This document shows positions 1-64,000 of a DNA stretch of 64,000 nucleotides, piece by piece. The notes under the pieces are model-generated. The model was not told where the DNA came from and ran no database searches. It saw nothing but the letters and a program-made list of their open reading frames with translations. This stretch comes from an uncultured Flavobacteriales bacterium (GTDB taxonomy: Bacteria > Bacteroidota > Bacteroidia > Flavobacteriales_G > Salibacteraceae). The translations under genes were made by a program, and so were the position numbers. Position 1 is the stretch's first letter; the number at the start of each line of letters is the position of its first letter. Where the stretch lies: the NCBI GenBank assembly GCA_905479105.1, contig CAJQLE010000003.1:372001-436000 (forward strand), written 5' to 3'.

Positions 1-1
1 T

Positions 2-499
2 ATTAAGCATGCTGAGTATATGAATATTGTAATTGTTATTACAGGTTCAATGGTTGGGGTGGCATATTTATCAGAGCTGTTTATATCTTGGTATTCTGGT
101 GTTGAGTATGAGGCTTATGCATTTTTGAATAGAGCAACTGGCCCTTATTGGTGGGCTTATTGGTCAATGATGACATGTAATGTTATTACACCTCAATTAT
201 TCTGGTTTAAGAAATTGAGAACGAGTCTAATTGTATCATTTGTACTTTCAATATTTGTGAATATCGGTATGTGGTTCGAGCGTTTCGTGATTATCGTTAC
301 CTCACTTCACAGAGATTATATTCCATCAAGTTGGAGTATGTTCCACCCGACATTTGTAGATATAGGAATCTTCTTAGGAACCATTGGAATCTTCTTTACA
401 CTGTTTCTATTATTCAGTAGATTCTTCCCAGTATTAGCATTGAATGAACTGAAGTCCATTTTGAAGTCTTCAGGTGACAACTATAAAAAACAACACTAA
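2..499 (+). CDS. actC: Alternative complex III subunit ActC (NrfD-like), C-terminal part
   Basis: The reading frame is already open at base 2, so this is the C-terminal part of a gene that begins upstream of the window. About 165 residues are visible. They hold several hydrophobic membrane segments and a conserved stretch around HAEYMN and YWWAYW that I recognise from the NrfD/polysulfide-reductase-like membrane subunit of alternative complex III. That complex oxidises quinol and passes electrons to a cytochrome c or directly to cytochrome oxidase. The next genes (actD, actE, actF, coxB, coxA) follow in the family's usual order, which strongly supports the call. ActC is one of the two quinone-side NrfD-like subunits, the other being ActF. 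Confidence 0.88.
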   Translation: MKHAEYMNIVIVITGSMVGVAYLSELFISWYSGVEYEAYAFLNRATGPYWWAYWSMMTCNVITPQLFWFKKLRTSLIVSFVLSIFVNIGMWFERFVIIVTSLHRDYIPSSWSMFHPTFVDIGIFLGTIGIFFTLFLLFSRFFPVLALNELKSILKSSGDNYKKQH

Positions 500-500
500 G

Positions 501-1025
501 ATGAGTAAGGCTATATATGCTCTTTATGATGATGATGAGATCATGGTAGACGGTGCCAAAAGCATCTTATCAAAAAATCTTCGTATCAAAGATGTTTATT
601 CACCATTTCCAGTTCATGGTTTGGAGAATGTACTTGGAATTAAATGGACAAGATTAGCGATCACTGCTTTTCTTTATGGTCTTACCGCTTTGACCCTCGC
701 CTTAATAGGTATGTGGTATTTTATGATTGATGATTGGCCAATGAATATCGGTGGTAAGCCAAACAATACTTTGTATCAAAATTTACCCGCTTTTATTCCA
801 ATTACGTTTGAGTTCACAGTATTATGTGCAGCTCATGGAATGGCGATTACTTACTTAATAAGGAATAGAACACTTCCTGGAATGGCGGCACGTAATCCTC
901 ATCCAAGAACCACTGATGATCATTTTGCGATTGAGATATCGAAAGATGAGAATTCTGGGGTTTCTGATGATGAAATCCGCGCAATATTGAAAGAGACGAA
1001 TCCTGTTGAAATTTTTGAAAAATAG
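501..1025 (+). CDS. actD: Alternative complex III subunit ActD (DUF3341)
   Basis: A DUF3341 family protein of 174 residues, the small membrane subunit of alternative complex III. It has a soluble N-terminal part (MSKAIYALYDDDE) and two transmembrane segments, near residues 50-75 and 95-120. I chose ATG 501, one base after the actC stop codon, because the family begins at this point. An in-frame ATG at 474 would overlap the end of actC and add nine unrelated residues. The motif GGKPNNTLYQNLPAFIPITFE lies between the two helices and is typical of the family. It is cotranscribed with actC upstream and actE two bases downstream. Confidence 0.87.
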   Translation: MSKAIYALYDDDEIMVDGAKSILSKNLRIKDVYSPFPVHGLENVLGIKWTRLAITAFLYGLTALTLALIGMWYFMIDDWPMNIGGKPNNTLYQNLPAFIPITFEFTVLCAAHGMAITYLIRNRTLPGMAARNPHPRTTDDHFAIEISKDENSGVSDDEIRAILKETNPVEIFEK

Positions 1026-1027
1026 GC

Positions 1028-1678
1028 ATGAATAAGAACACACTATACTTGTTTTCTAAGGTTGCCGCAGTCATGATGGGCTTTTATATGGTATCATGCG
1101 GCTCAAAAAGTCAAAGTCCAGGAGTTGAATATATGCCAGACATGTATCGAACGGCTGCTTTGGAACCTTATTCAGGAAACAGCAACTATGCTGATAGCAT
1201 GGAAGCACGAATGCCAGCTGATGGTTCAATAGCAAGAGGTTACCTCCCATATGGTATTCCGAATACAACGGAAGGATATGAAATGGCGGGATCATTGCTG
1301 AAGAATCCACTTCCTTCAAATGAAGAAGTTTTGGCTGATGGAAAAGTTATTTATACGAAGTATTGCGGTCATTGTCATGGTGTGGCAGGAGCTGGAGATG
1401 GACCTACAGTAACTGCTGGTGGTCACCCACCGCCCCCTGCGTACAACAGTGCCTCATTGAAGAATCTCCCTGAAGGAAAAATGTTTCATACAATCACGTA
1501 TGGAAAGAACTTAATGGGATCACATTCTTCTCAATTGAATAACGAAGAACGATGGACAGTTATACGCTACGTTCAAACTCTTCAAAATCCTGAAGGAGCT
1601 GAGAATACAGAAACTGTTTCTGATTCCACATCCACTGAGGAAGCTACAATGTCTGACGAAACAGCAATGAATAACTAA
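1028..1678 (+). CDS. actE: Alternative complex III monoheme cytochrome c subunit ActE, lipoprotein
   Basis: A 216-residue cytochrome c. The N-terminus is a lipoprotein signal with a lipobox ending VSCG near residue 24, so the protein is predicted to be anchored on the periplasmic side of the inner membrane. One CXXCH heme site (CGHCH) lies near residue 115, followed by the GAGDGP motif common in class I cytochromes c. A Met-rich segment around KNLMGSH could supply the axial methionine. The last 25 residues are an acidic, Thr/Ser-rich tail. Its role is to take electrons from the complex and hand them toward cytochrome oxidase. It sits two bases after actD and 14 bases before actF. Confidence 0.87.
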   Translation: MNKNTLYLFSKVAAVMMGFYMVSCGSKSQSPGVEYMPDMYRTAALEPYSGNSNYADSMEARMPADGSIARGYLPYGIPNTTEGYEMAGSLLKNPLPSNEEVLADGKVIYTKYCGHCHGVAGAGDGPTVTAGGHPPPPAYNSASLKNLPEGKMFHTITYGKNLMGSHSSQLNNEERWTVIRYVQTLQNPEGAENTETVSDSTSTEEATMSDETAMNN

Positions 1679-1692
1679 ACGGAATCACAACT

Positions 1693-2892
1693 ATGGAATA
1701 CGTATTTGACGGTAGAGCAAAGAGGTTAACCTTGATATTGATGGCAGTTGGATTGCTATCTATTGTGTTGGGCTTCTTTGGCGGTGATCATGCTAGCCAG
1801 CGCGTTTGGACAAGCATTTTGATAAGTGGGTTCTTCTTTTTTGGAGTAGGACTTACAGGTACTTTCTTCTTAGCAATTCAATATGCTGCAGAATCTGGAT
1901 GGCCGACAGTTTTGAAAAGAATTTTTGAAGGTGTTGCTGCTTATCTTCCTATTGGTTCGCTCGCATTGATTTTGGTTTTCTTGGCAGGAACGTTTCATTT
2001 TCATCACATTTATCATTGGATGGATGCAGAATTATATGATCCTGCATCTCCGCATTATGATGAATTAATTGCTCATAAGCAGGCATACTTGAACCTTCCA
2101 TTTTGGTGGATTAGAACTATAGCTTATTTGGCTGTTTACATTTGGTTTACTATGCTTTTTAGAAAGAGGTCTTTAATGGAAGATGAGTTAACGGTAGATC
2201 CAAAACCATTCTTCATCAAGAACCAGACACTTGCAGCCGTATTCTTGGTTTTTTTCGGATACACATCTGTTACCGCAAGTTGGGACTGGATAATGAGTAT
2301 TGATACGCATTGGTTCTCTACAATTTTTGGATGGTACATTTTTTCTGGAATGTGGATTAGCGGAATGGTAATGATGACTTTATTAGTCGTTTATCTAAAA
2401 GGAAAAGGCTTGATGGAATTCGTTAATGACAGCCATATGCATGACATGGGTAAGTGGGTATTTGCCATTAGCTTCTTGTGGACATATTTATTCTTCTGTC
2501 AATTCATGTTGTATTGGTACTCCGATATTCCTGAAGAAGTCATGTATTTTCAAGCAAGAATCAATGACTACACATGGTTATTCTGGGGTACTTTGCTTAT
2601 AAACTTTATATTCCCAATGCTACTTCTTATGTCTAAAGATGCTAAGCGTAACCCAGGATTCTTGGTGTTCGTAGGAGTGATTATCTTCTTTGGCCATTGG
2701 ATGGATGTTTTCATGATCATTTCTCCCGGAGCGATGAAAGACCACGGAGTAATTGGATTAGTCGAAATTGGAACTTTCTTAGGGTTTCTTGGTTTATTCT
2801 TATACATAGTATTAGGAGCTTTAGCTAAAAGGCCTCTGCTAGTGAAGAATCACCCAATGTTAGAAGAAAGTTTACACCACCACATTAATTAA
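1693..2892 (+). CDS. actF: Alternative complex III membrane subunit ActF (quinol:cytochrome c oxidoreductase)
   Basis: A 399-residue membrane protein with about ten hydrophobic segments, in the position where ActF follows ActE in Bacteroidota. Histidine- and tryptophan-rich loops (HFHHIYHW, SWDWIMSIDTHWFSTIFGWY) match the NrfD-like ActF subunit, which helps form the quinol-binding membrane part of alternative complex III. It ends with a short His-rich tail (HHHIN). The gene is followed after 28 bases by coxB, which fits the known pairing of this complex with an aa3/caa3-type oxidase. No heme or iron-sulfur motif is present, as expected for this subunit. Confidence 0.87.
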   Translation: MEYVFDGRAKRLTLILMAVGLLSIVLGFFGGDHASQRVWTSILISGFFFFGVGLTGTFFLAIQYAAESGWPTVLKRIFEGVAAYLPIGSLALILVFLAGTFHFHHIYHWMDAELYDPASPHYDELIAHKQAYLNLPFWWIRTIAYLAVYIWFTMLFRKRSLMEDELTVDPKPFFIKNQTLAAVFLVFFGYTSVTASWDWIMSIDTHWFSTIFGWYIFSGMWISGMVMMTLLVVYLKGKGLMEFVNDSHMHDMGKWVFAISFLWTYLFFCQFMLYWYSDIPEEVMYFQARINDYTWLFWGTLLINFIFPMLLLMSKDAKRNPGFLVFVGVIIFFGHWMDVFMIISPGAMKDHGVIGLVEIGTFLGFLGLFLYIVLGALAKRPLLVKNHPMLEESLHHHIN

Positions 2893-2920
2893 GTAGTAGG
2901 ATAAAGGAAAGACAATAAAT

Positions 2921-4135
2921 ATGGTAACGATTCTAATTATACTAGCCATTGTTCTCACATCATTTGCTATCTGGCAGTTGGTACGAGTATTTGAAGGCAC
3001 ATCTAAACTTAAGGATGATAGTTCCTTCGTTCCTACGGATGCTGAAAACAGCTACCAGGGAAAAATGATGTTTGTGTTCATGTTGGGCTATTTTGCGTTT
3101 TTCGCATGGCTTTACGTTGAATATGTCCCGCTTTTGCTTCCGGAGTCAGCTTCAGAGCATGGTGTCTTACTAGACCAATTATTAGGGTTCAACTTCTTGA
3201 TCATTACTATAGTGTTCGTTGTAACACATGTGTTTCTTTTCTACTTTGCTTATAAGTATACTTTTTCCAAGGACAGAAAAGCATATTTCTATACGCACAG
3301 TAATAAGCTTGAATTACTTTGGACAACAGTGCCTGCAGTTTTCTTGGCAGTGATTATTGTATATGGTTTATCAGCTTGGATTGACATTACGGATGAAGCG
3401 CCTGAAAACTCTTTAACCATTGAACTTTATCCTAAACAATTTGACTGGACAGCTCGTTATTCTGGCATGGATTCGACTTTGGGAGCATCGAATTATAATA
3501 TGATTTCAACTTTTAATCCTCTGGGTGTTATCACCAATGGTTCCGTTGCTCAAATGCAGGAAGAATTGAAAGCTGACATAGTTTACTACCAAGAGGAATT
3601 GGAGAAAGCTCCAAAAGGTGGAATAAAAGATGAAGAATTGACCGAGTCAATTGCAAAAAGAAAAAGACAATTGGAAAGAGTGGCTTCATTTGAAGGCTTG
3701 AGCGCAGCTAGTTTAGTGTCTGGTGATGATGATATCTTAGTGAAAAGTGAGTTTTACGTTCCTAGAGGGAAAAGCGTTGAGTTCATATTCAGAAGTAGGG
3801 ATGTTATTCATAGTGCTTATATGCCTCACTTTAGATCTCAAATGAACTGTGTACCTGGAATGACAACTACAATGAATTTTATTCCTACCATAACCACAGA
3901 GGAGATGCGTGCGAAGACAAATAATCCAGAATTCGAGTACATGTTATTGTGTAACAAGATATGTGGAGCAGCTCACTACAACATGAAAATGGTTATTAAA
4001 GTAGTGGAGCAAGAAGAGTATAATAAATGGATTTCTGAGCAAAAGACCTTCAATGAAAGCATTCAACCAGCTGATGAAGGTATGGCCTCAAAAATTAGTA
4101 TTTCTGGTAACGAAATTTCAATGATCGAACAATAA
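2921..4135 (+). CDS. coxB: Cytochrome c oxidase subunit II, long Bacteroidota form
   Basis: Subunit II of heme-copper oxidase, carrying the dinuclear CuA centre. The C-terminal cupredoxin domain has the copper ligands: a His in DVIHSAYMPHF and the block CNKICGAAHYNM with two Cys, one His and one Met. At 404 residues it is long. There are four hydrophobic N-terminal segments (about residues 1-24, 45-72, 85-112, 125-150) where two are usual. A charged, probably coiled-coil insertion (about residues 205-255) splits the cupredoxin domain. The residue between the two copper cysteines that is normally Glu is Lys here. It lies between actF and coxA and no doubt works with them. Confidence 0.92.
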   Translation: MVTILIILAIVLTSFAIWQLVRVFEGTSKLKDDSSFVPTDAENSYQGKMMFVFMLGYFAFFAWLYVEYVPLLLPESASEHGVLLDQLLGFNFLIITIVFVVTHVFLFYFAYKYTFSKDRKAYFYTHSNKLELLWTTVPAVFLAVIIVYGLSAWIDITDEAPENSLTIELYPKQFDWTARYSGMDSTLGASNYNMISTFNPLGVITNGSVAQMQEELKADIVYYQEELEKAPKGGIKDEELTESIAKRKRQLERVASFEGLSAASLVSGDDDILVKSEFYVPRGKSVEFIFRSRDVIHSAYMPHFRSQMNCVPGMTTTMNFIPTITTEEMRAKTNNPEFEYMLLCNKICGAAHYNMKMVIKVVEQEEYNKWISEQKTFNESIQPADEGMASKISISGNEISMIEQ

Positions 4136-4141
4136 CGAGAT

Positions 4142-5929
4142 ATGGCAACAGAAGCAGCACATAAAGACGATCACCACCACGAAGAAACATTCATATCGAA
4201 GTATATCTTCAGTATGGATCACAAGATGATTTCTAAGCAATTCCTAATTACAGGAATGATCATGGCAGTAATCGGTATGATTATGTCGTCTTTGTTCAGA
4301 CTTCAATTAGGATGGCAAGGAGAGTCGTTTTGGATATTGAACTTCCTATTAGGAGATAAATGGGCTCCTGACGGAATCCTAGACCCTAACATGTATTTGG
4401 CGCTTGTAACTATACACGGTACCATAATGGTGTTTTTCCTTCTAACAGGAGGGTTAAGTGGAACGTTTGCTAATCTTCTAATTCCTTTTCAAATTGGAGC
4501 TAGAGATATGGCTTCGGGATTCATGAATATGCTTTCGTATTGGTTCTTCCTTGCGTCAAGTATAGTAATGATCTCGTCACTGTTCATAGAGACAGGACCC
4601 GCGTCTGGTGGATGGACAGTTTATCCACCTTTAAGTGCTTTGCCTCAGGCTATGCCAGGGTCAGGGTTAGGTATGACGCTGTGGTTAGTGAGTATGTCTT
4701 TATTTATTGTCTCGTCTCTTTTAGGAGGACTTAACTATGTCGTTACAGTCATTAACCTTAGAACAAAAGGTATGACTATGACACGATTGCCGTTAAGTAT
4801 TTGGGCTTTGTTTGTAACTGCCATTATTGGTGTTCTCTCATTTCCAGTTTTATTCTCAGCAGCTTTATTATTGATTTTTGACCGTATGTTCGGAACAAGC
4901 TTCTACCTAAGTGATATTCATATCGCTGGTGAAGTTCTTGAGCAAACAGGAGGTAGTCCAATTTTATTTGAACACTTGTTTTGGTTCTTAGGTCACCCTG
5001 AGGTTTATATTGTATTGCTTCCAGCCCTTGGTATCACGTCAGAAGTGATAGCCACAAATGCTAGAAAACCAATTTTTGGTTACCGTGCAATGATTGGATC
5101 GATCCTAGCTATTGCTTTCTTATCATTCATCGTTTGGGGTCACCACATGTTCATCACGGGGATGAATCCTTTCTTAGGTTCTGTATTCACATTTACGACA
5201 TTATTAATTGCGATCCCATCAGCAGTGAAGGCGTTTAATTATATCACTACTCTATGGAAAGGAAACATCAGGTTCACTCCTGCAATGTTGTTCTCTATAG
5301 GAATGGTGTCAACCTTTATTTCGGGCGGTGTAACAGGAATTATTCTTGCGGATAGTGCTTTGGATATCAATTTACATGACACCTACTTTGTGGTTGCTCA
5401 CTTCCATATTGTAATGGGATTATCAGCTGTGTTAGCTATGTATGCTGGAGTATATCATTGGTTCCCGAAGATGTATGGAAAAATGATGAATAGAAAACTG
5501 GGATATGCTCATTTTTGGTTGACGTTTGTATCGGCATATGGAGTTTTCTTCCCGCAGCATTTCTTAGGTCTTGCCGGTATGCCTAGAAGATATTACTCAA
5601 ATAGTGAGTTCCCAATGTTTGATGAATTCGTGTCTTTGAATGAATTGATTTCAGTTTTTGCGATAGTAGGAGCTTTGGCTCAGTTCATTTTCATGTTCAA
5701 TTTCTTCTACAGCATGTTTAGAGGCCCTCGATCTAGTCAAAACCCATGGGGTTCCAACACACTTGAATGGACGACACCAGTTGATCCTATTCACGGTAAT
5801 TGGCCTGGTCCTCTTCCTGTTGTTCATCGTTGGGCGTATGATTATAGTAAGCCTGGGAAAGAGCATGATTTTGTTCCACAGACTGTTCCTTTGGAAGAAG
5901 GAGAGTTGGATGGTGGTGCAGGTCACTAG
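4142..5929 (+). CDS. coxA: Cytochrome c oxidase subunit I
   Basis: The catalytic, heme- and copper-containing subunit of the terminal oxidase: 595 residues with about 12 transmembrane helices. Visible signatures are the low-spin heme ligand region TIHGTIMVFF, the CuB/proton-channel block FLGHPEVYIVLLP, the CuB histidine pair VWGHHMF, and the heme ligands in HDTYFVVAHFHIVMG. The Glu in GHPEVY indicates an A1-type (mitochondria-like) D-channel. A His/Asp/Glu-rich soluble N-terminus (about residues 5-16) and an acidic C-terminus flank the core. It starts seven bases after coxB and is the last gene of the operon. Subunits III and IV are not in this window. Confidence 0.95.
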   Translation: MATEAAHKDDHHHEETFISKYIFSMDHKMISKQFLITGMIMAVIGMIMSSLFRLQLGWQGESFWILNFLLGDKWAPDGILDPNMYLALVTIHGTIMVFFLLTGGLSGTFANLLIPFQIGARDMASGFMNMLSYWFFLASSIVMISSLFIETGPASGGWTVYPPLSALPQAMPGSGLGMTLWLVSMSLFIVSSLLGGLNYVVTVINLRTKGMTMTRLPLSIWALFVTAIIGVLSFPVLFSAALLLIFDRMFGTSFYLSDIHIAGEVLEQTGGSPILFEHLFWFLGHPEVYIVLLPALGITSEVIATNARKPIFGYRAMIGSILAIAFLSFIVWGHHMFITGMNPFLGSVFTFTTLLIAIPSAVKAFNYITTLWKGNIRFTPAMLFSIGMVSTFISGGVTGIILADSALDINLHDTYFVVAHFHIVMGLSAVLAMYAGVYHWFPKMYGKMMNRKLGYAHFWLTFVSAYGVFFPQHFLGLAGMPRRYYSNSEFPMFDEFVSLNELISVFAIVGALAQFIFMFNFFYSMFRGPRSSQNPWGSNTLEWTTPVDPIHGNWPGPLPVVHRWAYDYSKPGKEHDFVPQTVPLEEGELDGGAGH

Positions 5930-5949
5930 ACTTGAAATACAATAATTTT

Positions 5950-5976
5950 AAAACCCGCCATTGTGCGGGTTTTTTT
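5950..5976 (+). terminator. Rho-independent terminator after coxA
   Basis: A perfect 8-bp GC-rich stem (AAACCCGC paired with GCGGGTTT) with a six-base loop is followed by seven T. It lies 20 bases after the coxA stop codon and closes the act-cox operon, separating it from ruvB. Confidence 0.9.
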
Positions 5977-6002
5977 ATGATCGAAATGATCAACCCACTT
6001 CC

Positions 6003-6010
6003 TACATTTG
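6003..6010 (+). promoter_or_regulatory. -7 promoter box for ruvB
   Basis: TACATTTG matches the Bacteroidetes TAnnTTTG box exactly. It ends seven bases before the chosen ruvB ATG, so the transcript would start only a few bases before the start codon, if at all. No convincing -33 TTG is seen at the normal spacing. Confidence 0.55.
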
Positions 6011-6017
6011 TCAAAGC

Positions 6018-7046
6018 ATGAATTATAACCTTGATCCAGATTCTTCAGAGTTATCTCAAACCGATAGGGATATTGAAAAGGTGTTGAGGCCTGTCCAATT
6101 TGATGACTTTACGGGTCAAGAGTCCATTATAGAAAATCTTAAAGTGTTCGTTCAGGCGGCATCTCAACGCGGTGAAGCGCTTGATCATGTTTTGTTGCAT
6201 GGACCTCCTGGACTTGGAAAAACGACCCTTGCCAATATTATCGCGAATGAATTGGGTGTTGGTATTAAGACAACAAGTGGTCCGGTATTAGATAAACCAG
6301 GAGATCTTGCTGGATTATTAACTAATCTGGAGGAAAAGGACGTCTTGTTTATTGATGAAATTCATCGATTAAGCCCTATTGTAGAGGAGTTTTTGTATTC
6401 TGCCATGGAAGATTATACAATCGATATTATGATTGATAGTGGACCAAGTGCAAGAAGTGTTCAAATTGAGTTGGCGCCTTTTACGTTGATTGGCGCAACC
6501 ACAAGATCTGGTCTCTTAACATCACCTCTCAGGGCGCGTTTTGGTATTAATTCGAGGCTGTCTTATTACAATGCTGAACTGCTGACTAAAATCGTTCATA
6601 GAAGTGCCTCTATTCTCAATATTGAAATAGAGGTAAAAGCTGCCCAAGAAATATCAAGAAGAAGCCGAGGAACTCCTCGAATAGCCAACGCTTTATTGAG
6701 ACGTATAAGAGATTTTGCACAGATAAAGGGAGATGGAAAAATTGATTTCAAGATTGCATCATTTGGATTGGAAGCATTGAATGTTGATGCTTATGGGTTG
6801 GATGAAATGGATAACAAGATTCTCTCAGTAATCATCGATAAGTTTTCAGGTGGGCCAGTTGGCTTAACAACTATCGCAACTGCCGTGGGAGAACAAGCTG
6901 GTACTATTGAAGAAGTGTATGAACCTTTTCTTATACAGGAAGGATTTCTGCACAGAACACCGCGGGGACGAGTGGCTACAAATCAATCGTATAAACATTT
7001 GGGACGTGAACTTCCTAAGGGAACTCAAGGATCAATATTTGAATAA
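6018..7046 (+). CDS. ruvB: Holliday junction branch migration ATPase RuvB
   Basis: A 342-residue AAA+ motor that drives branch migration of Holliday junctions together with RuvA, encoded at 14,972 in this window. The P-loop GPPGLGKT lies at residues 62-69, Walker B with FIDEIHRL at about 111-118, and the sensor/arginine-finger region [18 protein letters not shown] at about 159-176. A winged-helix C-terminus ends in the RGRVA-type motif. I chose ATG 6018 (MNYNLDP) because the longer frame from 5961 would start inside the coxA terminator and add 19 unrelated residues. A -7 box just upstream of 6018 supports this. The stop codon directly abuts the queG start. Confidence 0.95.
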
Positions 7047-7985
7047 ATGGAGGCCTTTGACCTCAAATTACAAACCCGCAGTGAATGGGTTAGAACAAAG
7101 GCCATTGAACTTGGCTTTATAGATTGCAGAATTGCAAAGGCAAGTAAGCTTGAAGAGGAAGAGAAGTTTTTAGAGAATTGGCTTAAGGATCAGCGCAATG
7201 GTACAATGTCTTACTTGGAAGAGAATTTCGAGAAGCGTTTAGATCCGAGAAAACTTGTTGATGGAGCCAAGAGTGTGATTGTGCTTTCAATGAATTATTA
7301 TTCTGATTTAACTCAGTCTGAAGGCGCACCGAAGATCTCAAAATACGCTTATGGACGAGATTACCATAAAGTGATAAAAAAGCGCCTAAAGCAGTTTCTA
7401 TTCTTGCTGAATGAGCAATTTGGAGAAGTTGATGGAAGAGGCTTTGTAGATTCTGCCCCAGTAATGGAAAAAGCTTGGGCGCGTAAGTCAGGTTTGGGCT
7501 GGATGGGAAAACATACCAATATTATCACGAAGTATGAAGGTTCGTTTTATTTTTTGGCAGTTTTGATTGTCGATATAGAACTTGCTGCCGATGACCCTCA
7601 AACTGATCATTGTGGAACGTGCACGGCCTGCATAGATGCATGTCCTACTGATGCAATCGTTGCTCCATATGTGTTGGACGCATCAAAGTGTATTTCTTAT
7701 TTTACAATTGAACTCAAGGATGCTCAATTGCCATCTGAATATCAGGGTAAGTTTAATAACTGGATGTTTGGTTGCGACATCTGTCAAGATGTTTGTCCTT
7801 GGAATCGATTTAGCAAGCAGCACAAGGAAGAAGATTTTGATCCGCATCCTGAGTTGCTTGACAGAGATAAGAAGGCATGGGATAATCTAACCGAAGAAAA
7901 ATTTCAAGAGTTGTTTTCTGGTTCAGCTGTGAAACGCACAAAATACTCCGGTTTAGTTCGGAATATTAAATTCCTCAATCTTTAG
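7047..7985 (+). CDS. queG: Epoxyqueuosine reductase QueG
   Basis: The last step of queuosine synthesis: reduction of epoxyqueuosine in tRNA by a cobalamin- and iron-sulfur-dependent enzyme. The protein has 312 residues. Two 4Fe-4S clusters can be read: C189, C192, C195, C199 ([12 protein letters not shown]), and C243, C246, C250 ([10 protein letters not shown]) together with C215. The region [13 protein letters not shown] holds the likely catalytic Asp near residue 135. The C-terminal HEAT-like domain of the longer E. coli protein is missing, as in other Bacteroidota forms. The start codon directly follows the ruvB stop. The last 11 bases overlap the end of the convergent barrel gene. Confidence 0.93.
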
Positions 7986-8634
7986 GAGTAAAGGTTCGAA
8001 TGATACTGAACGATATGGCGTTGTTATAAGCGCCACCAATGATGTTTAAGCCATTTACAAAACCTAATTTCCCTATTGCTGGCAGCATGGAATAATGAAA
8101 ACGGGCGTTAAAACTCCAGTTTTCCTTTATGGGAACGCTTACGCCTGCATTAATAGCTAGTTCATATTTGTTAAAAGGAGCAGCTGTGGTTATAAATAGA
8201 GGGTCTACTCGTCTTGATGCCACCAAGAATCCATTACAAAGTCCGATCTCATATTCAAACATGGCCAAATGAGATCTATACAGAATAGGAATATCAATAT
8301 AGTGTGCTTCGAGTGTGAAAGAATTGAATTCACCTTTATCCGGACGAGCGGCTAATCTGCTGCCGCGCATGGCGTAGTTTAATTCTAATTGAATTTTGGC
8401 GGTTCTTGAAATAGGAGTGAAAACACCAAATCCTGCGGTGCCTCCTAGTTTATTATAGCCGCCTACGTCATCATTGTGAATCTGACTTGCTACAAGTCCT
8501 AGTTTAACCATTCCCGAGAATTGGCCTTTTTTCGGAGTTTCAGTTTGAGCTTGCGATCCGAATGAAAAAGCTGTCAAGCAAAAAAAAAGTGCAGTGAATG
8601 CTTTATTCAACCACATGCACATGTGTTTCTTCAC
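7975..8634 (-). CDS. Outer membrane beta-barrel protein (PorT-like fold)
   Basis: A 219-residue protein with a Sec signal peptide (hydrophobic stretch to about residue 29, ending GSQAQ). The rest alternates polar and hydrophobic residues as in 8-12-stranded barrels, with family-like segments [18 protein letters not shown] and FHYSML. It resembles the outer-membrane beta-barrel (PorT-type) proteins common in Bacteroidota, but I cannot assign a specific role. The 5' end overlaps the upstream Omp28 gene by 32 bases, so the two are probably translationally coupled. In-frame ATGs at 8622 and 8616 are alternative starts with less overlap. Confidence 0.7.
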
Positions 8635-9538
8635 TTTGAATAACTTCTCCGGTGATCTCGTTTACTATGACCGCCACAATGGTTGCGTTTTCCTTATTTA
8701 GGACATTGGCAGGCATTTCGGCATTCAGCTTATAGTCAAGCCATTCTCCAGATGGAATTGTTCCACTTATAAAAGGATCACCAGCTATGGATTGATCAGA
8801 ATTAAGCTTTCCTCTTAATACGTGACTATGAATGTAGTCGGTGACAATTTTGTGCGGATATATACTTTCATCTGCTTCACTATCGAGTTGCGGAGCAACG
8901 ATGGAATCTTCAACGCAAAGCACAAGTAATCGATAAGTACTGGTCAAATCGGTCAAAGCTTCGGCACTTACTTGAATGTAGAATAAATTGAGGCTATCGA
9001 TAAAGTCCGCTTCAACGCCTAGAGCAATATCAGTTGATGTATTTGAGTTTTCAAAATTTATTGGATCAGTCCAAAACGTAGTAGCGTTGTTAAAGATCAT
9101 TAAGTTGTTGAAGTTGTCAAAACTCCTGCGGTTGATAATAGCGCTTGGTATTGGTGTGCTGGCAGTAGTGAAATTTTGGAATAATAACGTTCCATAAGGG
9201 GTGTTGAAGTCTGTAGGATAGCCACCAAAGTCGTCAACTTGAGCAAAGCTCCCCGCATGGACGGATGTTACAATCATTCTATCCTTATTTAATGCAAGCT
9301 GTGCTAAAAGCAATTTTGTATTGGCTGGACATGTGGTGCATTTGTGCCCTGTGAATTCCTCCACATAAGTCTTCTTAAAACCTCGATTTAAATTGACTGA
9401 ATCAACAGTTGGAAAGGTGATTGAATCATTTAGATTAAGAACAGCTGGCTCAGGAAGGGGCGTTTCCACTTTATCGCATCCAACAGTAAAAGTTAGAGTT
9501 ATCAGGAGTGAAAATCCAAAAATTATCGTATTTCTCAT
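8603..9538 (-). CDS. Omp28-family outer membrane lipoprotein
   Basis: A 311-residue lipoprotein. The signal sequence ends in a lipobox TVGC at about residues 18-21. The motif EEFTGHKCTTCPANT, a CxxC thioredoxin-like element, follows at about residues 59-73, as in the Omp28 family first described in Porphyromonas. The N-terminal half should adopt a thioredoxin-like fold and the C-terminal half is beta-rich. The biochemical role of the family is not settled. It may act in redox or adhesion at the surface. It lies just downstream of the DUF6029 gene (10 bases) in a minus-strand cluster that also has a TlpA-like thioredoxin. Confidence 0.8.
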   Translation of the reverse strand: MRNTIIFGFSLLITLTFTVGCDKVETPLPEPAVLNLNDSITFPTVDSVNLNRGFKKTYVEEFTGHKCTTCPANTKLLLAQLALNKDRMIVTSVHAGSFAQVDDFGGYPTDFNTPYGTLLFQNFTTASTPIPSAIINRRSFDNFNNLMIFNNATTFWTDPINFENSNTSTDIALGVEADFIDSLNLFYIQVSAEALTDLTSTYRLLVLCVEDSIVAPQLDSEADESIYPHKIVTDYIHSHVLRGKLNSDQSIAGDPFISGTIPSGEWLDYKLNAEMPANVLNKENATIVAVIVNEITGEVIQSEETHVHVVE

Positions 9539-9548
9539 TACTGTAAAG

Positions 9549-11273
9549 TTAGAAACTACTAGTTATTGCAAGTGTTATTCCATTTGCTGCGGGAACATTT
9601 CTACATACACCGCCCACGCAGAAAATACCGGCTCTTTGTCTTCCATAACTGAGGCTTAATCGATTTGCATTGTGAATGTAGGTTACTTGAGCAGTTGGGT
9701 AATTAACTCTTAAATCCTTGTTTTTATTGCCATAGTTATATTGATTAAGTACAGTTACTATCCAATGTGGTGAGTAACCATATTCTATCAGCCCGAAAAC
9801 CCAGTCTCCTTGATCTTGTCCTGTAGTTAATTGCTGTGCTTCCCAACGGATACTATGTTTTTTTGATAGTTTATTCAACCCTTCTAAGACCCATATTCTA
9901 GCCAAAACGTTGGTGGAGGCTTTATTCTGAATGAGTTCAATATTATATTCTTGAAAGGCAAAAGTTCCTTTCAACTTAAATTTCTTATTGAATTTACGGT
10001 CAATCTCAATATTGTAATCCCTGTAATATACTTCGTTGCCAATATTGAATAAATTGGCTTTATAACCTTTCCTTGATTGGTCTTCTGTGATATAGACTTG
10101 CTGATCTAGCAGCTCCACAGCGGCATCAGGATCTTGGTCAGCATAATATTCTCGATCATGAGAATTGATCATCGAAACGTTTAATTGAATGGTAGTTCCA
10201 TACTTTCCTCCAATTTTACTTCCCTTTTTGATTTTGTAAATCAAATCGCCTTGAAGTCCAATCTCACCATTCGGTTGAGTTGCATAGGGGTAAAGCGTAG
10301 CTGCCAAACTATATGTATGCTGACGGGATAATGCGGGTAGGTAGTTTATGAACAAATCATTAAAACCAGCTTCTCTGTCACTACGGAACTCCATATTGTC
10401 GATGCTCTTTGCGGAAATATTAATTCCAAAACCTCTTCTTGAATAAGTGGCTGAAGCAAAGAAACCTTCACCACTTTTGTATATGTAATGGTTGGATTTA
10501 GTGGGATCATTTTCCTTATAAGCATATTCGCCCATCAGACTAAAGTCTTTGTAGTTCATTTGGAATCTCGCTGCTCCACCTCCAACGTTTTCAGGTAAAT
10601 CCAATGATGATGTACCACCTGATTGAAATTTACTTACGAAGGAGCCACCTATCGAAACTCTCAAAGCACTTTCATTCCATTTTGAAATCAGCTCGTTGAA
10701 TTGAACTTCACCATCAAATGCTCGAACTATTCCATCGCTTTTTTGCCAGTAAAATCTTTGGTTACCAATAAGGCCTTTGACATACAGACCTTTGACAGGT
10801 GAATACCTGACTCGGGCGCCATCAAACGCATTGTCTAAACCAAGTCCCCTTTCTTCATAGCTTCTTAAAATCATTCCATTTCCAAACTGTTCGTAGAAAT
10901 TTCCAACGGTTATTTCTAGCCCATCTTGTTTGAATGATGCATATCTAAATGGAACACCAATGGTCTCATCACCAAACCTTGGGTCGAATCCTTGAACGGG
11001 AGGTATGTAGCTTTCTAATCGAACTCCTGCGCTAAACTTTCCCTTTGTCGCAATTAAGTTTGTGAAAGCATTCACTCCACTTTTTTCAGGAACGATGGGC
11101 GCGCCAATGATTGAATCCTTATTGTACTGCTGCGCGTATAAGTCGAAATTTCCATGAATTTGAACTCCGTCTAATAGATTGCCATCTTGTGCAGAAACAA
11201 TTATTGTGGCAAAAGAGAATAGGGTGATTAGCCCAAGATTGAGGTTAGTTAATTTCATTAAGCGCAATTTCAA
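9549..11273 (-). CDS. DUF6029 family outer-membrane protein
   Basis: A 574-residue protein with a signal peptide ending at about residue 28 (FATIIVSAQ). The body is rich in aromatic and charged residues in an alternating pattern, consistent with a large beta-barrel. Segments such as QIHGNFDLYAQQY, RFGDETIGVPFRYA and NFYEQFGNGMILRSYEERGLG are characteristic of the DUF6029 family found in Bacteroidota. No function is established. It is transcribed three bases after the TlpA-like gene and ten bases before the Omp28 gene, a TlpA-DUF6029-Omp28 order that suggests redox maintenance or assembly of an outer-membrane protein. An in-frame ATG six codons in (MKLTNLN) is an alternative start. Confidence 0.75.
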   Translation of the reverse strand: MKLRLMKLTNLNLGLITLFSFATIIVSAQDGNLLDGVQIHGNFDLYAQQYNKDSIIGAPIVPEKSGVNAFTNLIATKGKFSAGVRLESYIPPVQGFDPRFGDETIGVPFRYASFKQDGLEITVGNFYEQFGNGMILRSYEERGLGLDNAFDGARVRYSPVKGLYVKGLIGNQRFYWQKSDGIVRAFDGEVQFNELISKWNESALRVSIGGSFVSKFQSGGTSSLDLPENVGGGAARFQMNYKDFSLMGEYAYKENDPTKSNHYIYKSGEGFFASATYSRRGFGINISAKSIDNMEFRSDREAGFNDLFINYLPALSRQHTYSLAATLYPYATQPNGEIGLQGDLIYKIKKGSKIGGKYGTTIQLNVSMINSHDREYYADQDPDAAVELLDQQVYITEDQSRKGYKANLFNIGNEVYYRDYNIEIDRKFNKKFKLKGTFAFQEYNIELIQNKASTNVLARIWVLEGLNKLSKKHSIRWEAQQLTTGQDQGDWVFGLIEYGYSPHWIVTVLNQYNYGNKNKDLRVNYPTAQVTYIHNANRLSLSYGRQRAGIFCVGGVCRNVPAANGITLAITSSF

Positions 11274-11276
11274 TAG

Positions 11277-11792
11277 TTAATTGATCGACTCTCCTGAAGC
11301 CAATTTTTCTACGAGTTCGTATAGCTCGTCCTCATCACCTGGCTGATAAGAATTGTGCTGCCAAACTATATTCCCCTCACCATCAATAAGGAAAGTGTGA
11401 GGTACATTATTCACATTCATAGCTCTTTTGAAATCCGCATTAGGGTCAAGGTAAACTTCATAATCCCATGATTGACCGTCAACATAAGGCTTTACTTTTT
11501 GCATGTTTCTAGCATCATCAATAGAAATAGCGATAAGCTTTACGCCTGTTTCATCTTGCCAATCGATATAATCTTCAGCAATAGTGTTTAATTCTCTCTT
11601 GCATGGACTGCACCATGTAGCCCAAAAACTAATAATGATTGGTTTTCCATCATTTTGAATATCTCCAGTATTGAATGGCGAGCTGTCAAGGCTTTTAATT
11701 TCTACAGCAGGAATTTTACGACCACTGTCTTGAGCTTTGACGCCTGAATTTATGGCTCCAATTAGAAGAATTGAAAGTAGAATGTATTTCAT
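11277..11792 (-). CDS. TlpA-like periplasmic thioredoxin
   Basis: A 171-residue exported thiol-disulfide protein. A signal peptide spans residues 1-20 (cleavage near VKAQ). The thioredoxin fold carries the catalytic motif WCSPC, with cysteines at residues 61 and 64, preceded by IISFWATW. A cis-proline loop can be read near NVPHTFLIDGEG. The family reduces or exchanges disulfides in periplasmic partners. Its stop codon is only three bases from the DUF6029 start, so the two are cotranscribed. The following Omp28 protein also has a CxxC motif and may be a partner, which is inference. Confidence 0.88.
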   Translation of the reverse strand: MKYILLSILLIGAINSGVKAQDSGRKIPAVEIKSLDSSPFNTGDIQNDGKPIIISFWATWCSPCKRELNTIAEDYIDWQDETGVKLIAISIDDARNMQKVKPYVDGQSWDYEVYLDPNADFKRAMNVNNVPHTFLIDGEGNIVWQHNSYQPGDEDELYELVEKLASGESIN

Positions 11793-11903
11793 AGTTTTTT
11801 ATTCAAATGATTTGCGAATTTACTCTAATGCTAATGTTGTGCCAACGTGAATTGTTGATGAATTTAGTCTTCAAGCTTGGTTTCCTAAAATAATTTCCGC
11901 CAT

Positions 11904-12599
11904 CTAAACAACCTTAGCTTCTTTCATTAACAAGTTTACAATTTCAGGTATTCCTTTGGTTGCAGTTGTTCTTAGAAAGGTCACTTTTCTTAATGATGAA
12001 TGATTTACTTCTGCTGGATCAATGATGAAGAATGTTGCATTTGTCGGTGCGTATTGAATCAATCCCGCAGCTGGATACACATTTAGGCTTGTCCCTACAA
12101 CTATTATTATCTCAGCTTTAGAGATGATTTGTGTGGCTCTTTCCATTTCTGGAACGCTTTCTCCAAACCAAACTATATGAGGCCTAAGTTGAGATCCGTC
12201 TTCAGCTTTGTCCCCCAACTTAAGGTTTTTGCTATGATCGATTATTAAGCTTGGGTCGCTAGAGGAGCGCGCTTTTAAGATTTCCCCATGAAGATGAATG
12301 ATTTTATTACTGCCAGCACGTTCGTGCAAATCATCGATATTTTGTGTGATTACATGCACGTCATAATCTTCTTCTAGGGAAGCGATAGAGATGTGAGCAA
12401 GGTTTGGTTTTGCGTTTAAAATCTGCTCCTTTCTTAAGTTATAAAACTTAAGAACCAGTGCTGGGTTTGCCATCCAGGCTTCAGGAGTGGCAACTTCATT
12501 GATGTCATATTCTTCCCATAACCCACCACCATCGCGAAAGGTTTTCAGTCCGCTTTCAGCGCTTAGGCCAGCGCCAGAAAAAACGACAATTTTCTTCAT
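11904..12599 (-). CDS. cobB: SIR2-family NAD-dependent deacylase lacking zinc cysteines
   Basis: A 231-residue sirtuin that should remove acyl groups from lysines using NAD. The Rossmann motif GAGLSAESGLKTFRD opens the protein (residues 9-23), TQNIDDLHERAG and LHGE follow, and the NAD/acyl pocket motif GTSLNVYPAAGL is near residue 170. The catalytic His is in IIHLHGE. The zinc-binding CxxC pairs of classical sirtuins are absent: between HLHGE and RPHIVWFGE there is no cysteine. Length and sequence fit other Bacteroidota sirtuins of this type, which I recall as also lacking the zinc cysteines. It is divergent from maeB with a 96-base intergenic region. Confidence 0.88.
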   Translation of the reverse strand: MKKIVVFSGAGLSAESGLKTFRDGGGLWEEYDINEVATPEAWMANPALVLKFYNLRKEQILNAKPNLAHISIASLEEDYDVHVITQNIDDLHERAGSNKIIHLHGEILKARSSSDPSLIIDHSKNLKLGDKAEDGSQLRPHIVWFGESVPEMERATQIISKAEIIIVVGTSLNVYPAAGLIQYAPTNATFFIIDPAEVNHSSLRKVTFLRTTATKGIPEIVNLLMKEAKVV

Positions 12600-12617
12600 T
12601 TTAACACTTTATCCTAC

Positions 12618-12625
12618 CAAAGCTA
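12618..12625 (-). promoter_or_regulatory. -7 promoter box for the sirtuin gene
   Basis: Read on the minus strand this is TAGCTTTG, an exact TAnnTTTG match 18 bases before the sirtuin start codon. Confidence 0.45.
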
Positions 12626-12695
12626 TAATAACCTTGCTTCAAAGGCACTAGGAAGGGCAATATTTCTATTTTTACGCTCCCCTGAAAACAACCTT

Positions 12696-14975
12696 ATGAG
12701 CAAGAGAAAAAAGCAAGAAGCGCTGGATTATCACTCGAGTGGAAGACCTGGAAAAATAGAGGTTGTGCCAACAAAACCGTATTCGTCTCAGCGCGATTTA
12801 AGCCTGGCCTATTCGCCAGGAGTAGCTGAGCCATGTCTAAGTATAGCTGAAAACCCCGAAGATGTGTACAAATACACGGCAAAAGGAAACCTCGTTGCCG
12901 TTATTTCGAATGGAACTGCTGTTCTTGGATTGGGAAACATTGGGCCAGAGGCGTCAAAGCCAGTAATGGAAGGCAAAGGTTTGCTTTTCAAGATCTTTGC
13001 TGATATCGATGTATTTGATATTGAAGTTGACGCAAATGATATCGATTTGTTTGTCAATACCGTTAAAGCTATTGCCCCAACCTTTGGTGGAATTAATCTT
13101 GAGGATATCAAATCTCCCGAGGCTTTTGAGATCGAACGCAGATTAAAAGCAGAGTTGGAGATTCCTATAATGCATGACGACCAGCATGGAACTGCAATCA
13201 TTACGAGTGCGGCTCTGCTTAATGCGCTGGAGTTAGCAGGGAAAAAGATTGAAGATGTTAAGGTAGTAGTCAGCGGTGCTGGTGCTGCCGCAATTTCATG
13301 TGTGAACTTATACTGCATTTTAGGAGTAAACCCGAAGAACATCCTGATGCTGGATAGTAAAGGAGTGATTTCTACTTCCAGAAATGATCTTGATGAAATA
13401 AAAAGTAAGTACGCTGTTGATACTGATTGTGCCACACTCAAAGATGCAATGGTAAATGCGGATGTCTTTCTCGGACTGTCCATCGGCAATATTGTGTCCA
13501 AAGAGATGCTTAAATCCATGGCGAGTGACCCTATTGTTTTTGCTTGTGCAAACCCAGACCCAGAAATTGCTTATGAAGTAGCGATTGCGTCTCGGAAAGA
13601 TATAATCATGGCTACTGGTCGCAGTGATTATCCTAATCAAGTGAATAATGTTCTTGGCTTTCCATATATATTCAGAGGCGCTTTAGATGTAAGAGCAAAA
13701 AGTATTAATGAAGAAATGAAACTCGCGGCTGTAAAAGCTCTAGCAGCTTTGGCTAAAGAGTCTGTTCCAGTTGAAGTGAATATTGCTTATGGCGAATCAA
13801 ACATCTCTTTTGGTAGAGATTATATCATACCGAAGCCGCTTGATTATAGACTGATTACCACTGTTGCTCCCGCAGTTGCCAGGGCAGCAATGGAAAGTGG
13901 TGTAGCACGAACGGGGATAAAAGACTGGGATGCGTACATTGAGGAACTGGATGCAAGATTAGGCTTAGACAATAAATTACTTCAAAGTATAACGACCAAA
14001 GCGAAGCAACAGCCCAAGCGAGTTGTCTTTGCCGAGGCTGATAATTATAAGATTTTAAAAGCAGCTCAGATTTCAAGAGACGATGGAGTCGCGATACCTA
14101 TTTTACTTGGAAACAAGGAAATGATTGATGAGCTGATCAAGGAGCATGGACTTGATTTGGAGGATATTGAAATAATAGACCCTCGCCTTGATGAAGAACG
14201 ATCAAGAAGAACGAAGTATGCTAAATTGCTTTATGATAATCGTAAACGAAGAGGTTTCACGATGTCCGAGGCAAGTAAGATCATGCACGAGAGAAATTAC
14301 TTTGGTGCGGCTATGGTTGCTAGTGGTGAGGCGGATGCGTTGATAAGTGGTTTGACTAGAAATTATCCCGCCACAATTAAACCAGCATTGCAGGTTATCG
14401 GCACTGATCCTAATGTCAATAAGCTTGTTGGAATGTACGTTATGATCACAAAGCAAGGACCATTATTCCTGGCTGATACAACGATTAACTATAATCCTAC
14501 CGCTGAAGAATTGGCAGATATGACCGTGTTAGTTCATGCGGCAGTAGAACGATTTAAAATCGCTCCAAGAATAGCACTGTTAAGCTATTCCAACTTTGGA
14601 AGCAGCGATGGAGAAGAAGCGATTAAAGTGCGAAATGCGGTTAAGATCTTGCACGAACGTCATCCTAAGATGATAGTAGATGGAGAGGTACAGGCCAATT
14701 TTGCTATCAACAACAAATTAATTGAAGAGTCATTCCCGTTTTCAAAATTGGCTGGAAAGAAAGCGAATGTGTTGATCTTTCCTAATTTGTCAGCAGGTAA
14801 TATCGCCTACAAATTATTGCAGGAGATGGGAGAGAGAGAGGCGATTGGGCCAATCTTGCTAGGAATGAAAAAACCAGTGCATATTCTTCAATTAGGAAGC
14901 TCGGTTCGGGAGATAGTGAATATGATTACAATCTCCGTTGTAGATGCTCAAACTCGTCAAAAGTCTTCTAAATGA
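12696..14975 (+). CDS. maeB: NADP-dependent malic enzyme with phosphotransacetylase-like C-terminal domain
   Basis: A 759-residue two-domain protein. The N-terminal two thirds is a malic enzyme that decarboxylates malate to pyruvate: SLAYSPGVAEPC (about residues 36-47), the metal/substrate motif MHDDQHGTAI (about 159-168) and the nucleotide-binding VVSGAGAAAISC (about 190-201). From about residue 430 on it resembles phosphate acetyltransferase (ISGLTRNYPATIKP, DGEVQANFAIN), but such fused domains are thought to act in allosteric control by acyl-CoA rather than in catalysis. It heads a maeB-ruvA-sprA string. The ruvA start overlaps its stop by four bases. Confidence 0.94.
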   Translation: MSKRKKQEALDYHSSGRPGKIEVVPTKPYSSQRDLSLAYSPGVAEPCLSIAENPEDVYKYTAKGNLVAVISNGTAVLGLGNIGPEASKPVMEGKGLLFKIFADIDVFDIEVDANDIDLFVNTVKAIAPTFGGINLEDIKSPEAFEIERRLKAELEIPIMHDDQHGTAIITSAALLNALELAGKKIEDVKVVVSGAGAAAISCVNLYCILGVNPKNILMLDSKGVISTSRNDLDEIKSKYAVDTDCATLKDAMVNADVFLGLSIGNIVSKEMLKSMASDPIVFACANPDPEIAYEVAIASRKDIIMATGRSDYPNQVNNVLGFPYIFRGALDVRAKSINEEMKLAAVKALAALAKESVPVEVNIAYGESNISFGRDYIIPKPLDYRLITTVAPAVARAAMESGVARTGIKDWDAYIEELDARLGLDNKLLQSITTKAKQQPKRVVFAEADNYKILKAAQISRDDGVAIPILLGNKEMIDELIKEHGLDLEDIEIIDPRLDEERSRRTKYAKLLYDNRKRRGFTMSEASKIMHERNYFGAAMVASGEADALISGLTRNYPATIKPALQVIGTDPNVNKLVGMYVMITKQGPLFLADTTINYNPTAEELADMTVLVHAAVERFKIAPRIALLSYSNFGSSDGEEAIKVRNAVKILHERHPKMIVDGEVQANFAINNKLIEESFPFSKLAGKKANVLIFPNLSAGNIAYKLLQEMGEREAIGPILLGMKKPVHILQLGSSVREIVNMITISVVDAQTRQKSSK

Positions 14976-15574
14976 TAGAGTATATTCTAGGGAAGTACAC
15001 AGAAAAAACACCTTCGCATGTGTTGGTTGAAACCAATGGTCTTGGGTATTTAGTCCAGGTGAGTTTGACCACCTATTCTGACCTCAATGGCCTTGATTCA
15101 GGTAAGTTATTGACGCATTATTCTGTCAGTGTTGATGTTCGGTCAGGAGAAAGTAAGCATCAGCTTTATGGGTTTTCTTCAGAGTTGGAGAGGCAAATGT
15201 TTCGTCAACTGATTTCTATTTCAGGTATTAGTTCGTCTATTGCCATGATGATTTTATCTTCATTCAAACCTTCTGAATTTCAGAGCATTGTAGTGGGTGG
15301 TGATGTGAAAACATTGACTACGGTGAAAGGCGTAGGTCCAAAAGTGGCTGAAAAGGTGATCCATGAATTGAGAAATAAAATCGCTAAAGACGATATTTCT
15401 GTAGATGAACACTTTAATTCGGGCAATACTTTGCGACAAGAGGCGTTATCTGCGCTCACTGCGCTGGGTTTTGATCGGGCTTCATCAGTGAAAGTTATTA
15501 ATAATCTACTTAAATCTGATACTGCCCCTCAAAGCGTGGAGCAGTTGATTAAAGCGTCCTTGAAGCAACTATAA
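14972..15574 (+). CDS. ruvA: Holliday junction DNA helicase subunit RuvA
   Basis: A 200-residue protein that binds the four-way junction as a tetramer and loads RuvB. The N-terminal OB fold is visible (MIEYILGKYTEKTPSHVLVE), then the helix-hairpin-helix pair around ISGISSSIAMMIL and VKGVGPKVAEKVIHEL, and a C-terminal domain III (ALTALGFDRASSVKVINNLL) that contacts RuvB. The ATG overlaps the maeB stop as ATGA, implying coupled translation. RuvB lies 8 kb upstream in its own unit, and RuvC is not in the window. ruvA next to sprA is an arrangement I recall from other Bacteroidota. Confidence 0.94.
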   Translation: MIEYILGKYTEKTPSHVLVETNGLGYLVQVSLTTYSDLNGLDSGKLLTHYSVSVDVRSGESKHQLYGFSSELERQMFRQLISISGISSSIAMMILSSFKPSEFQSIVVGGDVKTLTTVKGVGPKVAEKVIHELRNKIAKDDISVDEHFNSGNTLRQEALSALTALGFDRASSVKVINNLLKSDTAPQSVEQLIKASLKQL

Positions 15575-15590
15575 TCAGAAGCATAGATTC

Positions 15591-18500
15591 TTGAATTTCC
15601 GTATTTTAAATAGGGTAGCCATTTTGGTTTGGGCATCAGTAATGATGCCTTTGGTGCTTTTTAGTCAAGAGGATACTACCAAGAATAGTATGCTCTTTCC
15701 TTTTGAGGATACCTACGATCCTTTGCAAGAGGATGATCGAAAACTTCATGGCGCAAAACCAACGGGAGCTGAAACAGAGTTTGAATATGATCAAGAGTCT
15801 GGTAATTATGAATACCAGCAAAAGTTCGGTAATATTAATTACCGTCCACCTTCATATTTGTCTTTTGACGAGTATCAAGATTATCAAGCCAAAAAGTCAA
15901 TGAATGACTATTGGAAGGAAATCCGAAACAACGCAGAAGAAAGTGAAGACGATGGCAGCGGGTCCTCAGGAAGTAGCTTTCGGCCTTCTATTAATGTCGA
16001 AAATGAGGGTTTTGATAGAATATTTGGTGGCAATACAATTGAGATTAGACCAAATGGTGCGGCAGAGTTAACTTTTGGTGTTAATAGCTCTAAAACTGAG
16101 AATCCTGCGATTCCAGTCAACCAAAGAAGGATATCGGTTTTTGATTTTAGACAAAATATTCAGCTTAACGTTATTGGAAATATTGGGGATAAGCTCAAGA
16201 TTCAAACCAACTACAATACCCAAGCCACATTTGACTTTGAAAATCAAATGAAACTTGAGTATACGGGGTATGAAGATGAAATAATTCAAAAAATAGAACT
16301 GGGAAACGTTGCGCTTCCGCTTCAAAGCAGTTTGATCCGTGGAAGTCAGTCTTTGTTCGGGGTTAAAACACAGCTGAGGTTTGGTCGCATGACAGTGACT
16401 TCCGTTTACTCTCAGCAAAAAAGTGAACGAAGAGAGGTGACTACTGAAGGAGGAGCACAAGAAATAGAATTTGATGTTGGTGCTGATGATTACGAGGCAT
16501 ACAAGCATTACTTTTTATCCCATTTCTTCCGAGATATCTACGAAAAGGCGCTTAGTAACACACCGATTATTAATTCTAGCGTTAATATTACCAGGGTTGA
16601 AGTATGGATTACAAACACAAACTTCAGCACAAATGAGAATAGGAATATAATAGCCTTTCAGGATTTAGGTGAGTCGCGAAGGGTTTATAACAGAGAATTC
16701 ACGGGAGTTTTTAATACGCCAAATCAAAGTAGACCTGCGCAGAATGGTGTGAATGATGCTTATAAAGCAATATATAAAGACCCAGCAGTTCGTGGTTTTA
16801 CTCAAGCATCACAGCGTCTGGAGAATAGTTATGGTTTGCAGAGTAGGTTTGATTATTCAAAAGTGGAACTCGCTCGAAAGCTAGAGCAAAATCGGGATTA
16901 CACCTTAAATCCTCAATTGGGATATATCTCTTTGGTTCAAGAGCTTCAGCCTAATCAAGTTTTGGCCGTTTCGTTTGAATATACCTATAACGGAAAGACA
17001 TATAAGGTAGGAGAATTCTCAAATGAAACGAATGGGGATGAGGCTATGATCTTGAAGATGCTTAAGAGCACTGAGTTGAATACCCACTTCCCGATGTGGG
17101 ATTTGATGATGAAGAACGTCTACTCCCTCGGTGCATATCAATTAAGTAATACCGGGTTTGAGTTGGGAGTTTGGTATTTGGATAGAAGCAAAGGAATTGA
17201 CATTAATTACCTTCCAATAGATCAACCGGGTTTTAATGACACACCTCTTCTTCAGCTCGTTGAACTTGATAGGATAAACAATAACAATGCTCAAGTTCCT
17301 GATGGAATGTTTGATTTTTTGGCGAACCCTCAGATCACAGTGAATCCCTCAAATGGGAGAATATTTTTCCCAGTTCTAGAACCTTTTGGATCCAATTTAC
17401 GATCGAAAATTATTGCTGCAACGGGAGATGAGCGGCTTGCTTCTCAATATGCTTTTGACTCGCTTTACACCAATACTCAAGCGAACGCTCAATACAATTA
17501 TCCATCAGTTAATAGGTTCTCTATTAAGGGTAAGTATCAGTCAGCAAACAGTTCTGAAATTGCGTTGAATGCTTTCAATGTCCCAGAGGGATCTGTTAAT
17601 GTAACGGCTGGAGGTCAGAGGTTGATTGAAAATCAAGATTATACTGTCGATTATACCCTAGGAAGAGTTAAAATTATCAATCAAGGAATTCTAGAGTCCG
17701 GTATGCCGATTACTGCTTCGCTTGAGAGTAATTCAGCTTTTGGAATTAATCAAAAAGCCCTTTTTGCATCACGATTTGATTATAAAGTTTCAGATGAATT
17801 GAACTTCGGAGGAACTTTAATGAATCTTTCAGAGAGACCATTGACGCAAAAAGTAAATTATGGCGATGAGCCGATTAGTAACACGGTGATTGGATTGGAT
17901 GGAAATTACTCTACAGAGTCTCAATTCCTTACTTCTCTCGTAGATAAAATACCGTTTATAAATACCAAGGAAAAATCAACGTTCAATATTTCTGGTGAGG
18001 CTGCGAAACTTTTCCCAGGTCATTCAAATGCAATTGGGAATGAGGGTAACTCTTTCATTGATGATTTTGAAGGCAGTCAAAGCACTATTGATCTTAGAAC
18101 ATTCACCATGTGGTCGATCGCAAGTACACCTCAAGGTCAGCCTGATTTGTTTCCTGAAGGTGCTTCAGCCCAATTTAGAAATAATTTAACCTTTAATAAA
18201 AACAGGGCTAGATTATCATGGTACATGATTGATCCTCTATTTTATCGTGATGATAATACGACACCAGATCATATACGCGGGAATACTGACATTCAGTTAA
18301 ATCACTTAATGAGGCAAGTATTGGAACAAGAGGTTTTCCCCAACCGACAATTTTCTAGTGCTTCCGGATTGCAGAATAACATCACTAGCATGTTTGACTT
18401 GTCTTTCTATCCGTCAGAGCCAGGTCTATATAATTATGATGTTAATCCCGTTGGTTCTGTTACTGCGGGTTTAAGTGAAAATGGGGATTTGAATAACCCC

Positions 18501-21500
18501 GCATCACGATGGGGTGGTATTCAGAGAAGAATTGATCAAACGGATTTTGATGCTGCGAATATTGAGTTCATCCAATTTTGGGTAATGGATCCTTATGCGG
18601 AGGAAGAGACTGCAGGTTATCCGGGAAGTCCGACTAGTCCTACCGATGGATTTTTGTATTTCAATATTGGTAATATTTCTGAAGATGTTCTGAAAGACGA
18701 GTACAAGAGTTTTGAGAATGGTTTCCCAACCACCGCTTCAGGAGCTTCTAACCTCAGTGATCCAGCCAATTTTTCTAATTGGGGAAGGATACCTTCTGGT
18801 CAGCAAATTGTAAATGCATTCGATAATGACCCTCAAACAAGAGAGTTTCAAGACGTAGGGCTAGATGGTCTTCGAGACGAGGAAGAGGCATTATTTTTTG
18901 ATTCAGCTTATGTGCAGCCGGTTAGAAACAGAGTTACAGATCAAGCGGCATTGAATAGGTTGGTAGAAGATCCTTCGCATGACAACTATAATTATTACCG
19001 CGATGACGACTATGATGAGCAGCAACTAAATATTCTTGAGCGGTATAAGAAATTTAATGGGCAAGAAGGGAATAGCCCTACTTCTGAGCAATCACAAACG
19101 ATTAACGCTCAGGGTTATCCAACGTCTGCTTCTACACTCCCTGATGCAGAGGATATTAACAGAGACAATACATTAGATAATATTGAGAGCTATTACCAAT
19201 ACAAAATTGATATCTCCAAGGCTGCTTTAGAACAAGAAGGTAGAAACTACATTAATGCGATTTTAGAGACCACTCCTCAGGGGCAGCCTAATCGTCCAGT
19301 TCGGTGGATTCAATTCAAAATTCCTGTTAGAGAATTTGAAAAGAAAGTGGGTAACATCTCTGACTTTAGATCGATTCGTTTTATGCGAATGTTCATGAAA
19401 GGTTTCGAGGCTCCTGTTACGCTGAGGTTTGCTCGATTAGAATTGGTGCGTGGTGAGTGGAGAAGATTTACAGGAGATTTAGATCAAGAGGGAGAAGTGA
19501 TCGCAGATGACCCGAATACGCTTTTCAATATTGGAGCAGTCAATATTGAGGAAAACTCATCTAAGCAGCCAGTAAACTACGTTCTGCCTCCTCAACTTCA
19601 AAGGGAGATACAGGCAGGTTCACCAAATTTGGCTTTGCAAAACGAGCAATCATTGGCCTTGCAGGCATGTGGATTGGAAGATGGAAAAGCTCAAGCGGCA
19701 TTTCGAAATATCCAGATGGATATGCGATCGTTTAAAAAACTCGAAATGTTTGTGCACGCTGAGGCTATGGATCCTGTTCAGCCAGTTGATGATAATGATG
19801 TGAGAGTTTTTATTCGAGTTGGAACTGATTTCACCGACAACTATTATGAGTATGAAACGCCAGTTTCTATAACCCGTTCCGGGAATTATAACAATGATTT
19901 AGTTTCTGATCAGCAGGCTGTATGGCCTTTAGAAAATAATGTGGTGATTCAGCTGGAAGAACTATTAAGGGCAAAAAGGGAAAGGAATGATAAGCTTGGA
20001 ATTGAAGGTGCAATTCAATTGAATCAACGCTATGAAGTTGATGCAGGAGCTGGTCGAAAAATATACGTAGTGGGAAATCCCAATTTGGCTGATGCGCGAG
20101 TGGTAATGCTTGGAGTGAGGAATCCAGCGAAAAGAAATAATCCTGATGATGATGGATTTCCAAAGTGTGTTGAAGTATGGGCTAATGAGTTGCGCTTAAC
20201 TGATTTTGACCAGAGTGGCGGTGAGGCAGCCATTGCAAGTATTTCAGCTAATCTTGCTGATTTCGCTTCGGTTTCTTTGTCTGGTCAAGTTTCAACTCCA
20301 GGTTGGGGTAGTTTGGAGTCTAGTGTGAGTGAGCGTCAAAGAGAAACTATAAGCTCGTTCGATGCTTCGGCTCAGGTTCAATTGGATAAGTTTTTACCAG
20401 AAGAAATTGGCCTTAAAGTCCCAATGTATGTTGGTTACTCTCAAACTACAAGCACCCCTCAATTCGCCCCTGAAGAGCCAGATACCCCGATGGACATTTA
20501 TCTAGATGGCAGAACTCCTGAAGATAAGGATAGTTTGAAGACAATTTCTGAGACTGTAACTACACGAAGAAGCTTGAACTTCACTAATGTCAGAAAAGAA
20601 AAGACCAAAGAAGGGAAATCCAGATTTTATGATGTATCCAACCTATCTGCTACTTATGCATTTAATGAGGTAAATTTCAGAGACTACAATACAGAATATG
20701 ATTTTGTCAGAAATTACCGAGGAGGATTGGCGTATAGCTTTTCCAATAGTCCAAAGTCCATTGAGCCTTTCAGTAAAGTGAAATTCTTAAAAAAGTCTAA
20801 GTATTTCAGACTGTTACGTGATTTCAACTTTAGCCTAGCTCCGAAGCAGGTAGCCATTAGAAATGACTTTGATAGGAGGTATGCTGAACGGAAGATGCGT
20901 AACCTCAATCCTGAGGCTACACTGCTTCAACCTCCTTTTGTAGACAAAGCATTTAATTGGAACAGAACTTATAACATGTCTTATGACCTTACCAAGGCGT
21001 TAAAGATTGATTTCAGTGCTAATAATCGAGCGTTGATCCGTGAATATGAGGGAGAACAGGTCGATAAGGATTTAGAATTAGGAGGGTATTATACAGATCC
21101 GTTAACGGGTAAGAGAATTGAGAGTTACCAGCTTCACAGAGATTCTCTCTTTTCAAGTTTGAAGAATCTTGGGATGACAACCAATTATAACCAAAACACA
21201 AGTGTTTCTTATAGTTTGCCACTTAATAAGATACCTTTTTTGGATTGGGTAAACGCAACTACACGATATTCTGCAGATTATGAATGGGTAAGAGGTCCAT
21301 TAATTGAGCCAGAAGAAAGAAGGGAAATAGCACAGTCAAATCCTAATTCTTACCAAGGAGATACTATCGGTCACACAATTTCAAATGGTCAGCAACTTCA
21401 GGCAAACGCTACATTGAATATGATCTCTTTGTACAATAAGGTTCCTTATTTGAGAGATGTGAATAGAGGTCGAAGATCTAAGTCAAAAAGAAAGCCTGTA

Positions 21501-22955
21501 CCCAAGAAGAAAATTGCTTTAAAAGATGGTGATGATAAATCAGATGAGGCTGAGGAAGAAAAAGAAAAGAATGATCATAAAGTGCTTGATGCAATTTTGA
21601 AAACCATGATGGGGGTGAAGAATGTGTCAGGAACATATTCATTGAATAGAGGTATTACGCTTCCTGGGTTTAAGCACGAGTCTACATACTTGGGTATGGA
21701 TCCTAATGCTGCAATGGCACCTGGAACTGGCTTTGTATTTGGACAGCAAACAAATTTTGGAGATTCGGAGACTCATTTTGCAGATTGGGCTGGTAACGAG
21801 AAGAATTGGCTCATTCAAAACCCTAATCTTTTCAATCCTTACTTAAGAACTGAAACCGAGAACATCTCATTGCGATCAAGTATTCAGCCAGTTAGAGACT
21901 TGAAGATAGACCTCACCGCAAATAGCACTCGATCAAACACCACAACTAGCTATTGGAACTACAATGATTCATTGCCTATGCCTCAGTTTACGGATAATAT
22001 GACTGAAGTTCAAACAGGAAGTTACAGTGTTTCTATGATCAGCATCGCCACCGCATTTGCTAGCATTGATTCCTCTAACAACGTTCTCTATGATCAATTT
22101 TTGTCGAATAGAAGAATAATTTCGAATCGTTTAGGCGATAGCAAAGGCATCAGCACATTGGATACTGCAGGATACACTGTTGGGTACGATGCAACGCATC
22201 AAGATGTATTAATCTCTGCCTTCATAGCTGCATATTCAGGTCAAAGCGGAAATAAGGTGACTTTGAACCCATTAAAGACATTGGCATTGCCTAATTGGCG
22301 AGTGAATTACACCGGGTTGAATAAGATCAAGTTTTTCCAAAAATACTTCAGGACTATTAGTTTAAATCACTCCTATCGCTCAACTTACACTGTTGGAAAC
22401 TACATAAAGGCAGCAGCGCAGGATTCTTCATTTGCGTTGGATGCGAATAGAATTCGGCCTGAAATTATAATTTCCCAGGTTACTATTTCAGAGTCTTTTT
22501 CGCCACTGATTAATGTTGATATGACATGGAAGAATAGCCTCTTAACAAGGCTTGAGGTCCGAAGAGATAGAACGTTGTCGTTGAGTACAAGTAATAATCA
22601 GATCACGGAGATTGGAAATATGGAGTATATCGTTGGTACTGGTTATACTTTGAAACAATTAAAAATGCCTTTCATGATTCGGGGAAATGCCATAAAGAGC
22701 GACCTCACGCTTCGATGTGATTTCAGTGTTAGAAACTCTAAAACTTTAATTCGAAAAATTGTTGAAAACGAAATTCAGACTACAGCAGGTCAAACTGTTT
22801 ACTCCTTGAAATTTACTGGTGACTATGTTTTGACTAAGGCGCTGACCCTTAGGTTGTTTTATGATTGGGTTGCTAATAGGCCTGCAATTTCTAATTCATT
22901 TCCGACAGCAAATACCAACGCAGGTTTTAGCTTAAGATTCGCACTTTCTGGATAG
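15591..22955 (+). CDS. sprA: Type IX secretion / gliding motility translocon protein SprA
   Basis: A giant 2454-residue outer-membrane protein. SprA forms the pore through which type IX substrates cross the outer membrane in Bacteroidota and is needed for gliding in motile species. The N-terminus reads as a signal peptide (hydrophobic VAILVWASVMMPLVLF, then SQ), but only if translation begins at the TTG at 15591; the next in-frame ATGs (codons 17-18) would cut into the signal. Family segments include GNTIEIRPNGAAELTFGVN, FEGSQSTIDLR, and a Lys-rich loop near residue 1965. Long beta-rich stretches form the barrel. It follows ruvA by 16 bases. Other T9SS genes (porV, gldK-N) are not here. Confidence 0.93.
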   Translation: MNFRILNRVAILVWASVMMPLVLFSQEDTTKNSMLFPFEDTYDPLQEDDRKLHGAKPTGAETEFEYDQESGNYEYQQKFGNINYRPPSYLSFDEYQDYQAKKSMNDYWKEIRNNAEESEDDGSGSSGSSFRPSINVENEGFDRIFGGNTIEIRPNGAAELTFGVNSSKTENPAIPVNQRRISVFDFRQNIQLNVIGNIGDKLKIQTNYNTQATFDFENQMKLEYTGYEDEIIQKIELGNVALPLQSSLIRGSQSLFGVKTQLRFGRMTVTSVYSQQKSERREVTTEGGAQEIEFDVGADDYEAYKHYFLSHFFRDIYEKALSNTPIINSSVNITRVEVWITNTNFSTNENRNIIAFQDLGESRRVYNREFTGVFNTPNQSRPAQNGVNDAYKAIYKDPAVRGFTQASQRLENSYGLQSRFDYSKVELARKLEQNRDYTLNPQLGYISLVQELQPNQVLAVSFEYTYNGKTYKVGEFSNETNGDEAMILKMLKSTELNTHFPMWDLMMKNVYSLGAYQLSNTGFELGVWYLDRSKGIDINYLPIDQPGFNDTPLLQLVELDRINNNNAQVPDGMFDFLANPQITVNPSNGRIFFPVLEPFGSNLRSKIIAATGDERLASQYAFDSLYTNTQANAQYNYPSVNRFSIKGKYQSANSSEIALNAFNVPEGSVNVTAGGQRLIENQDYTVDYTLGRVKIINQGILESGMPITASLESNSAFGINQKALFASRFDYKVSDELNFGGTLMNLSERPLTQKVNYGDEPISNTVIGLDGNYSTESQFLTSLVDKIPFINTKEKSTFNISGEAAKLFPGHSNAIGNEGNSFIDDFEGSQSTIDLRTFTMWSIASTPQGQPDLFPEGASAQFRNNLTFNKNRARLSWYMIDPLFYRDDNTTPDHIRGNTDIQLNHLMRQVLEQEVFPNRQFSSASGLQNNITSMFDLSFYPSEPGLYNYDVNPVGSVTAGLSENGDLNNPASRWGGIQRRIDQTDFDAANIEFIQFWVMDPYAEEETAGYPGSPTSPTDGFLYFNIGNISEDVLKDEYKSFENGFPTTASGASNLSDPANFSNWGRIPSGQQIVNAFDNDPQTREFQDVGLDGLRDEEEALFFDSAYVQPVRNRVTDQAALNRLVEDPSHDNYNYYRDDDYDEQQLNILERYKKFNGQEGNSPTSEQSQTINAQGYPTSASTLPDAEDINRDNTLDNIESYYQYKIDISKAALEQEGRNYINAILETTPQGQPNRPVRWIQFKIPVREFEKKVGNISDFRSIRFMRMFMKGFEAPVTLRFARLELVRGEWRRFTGDLDQEGEVIADDPNTLFNIGAVNIEENSSKQPVNYVLPPQLQREIQAGSPNLALQNEQSLALQACGLEDGKAQAAFRNIQMDMRSFKKLEMFVHAEAMDPVQPVDDNDVRVFIRVGTDFTDNYYEYETPVSITRSGNYNNDLVSDQQAVWPLENNVVIQLEELLRAKRERNDKLGIEGAIQLNQRYEVDAGAGRKIYVVGNPNLADARVVMLGVRNPAKRNNPDDDGFPKCVEVWANELRLTDFDQSGGEAAIASISANLADFASVSLSGQVSTPGWGSLESSVSERQRETISSFDASAQVQLDKFLPEEIGLKVPMYVGYSQTTSTPQFAPEEPDTPMDIYLDGRTPEDKDSLKTISETVTTRRSLNFTNVRKEKTKEGKSRFYDVSNLSATYAFNEVNFRDYNTEYDFVRNYRGGLAYSFSNSPKSIEPFSKVKFLKKSKYFRLLRDFNFSLAPKQVAIRNDFDRRYAERKMRNLNPEATLLQPPFVDKAFNWNRTYNMSYDLTKALKIDFSANNRALIREYEGEQVDKDLELGGYYTDPLTGKRIESYQLHRDSLFSSLKNLGMTTNYNQNTSVSYSLPLNKIPFLDWVNATTRYSADYEWVRGPLIEPEERREIAQSNPNSYQGDTIGHTISNGQQLQANATLNMISLYNKVPYLRDVNRGRRSKSKRKPVPKKKIALKDGDDKSDEAEEEKEKNDHKVLDAILKTMMGVKNVSGTYSLNRGITLPGFKHESTYLGMDPNAAMAPGTGFVFGQQTNFGDSETHFADWAGNEKNWLIQNPNLFNPYLRTETENISLRSSIQPVRDLKIDLTANSTRSNTTTSYWNYNDSLPMPQFTDNMTEVQTGSYSVSMISIATAFASIDSSNNVLYDQFLSNRRIISNRLGDSKGISTLDTAGYTVGYDATHQDVLISAFIAAYSGQSGNKVTLNPLKTLALPNWRVNYTGLNKIKFFQKYFRTISLNHSYRSTYTVGNYIKAAAQDSSFALDANRIRPEIIISQVTISESFSPLINVDMTWKNSLLTRLEVRRDRTLSLSTSNNQITEIGNMEYIVGTGYTLKQLKMPFMIRGNAIKSDLTLRCDFSVRNSKTLIRKIVENEIQTTAGQTVYSLKFTGDYVLTKALTLRLFYDWVANRPAISNSFPTANTNAGFSLRFALSG

Positions 22956-23036
22956 ACTTTCAAAAGCTGTGAATATGTCGTTCAAAAACATAGTTCAATT
23001 TCAATGAATTGAGCTTTTATCCCATGAAAATTCATG

Positions 23037-23044
23037 TAGGTTTG
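23037..23044 (+). promoter_or_regulatory. -7 promoter box for gcvH
   Basis: TAGGTTTG matches TAnnTTTG, 20 bases before the gcvH start codon. A TTG at 23009-23011 could be the -33 element, though the 25-base spacing is slightly long. Confidence 0.45.
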
Positions 23045-23064
23045 TCAAAATCTAAAATTCAACT

Positions 23065-23445
23065 ATGAATATTCCTGCAGAATTAAAGTATACCAAAGAT
23101 CACGAGTGGGTGAGGGTAGAAGGAGATGTGGCTGTTGTTGGAGTTACTGACTACGCTCAGGGTGAGCTTGGTGACATCGTCTATATTGAGATTGAAACAG
23201 AAGGAGATAACCTCGATCAAGAAGAAGTTTTTGGTACGGTTGAAGCAGTGAAAACTGTTTCAGATCTATTTATGCCAATATCAGGTGAGATTGTTGAAGT
23301 AAATTCTTCTTTATCTGATGCTCCTGAAACAGTAAATACTGACCCTTACGGCAATGGTTGGATGATTAAGATTAAAGTGTCAGATAAATCTCAGTTAGAT
23401 GAGCTGCTATCCGCAGATGATTATAAGGCTGAAGTAGGAGCGTAA
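23065..23445 (+). CDS. gcvH: Glycine cleavage system H protein
   Basis: The lipoyl carrier of the glycine cleavage system, shuttling the aminomethyl group between the P, T and L proteins. At 126 residues it has normal length. The lipoyl attachment Lys is K63 within [12 protein letters not shown]. The hallmark KYTKDHEWV is at the N-terminus and [11 protein letters not shown] near residue 95. It follows sprA by 109 bases with its own promoter box and precedes the VanZ-like gene by four bases. GcvP and GcvT are elsewhere. Confidence 0.95.
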
Positions 23446-23449
23446 TTCC

Positions 23450-23827
23450 ATGTTTTGGAAATACAATTATCAAGGTGCTTTTTGGACGCTGCTCATTCTT
23501 ATGCTTAGTGGTTTTCCTGGGGATCAGTTTGAACGTTCCGAAATAGAGAATGCAGATATATTTGTACACGCATTTCTTTATGCTGTCCTTTTTTTTCTGC
23601 TTTCTGTTGGATTTTTAAAGCAAAGCTCTTTTAATCGTTTAAAAGTGTTTACCCTTCGAAAGGTTTTTATTCTAACGGTTAGTTATGGAGCGCTAATAGA
23701 GGTAATGCAAGCCACGATATTTGTGAACAGATCCTTTCAGTTATCCGACATTGTATTCAACACAGTTGGCGCTTTAATGGGCTTTGCGTGTTTTGGAGCT
23801 ATTTATGGAGTAAGGAAGTATATTTAA
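23450..23827 (+). CDS. VanZ-like family membrane protein
   Basis: A 125-residue inner-membrane protein with about four hydrophobic segments (near residues 10-22, 38-55, 70-88, 100-118). The motif SDIVFNTVGALMGF near the C-terminus is typical of the VanZ-like family: a conserved Asp followed by Asn and a Gly-rich helix. The molecular role of the family is unknown. The founder is linked to teicoplanin resistance, but that function should not be assumed here. It starts four bases after gcvH and is probably cotranscribed, an arrangement I recall from other Bacteroidota. Confidence 0.8.
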   Translation: MFWKYNYQGAFWTLLILMLSGFPGDQFERSEIENADIFVHAFLYAVLFFLLSVGFLKQSSFNRLKVFTLRKVFILTVSYGALIEVMQATIFVNRSFQLSDIVFNTVGALMGFACFGAIYGVRKYI

Positions 23828-23917
23828 CCATAAACTAATTATCAAGAAAATTTCACATATATAAGCGCATTCTTATCGTCATTGTGATTATTTTGGTCGC
23901 TTGAATACATAATAAGT

Positions 23918-24589
23918 ATGGAATTAAAGAAAAGTACGGATGCTAATTTAGAGAACAAGAAGTCAGTATACTTCCTTATTGGGTTGTTAATGGCTATGGG
24001 TGTTATCTTGTTGGCGTTTGAATGGACACAATACGAGGGGGCAGTTGGCTCACTTGGTGAGTTGCAGGTTGATTTAGAAGAAGAAGAGATGATTCCGATC
24101 ACTCAACAGCAGCCACCACCACCACCACCGCCACCGCCCCAAACGATCATTGAGATTGTAGAGGATGATGAGGAAATAGAGGAGGAATTGGTGATTGAAG
24201 ACACAGAATCTGACGAAGATGAAGTGATTGAATTCGTTGATATTCCCGAAGAAGTGATTGAAGAGCCTCAGATTTTCACTATTGTTGAGGAGAATCCAGA
24301 GTTTCCTGGTGGAGAAGCTGCATTGTTTAAATACTTAGGTAAGAACACGAAGTTTCCGGCTATTGCTAAGGATGCAGGTATCCAAGGTATTGTTTATGTA
24401 CAGTTTGTTGTTATGGAAGATGGTTCTATCAATGATGATATGATTACCATCTTAAGAGGTGTTCATCCAGCATTGGATGCTGAAGCGGTGAGGGTTGTGA
24501 AGGAAATGCCTGACTGGAAACCAGGAAGACAAAGAGGTAAAGCAGTGCGCGTGTATTATAAATTGCCTTTTAGATTTACTTTGAAGTAA
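23918..24589 (+). CDS. TonB-like energy transducer (first of two)
   Basis: A 223-residue protein with TonB architecture: a short cytoplasmic N-terminus, one transmembrane helix (about residues 19-36), a proline run of about ten residues near 66-75, a very acidic spacer (DDEEIEEELVIEDTESDEDE), and a C-terminal TonB domain from about 125 (FPGGEAALFKYLGKN, GIVYVQFVVMEDGSI, WKPGRQRGKAVRVYYKLPFRF). It should carry energy from the ExbB/ExbD motor to outer-membrane receptors; two such receptors lie in this window. The usual basic residues of the spacer are replaced by acidic ones. A terminator closes the unit and a paralogue follows. Confidence 0.88.
   Translation: MELKKSTDANLENKKSVYFLIGLLMAMGVILLAFEWTQYEGAVGSLGELQVDLEEEEMIPITQQQPPPPPPPPPQTIIEIVEDDEEIEEELVIEDTESDEDEVIEFVDIPEEVIEEPQIFTIVEENPEFPGGEAALFKYLGKNTKFPAIAKDAGIQGIVYVQFVVMEDGSINDDMITILRGVHPALDAEAVRVVKEMPDWKPGRQRGKAVRVYYKLPFRFTLK
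24113..24140 (+). repeat. CCA/CCG triplet run encoding polyproline
   Basis: A run of CCA and CCG triplets inside the first TonB-like gene encodes about nine or ten consecutive prolines. Such runs can change length by strand slippage in steps of one residue. Confidence 0.7.
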
Positions 24590-24610
24590 TCCAATTATAG
24601 AATTGAGTTA

Positions 24611-24638
24611 AGCCATCCGACTAGGGTGGCTTTTTTTT
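24611..24638 (+). terminator. Rho-independent terminator after the first TonB-like gene
   Basis: AGCCATCC pairs with GGGTGGCT (one T-G wobble) around a five-base loop, followed by eight T. It separates the two TonB-like paralogues. Confidence 0.85.
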
Positions 24639-24732
24639 GCCTTATTCTTTTCTATACCGACCGCTTTCTCATTTGATTTCTGCTTGAACAATCCACATCG
24701 ATTTATAAGCGTTAAAGGTCAAACATCGCTTT

Positions 24733-25410
24733 ATGAACGCAATTGAAGAAAGAAAGAACCGAATGAGTATGCTCATCGGATTTACTTGGGCCTTGGGCTT
24801 TTCACTTTGTGCATTTGAATATGGAAAGCCCCTTGGTAATTACATATACAAAGGATTTCATTTAGATAATGATCGTTGGATTGAAGAAGATCCTGTTCAG
24901 GTTGCGTTGCGACTTCCAGAACCTCCCAAACAAATGCCTAAGCCAAAACCGCGCGTTGCGATGGCTGTCATTCTTCCAAATTTTATTGATGTGATCGATA
25001 ACGCAGATAAAAGACGAGATCTTCCCGATTTCGAGATCAATCCAAATGATGTTTATGTACCCCTTGAATATATTGACGAACCAATTATTGATCCTTTGGA
25101 TTTTGCGGAAGAAATGACGGAGTTCCCGGGAGGTGAAGAGGGTTTGATTAGGTTTTTGGGAAGTCAATTGAAGTATCCATCATTTGCAAAAGAAAACGGC
25201 ATAGAAGGCCCTGTTTATATCAAATTTGTAGTAAACGAAAAAGGTGATATAGAAGAGAATACCATTGAAATATTGGGCTCACCACATGCTGTTTTAAGTC
25301 AGGAGGCAATAAGAGTAATAAAAGCTATGCCTCTTTGGAAACCAGGTAAACAGAGGTTGAAGAATGTCGCAGTCAATATGAAACTGCCGATTAAATTCCT
25401 ACTCAATTAA
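24733..25410 (+). CDS. TonB-like energy transducer (second of two)
   Basis: A 225-residue paralogue of the preceding protein. One membrane helix lies near residues 12-27. A short proline-rich piece (LPEPPKQMPKPKPR) replaces the long proline run. The spacer is again acidic, and the C-terminal TonB domain shares FPGGEEGLIRFLG, GPVYIKFVVNEKGDI and WKPGKQRLKNVAVNMKLPIKF with its neighbour. The two probably arose by tandem duplication and may serve different receptors or motors. A terminator lies between them, so this copy must have its own promoter in the 94 bases upstream. Its stop overlaps the convergent cysN stop by a few bases. Confidence 0.87.
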   Translation: MNAIEERKNRMSMLIGFTWALGFSLCAFEYGKPLGNYIYKGFHLDNDRWIEEDPVQVALRLPEPPKQMPKPKPRVAMAVILPNFIDVIDNADKRRDLPDFEINPNDVYVPLEYIDEPIIDPLDFAEEMTEFPGGEEGLIRFLGSQLKYPSFAKENGIEGPVYIKFVVNEKGDIEENTIEILGSPHAVLSQEAIRVIKAMPLWKPGKQRLKNVAVNMKLPIKFLLN

Positions 25411-26684
25411 AGGATCATCCCTGCGCCAACAGTTTCGTTGGTGGCTTCATCTATAAGGATTATACTACCAGTATTCCTGTTGCGCTGATATCTATCGGTG
25501 AATAGAGGTACGGTAGTTCTTATGGATATTCGAGCGATATCATTCATCTTGATATCCTTATCATCTTCTAACCTATGCAGTGAGTTGATATCAACTTTAT
25601 ACTTGATATCTTTCACGATACAACGAGCATCTCTTGAAGTGTGCTTAATCGAATACTTCCCATTCAATTGGATTGGTTTTTGACTCATCCAGCAGATCAT
25701 CATTTCGTGATCCTGAGACACGTCTGGTTGATTGTTAACCCTAACGATCATATCTCCTCTGCTTACATCAATGTCATCTTCTAAAAGTATGGTGCATGAC
25801 ATAGGAGGGAATGCCTCATTAATTTCACCATCATAGGTGTCAATTTTGGCAATTTTAGAGGTGAATCCCGAAGGAAGAACAGCTACCTCATCGCCTTTCT
25901 TGAATATTCCGCCAGCCACTCTTCCTGCGTATCCTCTATAATCATGGTATTCTGTAGTTTGAGGACGAATAACAGTTTGCACTGGGAACCTACAGTCAAC
26001 ATGATTTGAATCACTTGCAATATGCACTGTCTCCAGCGTATAAAGTAATGTAGAACCCTGGTACCAATCCATTTTCTTAGACCTATCTACTACATTGTCA
26101 CCCAACAATGCGCTCATTGGAATATATCTAACATCAGATATTTCGAGCTTAGAACTGAAATCATCCAATTGAGATTTGATTTTGTCAAATACTTCTTGAG
26201 AGTAATCAACCAAGTCCATTTTGTTGATGCAGTAAACCACGTGCTTTATACCTAAAAGTGATGCAATAAAACTGTGACGAGATGTTTGTTCTACCAACCC
26301 ATGTCTTGCATCCACTAAAATGATAGCCAGGTTGGCTGTGCTGGCTCCCGTAACCATGTTTCTGGTATATTGGATGTGTCCTGGAGTATCCGCAATGATG
26401 AATTTTCTTTTAGGAGTTGCGAAATAGCGATAGGCTACATCAATAGTGATTCCTTGTTCTCTTTCAGATCTAAGTCCATCAGTTAATAGCGCCAGATTCA
26501 CTTCGCCTCCGCCTATTTTCTTACTGGCTTTTTCTACAGCCTCCATTTGATCTTGGAAAATCGCTTTGCTGTCATAGAGCAAACGACCAATTAAGGTGCT
26601 CTTTCCATCATCTACACTGCCTGCGGTAGTGAAACGCAACAATTCCATATCTAAATATCCAGCTGTGCTGTTTGATTCGCTCAT
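25407..26684 (-). CDS. cysN: Sulfate adenylyltransferase GTPase subunit CysN
   Basis: The GTP-hydrolysing large subunit of ATP sulfurylase; with CysD it makes adenosine phosphosulfate (APS) from sulfate and ATP. The 425-residue protein is an EF-Tu-like GTPase: P-loop GSVDDGKST (residues 22-30), switch II DTPGH near 93-97, NKMD near 148-151, then two beta-barrel domains. There is no fused APS kinase, because cysC is a separate gene in the same operon. The order on the minus strand is cysC-cysD-cysN. Its stop codon overlaps the end of the convergent TonB-like gene. Confidence 0.95.
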   Translation of the reverse strand: MSESNSTAGYLDMELLRFTTAGSVDDGKSTLIGRLLYDSKAIFQDQMEAVEKASKKIGGGEVNLALLTDGLRSEREQGITIDVAYRYFATPKRKFIIADTPGHIQYTRNMVTGASTANLAIILVDARHGLVEQTSRHSFIASLLGIKHVVYCINKMDLVDYSQEVFDKIKSQLDDFSSKLEISDVRYIPMSALLGDNVVDRSKKMDWYQGSTLLYTLETVHIASDSNHVDCRFPVQTVIRPQTTEYHDYRGYAGRVAGGIFKKGDEVAVLPSGFTSKIAKIDTYDGEINEAFPPMSCTILLEDDIDVSRGDMIVRVNNQPDVSQDHEMMICWMSQKPIQLNGKYSIKHTSRDARCIVKDIKYKVDINSLHRLEDDKDIKMNDIARISIRTTVPLFTDRYQRNRNTGSIILIDEATNETVGAGMIL

Positions 26685-26714
26685 ATCTATCTTATTGTAC
26701 TCTGTAGCTAATGC

Positions 26715-27617
26715 TTAAAAATATCCTTGCTTCTTTCGATCCTCCATAGCAGCTTCAGATCGTTTGTCATCAGAACGGGTTCCTCTTTCAGTTGTTCGAG
26801 TAGCAGCGACCTCTTCAATGATCTTGGTAAGATTATCTGCGGGAGATTCAACGGCTCCGGTGCACGTCATATCTCCAATGGTTCTGAATCGAACTATTCT
26901 CTTTTCAACTTTTTCTTGAGGTCTTTTGTTCATGAATTCGCCATCAGAATAGATGACTCCATCGCGTTCAAAAATATCGCGTTCATGAGAAAAGTAAAGA
27001 GATGGTAATTCGATATTCTCGGCTAGAATGTATTGCCACACATCCATTTCAGTCCAGTTGCTAATTGGGAAAACCCTGAAGTTCTCTCCCATGTTTTTCA
27101 TTCCGTTAAAGATGTTCCATAACTCTGGTCTCTGATTTTTTGGATCCCACTGACCAAACTCATCTCTATGAGAGAAGAAGCGCTCCTTAGCTCTAGCTTT
27201 TTCTTCATCTCTTCTAGCACCGCCCATACAAGCATCAAACTTGTTATTTTCAATAGTTTCTAAGAGGGTTACGGTTTGCAAGCCATTTCTGCTCGCATTG
27301 AATCCTTTTTCTTCAACCACTTTTCCTTGGTCGATACTATCTTGAACCAGCCCTAAAATTAGCTCTGCACCATCTTTCTTAATTAATTCATCTCTAAATT
27401 GAATAGTCTCTGGGAAGTTGTGCCCCGTGTCAACATGGACCAATGGAAATGGAACTTTGCCTGGCCAAAATGCTTTTTTAGCCAGATGGTAGCATAAGAT
27501 TGAATCTTTTCCCCCTGAAAATAGGAGTGCAGGGTTTTCGAATTGAGCGGCCACTTCTCGAATAATGAAGATCGCCTCTGATTCTAATTCTTTTAGGTGT
27601 GTTAAATTGTATTTCAT
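26715..27617 (-). CDS. cysD: Sulfate adenylyltransferase small subunit CysD
   Basis: The catalytic adenylyl-transferring subunit of ATP sulfurylase, 300 residues. The PP-loop motif SGGKDS is at residues 34-39. HVDTGHNFPET and CMGGARRDEEKARAKER follow, both hallmarks of the CysD/PAPS-reductase superfamily, and NWTEMDVWQYI lies near residue 195. Its ATG overlaps the cysC stop by four bases, and cysN follows after 30 bases, so the three genes form one operon. Confidence 0.96.
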   Translation of the reverse strand: MKYNLTHLKELESEAIFIIREVAAQFENPALLFSGGKDSILCYHLAKKAFWPGKVPFPLVHVDTGHNFPETIQFRDELIKKDGAELILGLVQDSIDQGKVVEEKGFNASRNGLQTVTLLETIENNKFDACMGGARRDEEKARAKERFFSHRDEFGQWDPKNQRPELWNIFNGMKNMGENFRVFPISNWTEMDVWQYILAENIELPSLYFSHERDIFERDGVIYSDGEFMNKRPQEKVEKRIVRFRTIGDMTCTGAVESPADNLTKIIEEVAATRTTERGTRSDDKRSEAAMEDRKKQGYF

Positions 27618-28228
27618 TGTTTTTCCTTCGTTATGAACGGAATCAATTTGTGGTAAAAATCGTCACCGGCATCTTCAATCGATTTTCCGGCTGTAAATAC
27701 TTCAATTGCTGGATTTTTTGGAGCTTCAAAAGGAGCTGATATTCCTGTAAAATCCTTTATTTCTCCACTTCTTGCCTTTGCATAAAGGCCTTTTACATCT
27801 CGTTTCTCACATTCTTCAAGTGGAGTATTGATGAATACTTCAACAAAGTCTTTCTCTCCAATAATTTGGCGAGCTAGGTCTCTAACATGCTCTGTTGGAC
27901 TTACAAAGCAATTGATGCTTATTATTCCTCCATGCATGAAAAGCTTAGATACTTCAGCAATTCTTCTAATATTTTCATTGCGGTCATCTTCACTAAATCC
28001 AAGTCCTTTATTTAATCCTGATCTAACATTGTCGCCATCTAGGAGCTTCGTGAAAAACCCATTCTCTTGAAGCTTTCTCTCGAGGTATTTTGCCAACGTA
28101 GTTTTTCCTGATCCGCTTAAACCGGTCATCCAAATCACTTTGGCTTTTTGATTTAAGAAAGATTCTTTCGTCTCTCGAGAGAGGATTTCATCAAAAACGC
28201 TGTAAATATTTTGGCCTTCGTTTTTCAT
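27614..28228 (-). CDS. cysC: Adenylylsulfate kinase CysC
   Basis: Phosphorylates APS to PAPS, the activated sulfate used either for reduction or by sulfotransferases. The 204-residue protein has the P-loop GLSGSGKT at residues 36-43, the APS-binding DGDNVRSGLNKGLGFSEDDR at about 65-84 and the Walker-B-like FVEVFINTPLEECEKRD. It is the first gene of the cysC-D-N operon, with a promoter box ten bases upstream. No PAPS reductase or sulfite reductase is nearby, but a PAP phosphatase (cysQ) lies 5 kb away. Confidence 0.95.
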   Translation of the reverse strand: MKNEGQNIYSVFDEILSRETKESFLNQKAKVIWMTGLSGSGKTTLAKYLERKLQENGFFTKLLDGDNVRSGLNKGLGFSEDDRNENIRRIAEVSKLFMHGGIISINCFVSPTEHVRDLARQIIGEKDFVEVFINTPLEECEKRDVKGLYAKARSGEIKDFTGISAPFEAPKNPAIEVFTAGKSIEDAGDDFYHKLIPFITKEKQ

Positions 28229-28238
28229 TAAGAGCGTG

Positions 28239-28246
28239 CAAATGTA
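28239..28246 (-). promoter_or_regulatory. -7 promoter box for the cysC-D-N operon
   Basis: On the minus strand this reads TACATTTG followed by C, an exact TAnnTTTG match ten bases before the cysC ATG. The predicted leader is only a few bases long. Confidence 0.55.
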
Positions 28247-28305
28247 GGAATTAGGTTAAGTAATTAGGCGTACATCAGTTAATTTCCTATTAAATCGATA
28301 GAGTA

Positions 28306-29292
28306 ATGGGGTTTGGTTTTTATAATCCGCTAGAATCAAAGGTTAAAGAGCCCCTAAATCCTTTAGTTTTGCCTTATATGAAAGCAGAAAAGTTGCTCCA
28401 AAATTTCAAGTGGTCACCCATAGATCAAATGGGAGTCAATGAGCGAATCACGCGGATAAAAAGTAGAAGTATAAAAAACGAAGCAAAGATTCAAGGGCTG
28501 AAAATGGCTTTGAATATGATTGATTTGACGACTTTGGAGGGAGCGGATACACCAAACAAGGTGAGTCAAATGTGCTATAAAGCAATGCATCCTGATAATT
28601 CAATGCAAGGTCTGCCAACGGTGGCTGCCGTATGTGTTTACCCAACTTTAGTGAAAACTGCTAAGAAGGCTTTAGAAGGAAGTAATGTTAAAGTGGCAGC
28701 CGTGGCTACCTATTTCCCAAGTGGGCAAGCGAATTTACAGGCAAAACTTGATGAGACTGTTTATGCCATTGGCGAAGGCGCAGATGAGATTGATATGGTT
28801 ATTTCAAGAGGGAAGTTTTTGCAAGGTGAATACACTTATGTGTTAGATGAGATTCTTGCCGTAAAGGAAATTTGCCATGCGAGCAATGTTCGCTTGAAAG
28901 TTATTCTTGAAACCGGAGAGCTAGGATCGTTGGATGAAGTGCGCAAGGCGAGTGACATTGCTCTTCAAGCTAATCCTGATTTCATTAAGACCAGCACCGG
29001 CAAGATTGGACAGGCCGCGAATATGCCCGTGACATTAGTAATGCTTCAAGCCATTTGGGATCATTATCAAAAAACTGGAATTCAAGTTGGAATGAAGCCT
29101 GCCGGAGGAATCTCTGACTCTAAAACAGCGCTTCATTATTTAATGATGGTAAAAGAAGTTCTTGGAGAACAATGGTTGACCAATGAATGGTTTAGGTTTG
29201 GAGCGAGTCGTTTGGCGAATGATATATTGATGCAACTGGCAAAACAAAAAACAGGACTCTATCAATCGGCTGGATATTTTTCGAAGGATTAG
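28306..29292 (+). CDS. deoC: Deoxyribose-phosphate aldolase
   Basis: Cleaves 2-deoxyribose-5-phosphate to acetaldehyde and glyceraldehyde-3-phosphate in deoxynucleoside catabolism. The 328 residues are closer to the long eukaryotic-type enzyme than to the 250-residue E. coli type. The Schiff-base Lys is K228 in FIKTSTGK, the proton-relay Lys is K264 in GMKPAGG, and the acidic partner Asp lies in EIDMV near residue 163. It is divergent from cysC. A dehydrogenase pair that could oxidise acetaldehyde lies 1.1 kb downstream on the same strand, with two minus-strand lipoprotein genes between. Confidence 0.94.
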   Translation: MGFGFYNPLESKVKEPLNPLVLPYMKAEKLLQNFKWSPIDQMGVNERITRIKSRSIKNEAKIQGLKMALNMIDLTTLEGADTPNKVSQMCYKAMHPDNSMQGLPTVAAVCVYPTLVKTAKKALEGSNVKVAAVATYFPSGQANLQAKLDETVYAIGEGADEIDMVISRGKFLQGEYTYVLDEILAVKEICHASNVRLKVILETGELGSLDEVRKASDIALQANPDFIKTSTGKIGQAANMPVTLVMLQAIWDHYQKTGIQVGMKPAGGISDSKTALHYLMMVKEVLGEQWLTNEWFRFGASRLANDILMQLAKQKTGLYQSAGYFSKD

Positions 29293-29293
29293 C

Positions 29294-29881
29294 CTACCAT
29301 TTGTAGATTACCTTGAAGTTAGGATTGCTAAATATTGAATTGAACATGTAAATGTCCTTTTCCGAAATACTTTTCGTTTCAAAACAACTTATTCCTGCCC
29401 CTTCTTCAAATATGAATTGAATGAACTCTGAGCAATAGAATTCAGTGGAGTCTGCGTTGTTAAATTCATGATCAAAGGGAATGTCTTCTTCTAGTTTGGA
29501 TAGAGCTTGACTGACAACAAGCTGCGTTTTTGTGGAGTCAATTTCTGGCCTGAGTATAAAGAAGGTTCCCTTTTTAACGTCCGTCAAGAACTTTTTCAAG
29601 GAGATTTTTTGCACGCCATCGGTTTCGGCAAGCGTTCCAGAAACGGAGTGTAAAAGAGCCAACTCACCTTTTTCTTTAATAAGGATTGCTGAATGAGAAA
29701 TGTCTATTTCTTCATCGAGAGTTTTGGTAATTAGTCTGCTAATTTGTCCATGCCCACATTTAATTATTATATCACCCTCTTGTATAATGGAATCAATGGA
29801 TGGCTTGTCAATCGGTTTTTGAATGGGCTCATTTGAGCAGGAAAAAAAACTCAGGCATACAAAAAGGGGAAGCATATGCAT
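29294..29881 (-). CDS. YiiX-like NlpC/P60-superfamily lipoprotein
   Basis: A 195-residue lipoprotein related to the YiiX/YebB papain-like hydrolases. I chose ATG 29881 because it gives a clean signal with lipobox FFSC and has a purine-rich AGGGGAA just upstream. The longer frame to 29995 would run into the neighbouring gene. Family features are GDIIIKCGHG near residue 38, a probable catalytic His in DISHSAIL and a catalytic Cys in FYCSEFI. Such enzymes cleave amide or ester bonds in peptidoglycan or lipids, and the substrate here is unknown. It ends next to deoC in convergent orientation. Confidence 0.78.
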   Translation of the reverse strand: MHMLPLFVCLSFFSCSNEPIQKPIDKPSIDSIIQEGDIIIKCGHGQISRLITKTLDEEIDISHSAILIKEKGELALLHSVSGTLAETDGVQKISLKKFLTDVKKGTFFILRPEIDSTKTQLVVSQALSKLEEDIPFDHEFNNADSTEFYCSEFIQFIFEEGAGISCFETKSISEKDIYMFNSIFSNPNFKVIYKW

Positions 29882-29915
29882 GATTCCCCTTATTAATGAT
29901 TTTAAAAAAGATCGA

Positions 29916-30332
29916 TTATATCTTCTCAATAGTAGTTTCAATAAGAGTACCATCTTCAGTTGTTGACCAAACGAATTTGTCATCAGAACTTTCAACTATG
30001 TCAGCAATTGTAGTTGAAAGATCAATATTGATTGTTATGGTTTCTCCTTTGTCAGAGATGGAATAGGTAAATGATGTTACTACTTCTCCTTTAGTCGGAT
30101 CAATTGTAGTCCAAGTACCTGCACAATCTTCTTTCTTTACTTTGCATTTTTCGAATTCGTAAACATCATTTGCATATACAGAGTCTGGCGTGCTTACGCC
30201 ATCATAGGATAGGTCTGTTACTTCCCATTTGCCATCAGCTAATTGTTTTACAACTTTTTGATCTTTGCTGCATGCTGCGATGACCAAGAGAATTGCTGCG
30301 GCAGAAACTGCCAATCTGAAAATATTTTTCAT
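29916..30332 (-). CDS. Small lipocalin-like lipoprotein
   Basis: A 138-residue lipoprotein with signal MKNIFRLAVSAAAILLVIAAC (lipobox IAAC at about residues 18-21). The mature part begins KQLADGKWEVTDLSYDG and continues as short beta-strands (GTWTTIDPTKGEVVTSFTYSI), the pattern of the lipocalin-like or DUF4923-type lipoproteins of Bacteroidota. Two cysteines in the middle (CKVKKEDC) may form a disulfide. An ATG two codons earlier (30338) is possible. No function can be assigned. The YiiX-like gene follows after 34 bases. Confidence 0.65.
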   Translation of the reverse strand: MKNIFRLAVSAAAILLVIAACSKDQKVVKQLADGKWEVTDLSYDGVSTPDSVYANDVYEFEKCKVKKEDCAGTWTTIDPTKGEVVTSFTYSISDKGETITINIDLSTTIADIVESSDDKFVWSTTEDGTLIETTIEKI

Positions 30333-30421
30333 GTGCAATTAATTTTTTGCAAAGGTCGATCTTTTTTAATTTTGAGAATCATTGTTCATTAAAAAAGATA
30401 ACACCTTCTGAAACCAAAATT

Positions 30422-30429
30422 TAGTTTTG
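30422..30429 (+). promoter_or_regulatory. -7 promoter box for the aldehyde dehydrogenase pair
   Basis: TAGTTTTG followed by C matches TAnnTTTG and ends four bases before the ATG at 30434. Transcription would begin at or beside the start codon, so the mRNA is predicted to be leaderless. Confidence 0.5.
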
Positions 30430-30433
30430 CTGT

Positions 30434-31870
30434 ATGGACAATAACTGGAATTTGAGCCCTGCTCCAGAAAGCGCTGAAATAGCGAAACTGAAACCACAAT
30501 ACGAGTTGTTTATCAACGGCAAATGGCAAGAGCCAAAAAGCAAAAAGTATTTTGAAACTAGCAATCCTGCTAATGAATCTGTGCTGGCAAGGGTTGCGGA
30601 GGCTGGTTCTGAAGATGTAGATGCTGCATTTAAGGCAGCTGAAAATGCTTATAAGTCTTGGAGTAAGCTGACCGGTGCCGAACGTGGGAAATACATCTAT
30701 CGCATAGCGCGCATGATTCAGGAGCGAAGCAGAGAATTTGCCGTGATTGAGTCTTTGGATGGTGGCAAGCCGATAAGAGAGTCAAGAGATATTGATATTC
30801 CGCTCGCGGCCGCACATTTCTTTTACTATGCCGGTTGGGCTGATAAATTGGAGTATGCATTTCCGAATAAGAAAATTGAGTCGATTGGTGTTGCAGCGCA
30901 AATCATCCCATGGAATTTCCCGCTATTAATGGCGGCTTGGAAAATTGCTCCAGCTTTGGCTTGCGGAAATACGGTGGTTTTGAAACCTGCAGAAACTACT
31001 CCGCTAACAGCTCTTAAGCTGGCAGAGATCATTCAAGAAGCTGGATTGCCGAAAGGAGTTGTAAATATTATCACTGGTGCAGGAGAAACAGGTGCATTGA
31101 TGACCAGTCATCCAATTCCAAAGAAATTAGCATTTACTGGTTCCACTGAAGTTGGTAAGAAAATTTTCAAAGCTGCGTTGGAAGGGAATAAGAAAGTGAC
31201 GTTGGAGTTGGGCGGGAAGGCAGCTAACATCATTTTTGATGATGCACCAATAGATGCTGCGGTGGAAGGAATAATTAACGGGATCTATTTTAATCAGGGT
31301 CACGTATGCTGCGCTGGATCGAGATTGTTTGTTCAAGAATCTGTTTATGAAGAAGTGCTCACTAAATTGAAAAAGCGAATTGATACGTTGATTGTTGGAG
31401 ATCCTATGGATAAAAACACTGACGTAGGTGCTATAAACTCTGCATCACAATTAAAGACCATCGAAGAATATATCAAATTGGGCAAAGAGGAAGGAGCCGA
31501 AATTTATCAACCTGACTGTGAACTGCCGAAAAAGGGAAATTGGTGCAAGCCAACTTTGTTTACAAACGTTGCTCAAAGTAATCGCATTGCTCAAGAAGAG
31601 ATTTTTGGTCCTGTATTGGCGATTCAAACCTTCAGAACAATCGATGAGGTTATTGAGAAAGCCAACAATACTCCTTATGGATTAAGTGCTGGAGTTTGGA
31701 CAGATAAAGGGGCAAAGATTTTTCAATTGACACAAGCCTTAAATGCTGGTGTGGTTTGGGCAAATACGTTTAATAAATTTGATCCTACAAGTCCATTTGG
31801 AGGGTATAAAGAGAGCGGCTTTGGTCGCGAGGGAGGAATTCATGGGTTGGGAGCTTATTTGAAATATTAA
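30434..31870 (+). CDS. Aldehyde dehydrogenase, ALDH16-like catalytic protein
   Basis: A 478-residue NAD(P)-dependent aldehyde dehydrogenase. The cofactor-binding region has IIPWNFPLLMAAWKIAPALA (about residues 157-176) and VVLKPAE, the base is E258 in LELGGK, and the catalytic Cys is C292 in NQGHVCCAGSR. The C-terminal motif SPFGGYKESGFGREGG is intact. The NQGHVCCAGSR form and the immediately following half-length ALDH resemble the catalytic half of bacterial ALDH16, where the two halves are one polypeptide. The likely substrate is acetaldehyde from DeoC, inferred from the neighbourhood. The partner gene begins nine bases after its stop codon. Confidence 0.88.
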   Translation: MDNNWNLSPAPESAEIAKLKPQYELFINGKWQEPKSKKYFETSNPANESVLARVAEAGSEDVDAAFKAAENAYKSWSKLTGAERGKYIYRIARMIQERSREFAVIESLDGGKPIRESRDIDIPLAAAHFFYYAGWADKLEYAFPNKKIESIGVAAQIIPWNFPLLMAAWKIAPALACGNTVVLKPAETTPLTALKLAEIIQEAGLPKGVVNIITGAGETGALMTSHPIPKKLAFTGSTEVGKKIFKAALEGNKKVTLELGGKAANIIFDDAPIDAAVEGIINGIYFNQGHVCCAGSRLFVQESVYEEVLTKLKKRIDTLIVGDPMDKNTDVGAINSASQLKTIEEYIKLGKEEGAEIYQPDCELPKKGNWCKPTLFTNVAQSNRIAQEEIFGPVLAIQTFRTIDEVIEKANNTPYGLSAGVWTDKGAKIFQLTQALNAGVVWANTFNKFDPTSPFGGYKESGFGREGGIHGLGAYLKY

Positions 31871-31879
31871 GACTGTAAA

Positions 31880-32746
31880 ATGACAAGATTGAACGTTCAA
31901 AAGACATACAAAATCTTCATCGGAGGGAAGTTTCCACGTACCGAATCAGGAAGACATTATGCAATTGAAAATGCAAATGGTGAGCAAGTTGCAAACATGT
32001 GCTTGAGTTCGCGAAAAGACTTTCGAAATGCAGTGGTTGCCGCTCGAAAGGCTCAACCTGCATGGGCTGGATTGACGGCCTATAATCGAAGTCAAATATT
32101 GTATCGTTTAGCTGAAATGCTCGAGTCGAGAAGTGCTTCTTTTATGGAGGAAATGATCAACTTGGGATTGTCTAATAAGCAAGCAGAAACGGAAGTTAGT
32201 TCATCCATTGATGCCTTGGTTTATTACGCAGGTTGGTGCGATAAATACACCGCTCTATTTAGTTCAGTAAATCCCACTGCTTCAGCACATTTCAATTTTT
32301 CTGTTCATGAACCAACAGGTGTTGTTGCCGCAATCGCTCCTGAGGAATCTCCCTTGTTAGGGTTGATTTCAGTTATTGCTCCAGCAATAGCGGGAGGAAA
32401 TACGATTGTGATCTTAGCCTCTGAAATGAAAGCTACTTCGGCTATTAGTTTTGCTGAGGTCGTTCAAAATTCTGATGTCCCAAGCGGTGTGATCAATATT
32501 CTTACAGGGAATTTAGCCGAGCTGCTTCCCCACTTCGCTTCTCATATGGATGTGAATGCGTTGACCATGACAAGGGGCGAATTGGATGCGAAATCACGAG
32601 CCAGCTTAATAGAAAACCTCAAGCGGTTTTATGATTGGTCTGGCAAATGGCAAAACCAAGATCCTTATTTAATTCTTGACCTTCAAGAAGTGAAAACTAC
32701 TTGGCATCCCGTGCAGCAGAGCGCGGCAAGTGGAGGAGGGTATTAA
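31880..32746 (+). CDS. Catalytically empty ALDH-like protein (ALDH16 C-terminal half)
   Basis: A 288-residue protein homologous to the N-terminal, cofactor-binding region of aldehyde dehydrogenases: KIFIGGKFPRTESG, WAGLTAYNRSQILYRLAEML, and HEPTGVVAAIAPEESPLLGL. It stops before the catalytic domain, so it has no active-site Cys or Glu. The proton-relay Asn of the PWNFP motif is also changed (PEESP). The C-terminus (SHMDVNALTMTRGE...TTWHPV) looks like a defined ending, not an accidental truncation. This matches the C-terminal pseudo-ALDH domain of ALDH16 proteins. I infer that it forms a structural complex with the preceding enzyme. Confidence 0.8.
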   Translation: MTRLNVQKTYKIFIGGKFPRTESGRHYAIENANGEQVANMCLSSRKDFRNAVVAARKAQPAWAGLTAYNRSQILYRLAEMLESRSASFMEEMINLGLSNKQAETEVSSSIDALVYYAGWCDKYTALFSSVNPTASAHFNFSVHEPTGVVAAIAPEESPLLGLISVIAPAIAGGNTIVILASEMKATSAISFAEVVQNSDVPSGVINILTGNLAELLPHFASHMDVNALTMTRGELDAKSRASLIENLKRFYDWSGKWQNQDPYLILDLQEVKTTWHPVQQSAASGGGY

Positions 32747-32783
32747 TAAAAGGGCTACCTTGAATGCTCCAAGGTTTTTTGCT

Positions 32784-33413
32784 ATGCGGATTCTTTCAAT
32801 ATTGTTTTTTCTCGGATTAGTAGCGTGTTCCAAAACACCAGTTGAAACAGCGGAGCCACTTATTGTTGAGGAGTTTTATTTTGAATATCCTAAAATAGAT
32901 TCTACAGACACAAACGAATACAAAGTTGGTGTCACTATGGATGGGGTTCCAGTGTTGTTTGTCAACGGTAATATTATTGAAGGTGCAATGGTTGATGACT
33001 TGAGGAGAGTCGGCACACAGCGTCTTGTTTCGCGAACGTGGCCGTATGAAAAGACATGTGAGTATTATTTATGCTATCCACCCAATTATTTTCAAAAACA
33101 ACCTCCAGACTGTGAGTTCGTTCGAGAGAAAATGGGGAAATATAGAGGTGTGTTTTTTAGTAATGATCCACGCTGGTATAACTATAGTGATACAACTTAT
33201 GAGAGGACTATTCGCCTATGGATGGTTGAGTCTGAAACGGGGTGTTATTTTGATTCGGATTTGATCCCAGAAAGTTACGTCACAAGTGATAATGATGTTC
33301 CGGGGTATTCCTTTAGAGGTGACTCTATTTTCTACAAGAAAATACTTTTCCCTCAGGCTCAATATACCAATTACAGTTATTACGAGACTTTCAAGGGAGT
33401 CAGAATTGAATAA
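32784..33413 (+). CDS. Hypothetical lipoprotein with cysteine pairs
   Basis: I do not recognise this 209-residue protein. ATG 32784 gives a lipoprotein signal (MRILSILFFLGLVACSK, lipobox LVAC). The longer frame from 32730 overlaps the ALDH-like gene and lacks a signal. The mature part is rich in Tyr, Asp and Pro. Four further cysteines occur as C..EYYLC.., PDC and GC, so disulfides are likely. A segment DGVPVLFVNGNIIEG may be a beta-hairpin. It sits 37 bases after the ALDH-like gene and 51 before cysQ on the same strand, without an evident link to either. Confidence 0.6.
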   Translation: MRILSILFFLGLVACSKTPVETAEPLIVEEFYFEYPKIDSTDTNEYKVGVTMDGVPVLFVNGNIIEGAMVDDLRRVGTQRLVSRTWPYEKTCEYYLCYPPNYFQKQPPDCEFVREKMGKYRGVFFSNDPRWYNYSDTTYERTIRLWMVESETGCYFDSDLIPESYVTSDNDVPGYSFRGDSIFYKKILFPQAQYTNYSYYETFKGVRIE

Positions 33414-33464
33414 TTCCTTGTTTAATTAGACCTCTTCTTTTACCAAAACACTTTTCTTCGCAGC

Positions 33465-34247
33465 ATGAAATTTGAACGACTATTGATTGAGGCTTCTTTG
33501 AAAGCTGGTGAAGAAATTCTTAGAGTATATGCTAAGGACTTTCAAGTAGAAACGAAGTCTGATGAAAGTCCGCTTACTGAAGCAGATAAAAACGCTCATT
33601 TGGCCATTATGTCTTTCCTAGAGCAAACGGGTTTGCCTATTTTGAGCGAAGAAGGTAAGCACATGGATTATTCTGAACGCAAAGACTGGAATCAGTTTTG
33701 GTTGGTCGATCCGCTGGATGGAACCAAAGAATTCGTGAAGAAAAATGGCGAGTTCACGGTAAACATTGCTTTGATTGAAAATGGATTGCCAGTATACGGA
33801 ATCATCTATGCGCCAGTGCTTAAGAAATTGTTTGTTGGCAATGTTGGGAATGAGGCTTGGATTGCCGAAAACATAGAAACAAGTTCGACTGTGGACTTTG
33901 TCTTAGAGCAGAAAATATCCATTCCGAAATCAAAGTGTGCAGAACCATATATAGTTGTTGCTAGCCGCAGTCATTTTAGTCCAGAAACCCAAGAGTTTGT
34001 GGATGAAATGAAGAAGGAAAAAGGGGAGATTGATTTTGCTTCCATGGGTTCTAGCTTGAAAATCTGCTTAGTAGCCGAAGGTGTGGCTGATATATACCCT
34101 CGTTTTGGTCCAACCATGGAATGGGATACAGGAGCTGGACATGCTATCGCAAAGGCTGCTGGTAAAATGGTGACGGATCATTCCACTGGAAAAGAAATGC
34201 GCTACAACAAAGAAAACTTGTTGAATAACTGGTTTATTGTAGAATAA
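33465..34247 (+). CDS. cysQ: 3'(2'),5'-bisphosphate nucleotidase CysQ
   Basis: Hydrolyses 3'-phosphoadenosine 5'-phosphate (PAP), the by-product of PAPS use, to AMP and phosphate. The 260-residue inositol-monophosphatase-fold protein has the metal-binding motifs SEEGKHMDY (about residues 61-69) and WLVDPLDGTKEF (about 79-90), and a later WDTGAGHAIAKAAGG-like block reading MEWDTGAGHAIAKAAG. It links functionally to cysC/D/N at 25.4-28.2 kb. Its last 14 bases overlap the convergent BNR-repeat gene. Confidence 0.93.
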   Translation: MKFERLLIEASLKAGEEILRVYAKDFQVETKSDESPLTEADKNAHLAIMSFLEQTGLPILSEEGKHMDYSERKDWNQFWLVDPLDGTKEFVKKNGEFTVNIALIENGLPVYGIIYAPVLKKLFVGNVGNEAWIAENIETSSTVDFVLEQKISIPKSKCAEPYIVVASRSHFSPETQEFVDEMKKEKGEIDFASMGSSLKICLVAEGVADIYPRFGPTMEWDTGAGHAIAKAAGKMVTDHSTGKEMRYNKENLLNNWFIVE

Positions 34248-35280
34248 GCTTGGCCATTTTCCCGTTTCTTCCAACCGCCCATCCTGATCTATTTTTAATG
34301 GCACAAGAGTAGTAACCTTCATCGCCATTTGCCACCCATGTTTTCCCTTTGTTTATAGAATAATCGCTACCTGTTCTGCCTACTGCTAGAAGCAGCGAAC
34401 CATCTGCTTTGCTAGCTACACATGATCTATATCCTCTAGGGTTATTTTCTGTGATCAATTCCCATGTTTTTCCTCCATCATTGGTAATTGCGCAATTGGA
34501 AGAAGCATCGGTGCTGTCGATGTAGCTTCCGCCCACAATCACGCCTTCATTCATATTCCAAAACGCTAAAGAGAATATTCCTGCACCAGCTTCGCTGAAG
34601 AGGGGCGTTTCATTAGGGATGAGTTGACTGAATTCTCGCAGTCGGTTATACACATGGCTTTTTTTACCTCCACTGGTTGCAATCCAAAGTTGGTCGTCCA
34701 TCACTTTTATTCCACTTCCGCTGGCAGCATAACTTGCTTCGGCTGAGTCTAATACCGGCCGAAATTTTTCATTGATCCAATTCCAGTGTTTTCCAAAATC
34801 GATTGATTCAATCAATGCCATTCTGCCATCAATAGGATCACCATAAGCATAACCGATTCCACCTTCCGCGAAGTCCATTCCATCAAAAAAGAGATTGCTG
34901 TCTGCTTCGTGAAATACTAAAGTCCAATTGGATCCGCCATCTGAAGTTCTGTAAATACTCAATCCATTTCCGGAATTCATAACCAAGGCATTCTTATCAT
35001 CAAACGCATGAATATCTCGAAAATCAAGACTTTCAGCATCTTTTATAGATACGTCTTTCCATGAATTTCCGTGGGAGGTGATAAGTACTGTTCCATTTGT
35101 TCCACTAGCCCATGCCACCGAGTCATTAGCCATGTGGAGGCCTCTTAAGTGGCTTTTTGAGATTCTCTCAATAGGTTTCCACAAAGGGCTTATATCCTCT
35201 TTTAGAGCTGTACCTTCTTGTTTGTTAGAGCAAGAGGATAATATCAACCCGGTTAAAATAAAATATGTCAATCGCTTCAT
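34234..35280 (-). CDS. YCF48/BNR-repeat beta-propeller lipoprotein
   Basis: A 348-residue lipoprotein. ATG 35280 gives MKRLTYFILTGLILSSCSNK with lipobox LSSC. The frame extends to 35355 but those 25 residues do not look like a signal. The mature part has repeated beta-propeller units: GNSWKDVSI, GGSNWTLVF, FGKHWNWI, GGKTWELI, KGKTWVANG, the Ser/Thr-x-Asp-x-Gly-x-x-Trp signature of BNR and YCF48-like repeats. The repeats indicate a binding or assembly role in the envelope, but the partner is unknown. It is convergent with cysQ and divergent from gmd. Confidence 0.78.
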   Translation of the reverse strand: MKRLTYFILTGLILSSCSNKQEGTALKEDISPLWKPIERISKSHLRGLHMANDSVAWASGTNGTVLITSHGNSWKDVSIKDAESLDFRDIHAFDDKNALVMNSGNGLSIYRTSDGGSNWTLVFHEADSNLFFDGMDFAEGGIGYAYGDPIDGRMALIESIDFGKHWNWINEKFRPVLDSAEASYAASGSGIKVMDDQLWIATSGGKKSHVYNRLREFSQLIPNETPLFSEAGAGIFSLAFWNMNEGVIVGGSYIDSTDASSNCAITNDGGKTWELITENNPRGYRSCVASKADGSLLLAVGRTGSDYSINKGKTWVANGDEGYYSCAIKNRSGWAVGRNGKMAKLILQ

Positions 35281-35360
35281 GAGATGATAATAAATTGCGG
35301 ATGCGCCATAAACGTTTGAATTCTTCGATAATTCTAGCTTAAATTCCTCTACCAATATAG

Positions 35361-35368
35361 TACTTTCG
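35361..35368 (+). promoter_or_regulatory. -7-like promoter box for gmd
   Basis: TACTTTCG differs by one base from TAnnTTTG (TTCG for TTTG) and ends five bases before the gmd ATG, which predicts a leaderless or nearly leaderless mRNA. Confidence 0.4.
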
Positions 35369-35373
35369 CAGCC

Positions 35374-36462
35374 ATGTCTAAAGTCGCATTAATCACCGGA
35401 GTCACCGGACAGGATGGAGCCTATTTAGCGGAATTGCTTTTAAGCAAAGGCTATATAGTGCACGGAATCAAGAGAAGAAGTAGTTTGTTCAATACCGAAA
35501 GGATCGACCACTTATATCAAGATCCACATGAAAAAAATCTAAGGTTTAAGTTGCACTATGGTGACCTGACCGATAGTACCAACTTGATTCGAATCATTCA
35601 AGAAACTCAGCCAGACGAAATCTACAATCTTGCTGCTCAAAGCCATGTGATGGTTTCGTTTGAAACTCCAGAGTACACAGCGAATTCAGACGCTGTTGGT
35701 ACGCTTAGGATTCTTGAGGCGATCAGAATTTTAGGTTTGGTTGAAAAGACAAAATTTTACCAGGCTTCAACAAGTGAGTTATACGGAAAGGTTCAAGAAA
35801 TTCCTCAAACAGAAAAGACGCCTTTTTACCCAAGGAGCCCATATGGTGTTGCTAAGCTTTATGCCTTTTGGATTTGTAAGAACTATAGAGAAGCATACAA
35901 CATTTTTGCTTGCAATGGAATTCTCTTTAATCATGAGTCACCCTTAAGAGGTGAAACATTTGTAACAAGGAAGATTACACGTGCTGCTGCTAAATACAAG
36001 CTAGGCTTGCAAAAGAAATTGTTCCTAGGGAATTTGAATGCAAAGCGCGATTGGGGTCACGCCAAAGATTATGTTGAGGGAATGTGGAGAATGCTGCAGC
36101 AAGACACTCCTGATGATTATGTGTTAGCAACAGGAACTACCATTCCCGTTCGTGATTTCGTTCAAATGTCTTTTGCTGAAATTGGCGTTGAATTAGAATG
36201 GAAAGGGGAAGGCGTTGAGGAAAAAGGTTTCAATAAGGCTACTGGAGAAGTAGTAGTGGAGGTAGATCCTGCGTATTTCAGACCAACGGAAGTTGATCTG
36301 TTAGTGGGAGATGCATCTAAGGCAAAGAATGAATTGGGATGGGTGCCACAAACAACTGTTCAGCAATTGTGCGCTGAAATGGTGAAATCAGATGTTGATC
36401 GATTTACGAGAGATAAATACCTTATGGATGGTGGTCATGATGTGACGCTAACTCAGGAGTAA
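35374..36462 (+). CDS. gmd: GDP-mannose 4,6-dehydratase
   Basis: First step from GDP-mannose to GDP-L-fucose: forms GDP-4-keto-6-deoxymannose in the cytoplasm. The 362-residue short-chain dehydrogenase has the NADP-binding motif [15 protein letters not shown] (about residues 8-22), the GDP-mannose 4,6-dehydratase hallmark [14 protein letters not shown] (about 34-47), the active-site STSELYGK, and the YxxxK pair in [10 protein letters not shown]. It heads a surface-polysaccharide block and its stop codon shares one base with the fcl start. Confidence 0.96.
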
Positions 36463-37409
36463 TGATGAAACCCGATAGTAGAATTTATGTTGCTGGCCAT
36501 AGAGGAATGGTAGGTTCTGCCATTTTAAGAAAACTCGAAAAGGAAGGCTTTAAGAATGTCACAGTTCGCACTTCAGCTGAATTGGATTTGAGAAATCAGG
36601 CAGCGGTAAACCAGTTTTTTGAGGATCAACAACCAGAATTTGTCTTTATGTCCGCAGCTAAAGTTGGTGGCATTGTGGCGAACAATACCTATCGAGCCGA
36701 TTTTATTTATGACAATGTGATGATTGAAGCGAATGTGATCAAAGCATCGCACGAATACAAAGTCGCCAAGATGTTATTCTTAGGTTCGAGTTGTATCTAT
36801 CCAAAATTGGCTCCTCAACCACTCAAAGAAGAATATTTACTTGAGGGTTACCTTGAGCAAACCAACGAGCCATATGCCATTGCAAAGATTGCTGGTGTAA
36901 AGATGGCTGAAGCTTTCAGAGATCAATACGATTGTAATTTCATTTCAGCGATGCCAACGAATCTCTATGGCCCAAATGACAATTACGACCTTCAAAATTC
37001 ACATGTTCTTCCCGCTTTATTGCGAAAGTTTCATTCGGCAGCAAAAGAAGGAAAGAGTCAAGTAGAGATTTGGGGCACTGGTAGCCCTAAGCGTGAGTTT
37101 TTACATGTGAATGACCTCGCTGATGCATCTCTTTTCCTAATGCAAAACTATAATGGACGTGGCTTTGTGAATGTAGGTTCAGGAACTGATGTTTCCACTA
37201 AAGAATTGGCCGAAATGATCGCTAAAACCATCGGCTTTAAGGGTGACTTGGTTTTCAATACCTCGAAGCCTGATGGCACTCCTCGTAAATTGATGGATGT
37301 GAGCCGCCTGCATGGTTTAGGTTGGAAACACACCATCCAATTAGAGGAAGGTATTAGAGCCGTTTACGATGAAATGAAGAATACGGAAGTATTCAACCAT
37401 TCCGCTTAA
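36462..37409 (+). CDS. fcl: GDP-L-fucose synthase
   Basis: Epimerises and reduces the Gmd product to GDP-L-fucose. The 315-residue protein has the Rossmann motif VAGHRGMVGSAI (about residues 9-20), the loop MSAAKVGGIVANN, the SSCIYPK active-site segment, the catalytic Tyr/Lys in PYAIAKIAG, and NLYGPNDNYD. The start codon overlaps the gmd stop (TAATG), so the pair is translationally coupled. A second in-frame ATG follows immediately at 36465. It supplies fucose for the surface polysaccharide implied by the genes that follow. Confidence 0.96.
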   Translation: MMKPDSRIYVAGHRGMVGSAILRKLEKEGFKNVTVRTSAELDLRNQAAVNQFFEDQQPEFVFMSAAKVGGIVANNTYRADFIYDNVMIEANVIKASHEYKVAKMLFLGSSCIYPKLAPQPLKEEYLLEGYLEQTNEPYAIAKIAGVKMAEAFRDQYDCNFISAMPTNLYGPNDNYDLQNSHVLPALLRKFHSAAKEGKSQVEIWGTGSPKREFLHVNDLADASLFLMQNYNGRGFVNVGSGTDVSTKELAEMIAKTIGFKGDLVFNTSKPDGTPRKLMDVSRLHGLGWKHTIQLEEGIRAVYDEMKNTEVFNHSA

Positions 37410-37418
37410 CTTCGTGCA

Positions 37419-38984
37419 ATGCGCGGGATTATTGGCCTATTCGTCTTTTTTTCTTGCTCGTTCTTCGGACGCGCTCAAGTGGGTTTATCGCCCCTCAATC
37501 CGATTCACACACCTCTTCTCCAAAAAAGTATTTCGTCTACGGTAGAGATTCGTCAAACTGCGTTCGCGCCTTACCTGATACCACTGGAAGAGCTGGATAG
37601 TATCTATGATGCCGATACAGAGAATTGGAAGCGCAAGGAGTATAATTCGTGGCTCATGCGAAAAATGCGGAACGAACATTTGATCGAAGTTTCTAAAAAG
37701 GATTTTGTGTTGAAGGGAGATGCAGTCTTCAATCTTGAGGCAGCCCGTCAATCTGATGATACCGGTCGCAGGATGTATACCAATTCTAGAGGGTATAGTT
37801 TCACCGGAGCGATAGGTGAACGTTTTTTCTTTGCAACCACTTTTTATGAAAACCAATCGATCTTTCCAAATTACATGGATAGCGTGGTCTCAGCGCGCGG
37901 TGATTTCAATAATCCTGCTGACCCAGAGCGTGGCAGTGTTCCTGGATATGGACGATGGAAACCATTCAATACTTCCGAGAGTTATGATTATGATTATACA
38001 CTCGGAACAGGTTATGTTGGAGTTGCACTGACGGATCAGTCATTTATTCAATTCGGGCACGATAAGCAGTTTGTGGGTTACGGCTATCGGTCGTTGCTCT
38101 TATCTGATGCTTCTGCACCTTATACTTTTCTTAGATTGCATGGAAGCTTTTTAAAAAATAAGCTGACTTACACAACTACTTGGGCAGTTCTTCAATATTT
38201 GGAGCGCGTTGCACCAGTCAACTACAACAACAAGGAAGCCATGTTTAGACGACTCGGTGCACGGTTTAGTTATTTGCATTATCAACCCAAGCACTGGTTA
38301 GGAATTGGACTGTTTGATGGAAGTACATGGGATAGTCAAAGAAATAGCCACCCATCAAGTATTGAGTTTTATTCTCCACATGCATTCATATTTACAGAGG
38401 ATGGCATAAGAAATCATATTCTTGGAATGAACGGCCATATAGATCCGTTCAAATTTGCGTCAATCTACGGTCAGCTAGCCTTGAATACACGAAGTGGAGG
38501 CAAAGCGTTGCAGGCAGGTGTCAAATTCACACCTCTTGAAGGACTGATGATTCAAGCAGAATGGAATGAAGTAGGTTCGGCATTCTACTATTCTTCAAAG
38601 AACCCAAGTCAGAATGGCATTAAAGTTACAGAACCTTTTGAAGCTGGAACTTTAACGCAAGATTTTTATCAGCATAATGATCAATCATTAGGGCACCCTT
38701 TAGGTGTTGGTGTTCAAGAATTAACAATTCGTGCGTATTACCGATTCAGAGATTTCTTTGTCAGTGGTGTCTATCACTCAATGAAAAAGGGACAACCACT
38801 TTTTAATGCATCCATTGATTATTTTCAATTTGAAGGCGGTTATATTATCAACCCTAAATCCAATATGATGATAGCATTGGGTAACATCAATCGCACAGAG
38901 CGAAATGGTGTATCAGCGCTTCTTGATACTTACACTTATGTAGCTTTTCGAACGAGTTTGCTAAATAGATACTTAGACTTTTAA
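37419..38984 (+). CDS. Wzi/RemB-like outer-membrane capsule assembly protein (first copy)
   Basis: A 521-residue exported protein with a signal peptide ending at about residue 20 (FFGRAQ). The rest is a predicted 18-strand-like barrel. Segments FIQFGHDKQFVGYGYRSLLLSDASAPYTFL and HPLGVGVQELTIRAYYRF correspond to the Wzi capsule-attachment family, to which gliding protein RemB also belongs. Role: holding or assembling surface polysaccharide on the outer membrane, or surface motility. It lies nine bases after fcl and two bases before a WecA-like gene. A paralogue with the same landmarks follows at 40,075. Confidence 0.78.
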   Translation: MRGIIGLFVFFSCSFFGRAQVGLSPLNPIHTPLLQKSISSTVEIRQTAFAPYLIPLEELDSIYDADTENWKRKEYNSWLMRKMRNEHLIEVSKKDFVLKGDAVFNLEAARQSDDTGRRMYTNSRGYSFTGAIGERFFFATTFYENQSIFPNYMDSVVSARGDFNNPADPERGSVPGYGRWKPFNTSESYDYDYTLGTGYVGVALTDQSFIQFGHDKQFVGYGYRSLLLSDASAPYTFLRLHGSFLKNKLTYTTTWAVLQYLERVAPVNYNNKEAMFRRLGARFSYLHYQPKHWLGIGLFDGSTWDSQRNSHPSSIEFYSPHAFIFTEDGIRNHILGMNGHIDPFKFASIYGQLALNTRSGGKALQAGVKFTPLEGLMIQAEWNEVGSAFYYSSKNPSQNGIKVTEPFEAGTLTQDFYQHNDQSLGHPLGVGVQELTIRAYYRFRDFFVSGVYHSMKKGQPLFNASIDYFQFEGGYIINPKSNMMIALGNINRTERNGVSALLDTYTYVAFRTSLLNRYLDF

Positions 38985-38986
38985 CT

Positions 38987-40078
38987 ATGATCAATATAAT
39001 TCTTGCATTTGTTACTGCGCTGATTGTTGCCGTTCTTTCTACTCCGGCATTAATCAAGATTGCATATTTAAAGCGTTTGGTTGACGAATCCGGAGAAGAG
39101 CGAAAACTGCACTTCAGACGAATACCAACCATTGGTGGGATCATCATTTTCGCGGGAACACTTTTCGCTTATTTGATGTGGTATCCTTTTGAAGAAATGG
39201 CTGATGTTTCTGAAATGGGTCGTGCTTTAAAAGACTTTCAGTACATCGGAGCCACTATGATTATCTTGTTTTTCATTGGAATTAAAGATGACATCATTGG
39301 CACGGCACCTGTGAAGAAACTTGTTGGTCACCTCATAGTGGCTTTCATTTTGGTGATCATGGGCGATATTAGAATCACAGGAATGTATGGGCTGTTTGGT
39401 ATTGAAGAGCTTCCAGAGTGGGGAAGTATATTCCTTTCAATTCTAACTTACACTGCTATCGTTAATGCAATCAATCTGATTGATGGTGTAGATGGATTGG
39501 CAAGTGGAGTCGGTATTATTGCTTCTGTGGCAATGGGGATTTGGTTCTATTATGCAGGTGCGATTCAACACGCGGTTTTAGCGATGGCGATGGCAGGAAG
39601 CCTGATAGGGTTTTTGGTATATAATTTTTCGCCTGCCAAGATTTTCATGGGAGATAGTGGTTCGTTAACCATAGGTTTAGTGTTATCCATCTTGGCGATT
39701 AAACTGATTGAATATCCTGTGGATGATTTGCCAAATGAGTTAATTGGCTTTTCCCGCCCTGTCTTTGCGATGGCTGCATTGGTTTATCCTTTAACTGATA
39801 CGTTGCGAATTTTCATTTATCGAATAGCCCGAGGTTTGTCTCCTTTTGCAGCAGATAGAAATCACATTCACCATCGACTCATGGATCTTGGGCTTGGACA
39901 TAGAAAAACGGTTTTATTAATATATGCTACCTCTATTTTTATTATTCTACTATCTACTAGTATTCCTCTTGAACCAAGCGCTGTGATGATCGTTACCGCT
40001 CTTGTGGCCTTGGTAGTTTCCCAAATACCTGGTTTATTGGTAATGCTGAAAAAGAAAAAGGAGTTGACCAAAGCATGA
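38987..40078 (+). CDS. WecA-like undecaprenyl-phosphate sugar-1-phosphate transferase
   Basis: A 363-residue integral membrane enzyme of the MraY/WecA/TagO family (glycosyltransferase 4), with about 11 transmembrane helices. It starts polysaccharide or O-antigen synthesis by placing a sugar phosphate, often GlcNAc-1-P, on undecaprenyl phosphate at the inner membrane. Visible motifs are RRIPTIGGIIIF, the Mg-binding GIKDDIIG, NAINLIDGVDGLASG, FMGDSGSL, and the cytoplasmic His motif ADRNHIHHRL. The sugar specificity cannot be read. Its start is two bases after the first Wzi-like gene, and its stop overlaps the second by four bases. Confidence 0.92.
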   Translation: MINIILAFVTALIVAVLSTPALIKIAYLKRLVDESGEERKLHFRRIPTIGGIIIFAGTLFAYLMWYPFEEMADVSEMGRALKDFQYIGATMIILFFIGIKDDIIGTAPVKKLVGHLIVAFILVIMGDIRITGMYGLFGIEELPEWGSIFLSILTYTAIVNAINLIDGVDGLASGVGIIASVAMGIWFYYAGAIQHAVLAMAMAGSLIGFLVYNFSPAKIFMGDSGSLTIGLVLSILAIKLIEYPVDDLPNELIGFSRPVFAMAALVYPLTDTLRIFIYRIARGLSPFAADRNHIHHRLMDLGLGHRKTVLLIYATSIFIILLSTSIPLEPSAVMIVTALVALVVSQIPGLLVMLKKKKELTKA

Positions 40079-41670
40079 GATTAACTCTGATCATAGCTTT
40101 TTTGTATTTGGTAGGTGTTTTAAATGCCCAGAATGGACTAGTTCCGTTGGAGTATTTTACTTCTGTCAAAACGGAAATAATGATGAGCGATTCTGTGATG
40201 AGTGTACATCCAGAAATGAAGCCATACAGCTATTGGACGGTTCAGGAGAATTCACCTTTACCCGATTCAATGAATGCTTACTCTTATTTGCCATTTAAAC
40301 ATACAGATGATAGTTATGTGAGTATTTCACCACGCCTAGATGTTGGTATATATAATCAAGCAGGATCAAGATATAAGACTAGTTTTAATTCAATAGGGGG
40401 CTTTGGAGTAGGTGCGGGATATAAGAATCGCGTGTATATTAATTTAGAAGGAGTGCTGGGTTATACAAATCCACCAAATTACAGAAAACGAATAATTGAT
40501 AGCCTAGGAATTGTTCCTGGTTTCGGATATGCTGGTCAATCTAGAAATAATCAGAACGATTATGATTTCACTCAGTGGACAGGCTCTGCTGCTTTTAAAC
40601 CTTCGAAGCATTTTGAATTATTTGCAGGAAGAGGGAAGCATTTCATCGGAGAAGGTTATCGGTCAATTTTTTTGAGTGACTTTTCTTCGAATTATAATTA
40701 CTTAAGGGCTGATGTTAATGTTTGGAGACTCAAATATGCAGTGCTGTATACTCAAATGGATCAGGCAAATAATTACCCGACTAATACCTATCCAATAGGT
40801 AAGAAATACAGTACGATGCATTACCTGAGTTCAAACGTAACTAAGTGGTGGTCAATTGGTGCTTTTGAGTCTATAGTTTGGGAAGCAGAAGACTCCGTTG
40901 TAAATCGAAGCTTTGACATCAACTATGCCAATCCTCTAATATTTTTTCGTCCCGTGGAATATTCTATCGGTTCTAGCGATAATAGTCTTCTTGGGTTTAG
41001 TTCAACACTACGCCCAGCGAAAGGCCTAACACTGTATGGGCAGATTTTGCTAGATGAATTTTTATTCAGAGAGTGGAGCGCTCCATTATGGCTGAGAATA
41101 TCAGGTGACTCTACAATACGAACCGGCTATTGGGCCAACAAACAGTCATATCAATTGGGTGTTAAGTTATTGGAGCCGTTCGGTTGGAAAAATGCATCCG
41201 TGTTGGCTGAATTTAATGCTGTAAGACCATTTACCTACGGACATAGCAATCAAACACAGAGCTTCTCAAATGCCAATCAACCACTTGCTCACCCACTCGG
41301 ATCAAATTTTATTGAATGGGTTCAGATTACCACTTGGCAGCCAGGAAGGTTTTGTTTCGGGTTGTTTTCAACCTACTCACGAAAAGGATATAGCAACAAC
41401 ATAAGCTTTATGGGCGAGGACGTTCTTATCTCAAATAGAGATAGAGATGATGCAAACAGAGAATATGGAAACTTTATGTTGCAAGGCAGGAGGGAAGATG
41501 TAGCGAATATTCGTCTAAATGCAGGATATGTGCTTATTCAACAGTGGAATTTGAGGTTAGATGCAACTGTTCATTATCGACTTCAACGCAGTTCGTCTCA
41601 AAAAGACGAAATGGTATTCTTAGGCCTTGGCTTGAGCACCGCATTGTGGAACAACTACCGAAATTTATAA
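40075..41670 (+). CDS. Wzi-like outer-membrane capsule assembly protein (second copy)
   Basis: A 531-residue exported barrel protein, signal peptide to about residue 18 (GVLNAQ). It shares landmarks with the copy 1 kb upstream: GKHFIGEGYRSIFLSDFSSNYNYLR matches GYGYRSLLLSDASAPYTFLR, and HPLGSNFIEWVQITTW matches HPLGVGVQELTIRAYY. Family role: surface attachment or assembly of capsule. The ATG overlaps the WecA-like stop (ATGA), so all three are coupled. It is the last gene of the gmd operon and is convergent with the next lipoprotein gene 13 bases away. Confidence 0.77.
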   Translation: MRLTLIIAFLYLVGVLNAQNGLVPLEYFTSVKTEIMMSDSVMSVHPEMKPYSYWTVQENSPLPDSMNAYSYLPFKHTDDSYVSISPRLDVGIYNQAGSRYKTSFNSIGGFGVGAGYKNRVYINLEGVLGYTNPPNYRKRIIDSLGIVPGFGYAGQSRNNQNDYDFTQWTGSAAFKPSKHFELFAGRGKHFIGEGYRSIFLSDFSSNYNYLRADVNVWRLKYAVLYTQMDQANNYPTNTYPIGKKYSTMHYLSSNVTKWWSIGAFESIVWEAEDSVVNRSFDINYANPLIFFRPVEYSIGSSDNSLLGFSSTLRPAKGLTLYGQILLDEFLFREWSAPLWLRISGDSTIRTGYWANKQSYQLGVKLLEPFGWKNASVLAEFNAVRPFTYGHSNQTQSFSNANQPLAHPLGSNFIEWVQITTWQPGRFCFGLFSTYSRKGYSNNISFMGEDVLISNRDRDDANREYGNFMLQGRREDVANIRLNAGYVLIQQWNLRLDATVHYRLQRSSSQKDEMVFLGLGLSTALWNNYRNL

Positions 41671-41682
41671 GGTACTTCTGGC

Positions 41683-42699
41683 TTATTTCCCAGTGGTTGG
41701 GAAGTTGCCTTCTACTGGACGAACAAAACCAAAATATGGCGTTGAGATCTCTTCTTTAGGAATTTCATTGAATGCGCGATAAAACACAAAAGGTAAATCT
41801 TCAGATATTCCAGGGAAAAGCGTTGAAGCCATCTCATGCATTGCTTTATTTTCTGCAGCCAGAGCTGTTGTGTCTTTTATGTTAATATCACTGCGATACT
41901 TGATCATTGTGCATATTTGATTATCAACACGTTGAGGCATGATTTTGAAAATTTCAGGCTGAGTTGTAATTTCTGTAATCATTAATGGCATAGGGTAAAT
42001 TACTTGCGCTTTTTCAGTCAAAGATTGATTGAATGCATCCATTTCCGCAGCGATGCGATATTGCCAATTGTTTTCCGCAGGAGTCATGCATGTGTTGGAT
42101 AGCACCATGTGATTTATAGCGGGGATTAAATGATCTTTTCCACCCTCTTTTTCTGCCATACGAAACAATTCGGGAGCCGTAAACCCGCTGATGGTATACC
42201 TGCCAAACTGGAGTGTGTTTAGTCTCCATTGATCGTCAACACGCGTGTAAAATGTTGTGACCAAGTAGCGATCACCGTCTCGTTTTGGTTCTAAAATTGA
42301 TACAAATGATTCTTCAGAAGGACTGTGGTATTGTATGATGTAATCGTTGTCAGTTTCATTCCCAGAGATCACCGTTACATCATTTTGAGCTTCTTGTTTA
42401 ACTGTGTGGTATTCATCCACAGCACTAAACCCTTTTGATTTAATGATGGAACTTGTTTGCTCTAAAAATGGTGTTAAGGTTTCATTGACAGAAGCGCGTA
42501 GATCAGCAGTCATTAAATCGGTTAATTTCTTTTGATCTTTGTTTTTCAAAGCGTCAATAACAGCCGAATTTAGCTTTGTGATTTCATTCTTCACCAGAGG
42601 CCGGATGCTCTGATTGCGTAGCGTGCCTTCGTGCTTTTTACTGCAGCTGGCAAGCGAAAAGGTTAGGATGAAAATGAGGCTTATTCGGCTTAAGGTCAT
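41683..42699 (-). CDS. Hypothetical lipoprotein
   Basis: A 338-residue lipoprotein with signal MTLSRISLIFILTFSLASCSKK (lipobox LASC). I do not recognise the family. An N-terminal helical stretch (ITKLNSAVIDALKNKDQKKLTDLMTADLR) has the look of the small DUF3887/SnoaL-like domains that begin with 'number of uses per cell' helices, but this is weak. Two cysteines (NTCM, QICTM) lie in the second half. It is a single gene on the minus strand, convergent with the second Wzi-like gene and located just downstream of the type I secretion scar. Confidence 0.6.
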   Translation of the reverse strand: MTLSRISLIFILTFSLASCSKKHEGTLRNQSIRPLVKNEITKLNSAVIDALKNKDQKKLTDLMTADLRASVNETLTPFLEQTSSIIKSKGFSAVDEYHTVKQEAQNDVTVISGNETDNDYIIQYHSPSEESFVSILEPKRDGDRYLVTTFYTRVDDQWRLNTLQFGRYTISGFTAPELFRMAEKEGGKDHLIPAINHMVLSNTCMTPAENNWQYRIAAEMDAFNQSLTEKAQVIYPMPLMITEITTQPEIFKIMPQRVDNQICTMIKYRSDINIKDTTALAAENKAMHEMASTLFPGISEDLPFVFYRAFNEIPKEEISTPYFGFVRPVEGNFPTTGK

Positions 42700-42720
42700 G
42701 AATTGTCAAGTTTAGCTTAG

Positions 42721-42737
42721 AGCTTTAGTCTAAAGCT
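42721..42737. repeat. Short inverted repeat after the TolC remnant
   Basis: AGCTTTAG, one T, CTAAAGCT form a near-perfect palindrome that touches the stop codon of the TolC remnant. There is no T run, so it is at best a weak terminator, perhaps left from the lost operon. Confidence 0.45.
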
Positions 42738-43030
42738 TATTGGTTTATAAGGTTCAGGTAATATGATTCCTGGTTTGCGGTTTGAATTACTTTAAATGCA
42801 GCGCTTGTCTGCTTAGCACGAGTTTCATAAAGTTTTGCTTGAGCATCAAAAAGCTTGTTCTCCCGAGAATTCAATAAAAACACACTGCTTTCACCAATAG
42901 CAAACTTGGTCTTCTCTGCTTCCAAAAGAGTTGTATAATTCGTAGTCATTCGATTGTATAGACTGGCTTGCTGTGCATTGGTCTCAAAAGCAAATACCTG
43001 CTCATTTAGTTTGTTCTGGAGAGACCTAAA
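42737..43030 (-). pseudogene. C-terminal remnant of a TolC-family outer-membrane channel
   Basis: The last ~95 codons of a TolC-like protein remain in frame: LQNKLNEQV, NYTTLLEAEKTKFAIGESSVFLLNSRENKLFDAQAKLYE. The GESSxFxxNSRExK signature is typical of the second helical repeat of Bacteroidota TolC proteins, which are normally about 450 residues. The frame stays open upstream to a stop at 43124-43126, but that upstream sequence encodes, in another frame, the start of an ABC exporter. The first ATG in frame (42949) lies inside the homology, so a 70-codon ORF there is not a real gene. Confidence 0.75.
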
Positions 43031-43137
43031 GGAAGCGACAAATTGATAAGCCCACTTAATGCAGCAAAAAGGAAAATCCGAGTAATATCCTTTTGGTCGG
43101 CTTTTATAAGTCGAAACAATCGTTTAAGAGGCGGCAT
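43006..43137 (-). pseudogene. N-terminal remnant of a type I secretion ABC exporter
   Basis: Starting at an ATG at 43137 the minus strand encodes 38 codons (MPPLKRLFRLIKADQ..., SGLINLSLPLG) that match the start of the HlyB-like ABC exporters of Bacteroidota, including the beginning of the first membrane helix. After LPLG the homology ends abruptly, five unrelated codons follow, and the frame closes at 43006. TolC-type coding sequence in the next frame begins at the same point. In related genomes the order ABC-HlyD-TolC is usual, so the middle has been deleted. Confidence 0.7.
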
Positions 43138-43223
43138 GGGCTAAGATAATTTGTTGATTTTTTAATTGAATGCCAAAAATCCGACACGAATGCCAGTATA
43201 AAAAATAAAAAAATGTTACCAGA

Positions 43224-44432
43224 CTAGAGAATAGCGCTAATATCATCCAACATGCTGTTGAGCATTGAATGGTAATTGTATTTTTCTTTACTGATCGATC
43301 TACCTTGATCTCGAAGGGTGGTGGCGGTTTTGGTGTCATTTAAAACAGAAATTACGGTTTCTGCGAAGGCATCAATTTCATCAACAATATACGCATGCTT
43401 TTTGTTTTCGATTTCAATTCCCTCTGCTCCTACTGAAGTCGTTACTAAAGGAAGCCCTCTATACAAAGCATCAAAGGTTTTTATTTTCATTCCACTGCCA
43501 AATCGTAGAGGAACAATAGCACATCTGCATTTTTGCATTATAGGCTCTAAATCATCAACAAAGCCTAAGGGATTTACGCCTTTAGTTTGTTTCATTAATG
43601 AGGAAAGTGCTTTATCAGATCCGCTGCCGCATACATTCAGAATAGCATTGGGCTCTTTCGCATAGATTTTAGGCCAACAATTTTGAATAAACCAATGGAT
43701 ACCATCTCTATTGGGTTCCCAGCTTAATGTGCCAGCATAAAAAACTTCTTTTTTATTAGATTCCAAGTCTATAGGGTCGAGTTTGAGCAATGCATCATTC
43801 CCTAGATGATACGTAGTCCTAAATTGTCCCGACTCTAATCCAAGTTCGCTCATCAACGCCTCTTGATCATTCGGTGCAGCAAAGGTGAACGTTGAACGTT
43901 TAATGGCATATCGTTCAAGCTGCTTAACGCGACTTGCTTCCCATTCAAGCATCCATTTTATAAGAAACGTTCCTCGCATAGTCGCGAAATCAGACCAAAG
44001 CTTAAACTCAGCATTGTGACTGTGGTAAATGATTTTTCCTTTGAATTCCTCTGGGATCAAATCAATCGTTTCTGCATGATCCACAATAACAACATCACTA
44101 GCTTCAGCTGACCATTTTATCATCGTTTCTAGCTCTTTCGAGTAAATTCTAAAGGCATTGAAACTAGGGGCAGTCATCAATGCAATGAAAAAATTTATAC
44201 CCGTGCGCGGTTGATGATTGTCAAACACTTGCATATGCTGAAGTCCAGGAATAGCCTCTTTCAAAGCTTGCACAGCCTTCTTTCGTTTTCCACCAAAAGC
44301 ACAAATCAATTTTACATTGAAATGCGCTGTAAGAAATTGTAATAATCTAAAGGACTTGATTCGTCCTCCACTGTCCGGAGGATATGGCAACTCTGTGGTT
44401 ACGTAAAGTAATGTCGGTTTTGGTTGGCTCAT
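43224..44432 (-). CDS. Glycosyltransferase (group 1 / GT4 type)
   Basis: A 402-residue cytosolic glycosyltransferase with GT-B fold. The N-terminus LYVTTELPYPPDSGGRIKSF (about residues 9-28) is the acceptor-side glycine loop. The donor-binding C-terminal half has FYAGTLSWEPNRDGIHWFI (about residues 230-248) and the conserved block IVPLRFGSGMKIKTFDALYRGLPLVTTSVGAEGIE, where Glu-x7-Glu is partly replaced. Donor and acceptor are not predictable. Its start shares a base with the metK stop, so both may be cotranscribed. The nearest polysaccharide genes are 2-8 kb away. Confidence 0.88.
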   Translation of the reverse strand: MSQPKPTLLYVTTELPYPPDSGGRIKSFRLLQFLTAHFNVKLICAFGGKRKKAVQALKEAIPGLQHMQVFDNHQPRTGINFFIALMTAPSFNAFRIYSKELETMIKWSAEASDVVIVDHAETIDLIPEEFKGKIIYHSHNAEFKLWSDFATMRGTFLIKWMLEWEASRVKQLERYAIKRSTFTFAAPNDQEALMSELGLESGQFRTTYHLGNDALLKLDPIDLESNKKEVFYAGTLSWEPNRDGIHWFIQNCWPKIYAKEPNAILNVCGSGSDKALSSLMKQTKGVNPLGFVDDLEPIMQKCRCAIVPLRFGSGMKIKTFDALYRGLPLVTTSVGAEGIEIENKKHAYIVDEIDAFAETVISVLNDTKTATTLRDQGRSISKEKYNYHSMLNSMLDDISAIL

Positions 44433-45685
44433 TAAATGCCAAAGGCAGCTTTGATTTTATCCACCATATTCAATTCTTCCCAAGGGAATAACTTCACCGT
44501 TAAAGTGACACTTTCGCCAGAAACATTGACGAATGTCTTTTCTACTTCTTCGGTCAATCTGCCCATGTGTCCGTAGGCAGCAGTTTCTGAATAAATAGGC
44601 GTGCGAAGGTTAAATCGCTTTTCTATTGCGTAAGGCTTTAGATCGAATAATTCAGTTAATTTCTTAGCGATATCGCCATCACTCATTTCAACTTTAGATG
44701 TGCCATAAGTGTCAATGAATAAACCCACCGGTTTTGCAACTCCAATGGCGTAAGCCACTTGAACAAGTGCCTCATCAGCAACTCCAGCAGCGACCAAATT
44801 TTTTGCGATATGACGTGTGGCATAAGCTGCAGAGCGGTCAACTTTACTAGGATCTTTTCCACTAAATGCTCCTCCACCATGTGCTCCTTTGCCGCCATAT
44901 GTATCGACAATGATTTTTCTTCCTGTCAATCCAGTATCTCCATGTGGTCCACCAATTACAAATTTCCCAGTCGGATTTACATGGTAAACAATAGTGTCAT
45001 CGAACAAACTCTGAATGTGAGGCGGTAATTGAGCTTTTACGCGAGGGATTAAAATATTGATTACATCACTTTTAATCTTTTCGAGCATGCGCTTTTCTTC
45101 GTCAAAATCGTCATGTTGCGTAGAAACAACGATGGCTTCTATGCGCTGTGGTTGATTGTCGTCAGAATATTCGATGGTTACTTGCGCCTTAGAGTCAGGT
45201 CTCAAGTATGTCATTTCTTTACCAGCTTTTCTAATTGCAGCCAGTTCTCTCAACAATCTGTGAGAAAGATCTGCAGCTAAAGGCATGTAGTTTTCGGTTT
45301 CGTTGGTAGCATAACCAAACATCATCCCTTGATCACCAGCTCCTTGGTCTTCCTTATTCACTCTGTCCACACCTTGATTGATGTCAGGGCTTTGCTCATG
45401 AATAGCAGATAATACGCCACAAGAGTCAGCCTCAAACATGTAGGCGCTTTTTGTGTATCCGATTTTGCGGATTACTTCTCTAGCAATCGATTGAACATCA
45501 AGATAGGTTTTGGTTTTGACCTCCCCAGCTAATACGACTTGACCCGTAGTCACGAGCGTTTCGCAAGCAACTTTTGATTCTGGATCAAAGGCTAGAAAAT
45601 GATCGACTAAAGCGTCAGAAATTGCATCTGCAATCTTGTCTGGGTGTCCTTCTGAAACGGACTCGGATGTGAATAAGTATGACAT
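44432..45685 (-). CDS. metK: S-adenosylmethionine synthetase
   Basis: Makes S-adenosylmethionine from methionine and ATP. The 417-residue protein carries the N-terminal [20 protein letters not shown] (residues 6-25), the [12 protein letters not shown] hexapeptide region near 118, and [21 protein letters not shown] with the ATP-binding [19 protein letters not shown] loop. It is slightly longer than E. coli MetK, within the Bacteroidota range. A promoter box lies 20 bases upstream. With ahcY at 55.7 kb it covers two steps of the methyl cycle. Confidence 0.97.
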
Positions 45686-45705
45686 TTATTTCAAAATTGA
45701 AGTGC

Positions 45706-45713
45706 CAAATGTA
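45706..45713 (-). promoter_or_regulatory. -7 promoter box for metK
   Basis: On the minus strand TACATTTG, followed by G, lies 20 bases before the metK start codon and matches TAnnTTTG exactly. Confidence 0.5.
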
Positions 45714-45772
45714 GCGGTTGGAAATGAAGTTTTAAGAAGTAATTGCCTCTGATTTTTAAGCTGATAAAGTTT

Positions 45773-46672
45773 TTAAGATGTCAAGCGCTTGAAAATATCT
45801 TCTAGGCGCTGCTCTTCTTTCTGAATGGTTAAAACAGTTAACCCATTTTTTACTGCAAAATCAAACACATTTTGACGAATGTCGTTGGCATTACTTCCCA
45901 AAAGCCAAACACTCTCGGTTACCTTTTTCACTTCAGTAACGCCTTTTATTGATGCCATGACGTTGCTTTTTACGGCTTTGTCAAACTCTACTTTGATTAC
46001 CTGTTTGTTTTGGTAATTGGTAAGGTTTGCAGCCTTGTCGTTGGCTACTACTTTTCCGTGGTTCACAATAATTACCCGATCGCATATGGCTTCTACTTCT
46101 TGCATGATATGCGTGCTGAGCATTACAGTTCTGTCGCTGCCAATGTTTTTGATGAGGTTTCTTATCTCTACAATCTGATTAGGGTCAAGACCAGTTGTTG
46201 GTTCGTCTAAAATCAGCACTTCAGGATCGTGAATCATGGCTTGAGCCAATCCAACACGTTGTCTAAATCCTTTACTGAGCGCACCAATTTGTTTTTTACG
46301 TTCAATGGTGAGACCTACCATCTCAATCATCTCATCAACCCGCTTCTTTTTATTGGGAATCTTATGAATACCAGCGATGAATTCGAGGTATTCGCGTACA
46401 TACATATCGAGGTAGAGTGGATTATGTTCAGGGAGATAGCCAACCCGCGTTTTTACATCCATTGGCGCTTCTGCCACGTTAAATCCACATACTTCTACAA
46501 GACCTTCGGTTTGAGGCAAGAAGCAGGTAATAATTTTCATCATGGTGGATTTCCCTGCTCCATTTGGACCAAGAAAACCTACGATATTACCTCGCTCAAT
46601 TTCAAAGCTTACATCATCTAAGGCGCGCTGTTCGCCATAAAGTTTGCTAACGTGATCGACTTTTATTGACAT
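45773..46672 (-). CDS. gldA: GldA-like ABC transporter ATP-binding protein
   Basis: A 299-residue ABC ATPase: Walker A GPNGAGKST (residues 35-43), signature LSKGFRQRVGLAQAMIHDP, Walker B VLILDEPTTGLDP, and the switch His in MLSTHIMQEVE. The C-terminal 90 residues (NKQVIKVEF..., EQRLEDIFKRL) match the GldA/NatA-type regulatory tail. In gliding flavobacteria GldA works with GldF and GldG, which are not in the window, so the gliding label rests on sequence resemblance only. The gene is a single unit with a -7-like box five bases before the ATG. Confidence 0.82.
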   Translation of the reverse strand: MSIKVDHVSKLYGEQRALDDVSFEIERGNIVGFLGPNGAGKSTMMKIITCFLPQTEGLVEVCGFNVAEAPMDVKTRVGYLPEHNPLYLDMYVREYLEFIAGIHKIPNKKKRVDEMIEMVGLTIERKKQIGALSKGFRQRVGLAQAMIHDPEVLILDEPTTGLDPNQIVEIRNLIKNIGSDRTVMLSTHIMQEVEAICDRVIIVNHGKVVANDKAANLTNYQNKQVIKVEFDKAVKSNVMASIKGVTEVKKVTESVWLLGSNANDIRQNVFDFAVKNGLTVLTIQKEEQRLEDIFKRLTS

Positions 46673-46677
46673 GATGG

Positions 46678-46685
46678 CGAAGGTA
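46678..46685 (-). promoter_or_regulatory. -7-like promoter box for gldA
   Basis: On the minus strand TACCTTCG lies five bases before the gldA ATG. It carries the same TTCG variant and spacing as the box before gmd and predicts a leaderless start. Confidence 0.4.
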
Positions 46686-46742
46686 AGTGCTGTAATCTTT
46701 CAATGGCCAATTCACATTGCTTTAGAATTTGGTAGGGATTCA

Positions 46743-47657
46743 TTACGTTTTGAATAGTTTTATTTTAAATCGTTCTTCAAATCCAGACACTCCTTGAAGT
46801 CCACCGGTGTGAATGAATAATGCTTTTGATCCTGGTGGTATCGATCCTTTTTGAATGATGTCGAATAAGCCAAAAAGTGCCTTTCCAGTATAAATAGGAT
46901 CTAGCTTTAATCCATGATTTTGGTGGACGCTTCTTATGAATTCTAAAAGATCAGTGTTCCATTTTGCATATCCTCCAAAATGAAAGTCTTTGGCTAATAT
47001 AAATTTATGCAGTTGAGCAATGACTGACGGATCGATCAGGGCAACATCATCCAAGATGTTCGCATACTTATGAATAGGAATGCCGATTACTTTTTGATGC
47101 TCTTGACTTGCATGCAGAAGTCCGGCAATTGTTGTTCCTGTGCCTATTGCACATGCGATGAAATCGAAATGCTCGGTATACTCGTTGAGTATCTCATTTG
47201 ATCCTTCAATGCCGAAAATGTTAGCTCCGCCTTCAGGAATTATAAATGCATCAGGAAATTCTTTCCGGAGTTCAATTAGGAAAAATTCGTCATTTTTTTG
47301 GCGATACATTTCCCGTGAAATGTATTTCAATTTCATGCCTTTACTAAGGGCAAATGTCAGTGTTGGATTTAATTTTTCATTGGGCTCACCTCTTATAATT
47401 CCGATGCTTTTAAGGCCATGTTGATGGGTTAAGGAAGCCGAAGCTGCTATGTGATTAGAGAAGGCCCCGCCAAAAGTGATTATGCTTTTCTTGCCTTGTG
47501 CAATAGCGTGATTCAGGTTGTGTTTTAGTTTGAAAAGCTTATTGCCTGAAACAAAAGGATCCAGCAAATCATCGCGTTTAACCCATACCTCAATTCCGTT
47601 AAGCGTCAAGAGGAATTCGATCGGACTATTTGAAATTTTAACAAATTCCTGAACCAT
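46743..47657 (-). CDS. PLP-dependent D-cysteine desulfhydrase / ACC deaminase family protein
   Basis: A 304-residue fold-type II PLP enzyme. DPFVSGNKLFKLKHNL (about residues 33-48) is the PLP-lysine region, FGGAFSNHIAA (about 62-72) the cofactor-phosphate/substrate region, and IACAIGTGTTIAGLL the Gly-rich phosphate-binding loop. Members are annotated as 1-aminocyclopropane-1-carboxylate deaminase, but most in Bacteroidota probably act on D-cysteine or a related D-amino acid. The sequence does not decide between them. It is divergent from the DUF5522 gene. Confidence 0.87.
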   Translation of the reverse strand: MVQEFVKISNSPIEFLLTLNGIEVWVKRDDLLDPFVSGNKLFKLKHNLNHAIAQGKKSIITFGGAFSNHIAASASLTHQHGLKSIGIIRGEPNEKLNPTLTFALSKGMKLKYISREMYRQKNDEFFLIELRKEFPDAFIIPEGGANIFGIEGSNEILNEYTEHFDFIACAIGTGTTIAGLLHASQEHQKVIGIPIHKYANILDDVALIDPSVIAQLHKFILAKDFHFGGYAKWNTDLLEFIRSVHQNHGLKLDPIYTGKALFGLFDIIQKGSIPPGSKALFIHTGGLQGVSGFEERFKIKLFKT

Positions 47658-47712
47658 TTTGAGTAATCGATGTTTTTACAGCTTCGAAACTAATGATTCA
47701 ATAGAGAGAAGT

Positions 47713-47901
47713 ATGTTTGAAGGTGTGTGCGGCACAGGAAATAAATCCAAGCTAGAGCCAGAGGATTACTACATGAGTGAAGACGGTTATATTGTTTTCA
47801 CTGAAAAGTATCATCTGAAGCGTGGCTATTGCTGTAAAAGCGGTTGTACGCATTGTGCATACGGATACAACAAGCAGACAGGTAGATTCGATCGTAAATA
47901 G
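47713..47901 (+). CDS. DUF5522 small cysteine-rich protein
   Basis: A 62-residue protein. I prefer ATG 47713, preceded by GAGAGAAG, to the in-frame ATG at 47659, which would nearly touch the divergent gene and add 18 residues of no recognisable family. The core LEPEDYYMSEDGYIVFTEKYHLKRGYCCKSGCTHCAYGY is the DUF5522 motif: four cysteines and a His spaced like a small metal site (CC..GC.HC). Function unknown; zinc or iron binding is a reasonable guess. A promoter for hutU begins just after its stop. Confidence 0.82.
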   Translation: MFEGVCGTGNKSKLEPEDYYMSEDGYIVFTEKYHLKRGYCCKSGCTHCAYGYNKQTGRFDRK

Positions 47902-47907
47902 TCCTTC

Positions 47908-47915
47908 TATCTTTG
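47908..47915 (+). promoter_or_regulatory. -7 promoter box for hutU
   Basis: TATCTTTG followed by C matches TAnnTTTG and lies 30 bases before the hutU ATG, just after the DUF5522 stop codon. Confidence 0.55.
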
Positions 47916-47945
47916 CGGTCTTAAATCATCATTAAACTTTAATTC

Positions 47946-49934
47946 ATGAGTTTTAAGAAACAAGTTAAAGAGGGAATTCCAACAAAGCTTCCAGAATTCT
48001 TGCCTTATGACAAAGAGGTAAGTCACGCTCCAAAGCGCAAGCGTATTTTAACTTTCGAAGAGCATAAATTGGCGTTGCGGAACGCATTGCGTTATTTCCC
48101 TAAAGAATGGCATAAAACTCTTGCAACTGAGTTTGCGAAAGAATTAAAAGACTTTGGCCGTATATATATGTATCGCTTTCGGCCGACTTACGAAATGAAA
48201 GCTCGGCCAATTAATGATTATCCAGGAAAATGTGAGCAGGCGAAAGCCATAATGCTCATGATTCAAAACAACCTTGATCCGAAAGTAGCGCAGCATCCGC
48301 ACGAATTGATTACTTATGGTGGCAACGGAGCTGTATTTCAAAACTGGGCGCAGTATCTCTTGGTGATGAAATACTTGTCTGAGATGACGGATGATCAAAC
48401 ATTGGCCATGTATAGTGGACATCCGATGGGACTTTTTCCTTCACACAAGGATGCACCAAGAGTAGTAGTGACCAACGGAATGATGATTCCGAATTACTCG
48501 AAGCCTGATGATTGGGAGAAATTTAATGCGCTTGGAGTAACACAATATGGTCAAATGACCGCTGGTAGTTACATGTATATAGGCCCTCAAGGTATTGTTC
48601 ACGGAACCGCAATCACATTGCTAAACGCGTCACGTAAAATTGGTGGTCAGCCAGAGGGAAAACTCTTCATTACTGCCGGTTTGGGAGGGATGAGCGGTGC
48701 TCAGCCAAAAGCAGGGAATATTGCTGGTGTAGTAAGTATCACAGCTGAAGTTGATCCCAAAGCAGCGTATAAAAGACATGAGCAAGGCTGGGTTGATGAA
48801 GTTACCGACAATGTGGATCATGCCATTGATTTGGCATTGGAATGGAAAATGAAGAAGCAAGCACGATCAATCGCCTATTTAGGAAACATCGTCACGCTTT
48901 GGGAAAAATTTGTTGAAATTGGAATTGTTCCAGAAATAGGTTCTGATCAAACTTCATTGCATAATCCATGGGCAGGTGGTTATTATCCTGTTCAAGTGGG
49001 TTTCGAAGAAGCCAAAGAAATCATGGCGAAAGAGCCAGCGCGATTCAAAGAATTGGTTCAAGAAACATTGGTTAGACATGCATCTGCTATAAACAAGCTC
49101 AGCGAGAAAGGCATGTATTTTTTCGATTATGGAAATGCATTTTTATTAGAAGCAAGTAGGGCAGGAGCCGATATCATGGCTGAGAACGGAATAGATTTTA
49201 AATATTCCAGTTATGTGCAAGACATTATGGGGCCAATGTGTTTTGATTATGGTTTCGGACCTTTTAGATGGGTTTGTGCTTCGGGTAATCCAAAAGATCT
49301 AGATGCAACGGATGTCATAGCATGCGAGGTGTTGGAGAAAATTATGAAGGATTCGCCAGTTGAAATTCAGCAGCAAATGGCGGATAATATCAAGTGGATC
49401 AAAGAAGCTGGAAAGAATAAAATGGTTGTTGGCTCTCAAGCCAGAATCCTTTATGCTGACGCTGAAGGAAGAATGAAAATTGCGAAAGCATTTAACAAGG
49501 CAATTAAAAAAGGAAAAATTGGACCAGTAGTCTTGGGTCGTGATCATCATGATGTTTCAGGAACTGACTCGCCTTACCGAGAAACGAGCAATATATATGA
49601 TGGTTCACAATTTACGGCTGATATGGCTGTGCAGAATTTTGTTGGTGATGCATTCAGAGGAGCCACATGGGTAAGTCTTCATAATGGAGGTGGCGTTGGT
49701 TGGGGAGAAGTAATTAATGGCGGTTTCGGAATGTTGTTAGACGGCTCAGCCGATGCAGATCGCAGATTAAAAATGATGCTTCATTGGGATGTCAATAACG
49801 GCATCGCAAGAAGAAGTTGGGCACGCAATGAAGGGGCGGTTTTTGCGATTAAACGAGCCATGAAGGAAGAGCCGCTTTTAAAAATCACCTTACCAGAAAT
49901 GGTGGATGATGACATCTTAAATAATTTGGATTAA
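47946..49934 (+). CDS. hutU: Urocanate hydratase
   Basis: Second step of histidine degradation: converts urocanate to imidazolonepropionate using tightly bound NAD as electrophile. The 662 residues match the longer (Bacteroidota and animal-like) form, not the 557-residue Pseudomonas enzyme. Conserved pieces are YGGNGAVFQNWAQYLLVM, YSGHPMGLFPS, AGLGGMSGAQPKA (NAD-binding loop), and GRDHHDVSGTDSPYRETSN near the C-terminus. Other hut genes are not in the window. The stop codon overlaps the start of the YkoF-like gene (TAATG). Confidence 0.95.
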   Translation: MSFKKQVKEGIPTKLPEFLPYDKEVSHAPKRKRILTFEEHKLALRNALRYFPKEWHKTLATEFAKELKDFGRIYMYRFRPTYEMKARPINDYPGKCEQAKAIMLMIQNNLDPKVAQHPHELITYGGNGAVFQNWAQYLLVMKYLSEMTDDQTLAMYSGHPMGLFPSHKDAPRVVVTNGMMIPNYSKPDDWEKFNALGVTQYGQMTAGSYMYIGPQGIVHGTAITLLNASRKIGGQPEGKLFITAGLGGMSGAQPKAGNIAGVVSITAEVDPKAAYKRHEQGWVDEVTDNVDHAIDLALEWKMKKQARSIAYLGNIVTLWEKFVEIGIVPEIGSDQTSLHNPWAGGYYPVQVGFEEAKEIMAKEPARFKELVQETLVRHASAINKLSEKGMYFFDYGNAFLLEASRAGADIMAENGIDFKYSSYVQDIMGPMCFDYGFGPFRWVCASGNPKDLDATDVIACEVLEKIMKDSPVEIQQQMADNIKWIKEAGKNKMVVGSQARILYADAEGRMKIAKAFNKAIKKGKIGPVVLGRDHHDVSGTDSPYRETSNIYDGSQFTADMAVQNFVGDAFRGATWVSLHNGGGVGWGEVINGGFGMLLDGSADADRRLKMMLHWDVNNGIARRSWARNEGAVFAIKRAMKEEPLLKITLPEMVDDDILNNLD

Positions 49935-50197
49935 TGGAAGCTACTCTAGAAATTTCAATGTATCCTCTTCATCAGGATTACGAACCTCATATCATTGACT
50001 TCATCAATGGCCTAAAGAAGTATCGTAGTTTTAAGGTAAGAGTTAATGAAACATCAACACATCTGTTTGGTGATTTTGACTCTATTTTTGATGCATTGAA
50101 AATTGAAATTAAAAAGTCGTATTCAAAGCACGAGAAATCAGTATTCGTATTGAAGGTTTTGGGCGCCAACATTGAAGGCTCGGCATCTTCACTTTAA
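49934..50197 (+). CDS. YkoF-like thiamine/HMP-binding family protein
   Basis: An 87-residue protein resembling the single-domain YkoF-type family: EISMYPLHQDYEPHIIDFINGL at the N-terminus and THLFGDFDSIFDALKIEIKKS further on. Members adopt an ACT-like fold, and some bind thiamine or hydroxymethylpyrimidine. The ligand of this form is not established. The start overlaps the hutU stop by one base, so it is translated from the hutU mRNA. It lies just upstream of a TPP riboswitch and a thiamine-type receptor, which fits a thiamine role. It could also have some other small-ligand role. Confidence 0.72.
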   Translation: MEATLEISMYPLHQDYEPHIIDFINGLKKYRSFKVRVNETSTHLFGDFDSIFDALKIEIKKSYSKHEKSVFVLKVLGANIEGSASSL

Positions 50198-50238
50198 TTT
50201 CATTTACTGAGCGCTATTCAGAATGAATTTTATTTAAG

Positions 50239-50246
50239 TAATTTTG
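50239..50246 (+). promoter_or_regulatory. -7 promoter box for the NadR-like kinase gene
   Basis: TAATTTTG followed by C matches TAnnTTTG. It lies 82 bases before the ATG at 50329, so the mRNA would carry an untranslated leader of about 75-80 bases with no recognised riboswitch in it. Confidence 0.45.
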
Positions 50247-50328
50247 CAAACTCATTCATTTAAAGAGTCTTAGATCGGGTCGTTAATCAATAGTTGGTGC
50301 GCGCAGAAAGAAGTAATTAGGAAGCAAT

Positions 50329-50925
50329 ATGGAGCAAGAAACAGACTTATCAAACCTTTCTAGAAACGGCACAGGGGAAAACAAACTGGTGAAGCTTGCA
50401 TTGGTTGGACCAGAGTGTTCAGGTAAAACAACATTGGCAGGAAAACTGGCTGAGGTTTACAATGAGCCATTTGTGGAAGAATACTCTAGAGAATATCTAG
50501 AGGAACTAGGAAGAAATTATAATCAAGACGATCTTCTAGAGATTGCAAAAGGTCAGCTTGAGAGAGAATATGTCGTTGCTGAAAAAGCAAACCATTTTTT
50601 AATTTGTGATACCAATACGTTAGTCGTGAAAATTTGGGCTGAGCAACGATTTGGCCGCGCTCAAAATTGGATCGAACGTCAGTTTTTGGAAAAACCTTAT
50701 CAGCTTTATATCCTTTGCGGACATGAAGGCATTGATTGGGAATACGATGACTTGAGGGAAAACCCAGATGATAGAGCTGATTTGTATGACTGTTACAAAA
50801 AGGCACTCGTCAAAGCCGGAAAGCGGTTCATCGAAGTGGAAGGAACTTCTGAAGAACGCATTGAACGAATCAATAAAAGCTTGAAGCGGAATCGATTATT
50901 ACCGCGAAAAAAAGCTTCAGCATAA
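50329..50925 (+). CDS. NadR-like P-loop kinase (AAA ATPase fold)
   Basis: A 198-residue P-loop protein related to the ribosylnicotinamide-kinase domain of NadR. The P-loop GPECSGKTT is at residues 27-35; EEYSREYLEELGRNY and LICDTNTLVVKIWAEQRFG correspond to the substrate-side and Walker-B segments of that domain. The adenylyltransferase and DNA-binding domains of full NadR are absent. The family phosphorylates nicotinamide riboside. In Bacteroidota such genes often sit beside PnuC-type transporters and thiamine receptors, so a kinase for another vitamin is also possible. A strong terminator follows, separating it from the riboswitch. Confidence 0.8.
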   Translation: MEQETDLSNLSRNGTGENKLVKLALVGPECSGKTTLAGKLAEVYNEPFVEEYSREYLEELGRNYNQDDLLEIAKGQLEREYVVAEKANHFLICDTNTLVVKIWAEQRFGRAQNWIERQFLEKPYQLYILCGHEGIDWEYDDLRENPDDRADLYDCYKKALVKAGKRFIEVEGTSEERIERINKSLKRNRLLPRKKASA

Positions 50926-50931
50926 CATTAA

Positions 50932-50962
50932 AAAAAAGCCCATTTTAAATGGGCTTTTTTTT
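50932..50962 (+). terminator. Rho-independent terminator after the NadR-like gene
   Basis: AAAAAGCCCATTT pairs with AAATGGGCTTTTT in an uninterrupted stem, followed by a T run. The A tract on the left makes it able to work in both directions. Confidence 0.88.
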
Positions 50963-50975
50963 GATCTTTATTTAA

Positions 50976-50983
50976 TACATTTG
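50976..50983 (+). promoter_or_regulatory. -7 promoter box upstream of the TPP riboswitch
   Basis: TACATTTG followed by C matches TAnnTTTG exactly and ends eight bases before the first conserved riboswitch bases, so transcription begins just before the aptamer. Confidence 0.6.
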
Positions 50984-50991
50984 CAACAGCT

Positions 50992-51078
50992 AACTGGGGT
51001 GTTCTCCAAAATAAAATTGGAGTTCTGAGATTAAACCCATTGAACCTGACCGGGTAATTCCGGCAAGGAAGATGACGA
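50992..51078 (+). promoter_or_regulatory. TPP (THI element) riboswitch
   Basis: Conserved parts of the thiamine pyrophosphate aptamer appear in order: ACTGGGGTG, a short hairpin (CTCCAA / TTGGAG), CTGAGA, ACCC, GAACCTGA, CCGG, GTAATTCCGG and GGAAG. This is the pyrimidine- and pyrophosphate-sensor arrangement of the THI box. It lies between a promoter box and the TonB-dependent receptor start at 51134 and should lower receptor synthesis when intracellular TPP is high. Confidence 0.92.
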
Positions 51079-51112
51079 AATCCTGTGATTTTGTTTGCCG
51101 AATGTCTCGGTT

Positions 51113-51133
51113 GGCTCTTAACCAAAAAGAGTC
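51113..51133 (+). promoter_or_regulatory. Hairpin sequestering the receptor translation start
   Basis: GGCTCTT pairs with AAGAGTC (one G-T wobble) and ends on the base before the ATG. The right arm contains the only purine-rich stretch that could serve as a ribosome-binding site. It is a candidate expression platform for translational control by the riboswitch. Confidence 0.5.
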
Positions 51134-53566
51134 ATGAGATATATTATAATCCTTTTGTTTTTCTTCTTGTTTATTCCTTTTTCAGAAGCGCAGAATGTGC
51201 TTAAAGGAGAAATCAGAAACGCTTCAGGTCAGCCTCTAGTCGGGGCACTGATTGCAGATCAATCTTCTTACACCGCCACAACATCTGGAAAGAATGGGGG
51301 CTTCGAATTAAAGTTGAAATCGGGTGTTCATGGCATTCAAATTTCTCATCTAGGTTATAAAACTATTGTTGATTCCATCAATATAACTGAAGATATTGAT
51401 CGCTCCTATGCTTTGAAAATCAATCCGATTATTAGCGAGGAATTTGTGGTTGAGGCGCTGAGAGCAAATGCATCAACACCTATGACCTTTCAGAATATTT
51501 CAGGGGAAGAACTGGATGCAAATAATCTTGCTCAAGATTTGCCCATACTATTGAACCAGGCAGTTTCTATCGTTACGACTTCAGATGCTGGAGGTGGAGT
51601 AGGGTATACTGGTATGCGCATTCGAGGAAGCGATGCGACTCATATTAATGTTACTGTGAATGGTGTGCCATTAAATGACCCTGAATCCCATGGTGTTTTT
51701 TGGGTAAACATGCCTGACTTCGCCACTTCAACTCAAAATATTCAAATTCAAAGAGGAGTCGGCACCTCTTCCAATGGAGCCGCTTCATTTGGAGCGTCAA
51801 TTAATATGGAAACATCAACGATTGATTCAGTAGCTTCAGCTGAATTCAATAATACATTTGGGTCCTTCAACACTCGAAAACATAATGCCATTATCAATTC
51901 GGGCTTGATCAATGATCATTTCAATTTTGAAGGCCGCTTATCTTATATCTCTTCAGATGGATACATTGATCGTTCAGCTGCTGATTTGCGATCTTACTAT
52001 TTTGCTGGGGGATACTATAGTAAACGTGCTATGCTGAAGGCGATAACTTTTTCAGGGCAAGAAATTACACAACAGGCGTGGTGGGGAACTCCTGAATCTC
52101 GAATAAATGGAGATGAGAATGCGATGATTGATCATGCCATAAACAATGGATTGAACGTAACTCAAACTGAAAACTTATTGAATGCAGGACGGACTTACAA
52201 TTACTATCAATATGAAAATGAGGTAGATAATTATGGACAGGATCATTATCAGTTAATCTCTGGATATCAACTTAACGATGATTTTTACTTGAATCTTACC
52301 GGTCATTATACAAAAGGGCAAGGCTATTTTGAGCAGTTCAAGAATGATAGCGATCTAGAAGAATTTGGAATTGCCAATGCTGTTTTCGGAACGGACACCA
52401 TTACCTCTTCAGATATTATAGTTAGACGATGGTTGGACAATGATTTTTATGGTGGGGTTTATTCCTTACAGTATGATCGTAATCTTTTGAATGTAACATT
52501 AGGCGGAAGCGCTAATCAATACGATGGAAGGCATTTTGGCGAAGTGATTTGGTCTGAATTCGCCTCTAATTCTGAAATTGGAGATCGATATTACGAATCA
52601 GAGTCTTCCAAAATGGATGTGTCGAATTACCTAAAAGCACAATTAACAGTGAATAAATTCACCTTCTATGGGGACATTCAAGGACGCTTCATTGACTACA
52701 ATGGTTCTGGAGTTGATAATGACCAAAGGTTGATTGATATTGATCAGCAATATTTTTTCTTGAATCCAAAGTTGGGCTTAAGCTATCAGCCAAATGGCAA
52801 GAATCTATTTTACGCTTCTTTCGCTCAGTCGAGCCGAGAGCCTGTGAGAAATGATTTTACAGACGCTGCGGTTGGAGTTGTTCCAATGCATGAAGTGTTG
52901 AATGATCTGGAGATAGGATGGAACTATCGAAAATCCAAGATTTCATTTGGAGTTAATGGCTACTTTATGGCATATGAAAATCAATTAGTGTTGACAGGTG
53001 AGTTGAACGATGTTGGTTCACCTATTCGAACTAATGTTCCTGAAAGCTATCGAGCAGGAATTGAGTTTCAAGCACAAATTGATATTGTTGGAGGACTTTA
53101 TTGGAAACCAAATCTGACCCTTTCTCAAAACCAAATCACAGCCTTCAATGAAGTGCTTTATGACTATACTTTAGGTTTTGACGTGATTGAAATAGCGCAT
53201 CAAAATACAGACATCGCTTTTTCGCCATCTGTTATCGGGGGCTCCCAAATTGGTTATAAAACCAAGTTTGGTCTAGAAGGTGTGCTACTTACAAAATATG
53301 TTGGTAAGCAATACCTCGACAATACCTCTAATGAAGATCGCGTGATCGAGGATTATTTGGTCAATGATGTCCGATTAACTTATTCAGTCAAAACAGAAAG
53401 GCTAAAGAATTTGGAGTTGAGTTTGTTGGTCAATAACGTCTTCAATGAATTGTATTCTTCAAATGGTTATACCTATAGTTATGTATTTGGTGGAACCATT
53501 ACTGAGAATTTCTATTATCCTCAAGCAGGAACGAATTGGCTACTTGGGTTGAAAGTGAAATTTTAA
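51134..53566 (+). CDS. TonB-dependent outer-membrane receptor, predicted thiamine uptake
   Basis: An 810-residue receptor. It has a signal peptide to about residue 19 (FIPFSEAQ), a CarboxypepD_reg-like N-terminal domain (LKGEIRNASGQPLVGALI), a plug domain (about residues 115-230, with GMRIRGSDATHINVTVNGVPLNDPESHG and IQIQRGVGTSSNGAASFG) and a 22-strand barrel ending in the aromatic KVKF. The substrate is inferred from the TPP riboswitch in front of it: thiamine or a precursor. No inner-membrane thiamine permease (PnuT) is next to it. Its last four bases overlap the end of the convergent ThiE/TenI-like gene. Confidence 0.88.
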   Translation: MRYIIILLFFFLFIPFSEAQNVLKGEIRNASGQPLVGALIADQSSYTATTSGKNGGFELKLKSGVHGIQISHLGYKTIVDSINITEDIDRSYALKINPIISEEFVVEALRANASTPMTFQNISGEELDANNLAQDLPILLNQAVSIVTTSDAGGGVGYTGMRIRGSDATHINVTVNGVPLNDPESHGVFWVNMPDFATSTQNIQIQRGVGTSSNGAASFGASINMETSTIDSVASAEFNNTFGSFNTRKHNAIINSGLINDHFNFEGRLSYISSDGYIDRSAADLRSYYFAGGYYSKRAMLKAITFSGQEITQQAWWGTPESRINGDENAMIDHAINNGLNVTQTENLLNAGRTYNYYQYENEVDNYGQDHYQLISGYQLNDDFYLNLTGHYTKGQGYFEQFKNDSDLEEFGIANAVFGTDTITSSDIIVRRWLDNDFYGGVYSLQYDRNLLNVTLGGSANQYDGRHFGEVIWSEFASNSEIGDRYYESESSKMDVSNYLKAQLTVNKFTFYGDIQGRFIDYNGSGVDNDQRLIDIDQQYFFLNPKLGLSYQPNGKNLFYASFAQSSREPVRNDFTDAAVGVVPMHEVLNDLEIGWNYRKSKISFGVNGYFMAYENQLVLTGELNDVGSPIRTNVPESYRAGIEFQAQIDIVGGLYWKPNLTLSQNQITAFNEVLYDYTLGFDVIEIAHQNTDIAFSPSVIGGSQIGYKTKFGLEGVLLTKYVGKQYLDNTSNEDRVIEDYLVNDVRLTYSVKTERLKNLELSLLVNNVFNELYSSNGYTYSYVFGGTITENFYYPQAGTNWLLGLKVKF

Positions 53567-54174
53567 GCAGCTTGAATCAATGATAAAACCTCTTGAGGAT
53601 TTTTATCAATGTGCTTCCAAACAGCAGAAGATAATCCGACCCCTTGAAAACCGGCAGCTCGAACTACATCGATCCTATCTTTTGTAACGCCACCTAAGGC
53701 ATATACAGGAATATTGGCCTTGTTGAGAATTGATTTAAGTAAGTTGACACCAGCTTCCTCATCTTTATTATAATATGAATGACTCGTAAAAACTGAATTC
53801 AGAAAAACATAATCAAAGCTTAAACTATTTTCTCTTAGGCTCTCTATGCTATTGAAGGTGGATGTGATAATCAAACTGGGGTGTCTGAGTTTTATTAGCA
53901 AACGATTCCACCTATTTTTAAGCTTGTTATTCCTATGCTTTCTGTGTAAGTGAATGCCTTTCAACTTATACTTTATAGCCAATTTATAATGTCCGTGTAT
54001 CACAATTTTACTGTGATATTCTTGAGGAATTGATTCGATAAAAACTGAGATGTCTGTTTTACTCCATTTAGGCTTTCGAATATGAAGTGTCTGCAATCCA
54101 TTCTCAAACAATCGAATGATTTGAGTGATCTCTTTTTCTTTTTCGGAAGATGAAGTAATTACGATTACCTCCAT
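53563..54174 (-). CDS. Thiamine phosphate synthase / TenI-like protein with divergent active site
   Basis: A 203-residue TIM-barrel protein of the ThiE/TenI family. Retained pieces are LHIRKPKW (phosphate/pyrimidine-binding Arg and Lys of the QxRxK motif) and VYALGGVTKDRIDVVRAAGFQGVGLSSAVW (C-terminal phosphate cup). The Asn-Asp pair and the acidic residue after GVHLGQ that bind Mg in true ThiE are missing: the matching stretch reads IVIHGHYKLAIKYKLKGIHLH. It may therefore be a TenI-type protein, for example a thiazole tautomerase, and not a synthase. It is convergent with the receptor, overlapping by four bases. Confidence 0.75.
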   Translation of the reverse strand: MEVIVITSSSEKEKEITQIIRLFENGLQTLHIRKPKWSKTDISVFIESIPQEYHSKIVIHGHYKLAIKYKLKGIHLHRKHRNNKLKNRWNRLLIKLRHPSLIITSTFNSIESLRENSLSFDYVFLNSVFTSHSYYNKDEEAGVNLLKSILNKANIPVYALGGVTKDRIDVVRAAGFQGVGLSSAVWKHIDKNPQEVLSLIQAA

Positions 54175-54271
54175 TTGGAGTGGATTATTTCATACAGAAA
54201 TAGCTAAAAAAGAAGGTTGATTTACGGTTGGGTCAAAAGGAATTTTCAATCTCTGTGTTGAAAACTGGAAA

Positions 54272-55000
54272 TTAATGCGATTTTCTTTGGGTTAAAGTCA
54301 CGAATATTTCGGAGTCTTTTTCTTCCAATGCGTTGCCTATCACTACGAGATTAGCACCAGCATTCCAATATTCGTCAAGGGCTTCTATACTTCTGATGCC
54401 TCCGCCAACTATTAAAGGTGTGTCAATTGATTTCGAAACAGCTTCGACCATAACCAGAGGAACAGGTTTAAGAGCGCCACTTCCGGCATCGAGGTAAATC
54501 ATTTTCATCCCAATCATTTCTCCGGCTTGGGCTGTGCAGATTGCAATGTCATTCTTGTCTCTTGGAATGGGCTGAGAATTGCTCATATAACTCACGGAAT
54601 TCGGCTTTCCTCCATCAATAAGCATATAACCAGTCGAAATTATCTCGGCATTCATATTCTTAAGCTTGGGTGCAGCCAAAACGTGCTGACCTATTAGTAG
54701 ATCTGCATTCCTCCCGGAGATTAATGATAGAAGCATTACTGCATCCACATGATCAGTCAATTGGGTAAAATGCCCTGGGAAAAGAACTAAAGGTTTTTTC
54801 GTGAGAGATTGCAATAGTCTGGCTGAAGTTGAAATCTTACTCTTATAAATAAGACTACCTCCAATCAAAATAAAATCAGGATCTAGCTGATCAATCTTTT
54901 TCGCAAAATCAATGAGGTCATCTTCAGTATGCTTATCAGGATCAATAAGGATAGCGAGTTTTCGATCGGTTTTGCTAAGGTTGAAGGTCTTATTTTGCAT
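54272..55000 (-). CDS. Geranylgeranylglyceryl phosphate synthase family protein (PcrB-like)
   Basis: A TIM-barrel prenyltransferase that joins a polyprenyl diphosphate to glycerol-1-phosphate, forming the first ether bond of archaeal-type lipids. Group II members occur in Bacteroidota. Signatures are LAILIDPDKH (Mg site), ILIGGSLIYKS, FPGHFTQLT, STGYMLIDGGKP, IYLDAGSGA and IVGGGIRS (phosphate loop). I start at MQNKTFNLS (55000, 242 residues), as in relatives. The frame stays open to 55057, and an ATG at 55012 is possible. It overlaps the end of the phosphopantetheinyl transferase gene by 11 bases. The product and its use in Bacteroidota are not firmly known. Confidence 0.88.
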   Translation of the reverse strand: MQNKTFNLSKTDRKLAILIDPDKHTEDDLIDFAKKIDQLDPDFILIGGSLIYKSKISTSARLLQSLTKKPLVLFPGHFTQLTDHVDAVMLLSLISGRNADLLIGQHVLAAPKLKNMNAEIISTGYMLIDGGKPNSVSYMSNSQPIPRDKNDIAICTAQAGEMIGMKMIYLDAGSGALKPVPLVMVEAVSKSIDTPLIVGGGIRSIEALDEYWNAGANLVVIGNALEEKDSEIFVTLTQRKSH

Positions 55001-55640
55001 TTGACGTGGCATCAATGTAGGACAAGATGAGAGGTTCAAAGATGCAAGAAATGACATTAAAGTCAGATTTTATAGACGGATGATTCACGCTGCAATTTAC
55101 GATCAACTCATTTTCTCTTGTCATTGAGTAGTTAATCTTCATGTTTTCAGTAAAAAGAACGCCACTTGCTTGCATTATTTTGAATAAACACTCTTTTGCA
55201 CCCCAGACGCCTAAAAGAGCATCGGTTTTTAAAAAGCTCTCAAAATGTTCAACTTCTGAATCCGTTGTAAACCTTTTTTTTACGCGACTAATATCGCGCC
55301 CTTTCACCTCAATATCTATAGCTGGACGCGAATGATTATTTATGATCATAGCCATATAATTACTGGTATGACTTATCGAAAGATGTGTGGCCTTATTCTT
55401 AAGGAAAGGAGCCCCTTTCTTATTTCTAGAAATTTTAGTGGTTTCATTTAAAAGCTCAGAGATTATGAAATCAGCACACACCAATTGAAGGGTGCGTTCA
55501 CGGGAATGACCATTATAATATTCATTTATCTGTTTCTCCGAAAACATAGAAGTTACCGCAGTTATATCAGCAATAACAACCTCCGAATTATGAGCTGTTT
55601 TGAACCTATGTAGTATTCCTTTGTTCAACAGTTTAATCAT
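54990..55640 (-). CDS. 4'-phosphopantetheinyl transferase (Sfp type)
   Basis: A 216-residue enzyme that transfers phosphopantetheine from CoA to carrier proteins. HLSISHTSNYMAMI (about residue 92), PAIDIEVKGRDI (Mg-binding Asp and Glu) and WGAKECLFKIM (about residue 146, catalytic Glu/Lys) are the three Sfp motifs. The size is that of the small Bacteroidota form, and it probably serves the acyl carrier protein. Divergent from ahcY with 42 bases between start codons. The GGGP synthase gene overlaps its 3' end, so both are cotranscribed. Confidence 0.87.
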   Translation of the reverse strand: MIKLLNKGILHRFKTAHNSEVVIADITAVTSMFSEKQINEYYNGHSRERTLQLVCADFIISELLNETTKISRNKKGAPFLKNKATHLSISHTSNYMAMIINNHSRPAIDIEVKGRDISRVKKRFTTDSEVEHFESFLKTDALLGVWGAKECLFKIMQASGVLFTENMKINYSMTRENELIVNCSVNHPSIKSDFNVISCIFEPLILSYIDATSNAK

Positions 55641-55655
55641 TCAAAAATAGCGTGC

Positions 55656-55663
55656 TACCTTTG
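55656..55663 (+). promoter_or_regulatory. -7 promoter box for ahcY
   Basis: TACCTTTG followed by C matches TAnnTTTG exactly, 19 bases before the ahcY ATG, in the short divergent region shared with the phosphopantetheinyl transferase gene. Confidence 0.6.
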
Positions 55664-55682
55664 CACCAAAATTTAAAAAGTA

Positions 55683-56993
55683 ATGAGCGAAGTTACAGAG
55701 AGAATTTCTTATAAAGTTAAAGACATTTCCCTAGCAGATTGGGGAAGAAAAGAAATAACATTGGCCGAGGCTGAAATGCCAGGATTGATGTCGTTAAGAG
55801 AAGAATATGGTAAAGATAAACCTCTAAAAGGAGCTAGGATTGCTGGATGTTTGCACATGACTATTCAAACAGCAGTGCTTATTGAAACGCTAGTTGAATT
55901 GGGTGCTGACGTCACATGGTCTAGTTGCAACATTTTTTCTACGCAAGACCATGCTGCTGCAGCAATTGCGAAAGGAGGTGTTCCTGTTTTTGCATGGAAG
56001 GGAATGACCGAAGAGGAGTTTGATTGGTGCATAGAGCAAACAATTTCCGCCTTTCCTGATGGTCAATCATTGAATATGATTTTGGATGATGGAGGTGATT
56101 TAACCAATATGGTTTTCGATCAATTTCCTGAATTAACGAAAGATATTCGAGGCCTTTCTGAAGAAACTACGACTGGTGTTCACAGACTTTATGAGCGCAT
56201 GAAGAATGGTACATTGGTGATGCCTGCTATCAACGTTAACGATTCTGTTACCAAGTCAAAGTTTGATAATAAATATGGCTGTAAAGAATCATTGGTAGAC
56301 GCCATTAGAAGAGCAACAGATATAATGATGGCTGGTAAGGTTGCTGTTGTTGGTGGCTACGGGGATGTTGGAAAAGGTTCTGCAGCTTCTCTGAAAGGAG
56401 CAGGAGCTAGAGTGATTGTAACTGAGATCGACCCTATTTGTGCTTTGCAAGCTGCAATGGATGGCTTTGAAGTGAAGAAGATGAAAGATGCGGTTAAAGA
56501 GGGTGATATAATTGTCACAGCTACAGGTAACAAGGATATTCTGAAAGCAGAGCATTTTGAGAACATGAAGGACAAGGCTATCGTTTGTAACATCGGACAC
56601 TTCGATAATGAAATCGATGTAGCTTGGTTGAATAAGAATGCAAACAAAGATGAAATCAAGCCTCAGGTTGATCTTTACACATTGAAGAATGGAAGACAAA
56701 TTGTTTTGCTTGCTGAAGGTAGATTGGTAAACTTGGGATGTGCCACAGGGCATCCATCTTTTGTAATGTCTAATTCTTTTACTAACCAAACGTTAGCTCA
56801 AATTGAATTATGGACCAATAATTCAAATTATAAAAACGAGGTTTATGTTTTGCCAAAGCACTTAGATGAGAAGGTTGCAATGCTTCATCTGAGTAAGATT
56901 GGTGTTGAACTTGACGAATTGTCTCAGGAACAGGCAGAGTATATTGGAGTAGAAGTTAAAGGTCCATTTAAGCCGGAACAATACCGCTATTAA
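55683..56993 (+). CDS. ahcY: Adenosylhomocysteinase
   Basis: Hydrolyses S-adenosylhomocysteine to adenosine and homocysteine, keeping methylation reactions going. The 436-residue protein has [16 protein letters not shown] and [16 protein letters not shown] near the N-terminus, the NAD-binding [21 protein letters not shown] (about residues 221-241), the [17 protein letters not shown] block, and the conserved C-terminus [10 protein letters not shown] with the terminal Lys/Tyr that caps NAD. A promoter box precedes it and a bidirectional terminator follows. It works in the same cycle as metK. Confidence 0.97.
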
Positions 56994-57016
56994 TCTTAGC
57001 GTAGTATTTATTGAAA

Positions 57017-57047
57017 TTAAAAAAGGGGCCTTGAGCCCCTTTTTTAA
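57017..57047. terminator. Bidirectional terminator between ahcY and the Rieske-like gene
   Basis: A perfect inverted repeat, TTAAAAAAGGGGC and GCCCCTTTTTTAA around CTTGA. It has a T run in both directions, so it ends ahcY transcription on the plus strand and the lipoprotein gene on the minus strand. The stop codon of the minus-strand gene (57044-57046) lies inside it. Confidence 0.9.
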
Positions 57048-57469
57048 TTTGTAATACTTAAGTGAGTGCCGTCAAAGCTTGTTTGGTAAAACCTCAGAGG
57101 TTGAGATGCGGGTCCTTTTAATATTTGGCCGTCTAATAATAACCACTGGGATCCAGAACAAGTGTCAATGCAGCTCACATTACTGTTGCTATCTACTATT
57201 ACTTGACATTTGTCCTTCACATAATACGGAGCTTGACGATCGTATACTTTAATTTCCTCTTCTGTAACTCTAAAAGCTATAAGACCATTATATCCTCCAT
57301 CAAGATAAACCCATCCGTTGATAAAATTGAGGGTGTTATATTGCGGAAGACTTAATACGATATATTCATTCACTCTTACATTGGGTACCTGGTGATTAGT
57401 GTCTGTTTTCCGACAGTCACTCAACCAAACTGCGCATAAAATAATTATGAGTGTAATTTTACGGTTCAC
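57044..57469 (-). CDS. Rieske-like lipoprotein with degenerate cluster motif
   Basis: A 141-residue lipoprotein. I start at GTG 57469 (MNRKITLIIILCAVWLSDC), which gives a proper signal with lipobox LSDC. An ATG at 57547 would overlap the divergent gene by about 60 bases and put a non-signal sequence first. The fold follows the Rieske-like proteins of Bacteroidota: VYLDGGYNGLIAFRVTEEEIKVYDRQAPYYV, then CIDTCSGSQWLLLDGQILKGPASQPLRFYQTSFDG. The first cluster motif (Cys-x-His) is missing (DRQAPY), and the second reads CIDTCSGS without His, so a 2Fe-2S cluster is unlikely. Function unknown. Confidence 0.65.
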   Translation of the reverse strand: MNRKITLIIILCAVWLSDCRKTDTNHQVPNVRVNEYIVLSLPQYNTLNFINGWVYLDGGYNGLIAFRVTEEEIKVYDRQAPYYVKDKCQVIVDSNSNVSCIDTCSGSQWLLLDGQILKGPASQPLRFYQTSFDGTHLSITN

Positions 57470-57491
57470 TTTCGTACTATAGATGAAATTA

Positions 57492-57782
57492 ATGGCAAAC
57501 CTACATTTTAAAACCTTTTTACTAATTGTATCCCTTTTGCTCTTCAATCTTTCTGAAGGGGCCGCTCAATCTAAGAAAAGATTAAAAGAGTTGGAAAGAG
57601 TGGAACAAGATCGAAATGCTGAAGAGGCGTCTAAATCTGATGAAGCCAAAAAGCGTCATAGAGATATCCAATCCAAACAAACGCGAAAGGAGATGAAAAA
57701 GTATAAGAAGATGAGTAAGAGGCATAATAATAACAGACGTGAGCCATTTTTTAAAAAATGGTTTAGGCGAAACAAACACTAA
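57492..57782 (+). CDS. Small basic exported protein
   Basis: A 96-residue protein of no known function. ATG 57492 gives MANLHFKTFLLIVSLLLFNLSEGAAQ, a signal peptide cleaved near AAQ. An ATG at 57483 is also possible. The mature part is almost entirely charged: KKRLKELERVEQDRNAEEASKSDEAKKR, then a Lys/Arg/Asn-rich tail ending FKKWFRRNKH. A long helix or coiled coil is likely. Such small basic secreted proteins are common but uncharacterised in Bacteroidota. It begins an operon with the next two genes, with gaps of five bases and then an overlap. Confidence 0.6.
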   Translation: MANLHFKTFLLIVSLLLFNLSEGAAQSKKRLKELERVEQDRNAEEASKSDEAKKRHRDIQSKQTRKEMKKYKKMSKRHNNNRREPFFKKWFRRNKH

Positions 57783-57787
57783 CAGCG

Positions 57788-58177
57788 ATGGACGATTTTG
57801 GAAATATTTTATATTTTATTTTTATTGCTATCAGCCTAGCAGGTGGGCTTTGGCAGAATTATAAAAAGCAAAAGGAAAAGCAAAAGGAACAGAAAGAAGA
57901 AACCTACTCTGCTCCTTCATATGAGTTTAAGTCAAAAGAGGTGCATGAAATAAGTGATGCTATTCAGGAGTCTGATGCGAAGGCGAGAGAACAAATTGAA
58001 ATGCTTGAGCAAAAAGCGCTCAAGGCATGGAAGAACAGAAGAATTAAAAGAAGATCGGATATTTTGATTGAGTCTGAATCAGAACAAGAAGATGATACTC
58101 CAAAGTCAGATATTGGAGAATTTGATGCTAGAAAAGCGATCATCTACAGCGAAATTATAAACCCACCTTACTTATGA
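57788..58177 (+). CDS. Small membrane-anchored coiled-coil protein
   Basis: A 129-residue protein with one N-terminal transmembrane helix (DDFGNILYFIFIAISLAGGLW, about residues 2-22), then a Lys/Glu/Gln-rich segment (NYKKQKEKQKEQKEE) and further helices. It is predicted to face the cytoplasm. No family is recognised. It starts five bases after the preceding gene, and its stop overlaps the response-regulator start by four bases (ATGA), suggesting the three are made together. Confidence 0.62.
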   Translation: MDDFGNILYFIFIAISLAGGLWQNYKKQKEKQKEQKEETYSAPSYEFKSKEVHEISDAIQESDAKAREQIEMLEQKALKAWKNRRIKRRSDILIESESEQEDDTPKSDIGEFDARKAIIYSEIINPPYL

Positions 58178-58928
58178 AAAGAATTAGTGCACTAATCGTT
58201 GATGACGAAGAATTAGCTAGAAAGAATTTAGAATTTCTTCTTAAGGATGATTGTCCTAGTGTTGATGTCATAGGCACAGCTGATAACGCAAGAGAAGCAA
58301 AGAAATTTGTTCAAGCCAATAAGATTGACCTAATGTTTCTAGATATTGAAATCCCAATGGTTCAGGATTTGAACTATTGGAGTCGCTGGAAGATGAAATC
58401 AACTTTAAAATCATTTTTATTACTGCGTATCATGAATATGCTCTCAAAGCATTTAAATATTCAGCGGTTGACTATTTGTTGAAACCAATTAATATAGATG
58501 AATTGCAAGCGTCAATTGGTAAGGTTCAGCCAGGAGCTGGATCTGAATCAAAAGAAAAAATTTCAGCATTAATTGAAAACATGTCTAAGAAAGGCGAGGC
58601 GATGGGGAAAATCGCATTGCCAAGTATGGAGGGTCTTCAGTTCGTTAATCTCGATGAAATAATATACTGTGAAAGTCAGGATAATTACACTCAATTCTTT
58701 TTGACGGACGGTAAAAGAATTATGGTTTCAAAAACAATAAAGCACTTCGAAGAATTACTAGATCCAAATAGTTTTTTTAGAGTTCATCGATCTAATATCA
58801 TCAATCTCAAATACATAGATAAATATGTTAAGGGTGAAGGTGGTTATGTGGTAATGAAAAAGGGAGAGCGAATACCAGTTTCGAGAAGGAGAAAAGATGC
58901 TTTTTTGCAACTTTTTCACTATCAGTAA
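58174..58928 (+). pseudogene. LytTR-type response regulator, interrupted by a one-base frameshift
   Basis: A two-component response regulator of about 251 residues if repaired. The first frame (58174 on) has the receiver start ALIVDDEELARKN and the phosphorylation site LMFLDIEIPM, then runs into unrelated sequence. The frame one base lower resumes with ELLESLEDEINFKIIFITAYHEYALKAF, the receiver Lys in DYLLKPI, and a complete LytTR DNA-binding domain (IIYCESQDNYTQFFLTDGK, FFRVHRSNIINLKYI) to 58928. The break is at GTTCAGGATTTG, near 58361-58366, where one base (for example a G giving CAG-GGA-TTT) is missing. Either a real mutation or a sequencing error. No histidine kinase is adjacent. Confidence 0.82.
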
Positions 58929-59102
58929 GTTGTGTTTTTTTCCGGTTACGTGATGAACCTAACCGTTTTCTAATCGGTTATTGTGTACCTCACTGAATTC
59001 CACTTACTTTACATCACAATAGTTCTTAAATTAAGCAAGAAAAGCAGGAGCGATAAGGGTTACGAGAAGATTAAAAAAATGTTAAACGTATCATTACTTT
59101 TT

Positions 59103-59110
59103 TATCTTTA
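59103..59110 (+). promoter_or_regulatory. Possible -7 box for the large TonB-dependent receptor
   Basis: TATCTTTA differs from TAnnTTTG by one base and lies 58 bases before the receptor ATG, within the otherwise featureless 240-base gap after the response regulator. Confidence 0.3.
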
Positions 59111-59168
59111 CCCGCCATTTTAGGGATGTTGACCACATTTCTATAAACCTATCTAAAGACAGCGAGTC

Positions 59169-62100
59169 ATGAGAAAATTTTTACTAATTGTTCTGGGATT
59201 GTTGATTACAACCGTTTCTTCCTACGCCCAAGGTGGCCAAGGAGGAATAAAAGCAACCGTCACTGAGGCATCTAATGGATTACCAATTCCGTTTGCGAAT
59301 GTTGCAGTGAAACAAAATGGAAGTTTGATCACAGGTGGATCAACTGATTTTGATGGTGTAGTTGAAATTAAGCCTATTCCACCGGGCCGGTATGACATTG
59401 AGATTACCAGTTTGGGTTTTGGTCCCATTAAGGTTACTGGAATTAATGTTAGTGCTAACAAAACCACGTTCGTTCCAAAAACGAGCACTGGGATGGCTTC
59501 TTCAGCTGTTGCGTTAACAGAGTTTATTGTAACGGAGTATAAAAAGCCCTTGATTGAACAAGATGGTGCCGCTACTACAGAAACAGTTACATCCGATGAG
59601 ATATCTAGGATGGCTGCAAGAAATCCTGCAGATCTCGCTGCAACCGCAGGAGGTACTTATTCTAAAGATGACGGAACAGGTACTTTGAATATGAGAGGTG
59701 GTCGTGGTGATGCAAACTATTATTATATAGATGGTATTAAAGTTCGTGGTTCTTCTGCAATTCCGCAGTCTTCTATCGAACAGGTTTCGGTTATTACCGG
59801 TGGTCTTCCTTCTCAGTATGGTGATGTCACCGGTGGTGTTATTGCTATTACAACGAAAGGTGTTTCTAGAGAATATCACGGAGGAATTGAGTTCCTTACT
59901 TCAGGTATAGGAGGTGATGATGGATATGTGGGTGTAGATCCTTATGGTTACAACCTTGCGGAGTTTAGTTTGTCAGGGCCGTTATTGCAGAAAAGAGATT
60001 CTTCAGGCAATAAAGAGCCTCTGTTAGGTTTCTTTGTTTCAGGTAACGTTACTTCTAATAGAGATTCTAGACCATCTGCAGTTGGAGCTTGGCAGGTTAA
60101 TGATGATGTTTTGACTGATCTTAAGGAGAATCCATTAAGAGTAGGTTTCACTCCAGGATCTGTTCTTTCTAATGCTGATTTCTTGAGGTTAAATGATTTT
60201 GAGCGTGTAAGTGTTCGGCCTAATACAAATAATGTTGGAGCTAACATTGCAGGTAAGATCGATGTTGTTACTACTTCTTCAACCAACTTAACATTTGGAG
60301 GTAGTTTAAACTATAGTAAAGGAAGACGCTACAACTTTAACCAAGCCTTATTTGATTCTGAAAGTTATCCAGAGCAAACATCTGTAGACTGGAGAGCGTA
60401 CGCGCGTTTTACCCAAAGATTTAAGAATAGTGAGTCAGAAGATGAAGGAAGTGCCTCACTTATCAAGAATGCCTACTACACGATTCAAGCTGACTATAGC
60501 CAACAATATGACAGACGTTGGGATCCAGATCATAAAGACAATTTCTTCGATTATGGATACATTGGTAAGTTTGACGTTCAGCAAGGCGCTGATTATGTGA
60601 CGGGAACAGATAGTTTGACAGGAATATTTGGTGATATTCAAGGTACTTTTAGAGATACACTAATTACGTTTACTCCAGGTGACGCTAATCCTGACCTTGC
60701 AAGATTCACTCAAAGATATTACGAGTTAAATGGCTGGGATGGTTTCGATGCAGAAGGAAATCCGGTTTACGATGCTGCTCAGGCAGAGGCCTACACCAAC
60801 TACAACAATATTCAAGCTGGTGGTGGTTTGATTAATGGTGACAATCTTTCTGATAGATCAAGAGATGTATACGGAATGTGGGTTTATAATAATGATGTCA
60901 CTAATGGAAGAGGTAGTGCTTCAGATAATTACTTGGAGGCTGTAACCAATCAGATAAGGGTTACAGGTCAAGGATCTGCTGATATTGGAAATCACAACTT
61001 TGTTCTTGGATTTGAATATGAGCAAAGAATTGATAGATCTTATAGCTTGAGCCCACGAAGACTTTGGCAGATTGCTCGTCTGCGTTCTAATACGCATATT
61101 GAGCAGTTGGATTTTTCTAATCCTATCATTGAATATCCTGGTCCACAAGTATCCTATACAAGACTTAATGCTTCTCCAGGAGAATATACCGGTGCGGATG
61201 ATCCTCAAAGTTTTATCGACTACAATTTGAGGCAAGCGACTGGCTTGGATCCAGATGGAGTTGATTTTCTTGACGTAAATAATATTGATCCTAGCGCTTT
61301 TGAATTGGAATATTTTTCTCCGGATGAGCTTTTCAATAATGGTACTGGATCATTGGTGAACTATTATGGATATGATCCTTATGGTAATAGAACCAGCTCA
61401 ACTTCTTCTTTTAGTGATTTCTTCAATGCCGTTGATGAAAATGGTAATTATACTAGACCAATTGCTCCTTATCAACCTATTTATGTTTCAGGGTTTATTG
61501 AAGATAAATTTGAGTTTGATGATTTGATTTTCCGAATTGGCCTTCGAGTTGATCGCTTCGATGCGAATCAACAAGTGCTAAAGGACCAATATGTATTGTT
61601 CCCTACTGTGAAAGCACGTGAAACTGAAGCGCTAGATCTTTTGCCAGAAGGCGTGAATGCTCATCCAGGTAATATTGGTGAAGATTATGTAGTATATGTG
61701 GATAATGTTCAGAACCCTACATCTATTTTAGGATATCGTGATGGAGATATTTGGTACAATGCTCAAGGAACGGAATTAAATGATGGTTCTGCTTTGAAGA
61801 TTTCAAACGGACTACCTGCTCCTCTTTTGGTTGACAAGGAGAAGACGAGTAGTTTAGATATTACTGAAGATTCATTTGAAGATTATGCTCCTCAGACCAA
61901 TTTCATGCCTCGGGTAGCTTTCAGTTTTCCTATATCTGATGAAGCTAACTTCTTTGCTCACTATGATGTTTTGACCAAGCGTCCAACGCAAGGTAATAGG
62001 TTGGATCCTTCAGATTATTATTTCTTGGAGAGTAGAGCAAGTTCAGCTGAACTTGATAACCCTGATTTGAAGCCAGAGAGAACAATTGATTACGAGGTTG

Positions 62101-62957
62101 GATTTCAACAAGCTCTGACGAACTCAATGGCCCTTAAGATTTCTGCATTTTATAGAGAGTCTAGAGATATGGTTCAAGTAACTCGAATATTTGATGCATA
62201 TCCGATTGAGTACAATACGTTCAGAAACTTAGACTTTGCTACAGTAAAGGGACTTACAATGAGTTACGATTTGAGAAGAACTAATAATCTTACCATTAGA
62301 GCTTCATATACGCTGCAATTTGCAGAAGGAACTGGTTCTGGGTCTACTTCGCAGTTGAACTTGGCAAGGAGCGGACAGGCTAATCTTAGAGCGCCAATAC
62401 GACTTTCTTATGACCAGCGTCATGCTGTAGTTGCCAATATAGATTATCGATATGGAGAGAAAGAGAATTATAATGGTCCGATGATCGGTGATAAGGCAAT
62501 TTTGAAGAATACAGGTTTCAACCTTCAAATGCGTGCTGGATCTGGTTCTCCTTATAATCCTCAAGGGAATTATACCTCAACGCAGTTATTCACCGTAACA
62601 CCGTCACCTCTTCAACAAGGAGCAATTAACAGTGCAAGTTTACCTTGGACGTTTAGATTTGATTTTGTTTTAGACAGAGACTTCACCTATAAAATGGGTG
62701 CTTCGGGGCGCGAATTTGGAATCAATGCATATGTGCAAGTATTGAACTTGTTAAATGCGAGAAATATAAATGATGTATACAGAGCTACTGGTAATCCTGA
62801 TGATGATGGTTACTTGAACTCAGCGAATGGATTAAATTTTATTGCACAACAGAATAGTGCGGCTTCGTTTACGGAGTATTATGCGATGAAGTTGTGGGAT
62901 CCAACGAACTGGCAATTACCTAGAAGAATAAGACTTGGCGTAAGGGTTAATTTCTAA
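59169..62957 (+). CDS. Large TonB-dependent receptor
   Basis: A 1262-residue outer-membrane receptor. It has a signal peptide to about residue 20 (TTVSSYAQ) and a CarboxypepD_reg-like beta-sandwich (about residues 27-115: SNGLPIPFANVAVKQNG, GGSTDFDGVVEI). The plug follows (about 140-240, with LNMRGGRGDANYYYIDGIKVRG and VSVITGGLPSQYGDVTGGVIAITTKG), then a long barrel ending LGVRVNF. It lacks the TonB-box and SusD partner needed to call it a polysaccharide-type SusC. The substrate is unknown. It precedes a large secreted protein by 20 bases, so the two may be made as a pair. Confidence 0.9.
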   Translation: MRKFLLIVLGLLITTVSSYAQGGQGGIKATVTEASNGLPIPFANVAVKQNGSLITGGSTDFDGVVEIKPIPPGRYDIEITSLGFGPIKVTGINVSANKTTFVPKTSTGMASSAVALTEFIVTEYKKPLIEQDGAATTETVTSDEISRMAARNPADLAATAGGTYSKDDGTGTLNMRGGRGDANYYYIDGIKVRGSSAIPQSSIEQVSVITGGLPSQYGDVTGGVIAITTKGVSREYHGGIEFLTSGIGGDDGYVGVDPYGYNLAEFSLSGPLLQKRDSSGNKEPLLGFFVSGNVTSNRDSRPSAVGAWQVNDDVLTDLKENPLRVGFTPGSVLSNADFLRLNDFERVSVRPNTNNVGANIAGKIDVVTTSSTNLTFGGSLNYSKGRRYNFNQALFDSESYPEQTSVDWRAYARFTQRFKNSESEDEGSASLIKNAYYTIQADYSQQYDRRWDPDHKDNFFDYGYIGKFDVQQGADYVTGTDSLTGIFGDIQGTFRDTLITFTPGDANPDLARFTQRYYELNGWDGFDAEGNPVYDAAQAEAYTNYNNIQAGGGLINGDNLSDRSRDVYGMWVYNNDVTNGRGSASDNYLEAVTNQIRVTGQGSADIGNHNFVLGFEYEQRIDRSYSLSPRRLWQIARLRSNTHIEQLDFSNPIIEYPGPQVSYTRLNASPGEYTGADDPQSFIDYNLRQATGLDPDGVDFLDVNNIDPSAFELEYFSPDELFNNGTGSLVNYYGYDPYGNRTSSTSSFSDFFNAVDENGNYTRPIAPYQPIYVSGFIEDKFEFDDLIFRIGLRVDRFDANQQVLKDQYVLFPTVKARETEALDLLPEGVNAHPGNIGEDYVVYVDNVQNPTSILGYRDGDIWYNAQGTELNDGSALKISNGLPAPLLVDKEKTSSLDITEDSFEDYAPQTNFMPRVAFSFPISDEANFFAHYDVLTKRPTQGNRLDPSDYYFLESRASSAELDNPDLKPERTIDYEVGFQQALTNSMALKISAFYRESRDMVQVTRIFDAYPIEYNTFRNLDFATVKGLTMSYDLRRTNNLTIRASYTLQFAEGTGSGSTSQLNLARSGQANLRAPIRLSYDQRHAVVANIDYRYGEKENYNGPMIGDKAILKNTGFNLQMRAGSGSPYNPQGNYTSTQLFTVTPSPLQQGAINSASLPWTFRFDFVLDRDFTYKMGASGREFGINAYVQVLNLLNARNINDVYRATGNPDDDGYLNSANGLNFIAQQNSAASFTEYYAMKLWDPTNWQLPRRIRLGVRVNF

Positions 62958-62977
62958 CTAACCAAAGAACATTGAAC

Positions 62978-64000
62978 ATGAAAACAAGAGCAATACTAAT
63001 CAGTCTTTCAATACTTACTCTTTGCATGACAGCTCATGCAGAAAGGTATAAGTATGAAAATCAAAATAAAGGCAGTAATGACAATCCTCCTGTCGTTGCA
63101 GCTAATTGTAATCCAGCTACTGCGGCTGCAGAATTAAACATCAATAACACCAAAGCATTGATTCAAAGTGGTGGTGATATGTGGTGGGATTTTAACCAAG
63201 CGCGATATGAAATCCCTAGTGGATCCGAAAAGACTTCTCTTTTTGCTGGTTCGCTATGGTTAGCTGGTCAAGATATTTCTGGTCAGTTTAAGGTTGCTGC
63301 CTTGAGATTCCGTCAAATAGGAAATGACTACTGGACAGGCCCATTAAGTACGGTCGATGCTGAGATTGATCAGCAAACATGTCAAGACTATGATCGCCAT
63401 TGGGAGACAACATTGTCTATGGTTGCAGAATTTAACGGCTGGTATGAAGCTGGTCAGTTTGATGCGGAGAATAATACCGAGACTCAAGAAAGAGATTATC
63501 CAGGATATAGCCTTCCTTCTGTAATTACAGAATGGCCTGCTCACGGCAGGAATTTTGAGCCCTATAATGAAGATTATTATTTGGCACCGTTTTTTGATAG
63601 AGATGGTGATGGGGACTATAATCCTGATAATGGAGATTATCCAGGATATGTTTTAAACGGACAGAGCGATTGCAGCAGAAGAGTACGTGACTTATATGGT
63701 GACCAGAATCTATGGTGGGTTTTCAACGATAAAGGAAATATTCACACAGAGTCAGGTGGTCAGGCAATTGGTATGGAAATTCGGGCTCAGGCATTTGCCT
63801 TTGCTACCACGGATGAAGTGAATAACATGACGTTCTACAACTACGAGTTGATTAACCGATCTACTTTTGAGTTGTCAGACACTTATTTTGGACAATGGGT
63901 TGATGGTGACTTGGGAAATGCTCAGGATGATTTTGTTGGATGTGACGTCCGAAGAGGTCTTGGCTATTTCTATAACGGTGATGATAATGACGAAGATGCC
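62978..64000 (+). CDS. Large secreted Bacteroidota protein, 5' part (runs off the window)
   Basis: The frame opens at ATG 62978 and stays open to the end of the window (341 codons), so it continues beyond it. It begins with a signal peptide (MKTRAILISLSILTLCMTAHAE). Segments INNTKALIQSGGDMWWDF, YEIPSGSEKTSLFAGSLWLAG and KVAALRFRQIGNDYWTGPL belong to a family of long secreted proteins in Bacteroidota that usually end in a T9SS sorting domain, which cannot be seen here. DRDGDGDYNPDNGDYPG is a calcium-binding-type (thrombospondin type 3-like) repeat. With sprA in the same window, T9SS export is plausible. Confidence 0.78.
   Translation, partial: MKTRAILISLSILTLCMTAHAERYKYENQNKGSNDNPPVVAANCNPATAAAELNINNTKALIQSGGDMWWDFNQARYEIPSGSEKTSLFAGSLWLAGQDISGQFKVAALRFRQIGNDYWTGPLSTVDAEIDQQTCQDYDRHWETTLSMVAEFNGWYEAGQFDAENNTETQERDYPGYSLPSVITEWPAHGRNFEPYNEDYYLAPFFDRDGDGDYNPDNGDYPGYVLNGQSDCSRRVRDLYGDQNLWWVFNDKGNIHTESGGQAIGMEIRAQAFAFATTDEVNNMTFYNYELINRSTFELSDTYFGQWVDGDLGNAQDDFVGCDVRRGLGYFYNGDDNDEDA

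Follow-up and report, generated by a model that had tools for sequence, protein, structure and literature searches.

The minus-strand region at 42737-43137 of the window, the whole stretch of 64,000 nucleotides analysed here, is very probably the non-functional scar of a single recent deletion of about 4.1 kb in a three-gene export operon. The event is ordinary gene loss. As in other bacterial deletion pseudogenes and operon-loss scars, one internal deletion appears to have left both outer ends behind and out of frame, and this scar is unusual among them solely in its freshness. Taken alone, it documents a single clean and recent loss of genes. Beyond that, it draws attention to an exporter family in which the ATPase domain is degenerate in all homologues aligned and, in some members, missing altogether.

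Two operon remnants and their junction

The exporter remnant (43024-43137, minus strand) comprises the first 38 codons of an ABC exporter gene. Read from 43137 to 43024 its frame gives MPPLKRLFRLIKADQKDITRIFLFAALSGLINLSLPLG, followed by LSRTN and a TAA stop at 43008-43006, such that the predicted product is 43 aa long, the 38 codons plus five more read out of the frame of TolC. The TolC remnant (42737-43024, minus strand) lies in another frame and holds the last 95 codons and the stop of a TolC-family gene; it reads SLQNKLNEQVFAFETN...YYLNLINQ before the stop, and its longest ORF with an ATG start encodes only 70 aa (42737-42949). We infer that no useful protein comes from either remnant and that the capacity for this export has been lost.

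BLASTX of 42700-43224 returned exactly two families. Residues 1-40 of the 570-residue exporter of genome G002, the closest relative examined, were matched in frame 1 (92.5% identity, E 3e-20), and residues 378-472 of its 472-residue TolC-like protein in frame 3 (89.5% identity, E 3e-55), with the two matches overlapping solely at 43024-43018. This result is far beyond chance. The first-pass annotation had placed 38 exporter codons and about 95 TolC codons, in another frame, on either side of a junction at 43022-43027, and both translation and BLASTX agree with it to within a few bases. It had also predicted that two families would meet near 43025, as they do, rather than one family spanning the junction. 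Alone, the TolC tail scores 18.4 bits against PF02321 (OEP), below the curated cut-off of 22, and therefore the decisive evidence comes from the syntenic intact genes described below and not from Pfam. An Rfam scan of 42000-44000 gave no match.

On the upstream side the remnants adjoin two conserved neighbours, a group 1 glycosyltransferase gene (PF13692; 43224-44432, minus strand) and a metK-like S-adenosylmethionine synthetase gene (44432-45685, minus strand), the latter named from its sequence. Downstream lies a predicted lipoprotein gene (41683-42699, minus strand), recognised by eye from the N-terminus of its product, which belongs to no Pfam family. This gene is untouched by the deletion, and in relatives it comes directly after TolC.

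The intact operon in relatives and the extent of the deletion

We compared the region with 12 genomes of the same genus, in which the loci were located via the flanking glycosyltransferase and lipoprotein genes. In G002, whose neighbouring glycosyltransferase is 81% identical to that of the window, the order is complete: metK is followed, all on the minus strand, by the glycosyltransferase (L020:6057-7268), the ABC exporter (570 aa, L020:4258-5970), an HlyD-like adaptor (449 aa, L020:2903-4252), the TolC-like protein (472 aa, L020:1476-2894) and the lipoprotein (L020:427-1464). The same order is intact between the same flanks in G004, spread over two separate contigs in G008, and present with a frameshifted exporter in G011. 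The ancestral order ABC-HlyD-TolC, which the first reading had taken as the starting point, is thus found at the locus itself. In G011 the exporter frameshift lies near residue 79 (gene at L021:2332-4135, minus strand) and stems either from an indel error in sequencing or from a further inactivation of this operon. Pfam assigns the G002 genes above cut-off to ABC_membrane and ABC_tran (PF00664 and PF00005), HlyD_3/HlyD_D23 (PF13437/PF16576) and OEP (PF02321). No cargo gene was recognised beside the operon.

We propose that the ancestor carried an operon of ABC exporter, HlyD-like adaptor, TolC-like outer-membrane protein and lipoprotein, downstream of the glycosyltransferase and metK. The interior of the operon would then have gone in one illegitimate deletion, near-blunt and about 4.1 kb long, leaving exporter codon 38 joined out of frame to codon 378 of TolC as numbered in G002. 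On the scale of G002, 4093 bp is missing from the window, counted from the end of exporter codon 38 to the first TolC codon that the window still matches, and a single internal deletion, as had been suggested at first reading, suffices to explain the join. At the junction (43023-43026, minus strand) a codon comparison of the ancestral ends leaves at most about 2 bp that they could share, and no direct repeat was detected when the breakpoints were searched. Since the ends have so little in common, the deletion is illegitimate and near-blunt rather than a product of recombination between repeats. The heptamer TCGCTTC, seen when the exporter side of the window is set against the TolC side of G002, was considered as microhomology and rejected, because the window still matches the exporter protein (LPLG) past this point.

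The missing genes have no intact copy elsewhere in the window's own genome (G000), which amounts to 2.79 Mb in 7 contigs with 99.85% completeness and 0.12% contamination. Across all 7 contigs, the G002 exporter finds no homologue at E<=1e-50 and the G002 HlyD adaptor none at E<=1e-10. At the same thresholds, complete or partial copies of the exporter occur in 7 of the 13 genomes (own included) and copies of HlyD in 8 of 13. The five ABC_membrane proteins of G000 share only 22-27% identity with the G002 exporter; other TolC-family proteins are present there and belong to other systems. The two operon ends meet in the window where relatives, between the corresponding flanking genes, carry the operon at full length. 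The window's junction occurs in none of the genus relatives, so that the short form is not conserved at the locus; its conservation as a functional gene was an outcome that the first-pass annotation had named as one that would count against it.

Age of the deletion and its probable reality in the organism

Synonymous sites have reached or nearly reached saturation between the window and G002, with pS of 0.56 over the 38 exporter codons and 0.95 over the 95 TolC codons. Nonsynonymous differences are few (pN 0.064 in the exporter remnant and 0.058 in the TolC remnant), and pN is higher in the intact flanking genes (0.116 and 0.154) than in either remnant. The 133 remnant codons contain no stop and no indel, and one amino-acid change can be assigned to the window's branch versus two to that of its sister. 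Because the remnants are free of stops and indels and their differences are mostly synonymous, the deletion is recent when set against the split from G002; the codon-level comparison thereby upholds the recent date given to the event at first reading. Had the remnants been unconstrained for much of the time since that split, pN would have come near to pS. We estimate, by reasoning rather than from a fitted model, that the deletion falls at most within roughly the last tenth of the branch since the split.

The near absence of decay is also what pieces of live genes would show, and the low nonsynonymous divergence fits a deletion made by assembly equally well. The operon might still be in the organism and have been collapsed by the assembler, or the join might be chimeric, or stem from a minority deletion variant or a mixture of strains. 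We consider such an artefact of assembly or binning unlikely, given a genome of 7 contigs that is nearly complete and hardly contaminated, and from all of which the exporter and adaptor are missing. Moreover, the join is one clean event in a conserved locus, with gene order and orientation correct, and its ends hold no repeat that could mislead an assembler. The deletion is therefore probably real in the organism. Nothing in the sequence contradicts its reading as a deletion scar, and the doubt that remains concerns assembly.

The exporter family and other losses within the genus

The lost operon resembles type I secretion systems in its three-component set, and in G002 the exporter, the HlyD-type adaptor and the TolC-type channel are encoded together. 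The three proteins match the models TIGR03375 (LssB) and TIGR01846 (HlyB), TIGR01843 (HlyD) and TIGR01844 (TolC) with E-values of 4e-49 to 5e-12, although all of these scores lie far below the curated cut-offs. The description of the exporter as HlyB-like, made at first reading, holds in so far as it is HlyB/LssB-like by sequence; its ATPase domain, however, is non-canonical. In an order-wide alignment, the Q-loop Gln, the LSGGQ signature and the H-loop His are missing from all of the homologues aligned, Walker A is mostly retained, and Walker B with its catalytic Glu is altered, mostly to ED for DE and to WQES in G002, G004, G011 and G008. Arg replaces the Walker A Lys in G004, G011 and G008 as well as in two genomes from another genus. 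In contrast, the five other exporters of the own genome are essentially canonical in the same alignment, with Walker A, Q-loop Gln and H-loop His intact, the signature LSGGQ in four and LSVGQ in one, and Walker B DE in four and DD in one.

When 296 genomes were sampled across the phylum, 77 gave an exporter match at E<=1e-70. Of the 30 best loci phylum-wide, every one pairs a single exporter with a neighbouring HlyD gene, and these exporters too are without the Q-loop Gln, LSGGQ and the H-loop His. Homologues with such degenerate motifs include those at L020:4258-5970 and L022:4282-6009, both minus strand, and L065-L125. In four genomes, G281, G112, G198 and G293, the ORF of the exporter measures just 334-349 aa and breaks off shortly past the membrane domain, with no ATPase domain (L126:2033-3061, L127:5099-6103, L128:1955-3004 and L129:2025-3041); HlyD and TolC genes follow directly in all four, which makes this an NBD-less relative of a type I secretion operon. 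We tentatively suggest that the operon behind the scar was one of a family, widespread in Bacteroidota, whose ABC-exporter-like proteins are encoded with HlyD and TolC partners, may be unable to hydrolyse ATP normally and may have discarded the ATPase domain in some lineages. If so, the tripartite conduit would have to be powered or employed otherwise than in type I secretion. What drives the family is a testable question raised by its degenerate or missing ATPase domain. Titles and abstracts in an open-access collection held nothing specific on operon loss or on degeneration of the ATPase domain in type I systems of Bacteroidota, and such an absence is weak evidence.

A search with the TolC tail revealed a further scar, which lies away from the contig edges in G009 (L132:3341-3667) and keeps about 103 C-terminal TolC codons, with 68% identity to the TolC of G010. 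The gene after this tail encodes a membrane protein and, judged by eye, matches the one found behind the operon in G010; the contig of the G009 scar holds no exporter or adaptor remnant. In the G009 tail the conserved GESS.F..NSRE motif is changed (NVESSLFMVKSRE versus NGESSLFMVNSRE), changes which suggest decay. This scar is independent of that in the window, more decayed and apparently older.

That G009 independently keeps a TolC tail after losing the rest of the operon, and that the lipoprotein gene is spared in the window, might hint that the short form is retained for a function, for example with the TolC tail or its DNA serving the lipoprotein gene as promoter, leader or means of translational coupling, yet this is highly improbable, as a script search of the coding strand found no Bacteroidota-type -7 box (TAnnTTTG) in 42700-43240, the G009 tail is altered at its conserved motif, and the same short form recurs in none of the other relatives.

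In G003 the glycosyltransferase adjoins the lipoprotein without any remnant, and neither G003 nor G012 contains an exporter (E<=1e-50) or an adaptor (E<=1e-10). Given the G009 scar and these absences, the operon has been either repeatedly lost within the genus or patchily gained. Two independent scars in one genus, together with the lack of a detectable exporter or adaptor in G003 and G012, suggest that the three-component operon is dispensable. In G010 the operon lies at another genomic location, and the gene upstream of it (L131:1147-1830) looks TetR-regulator-like by eye.
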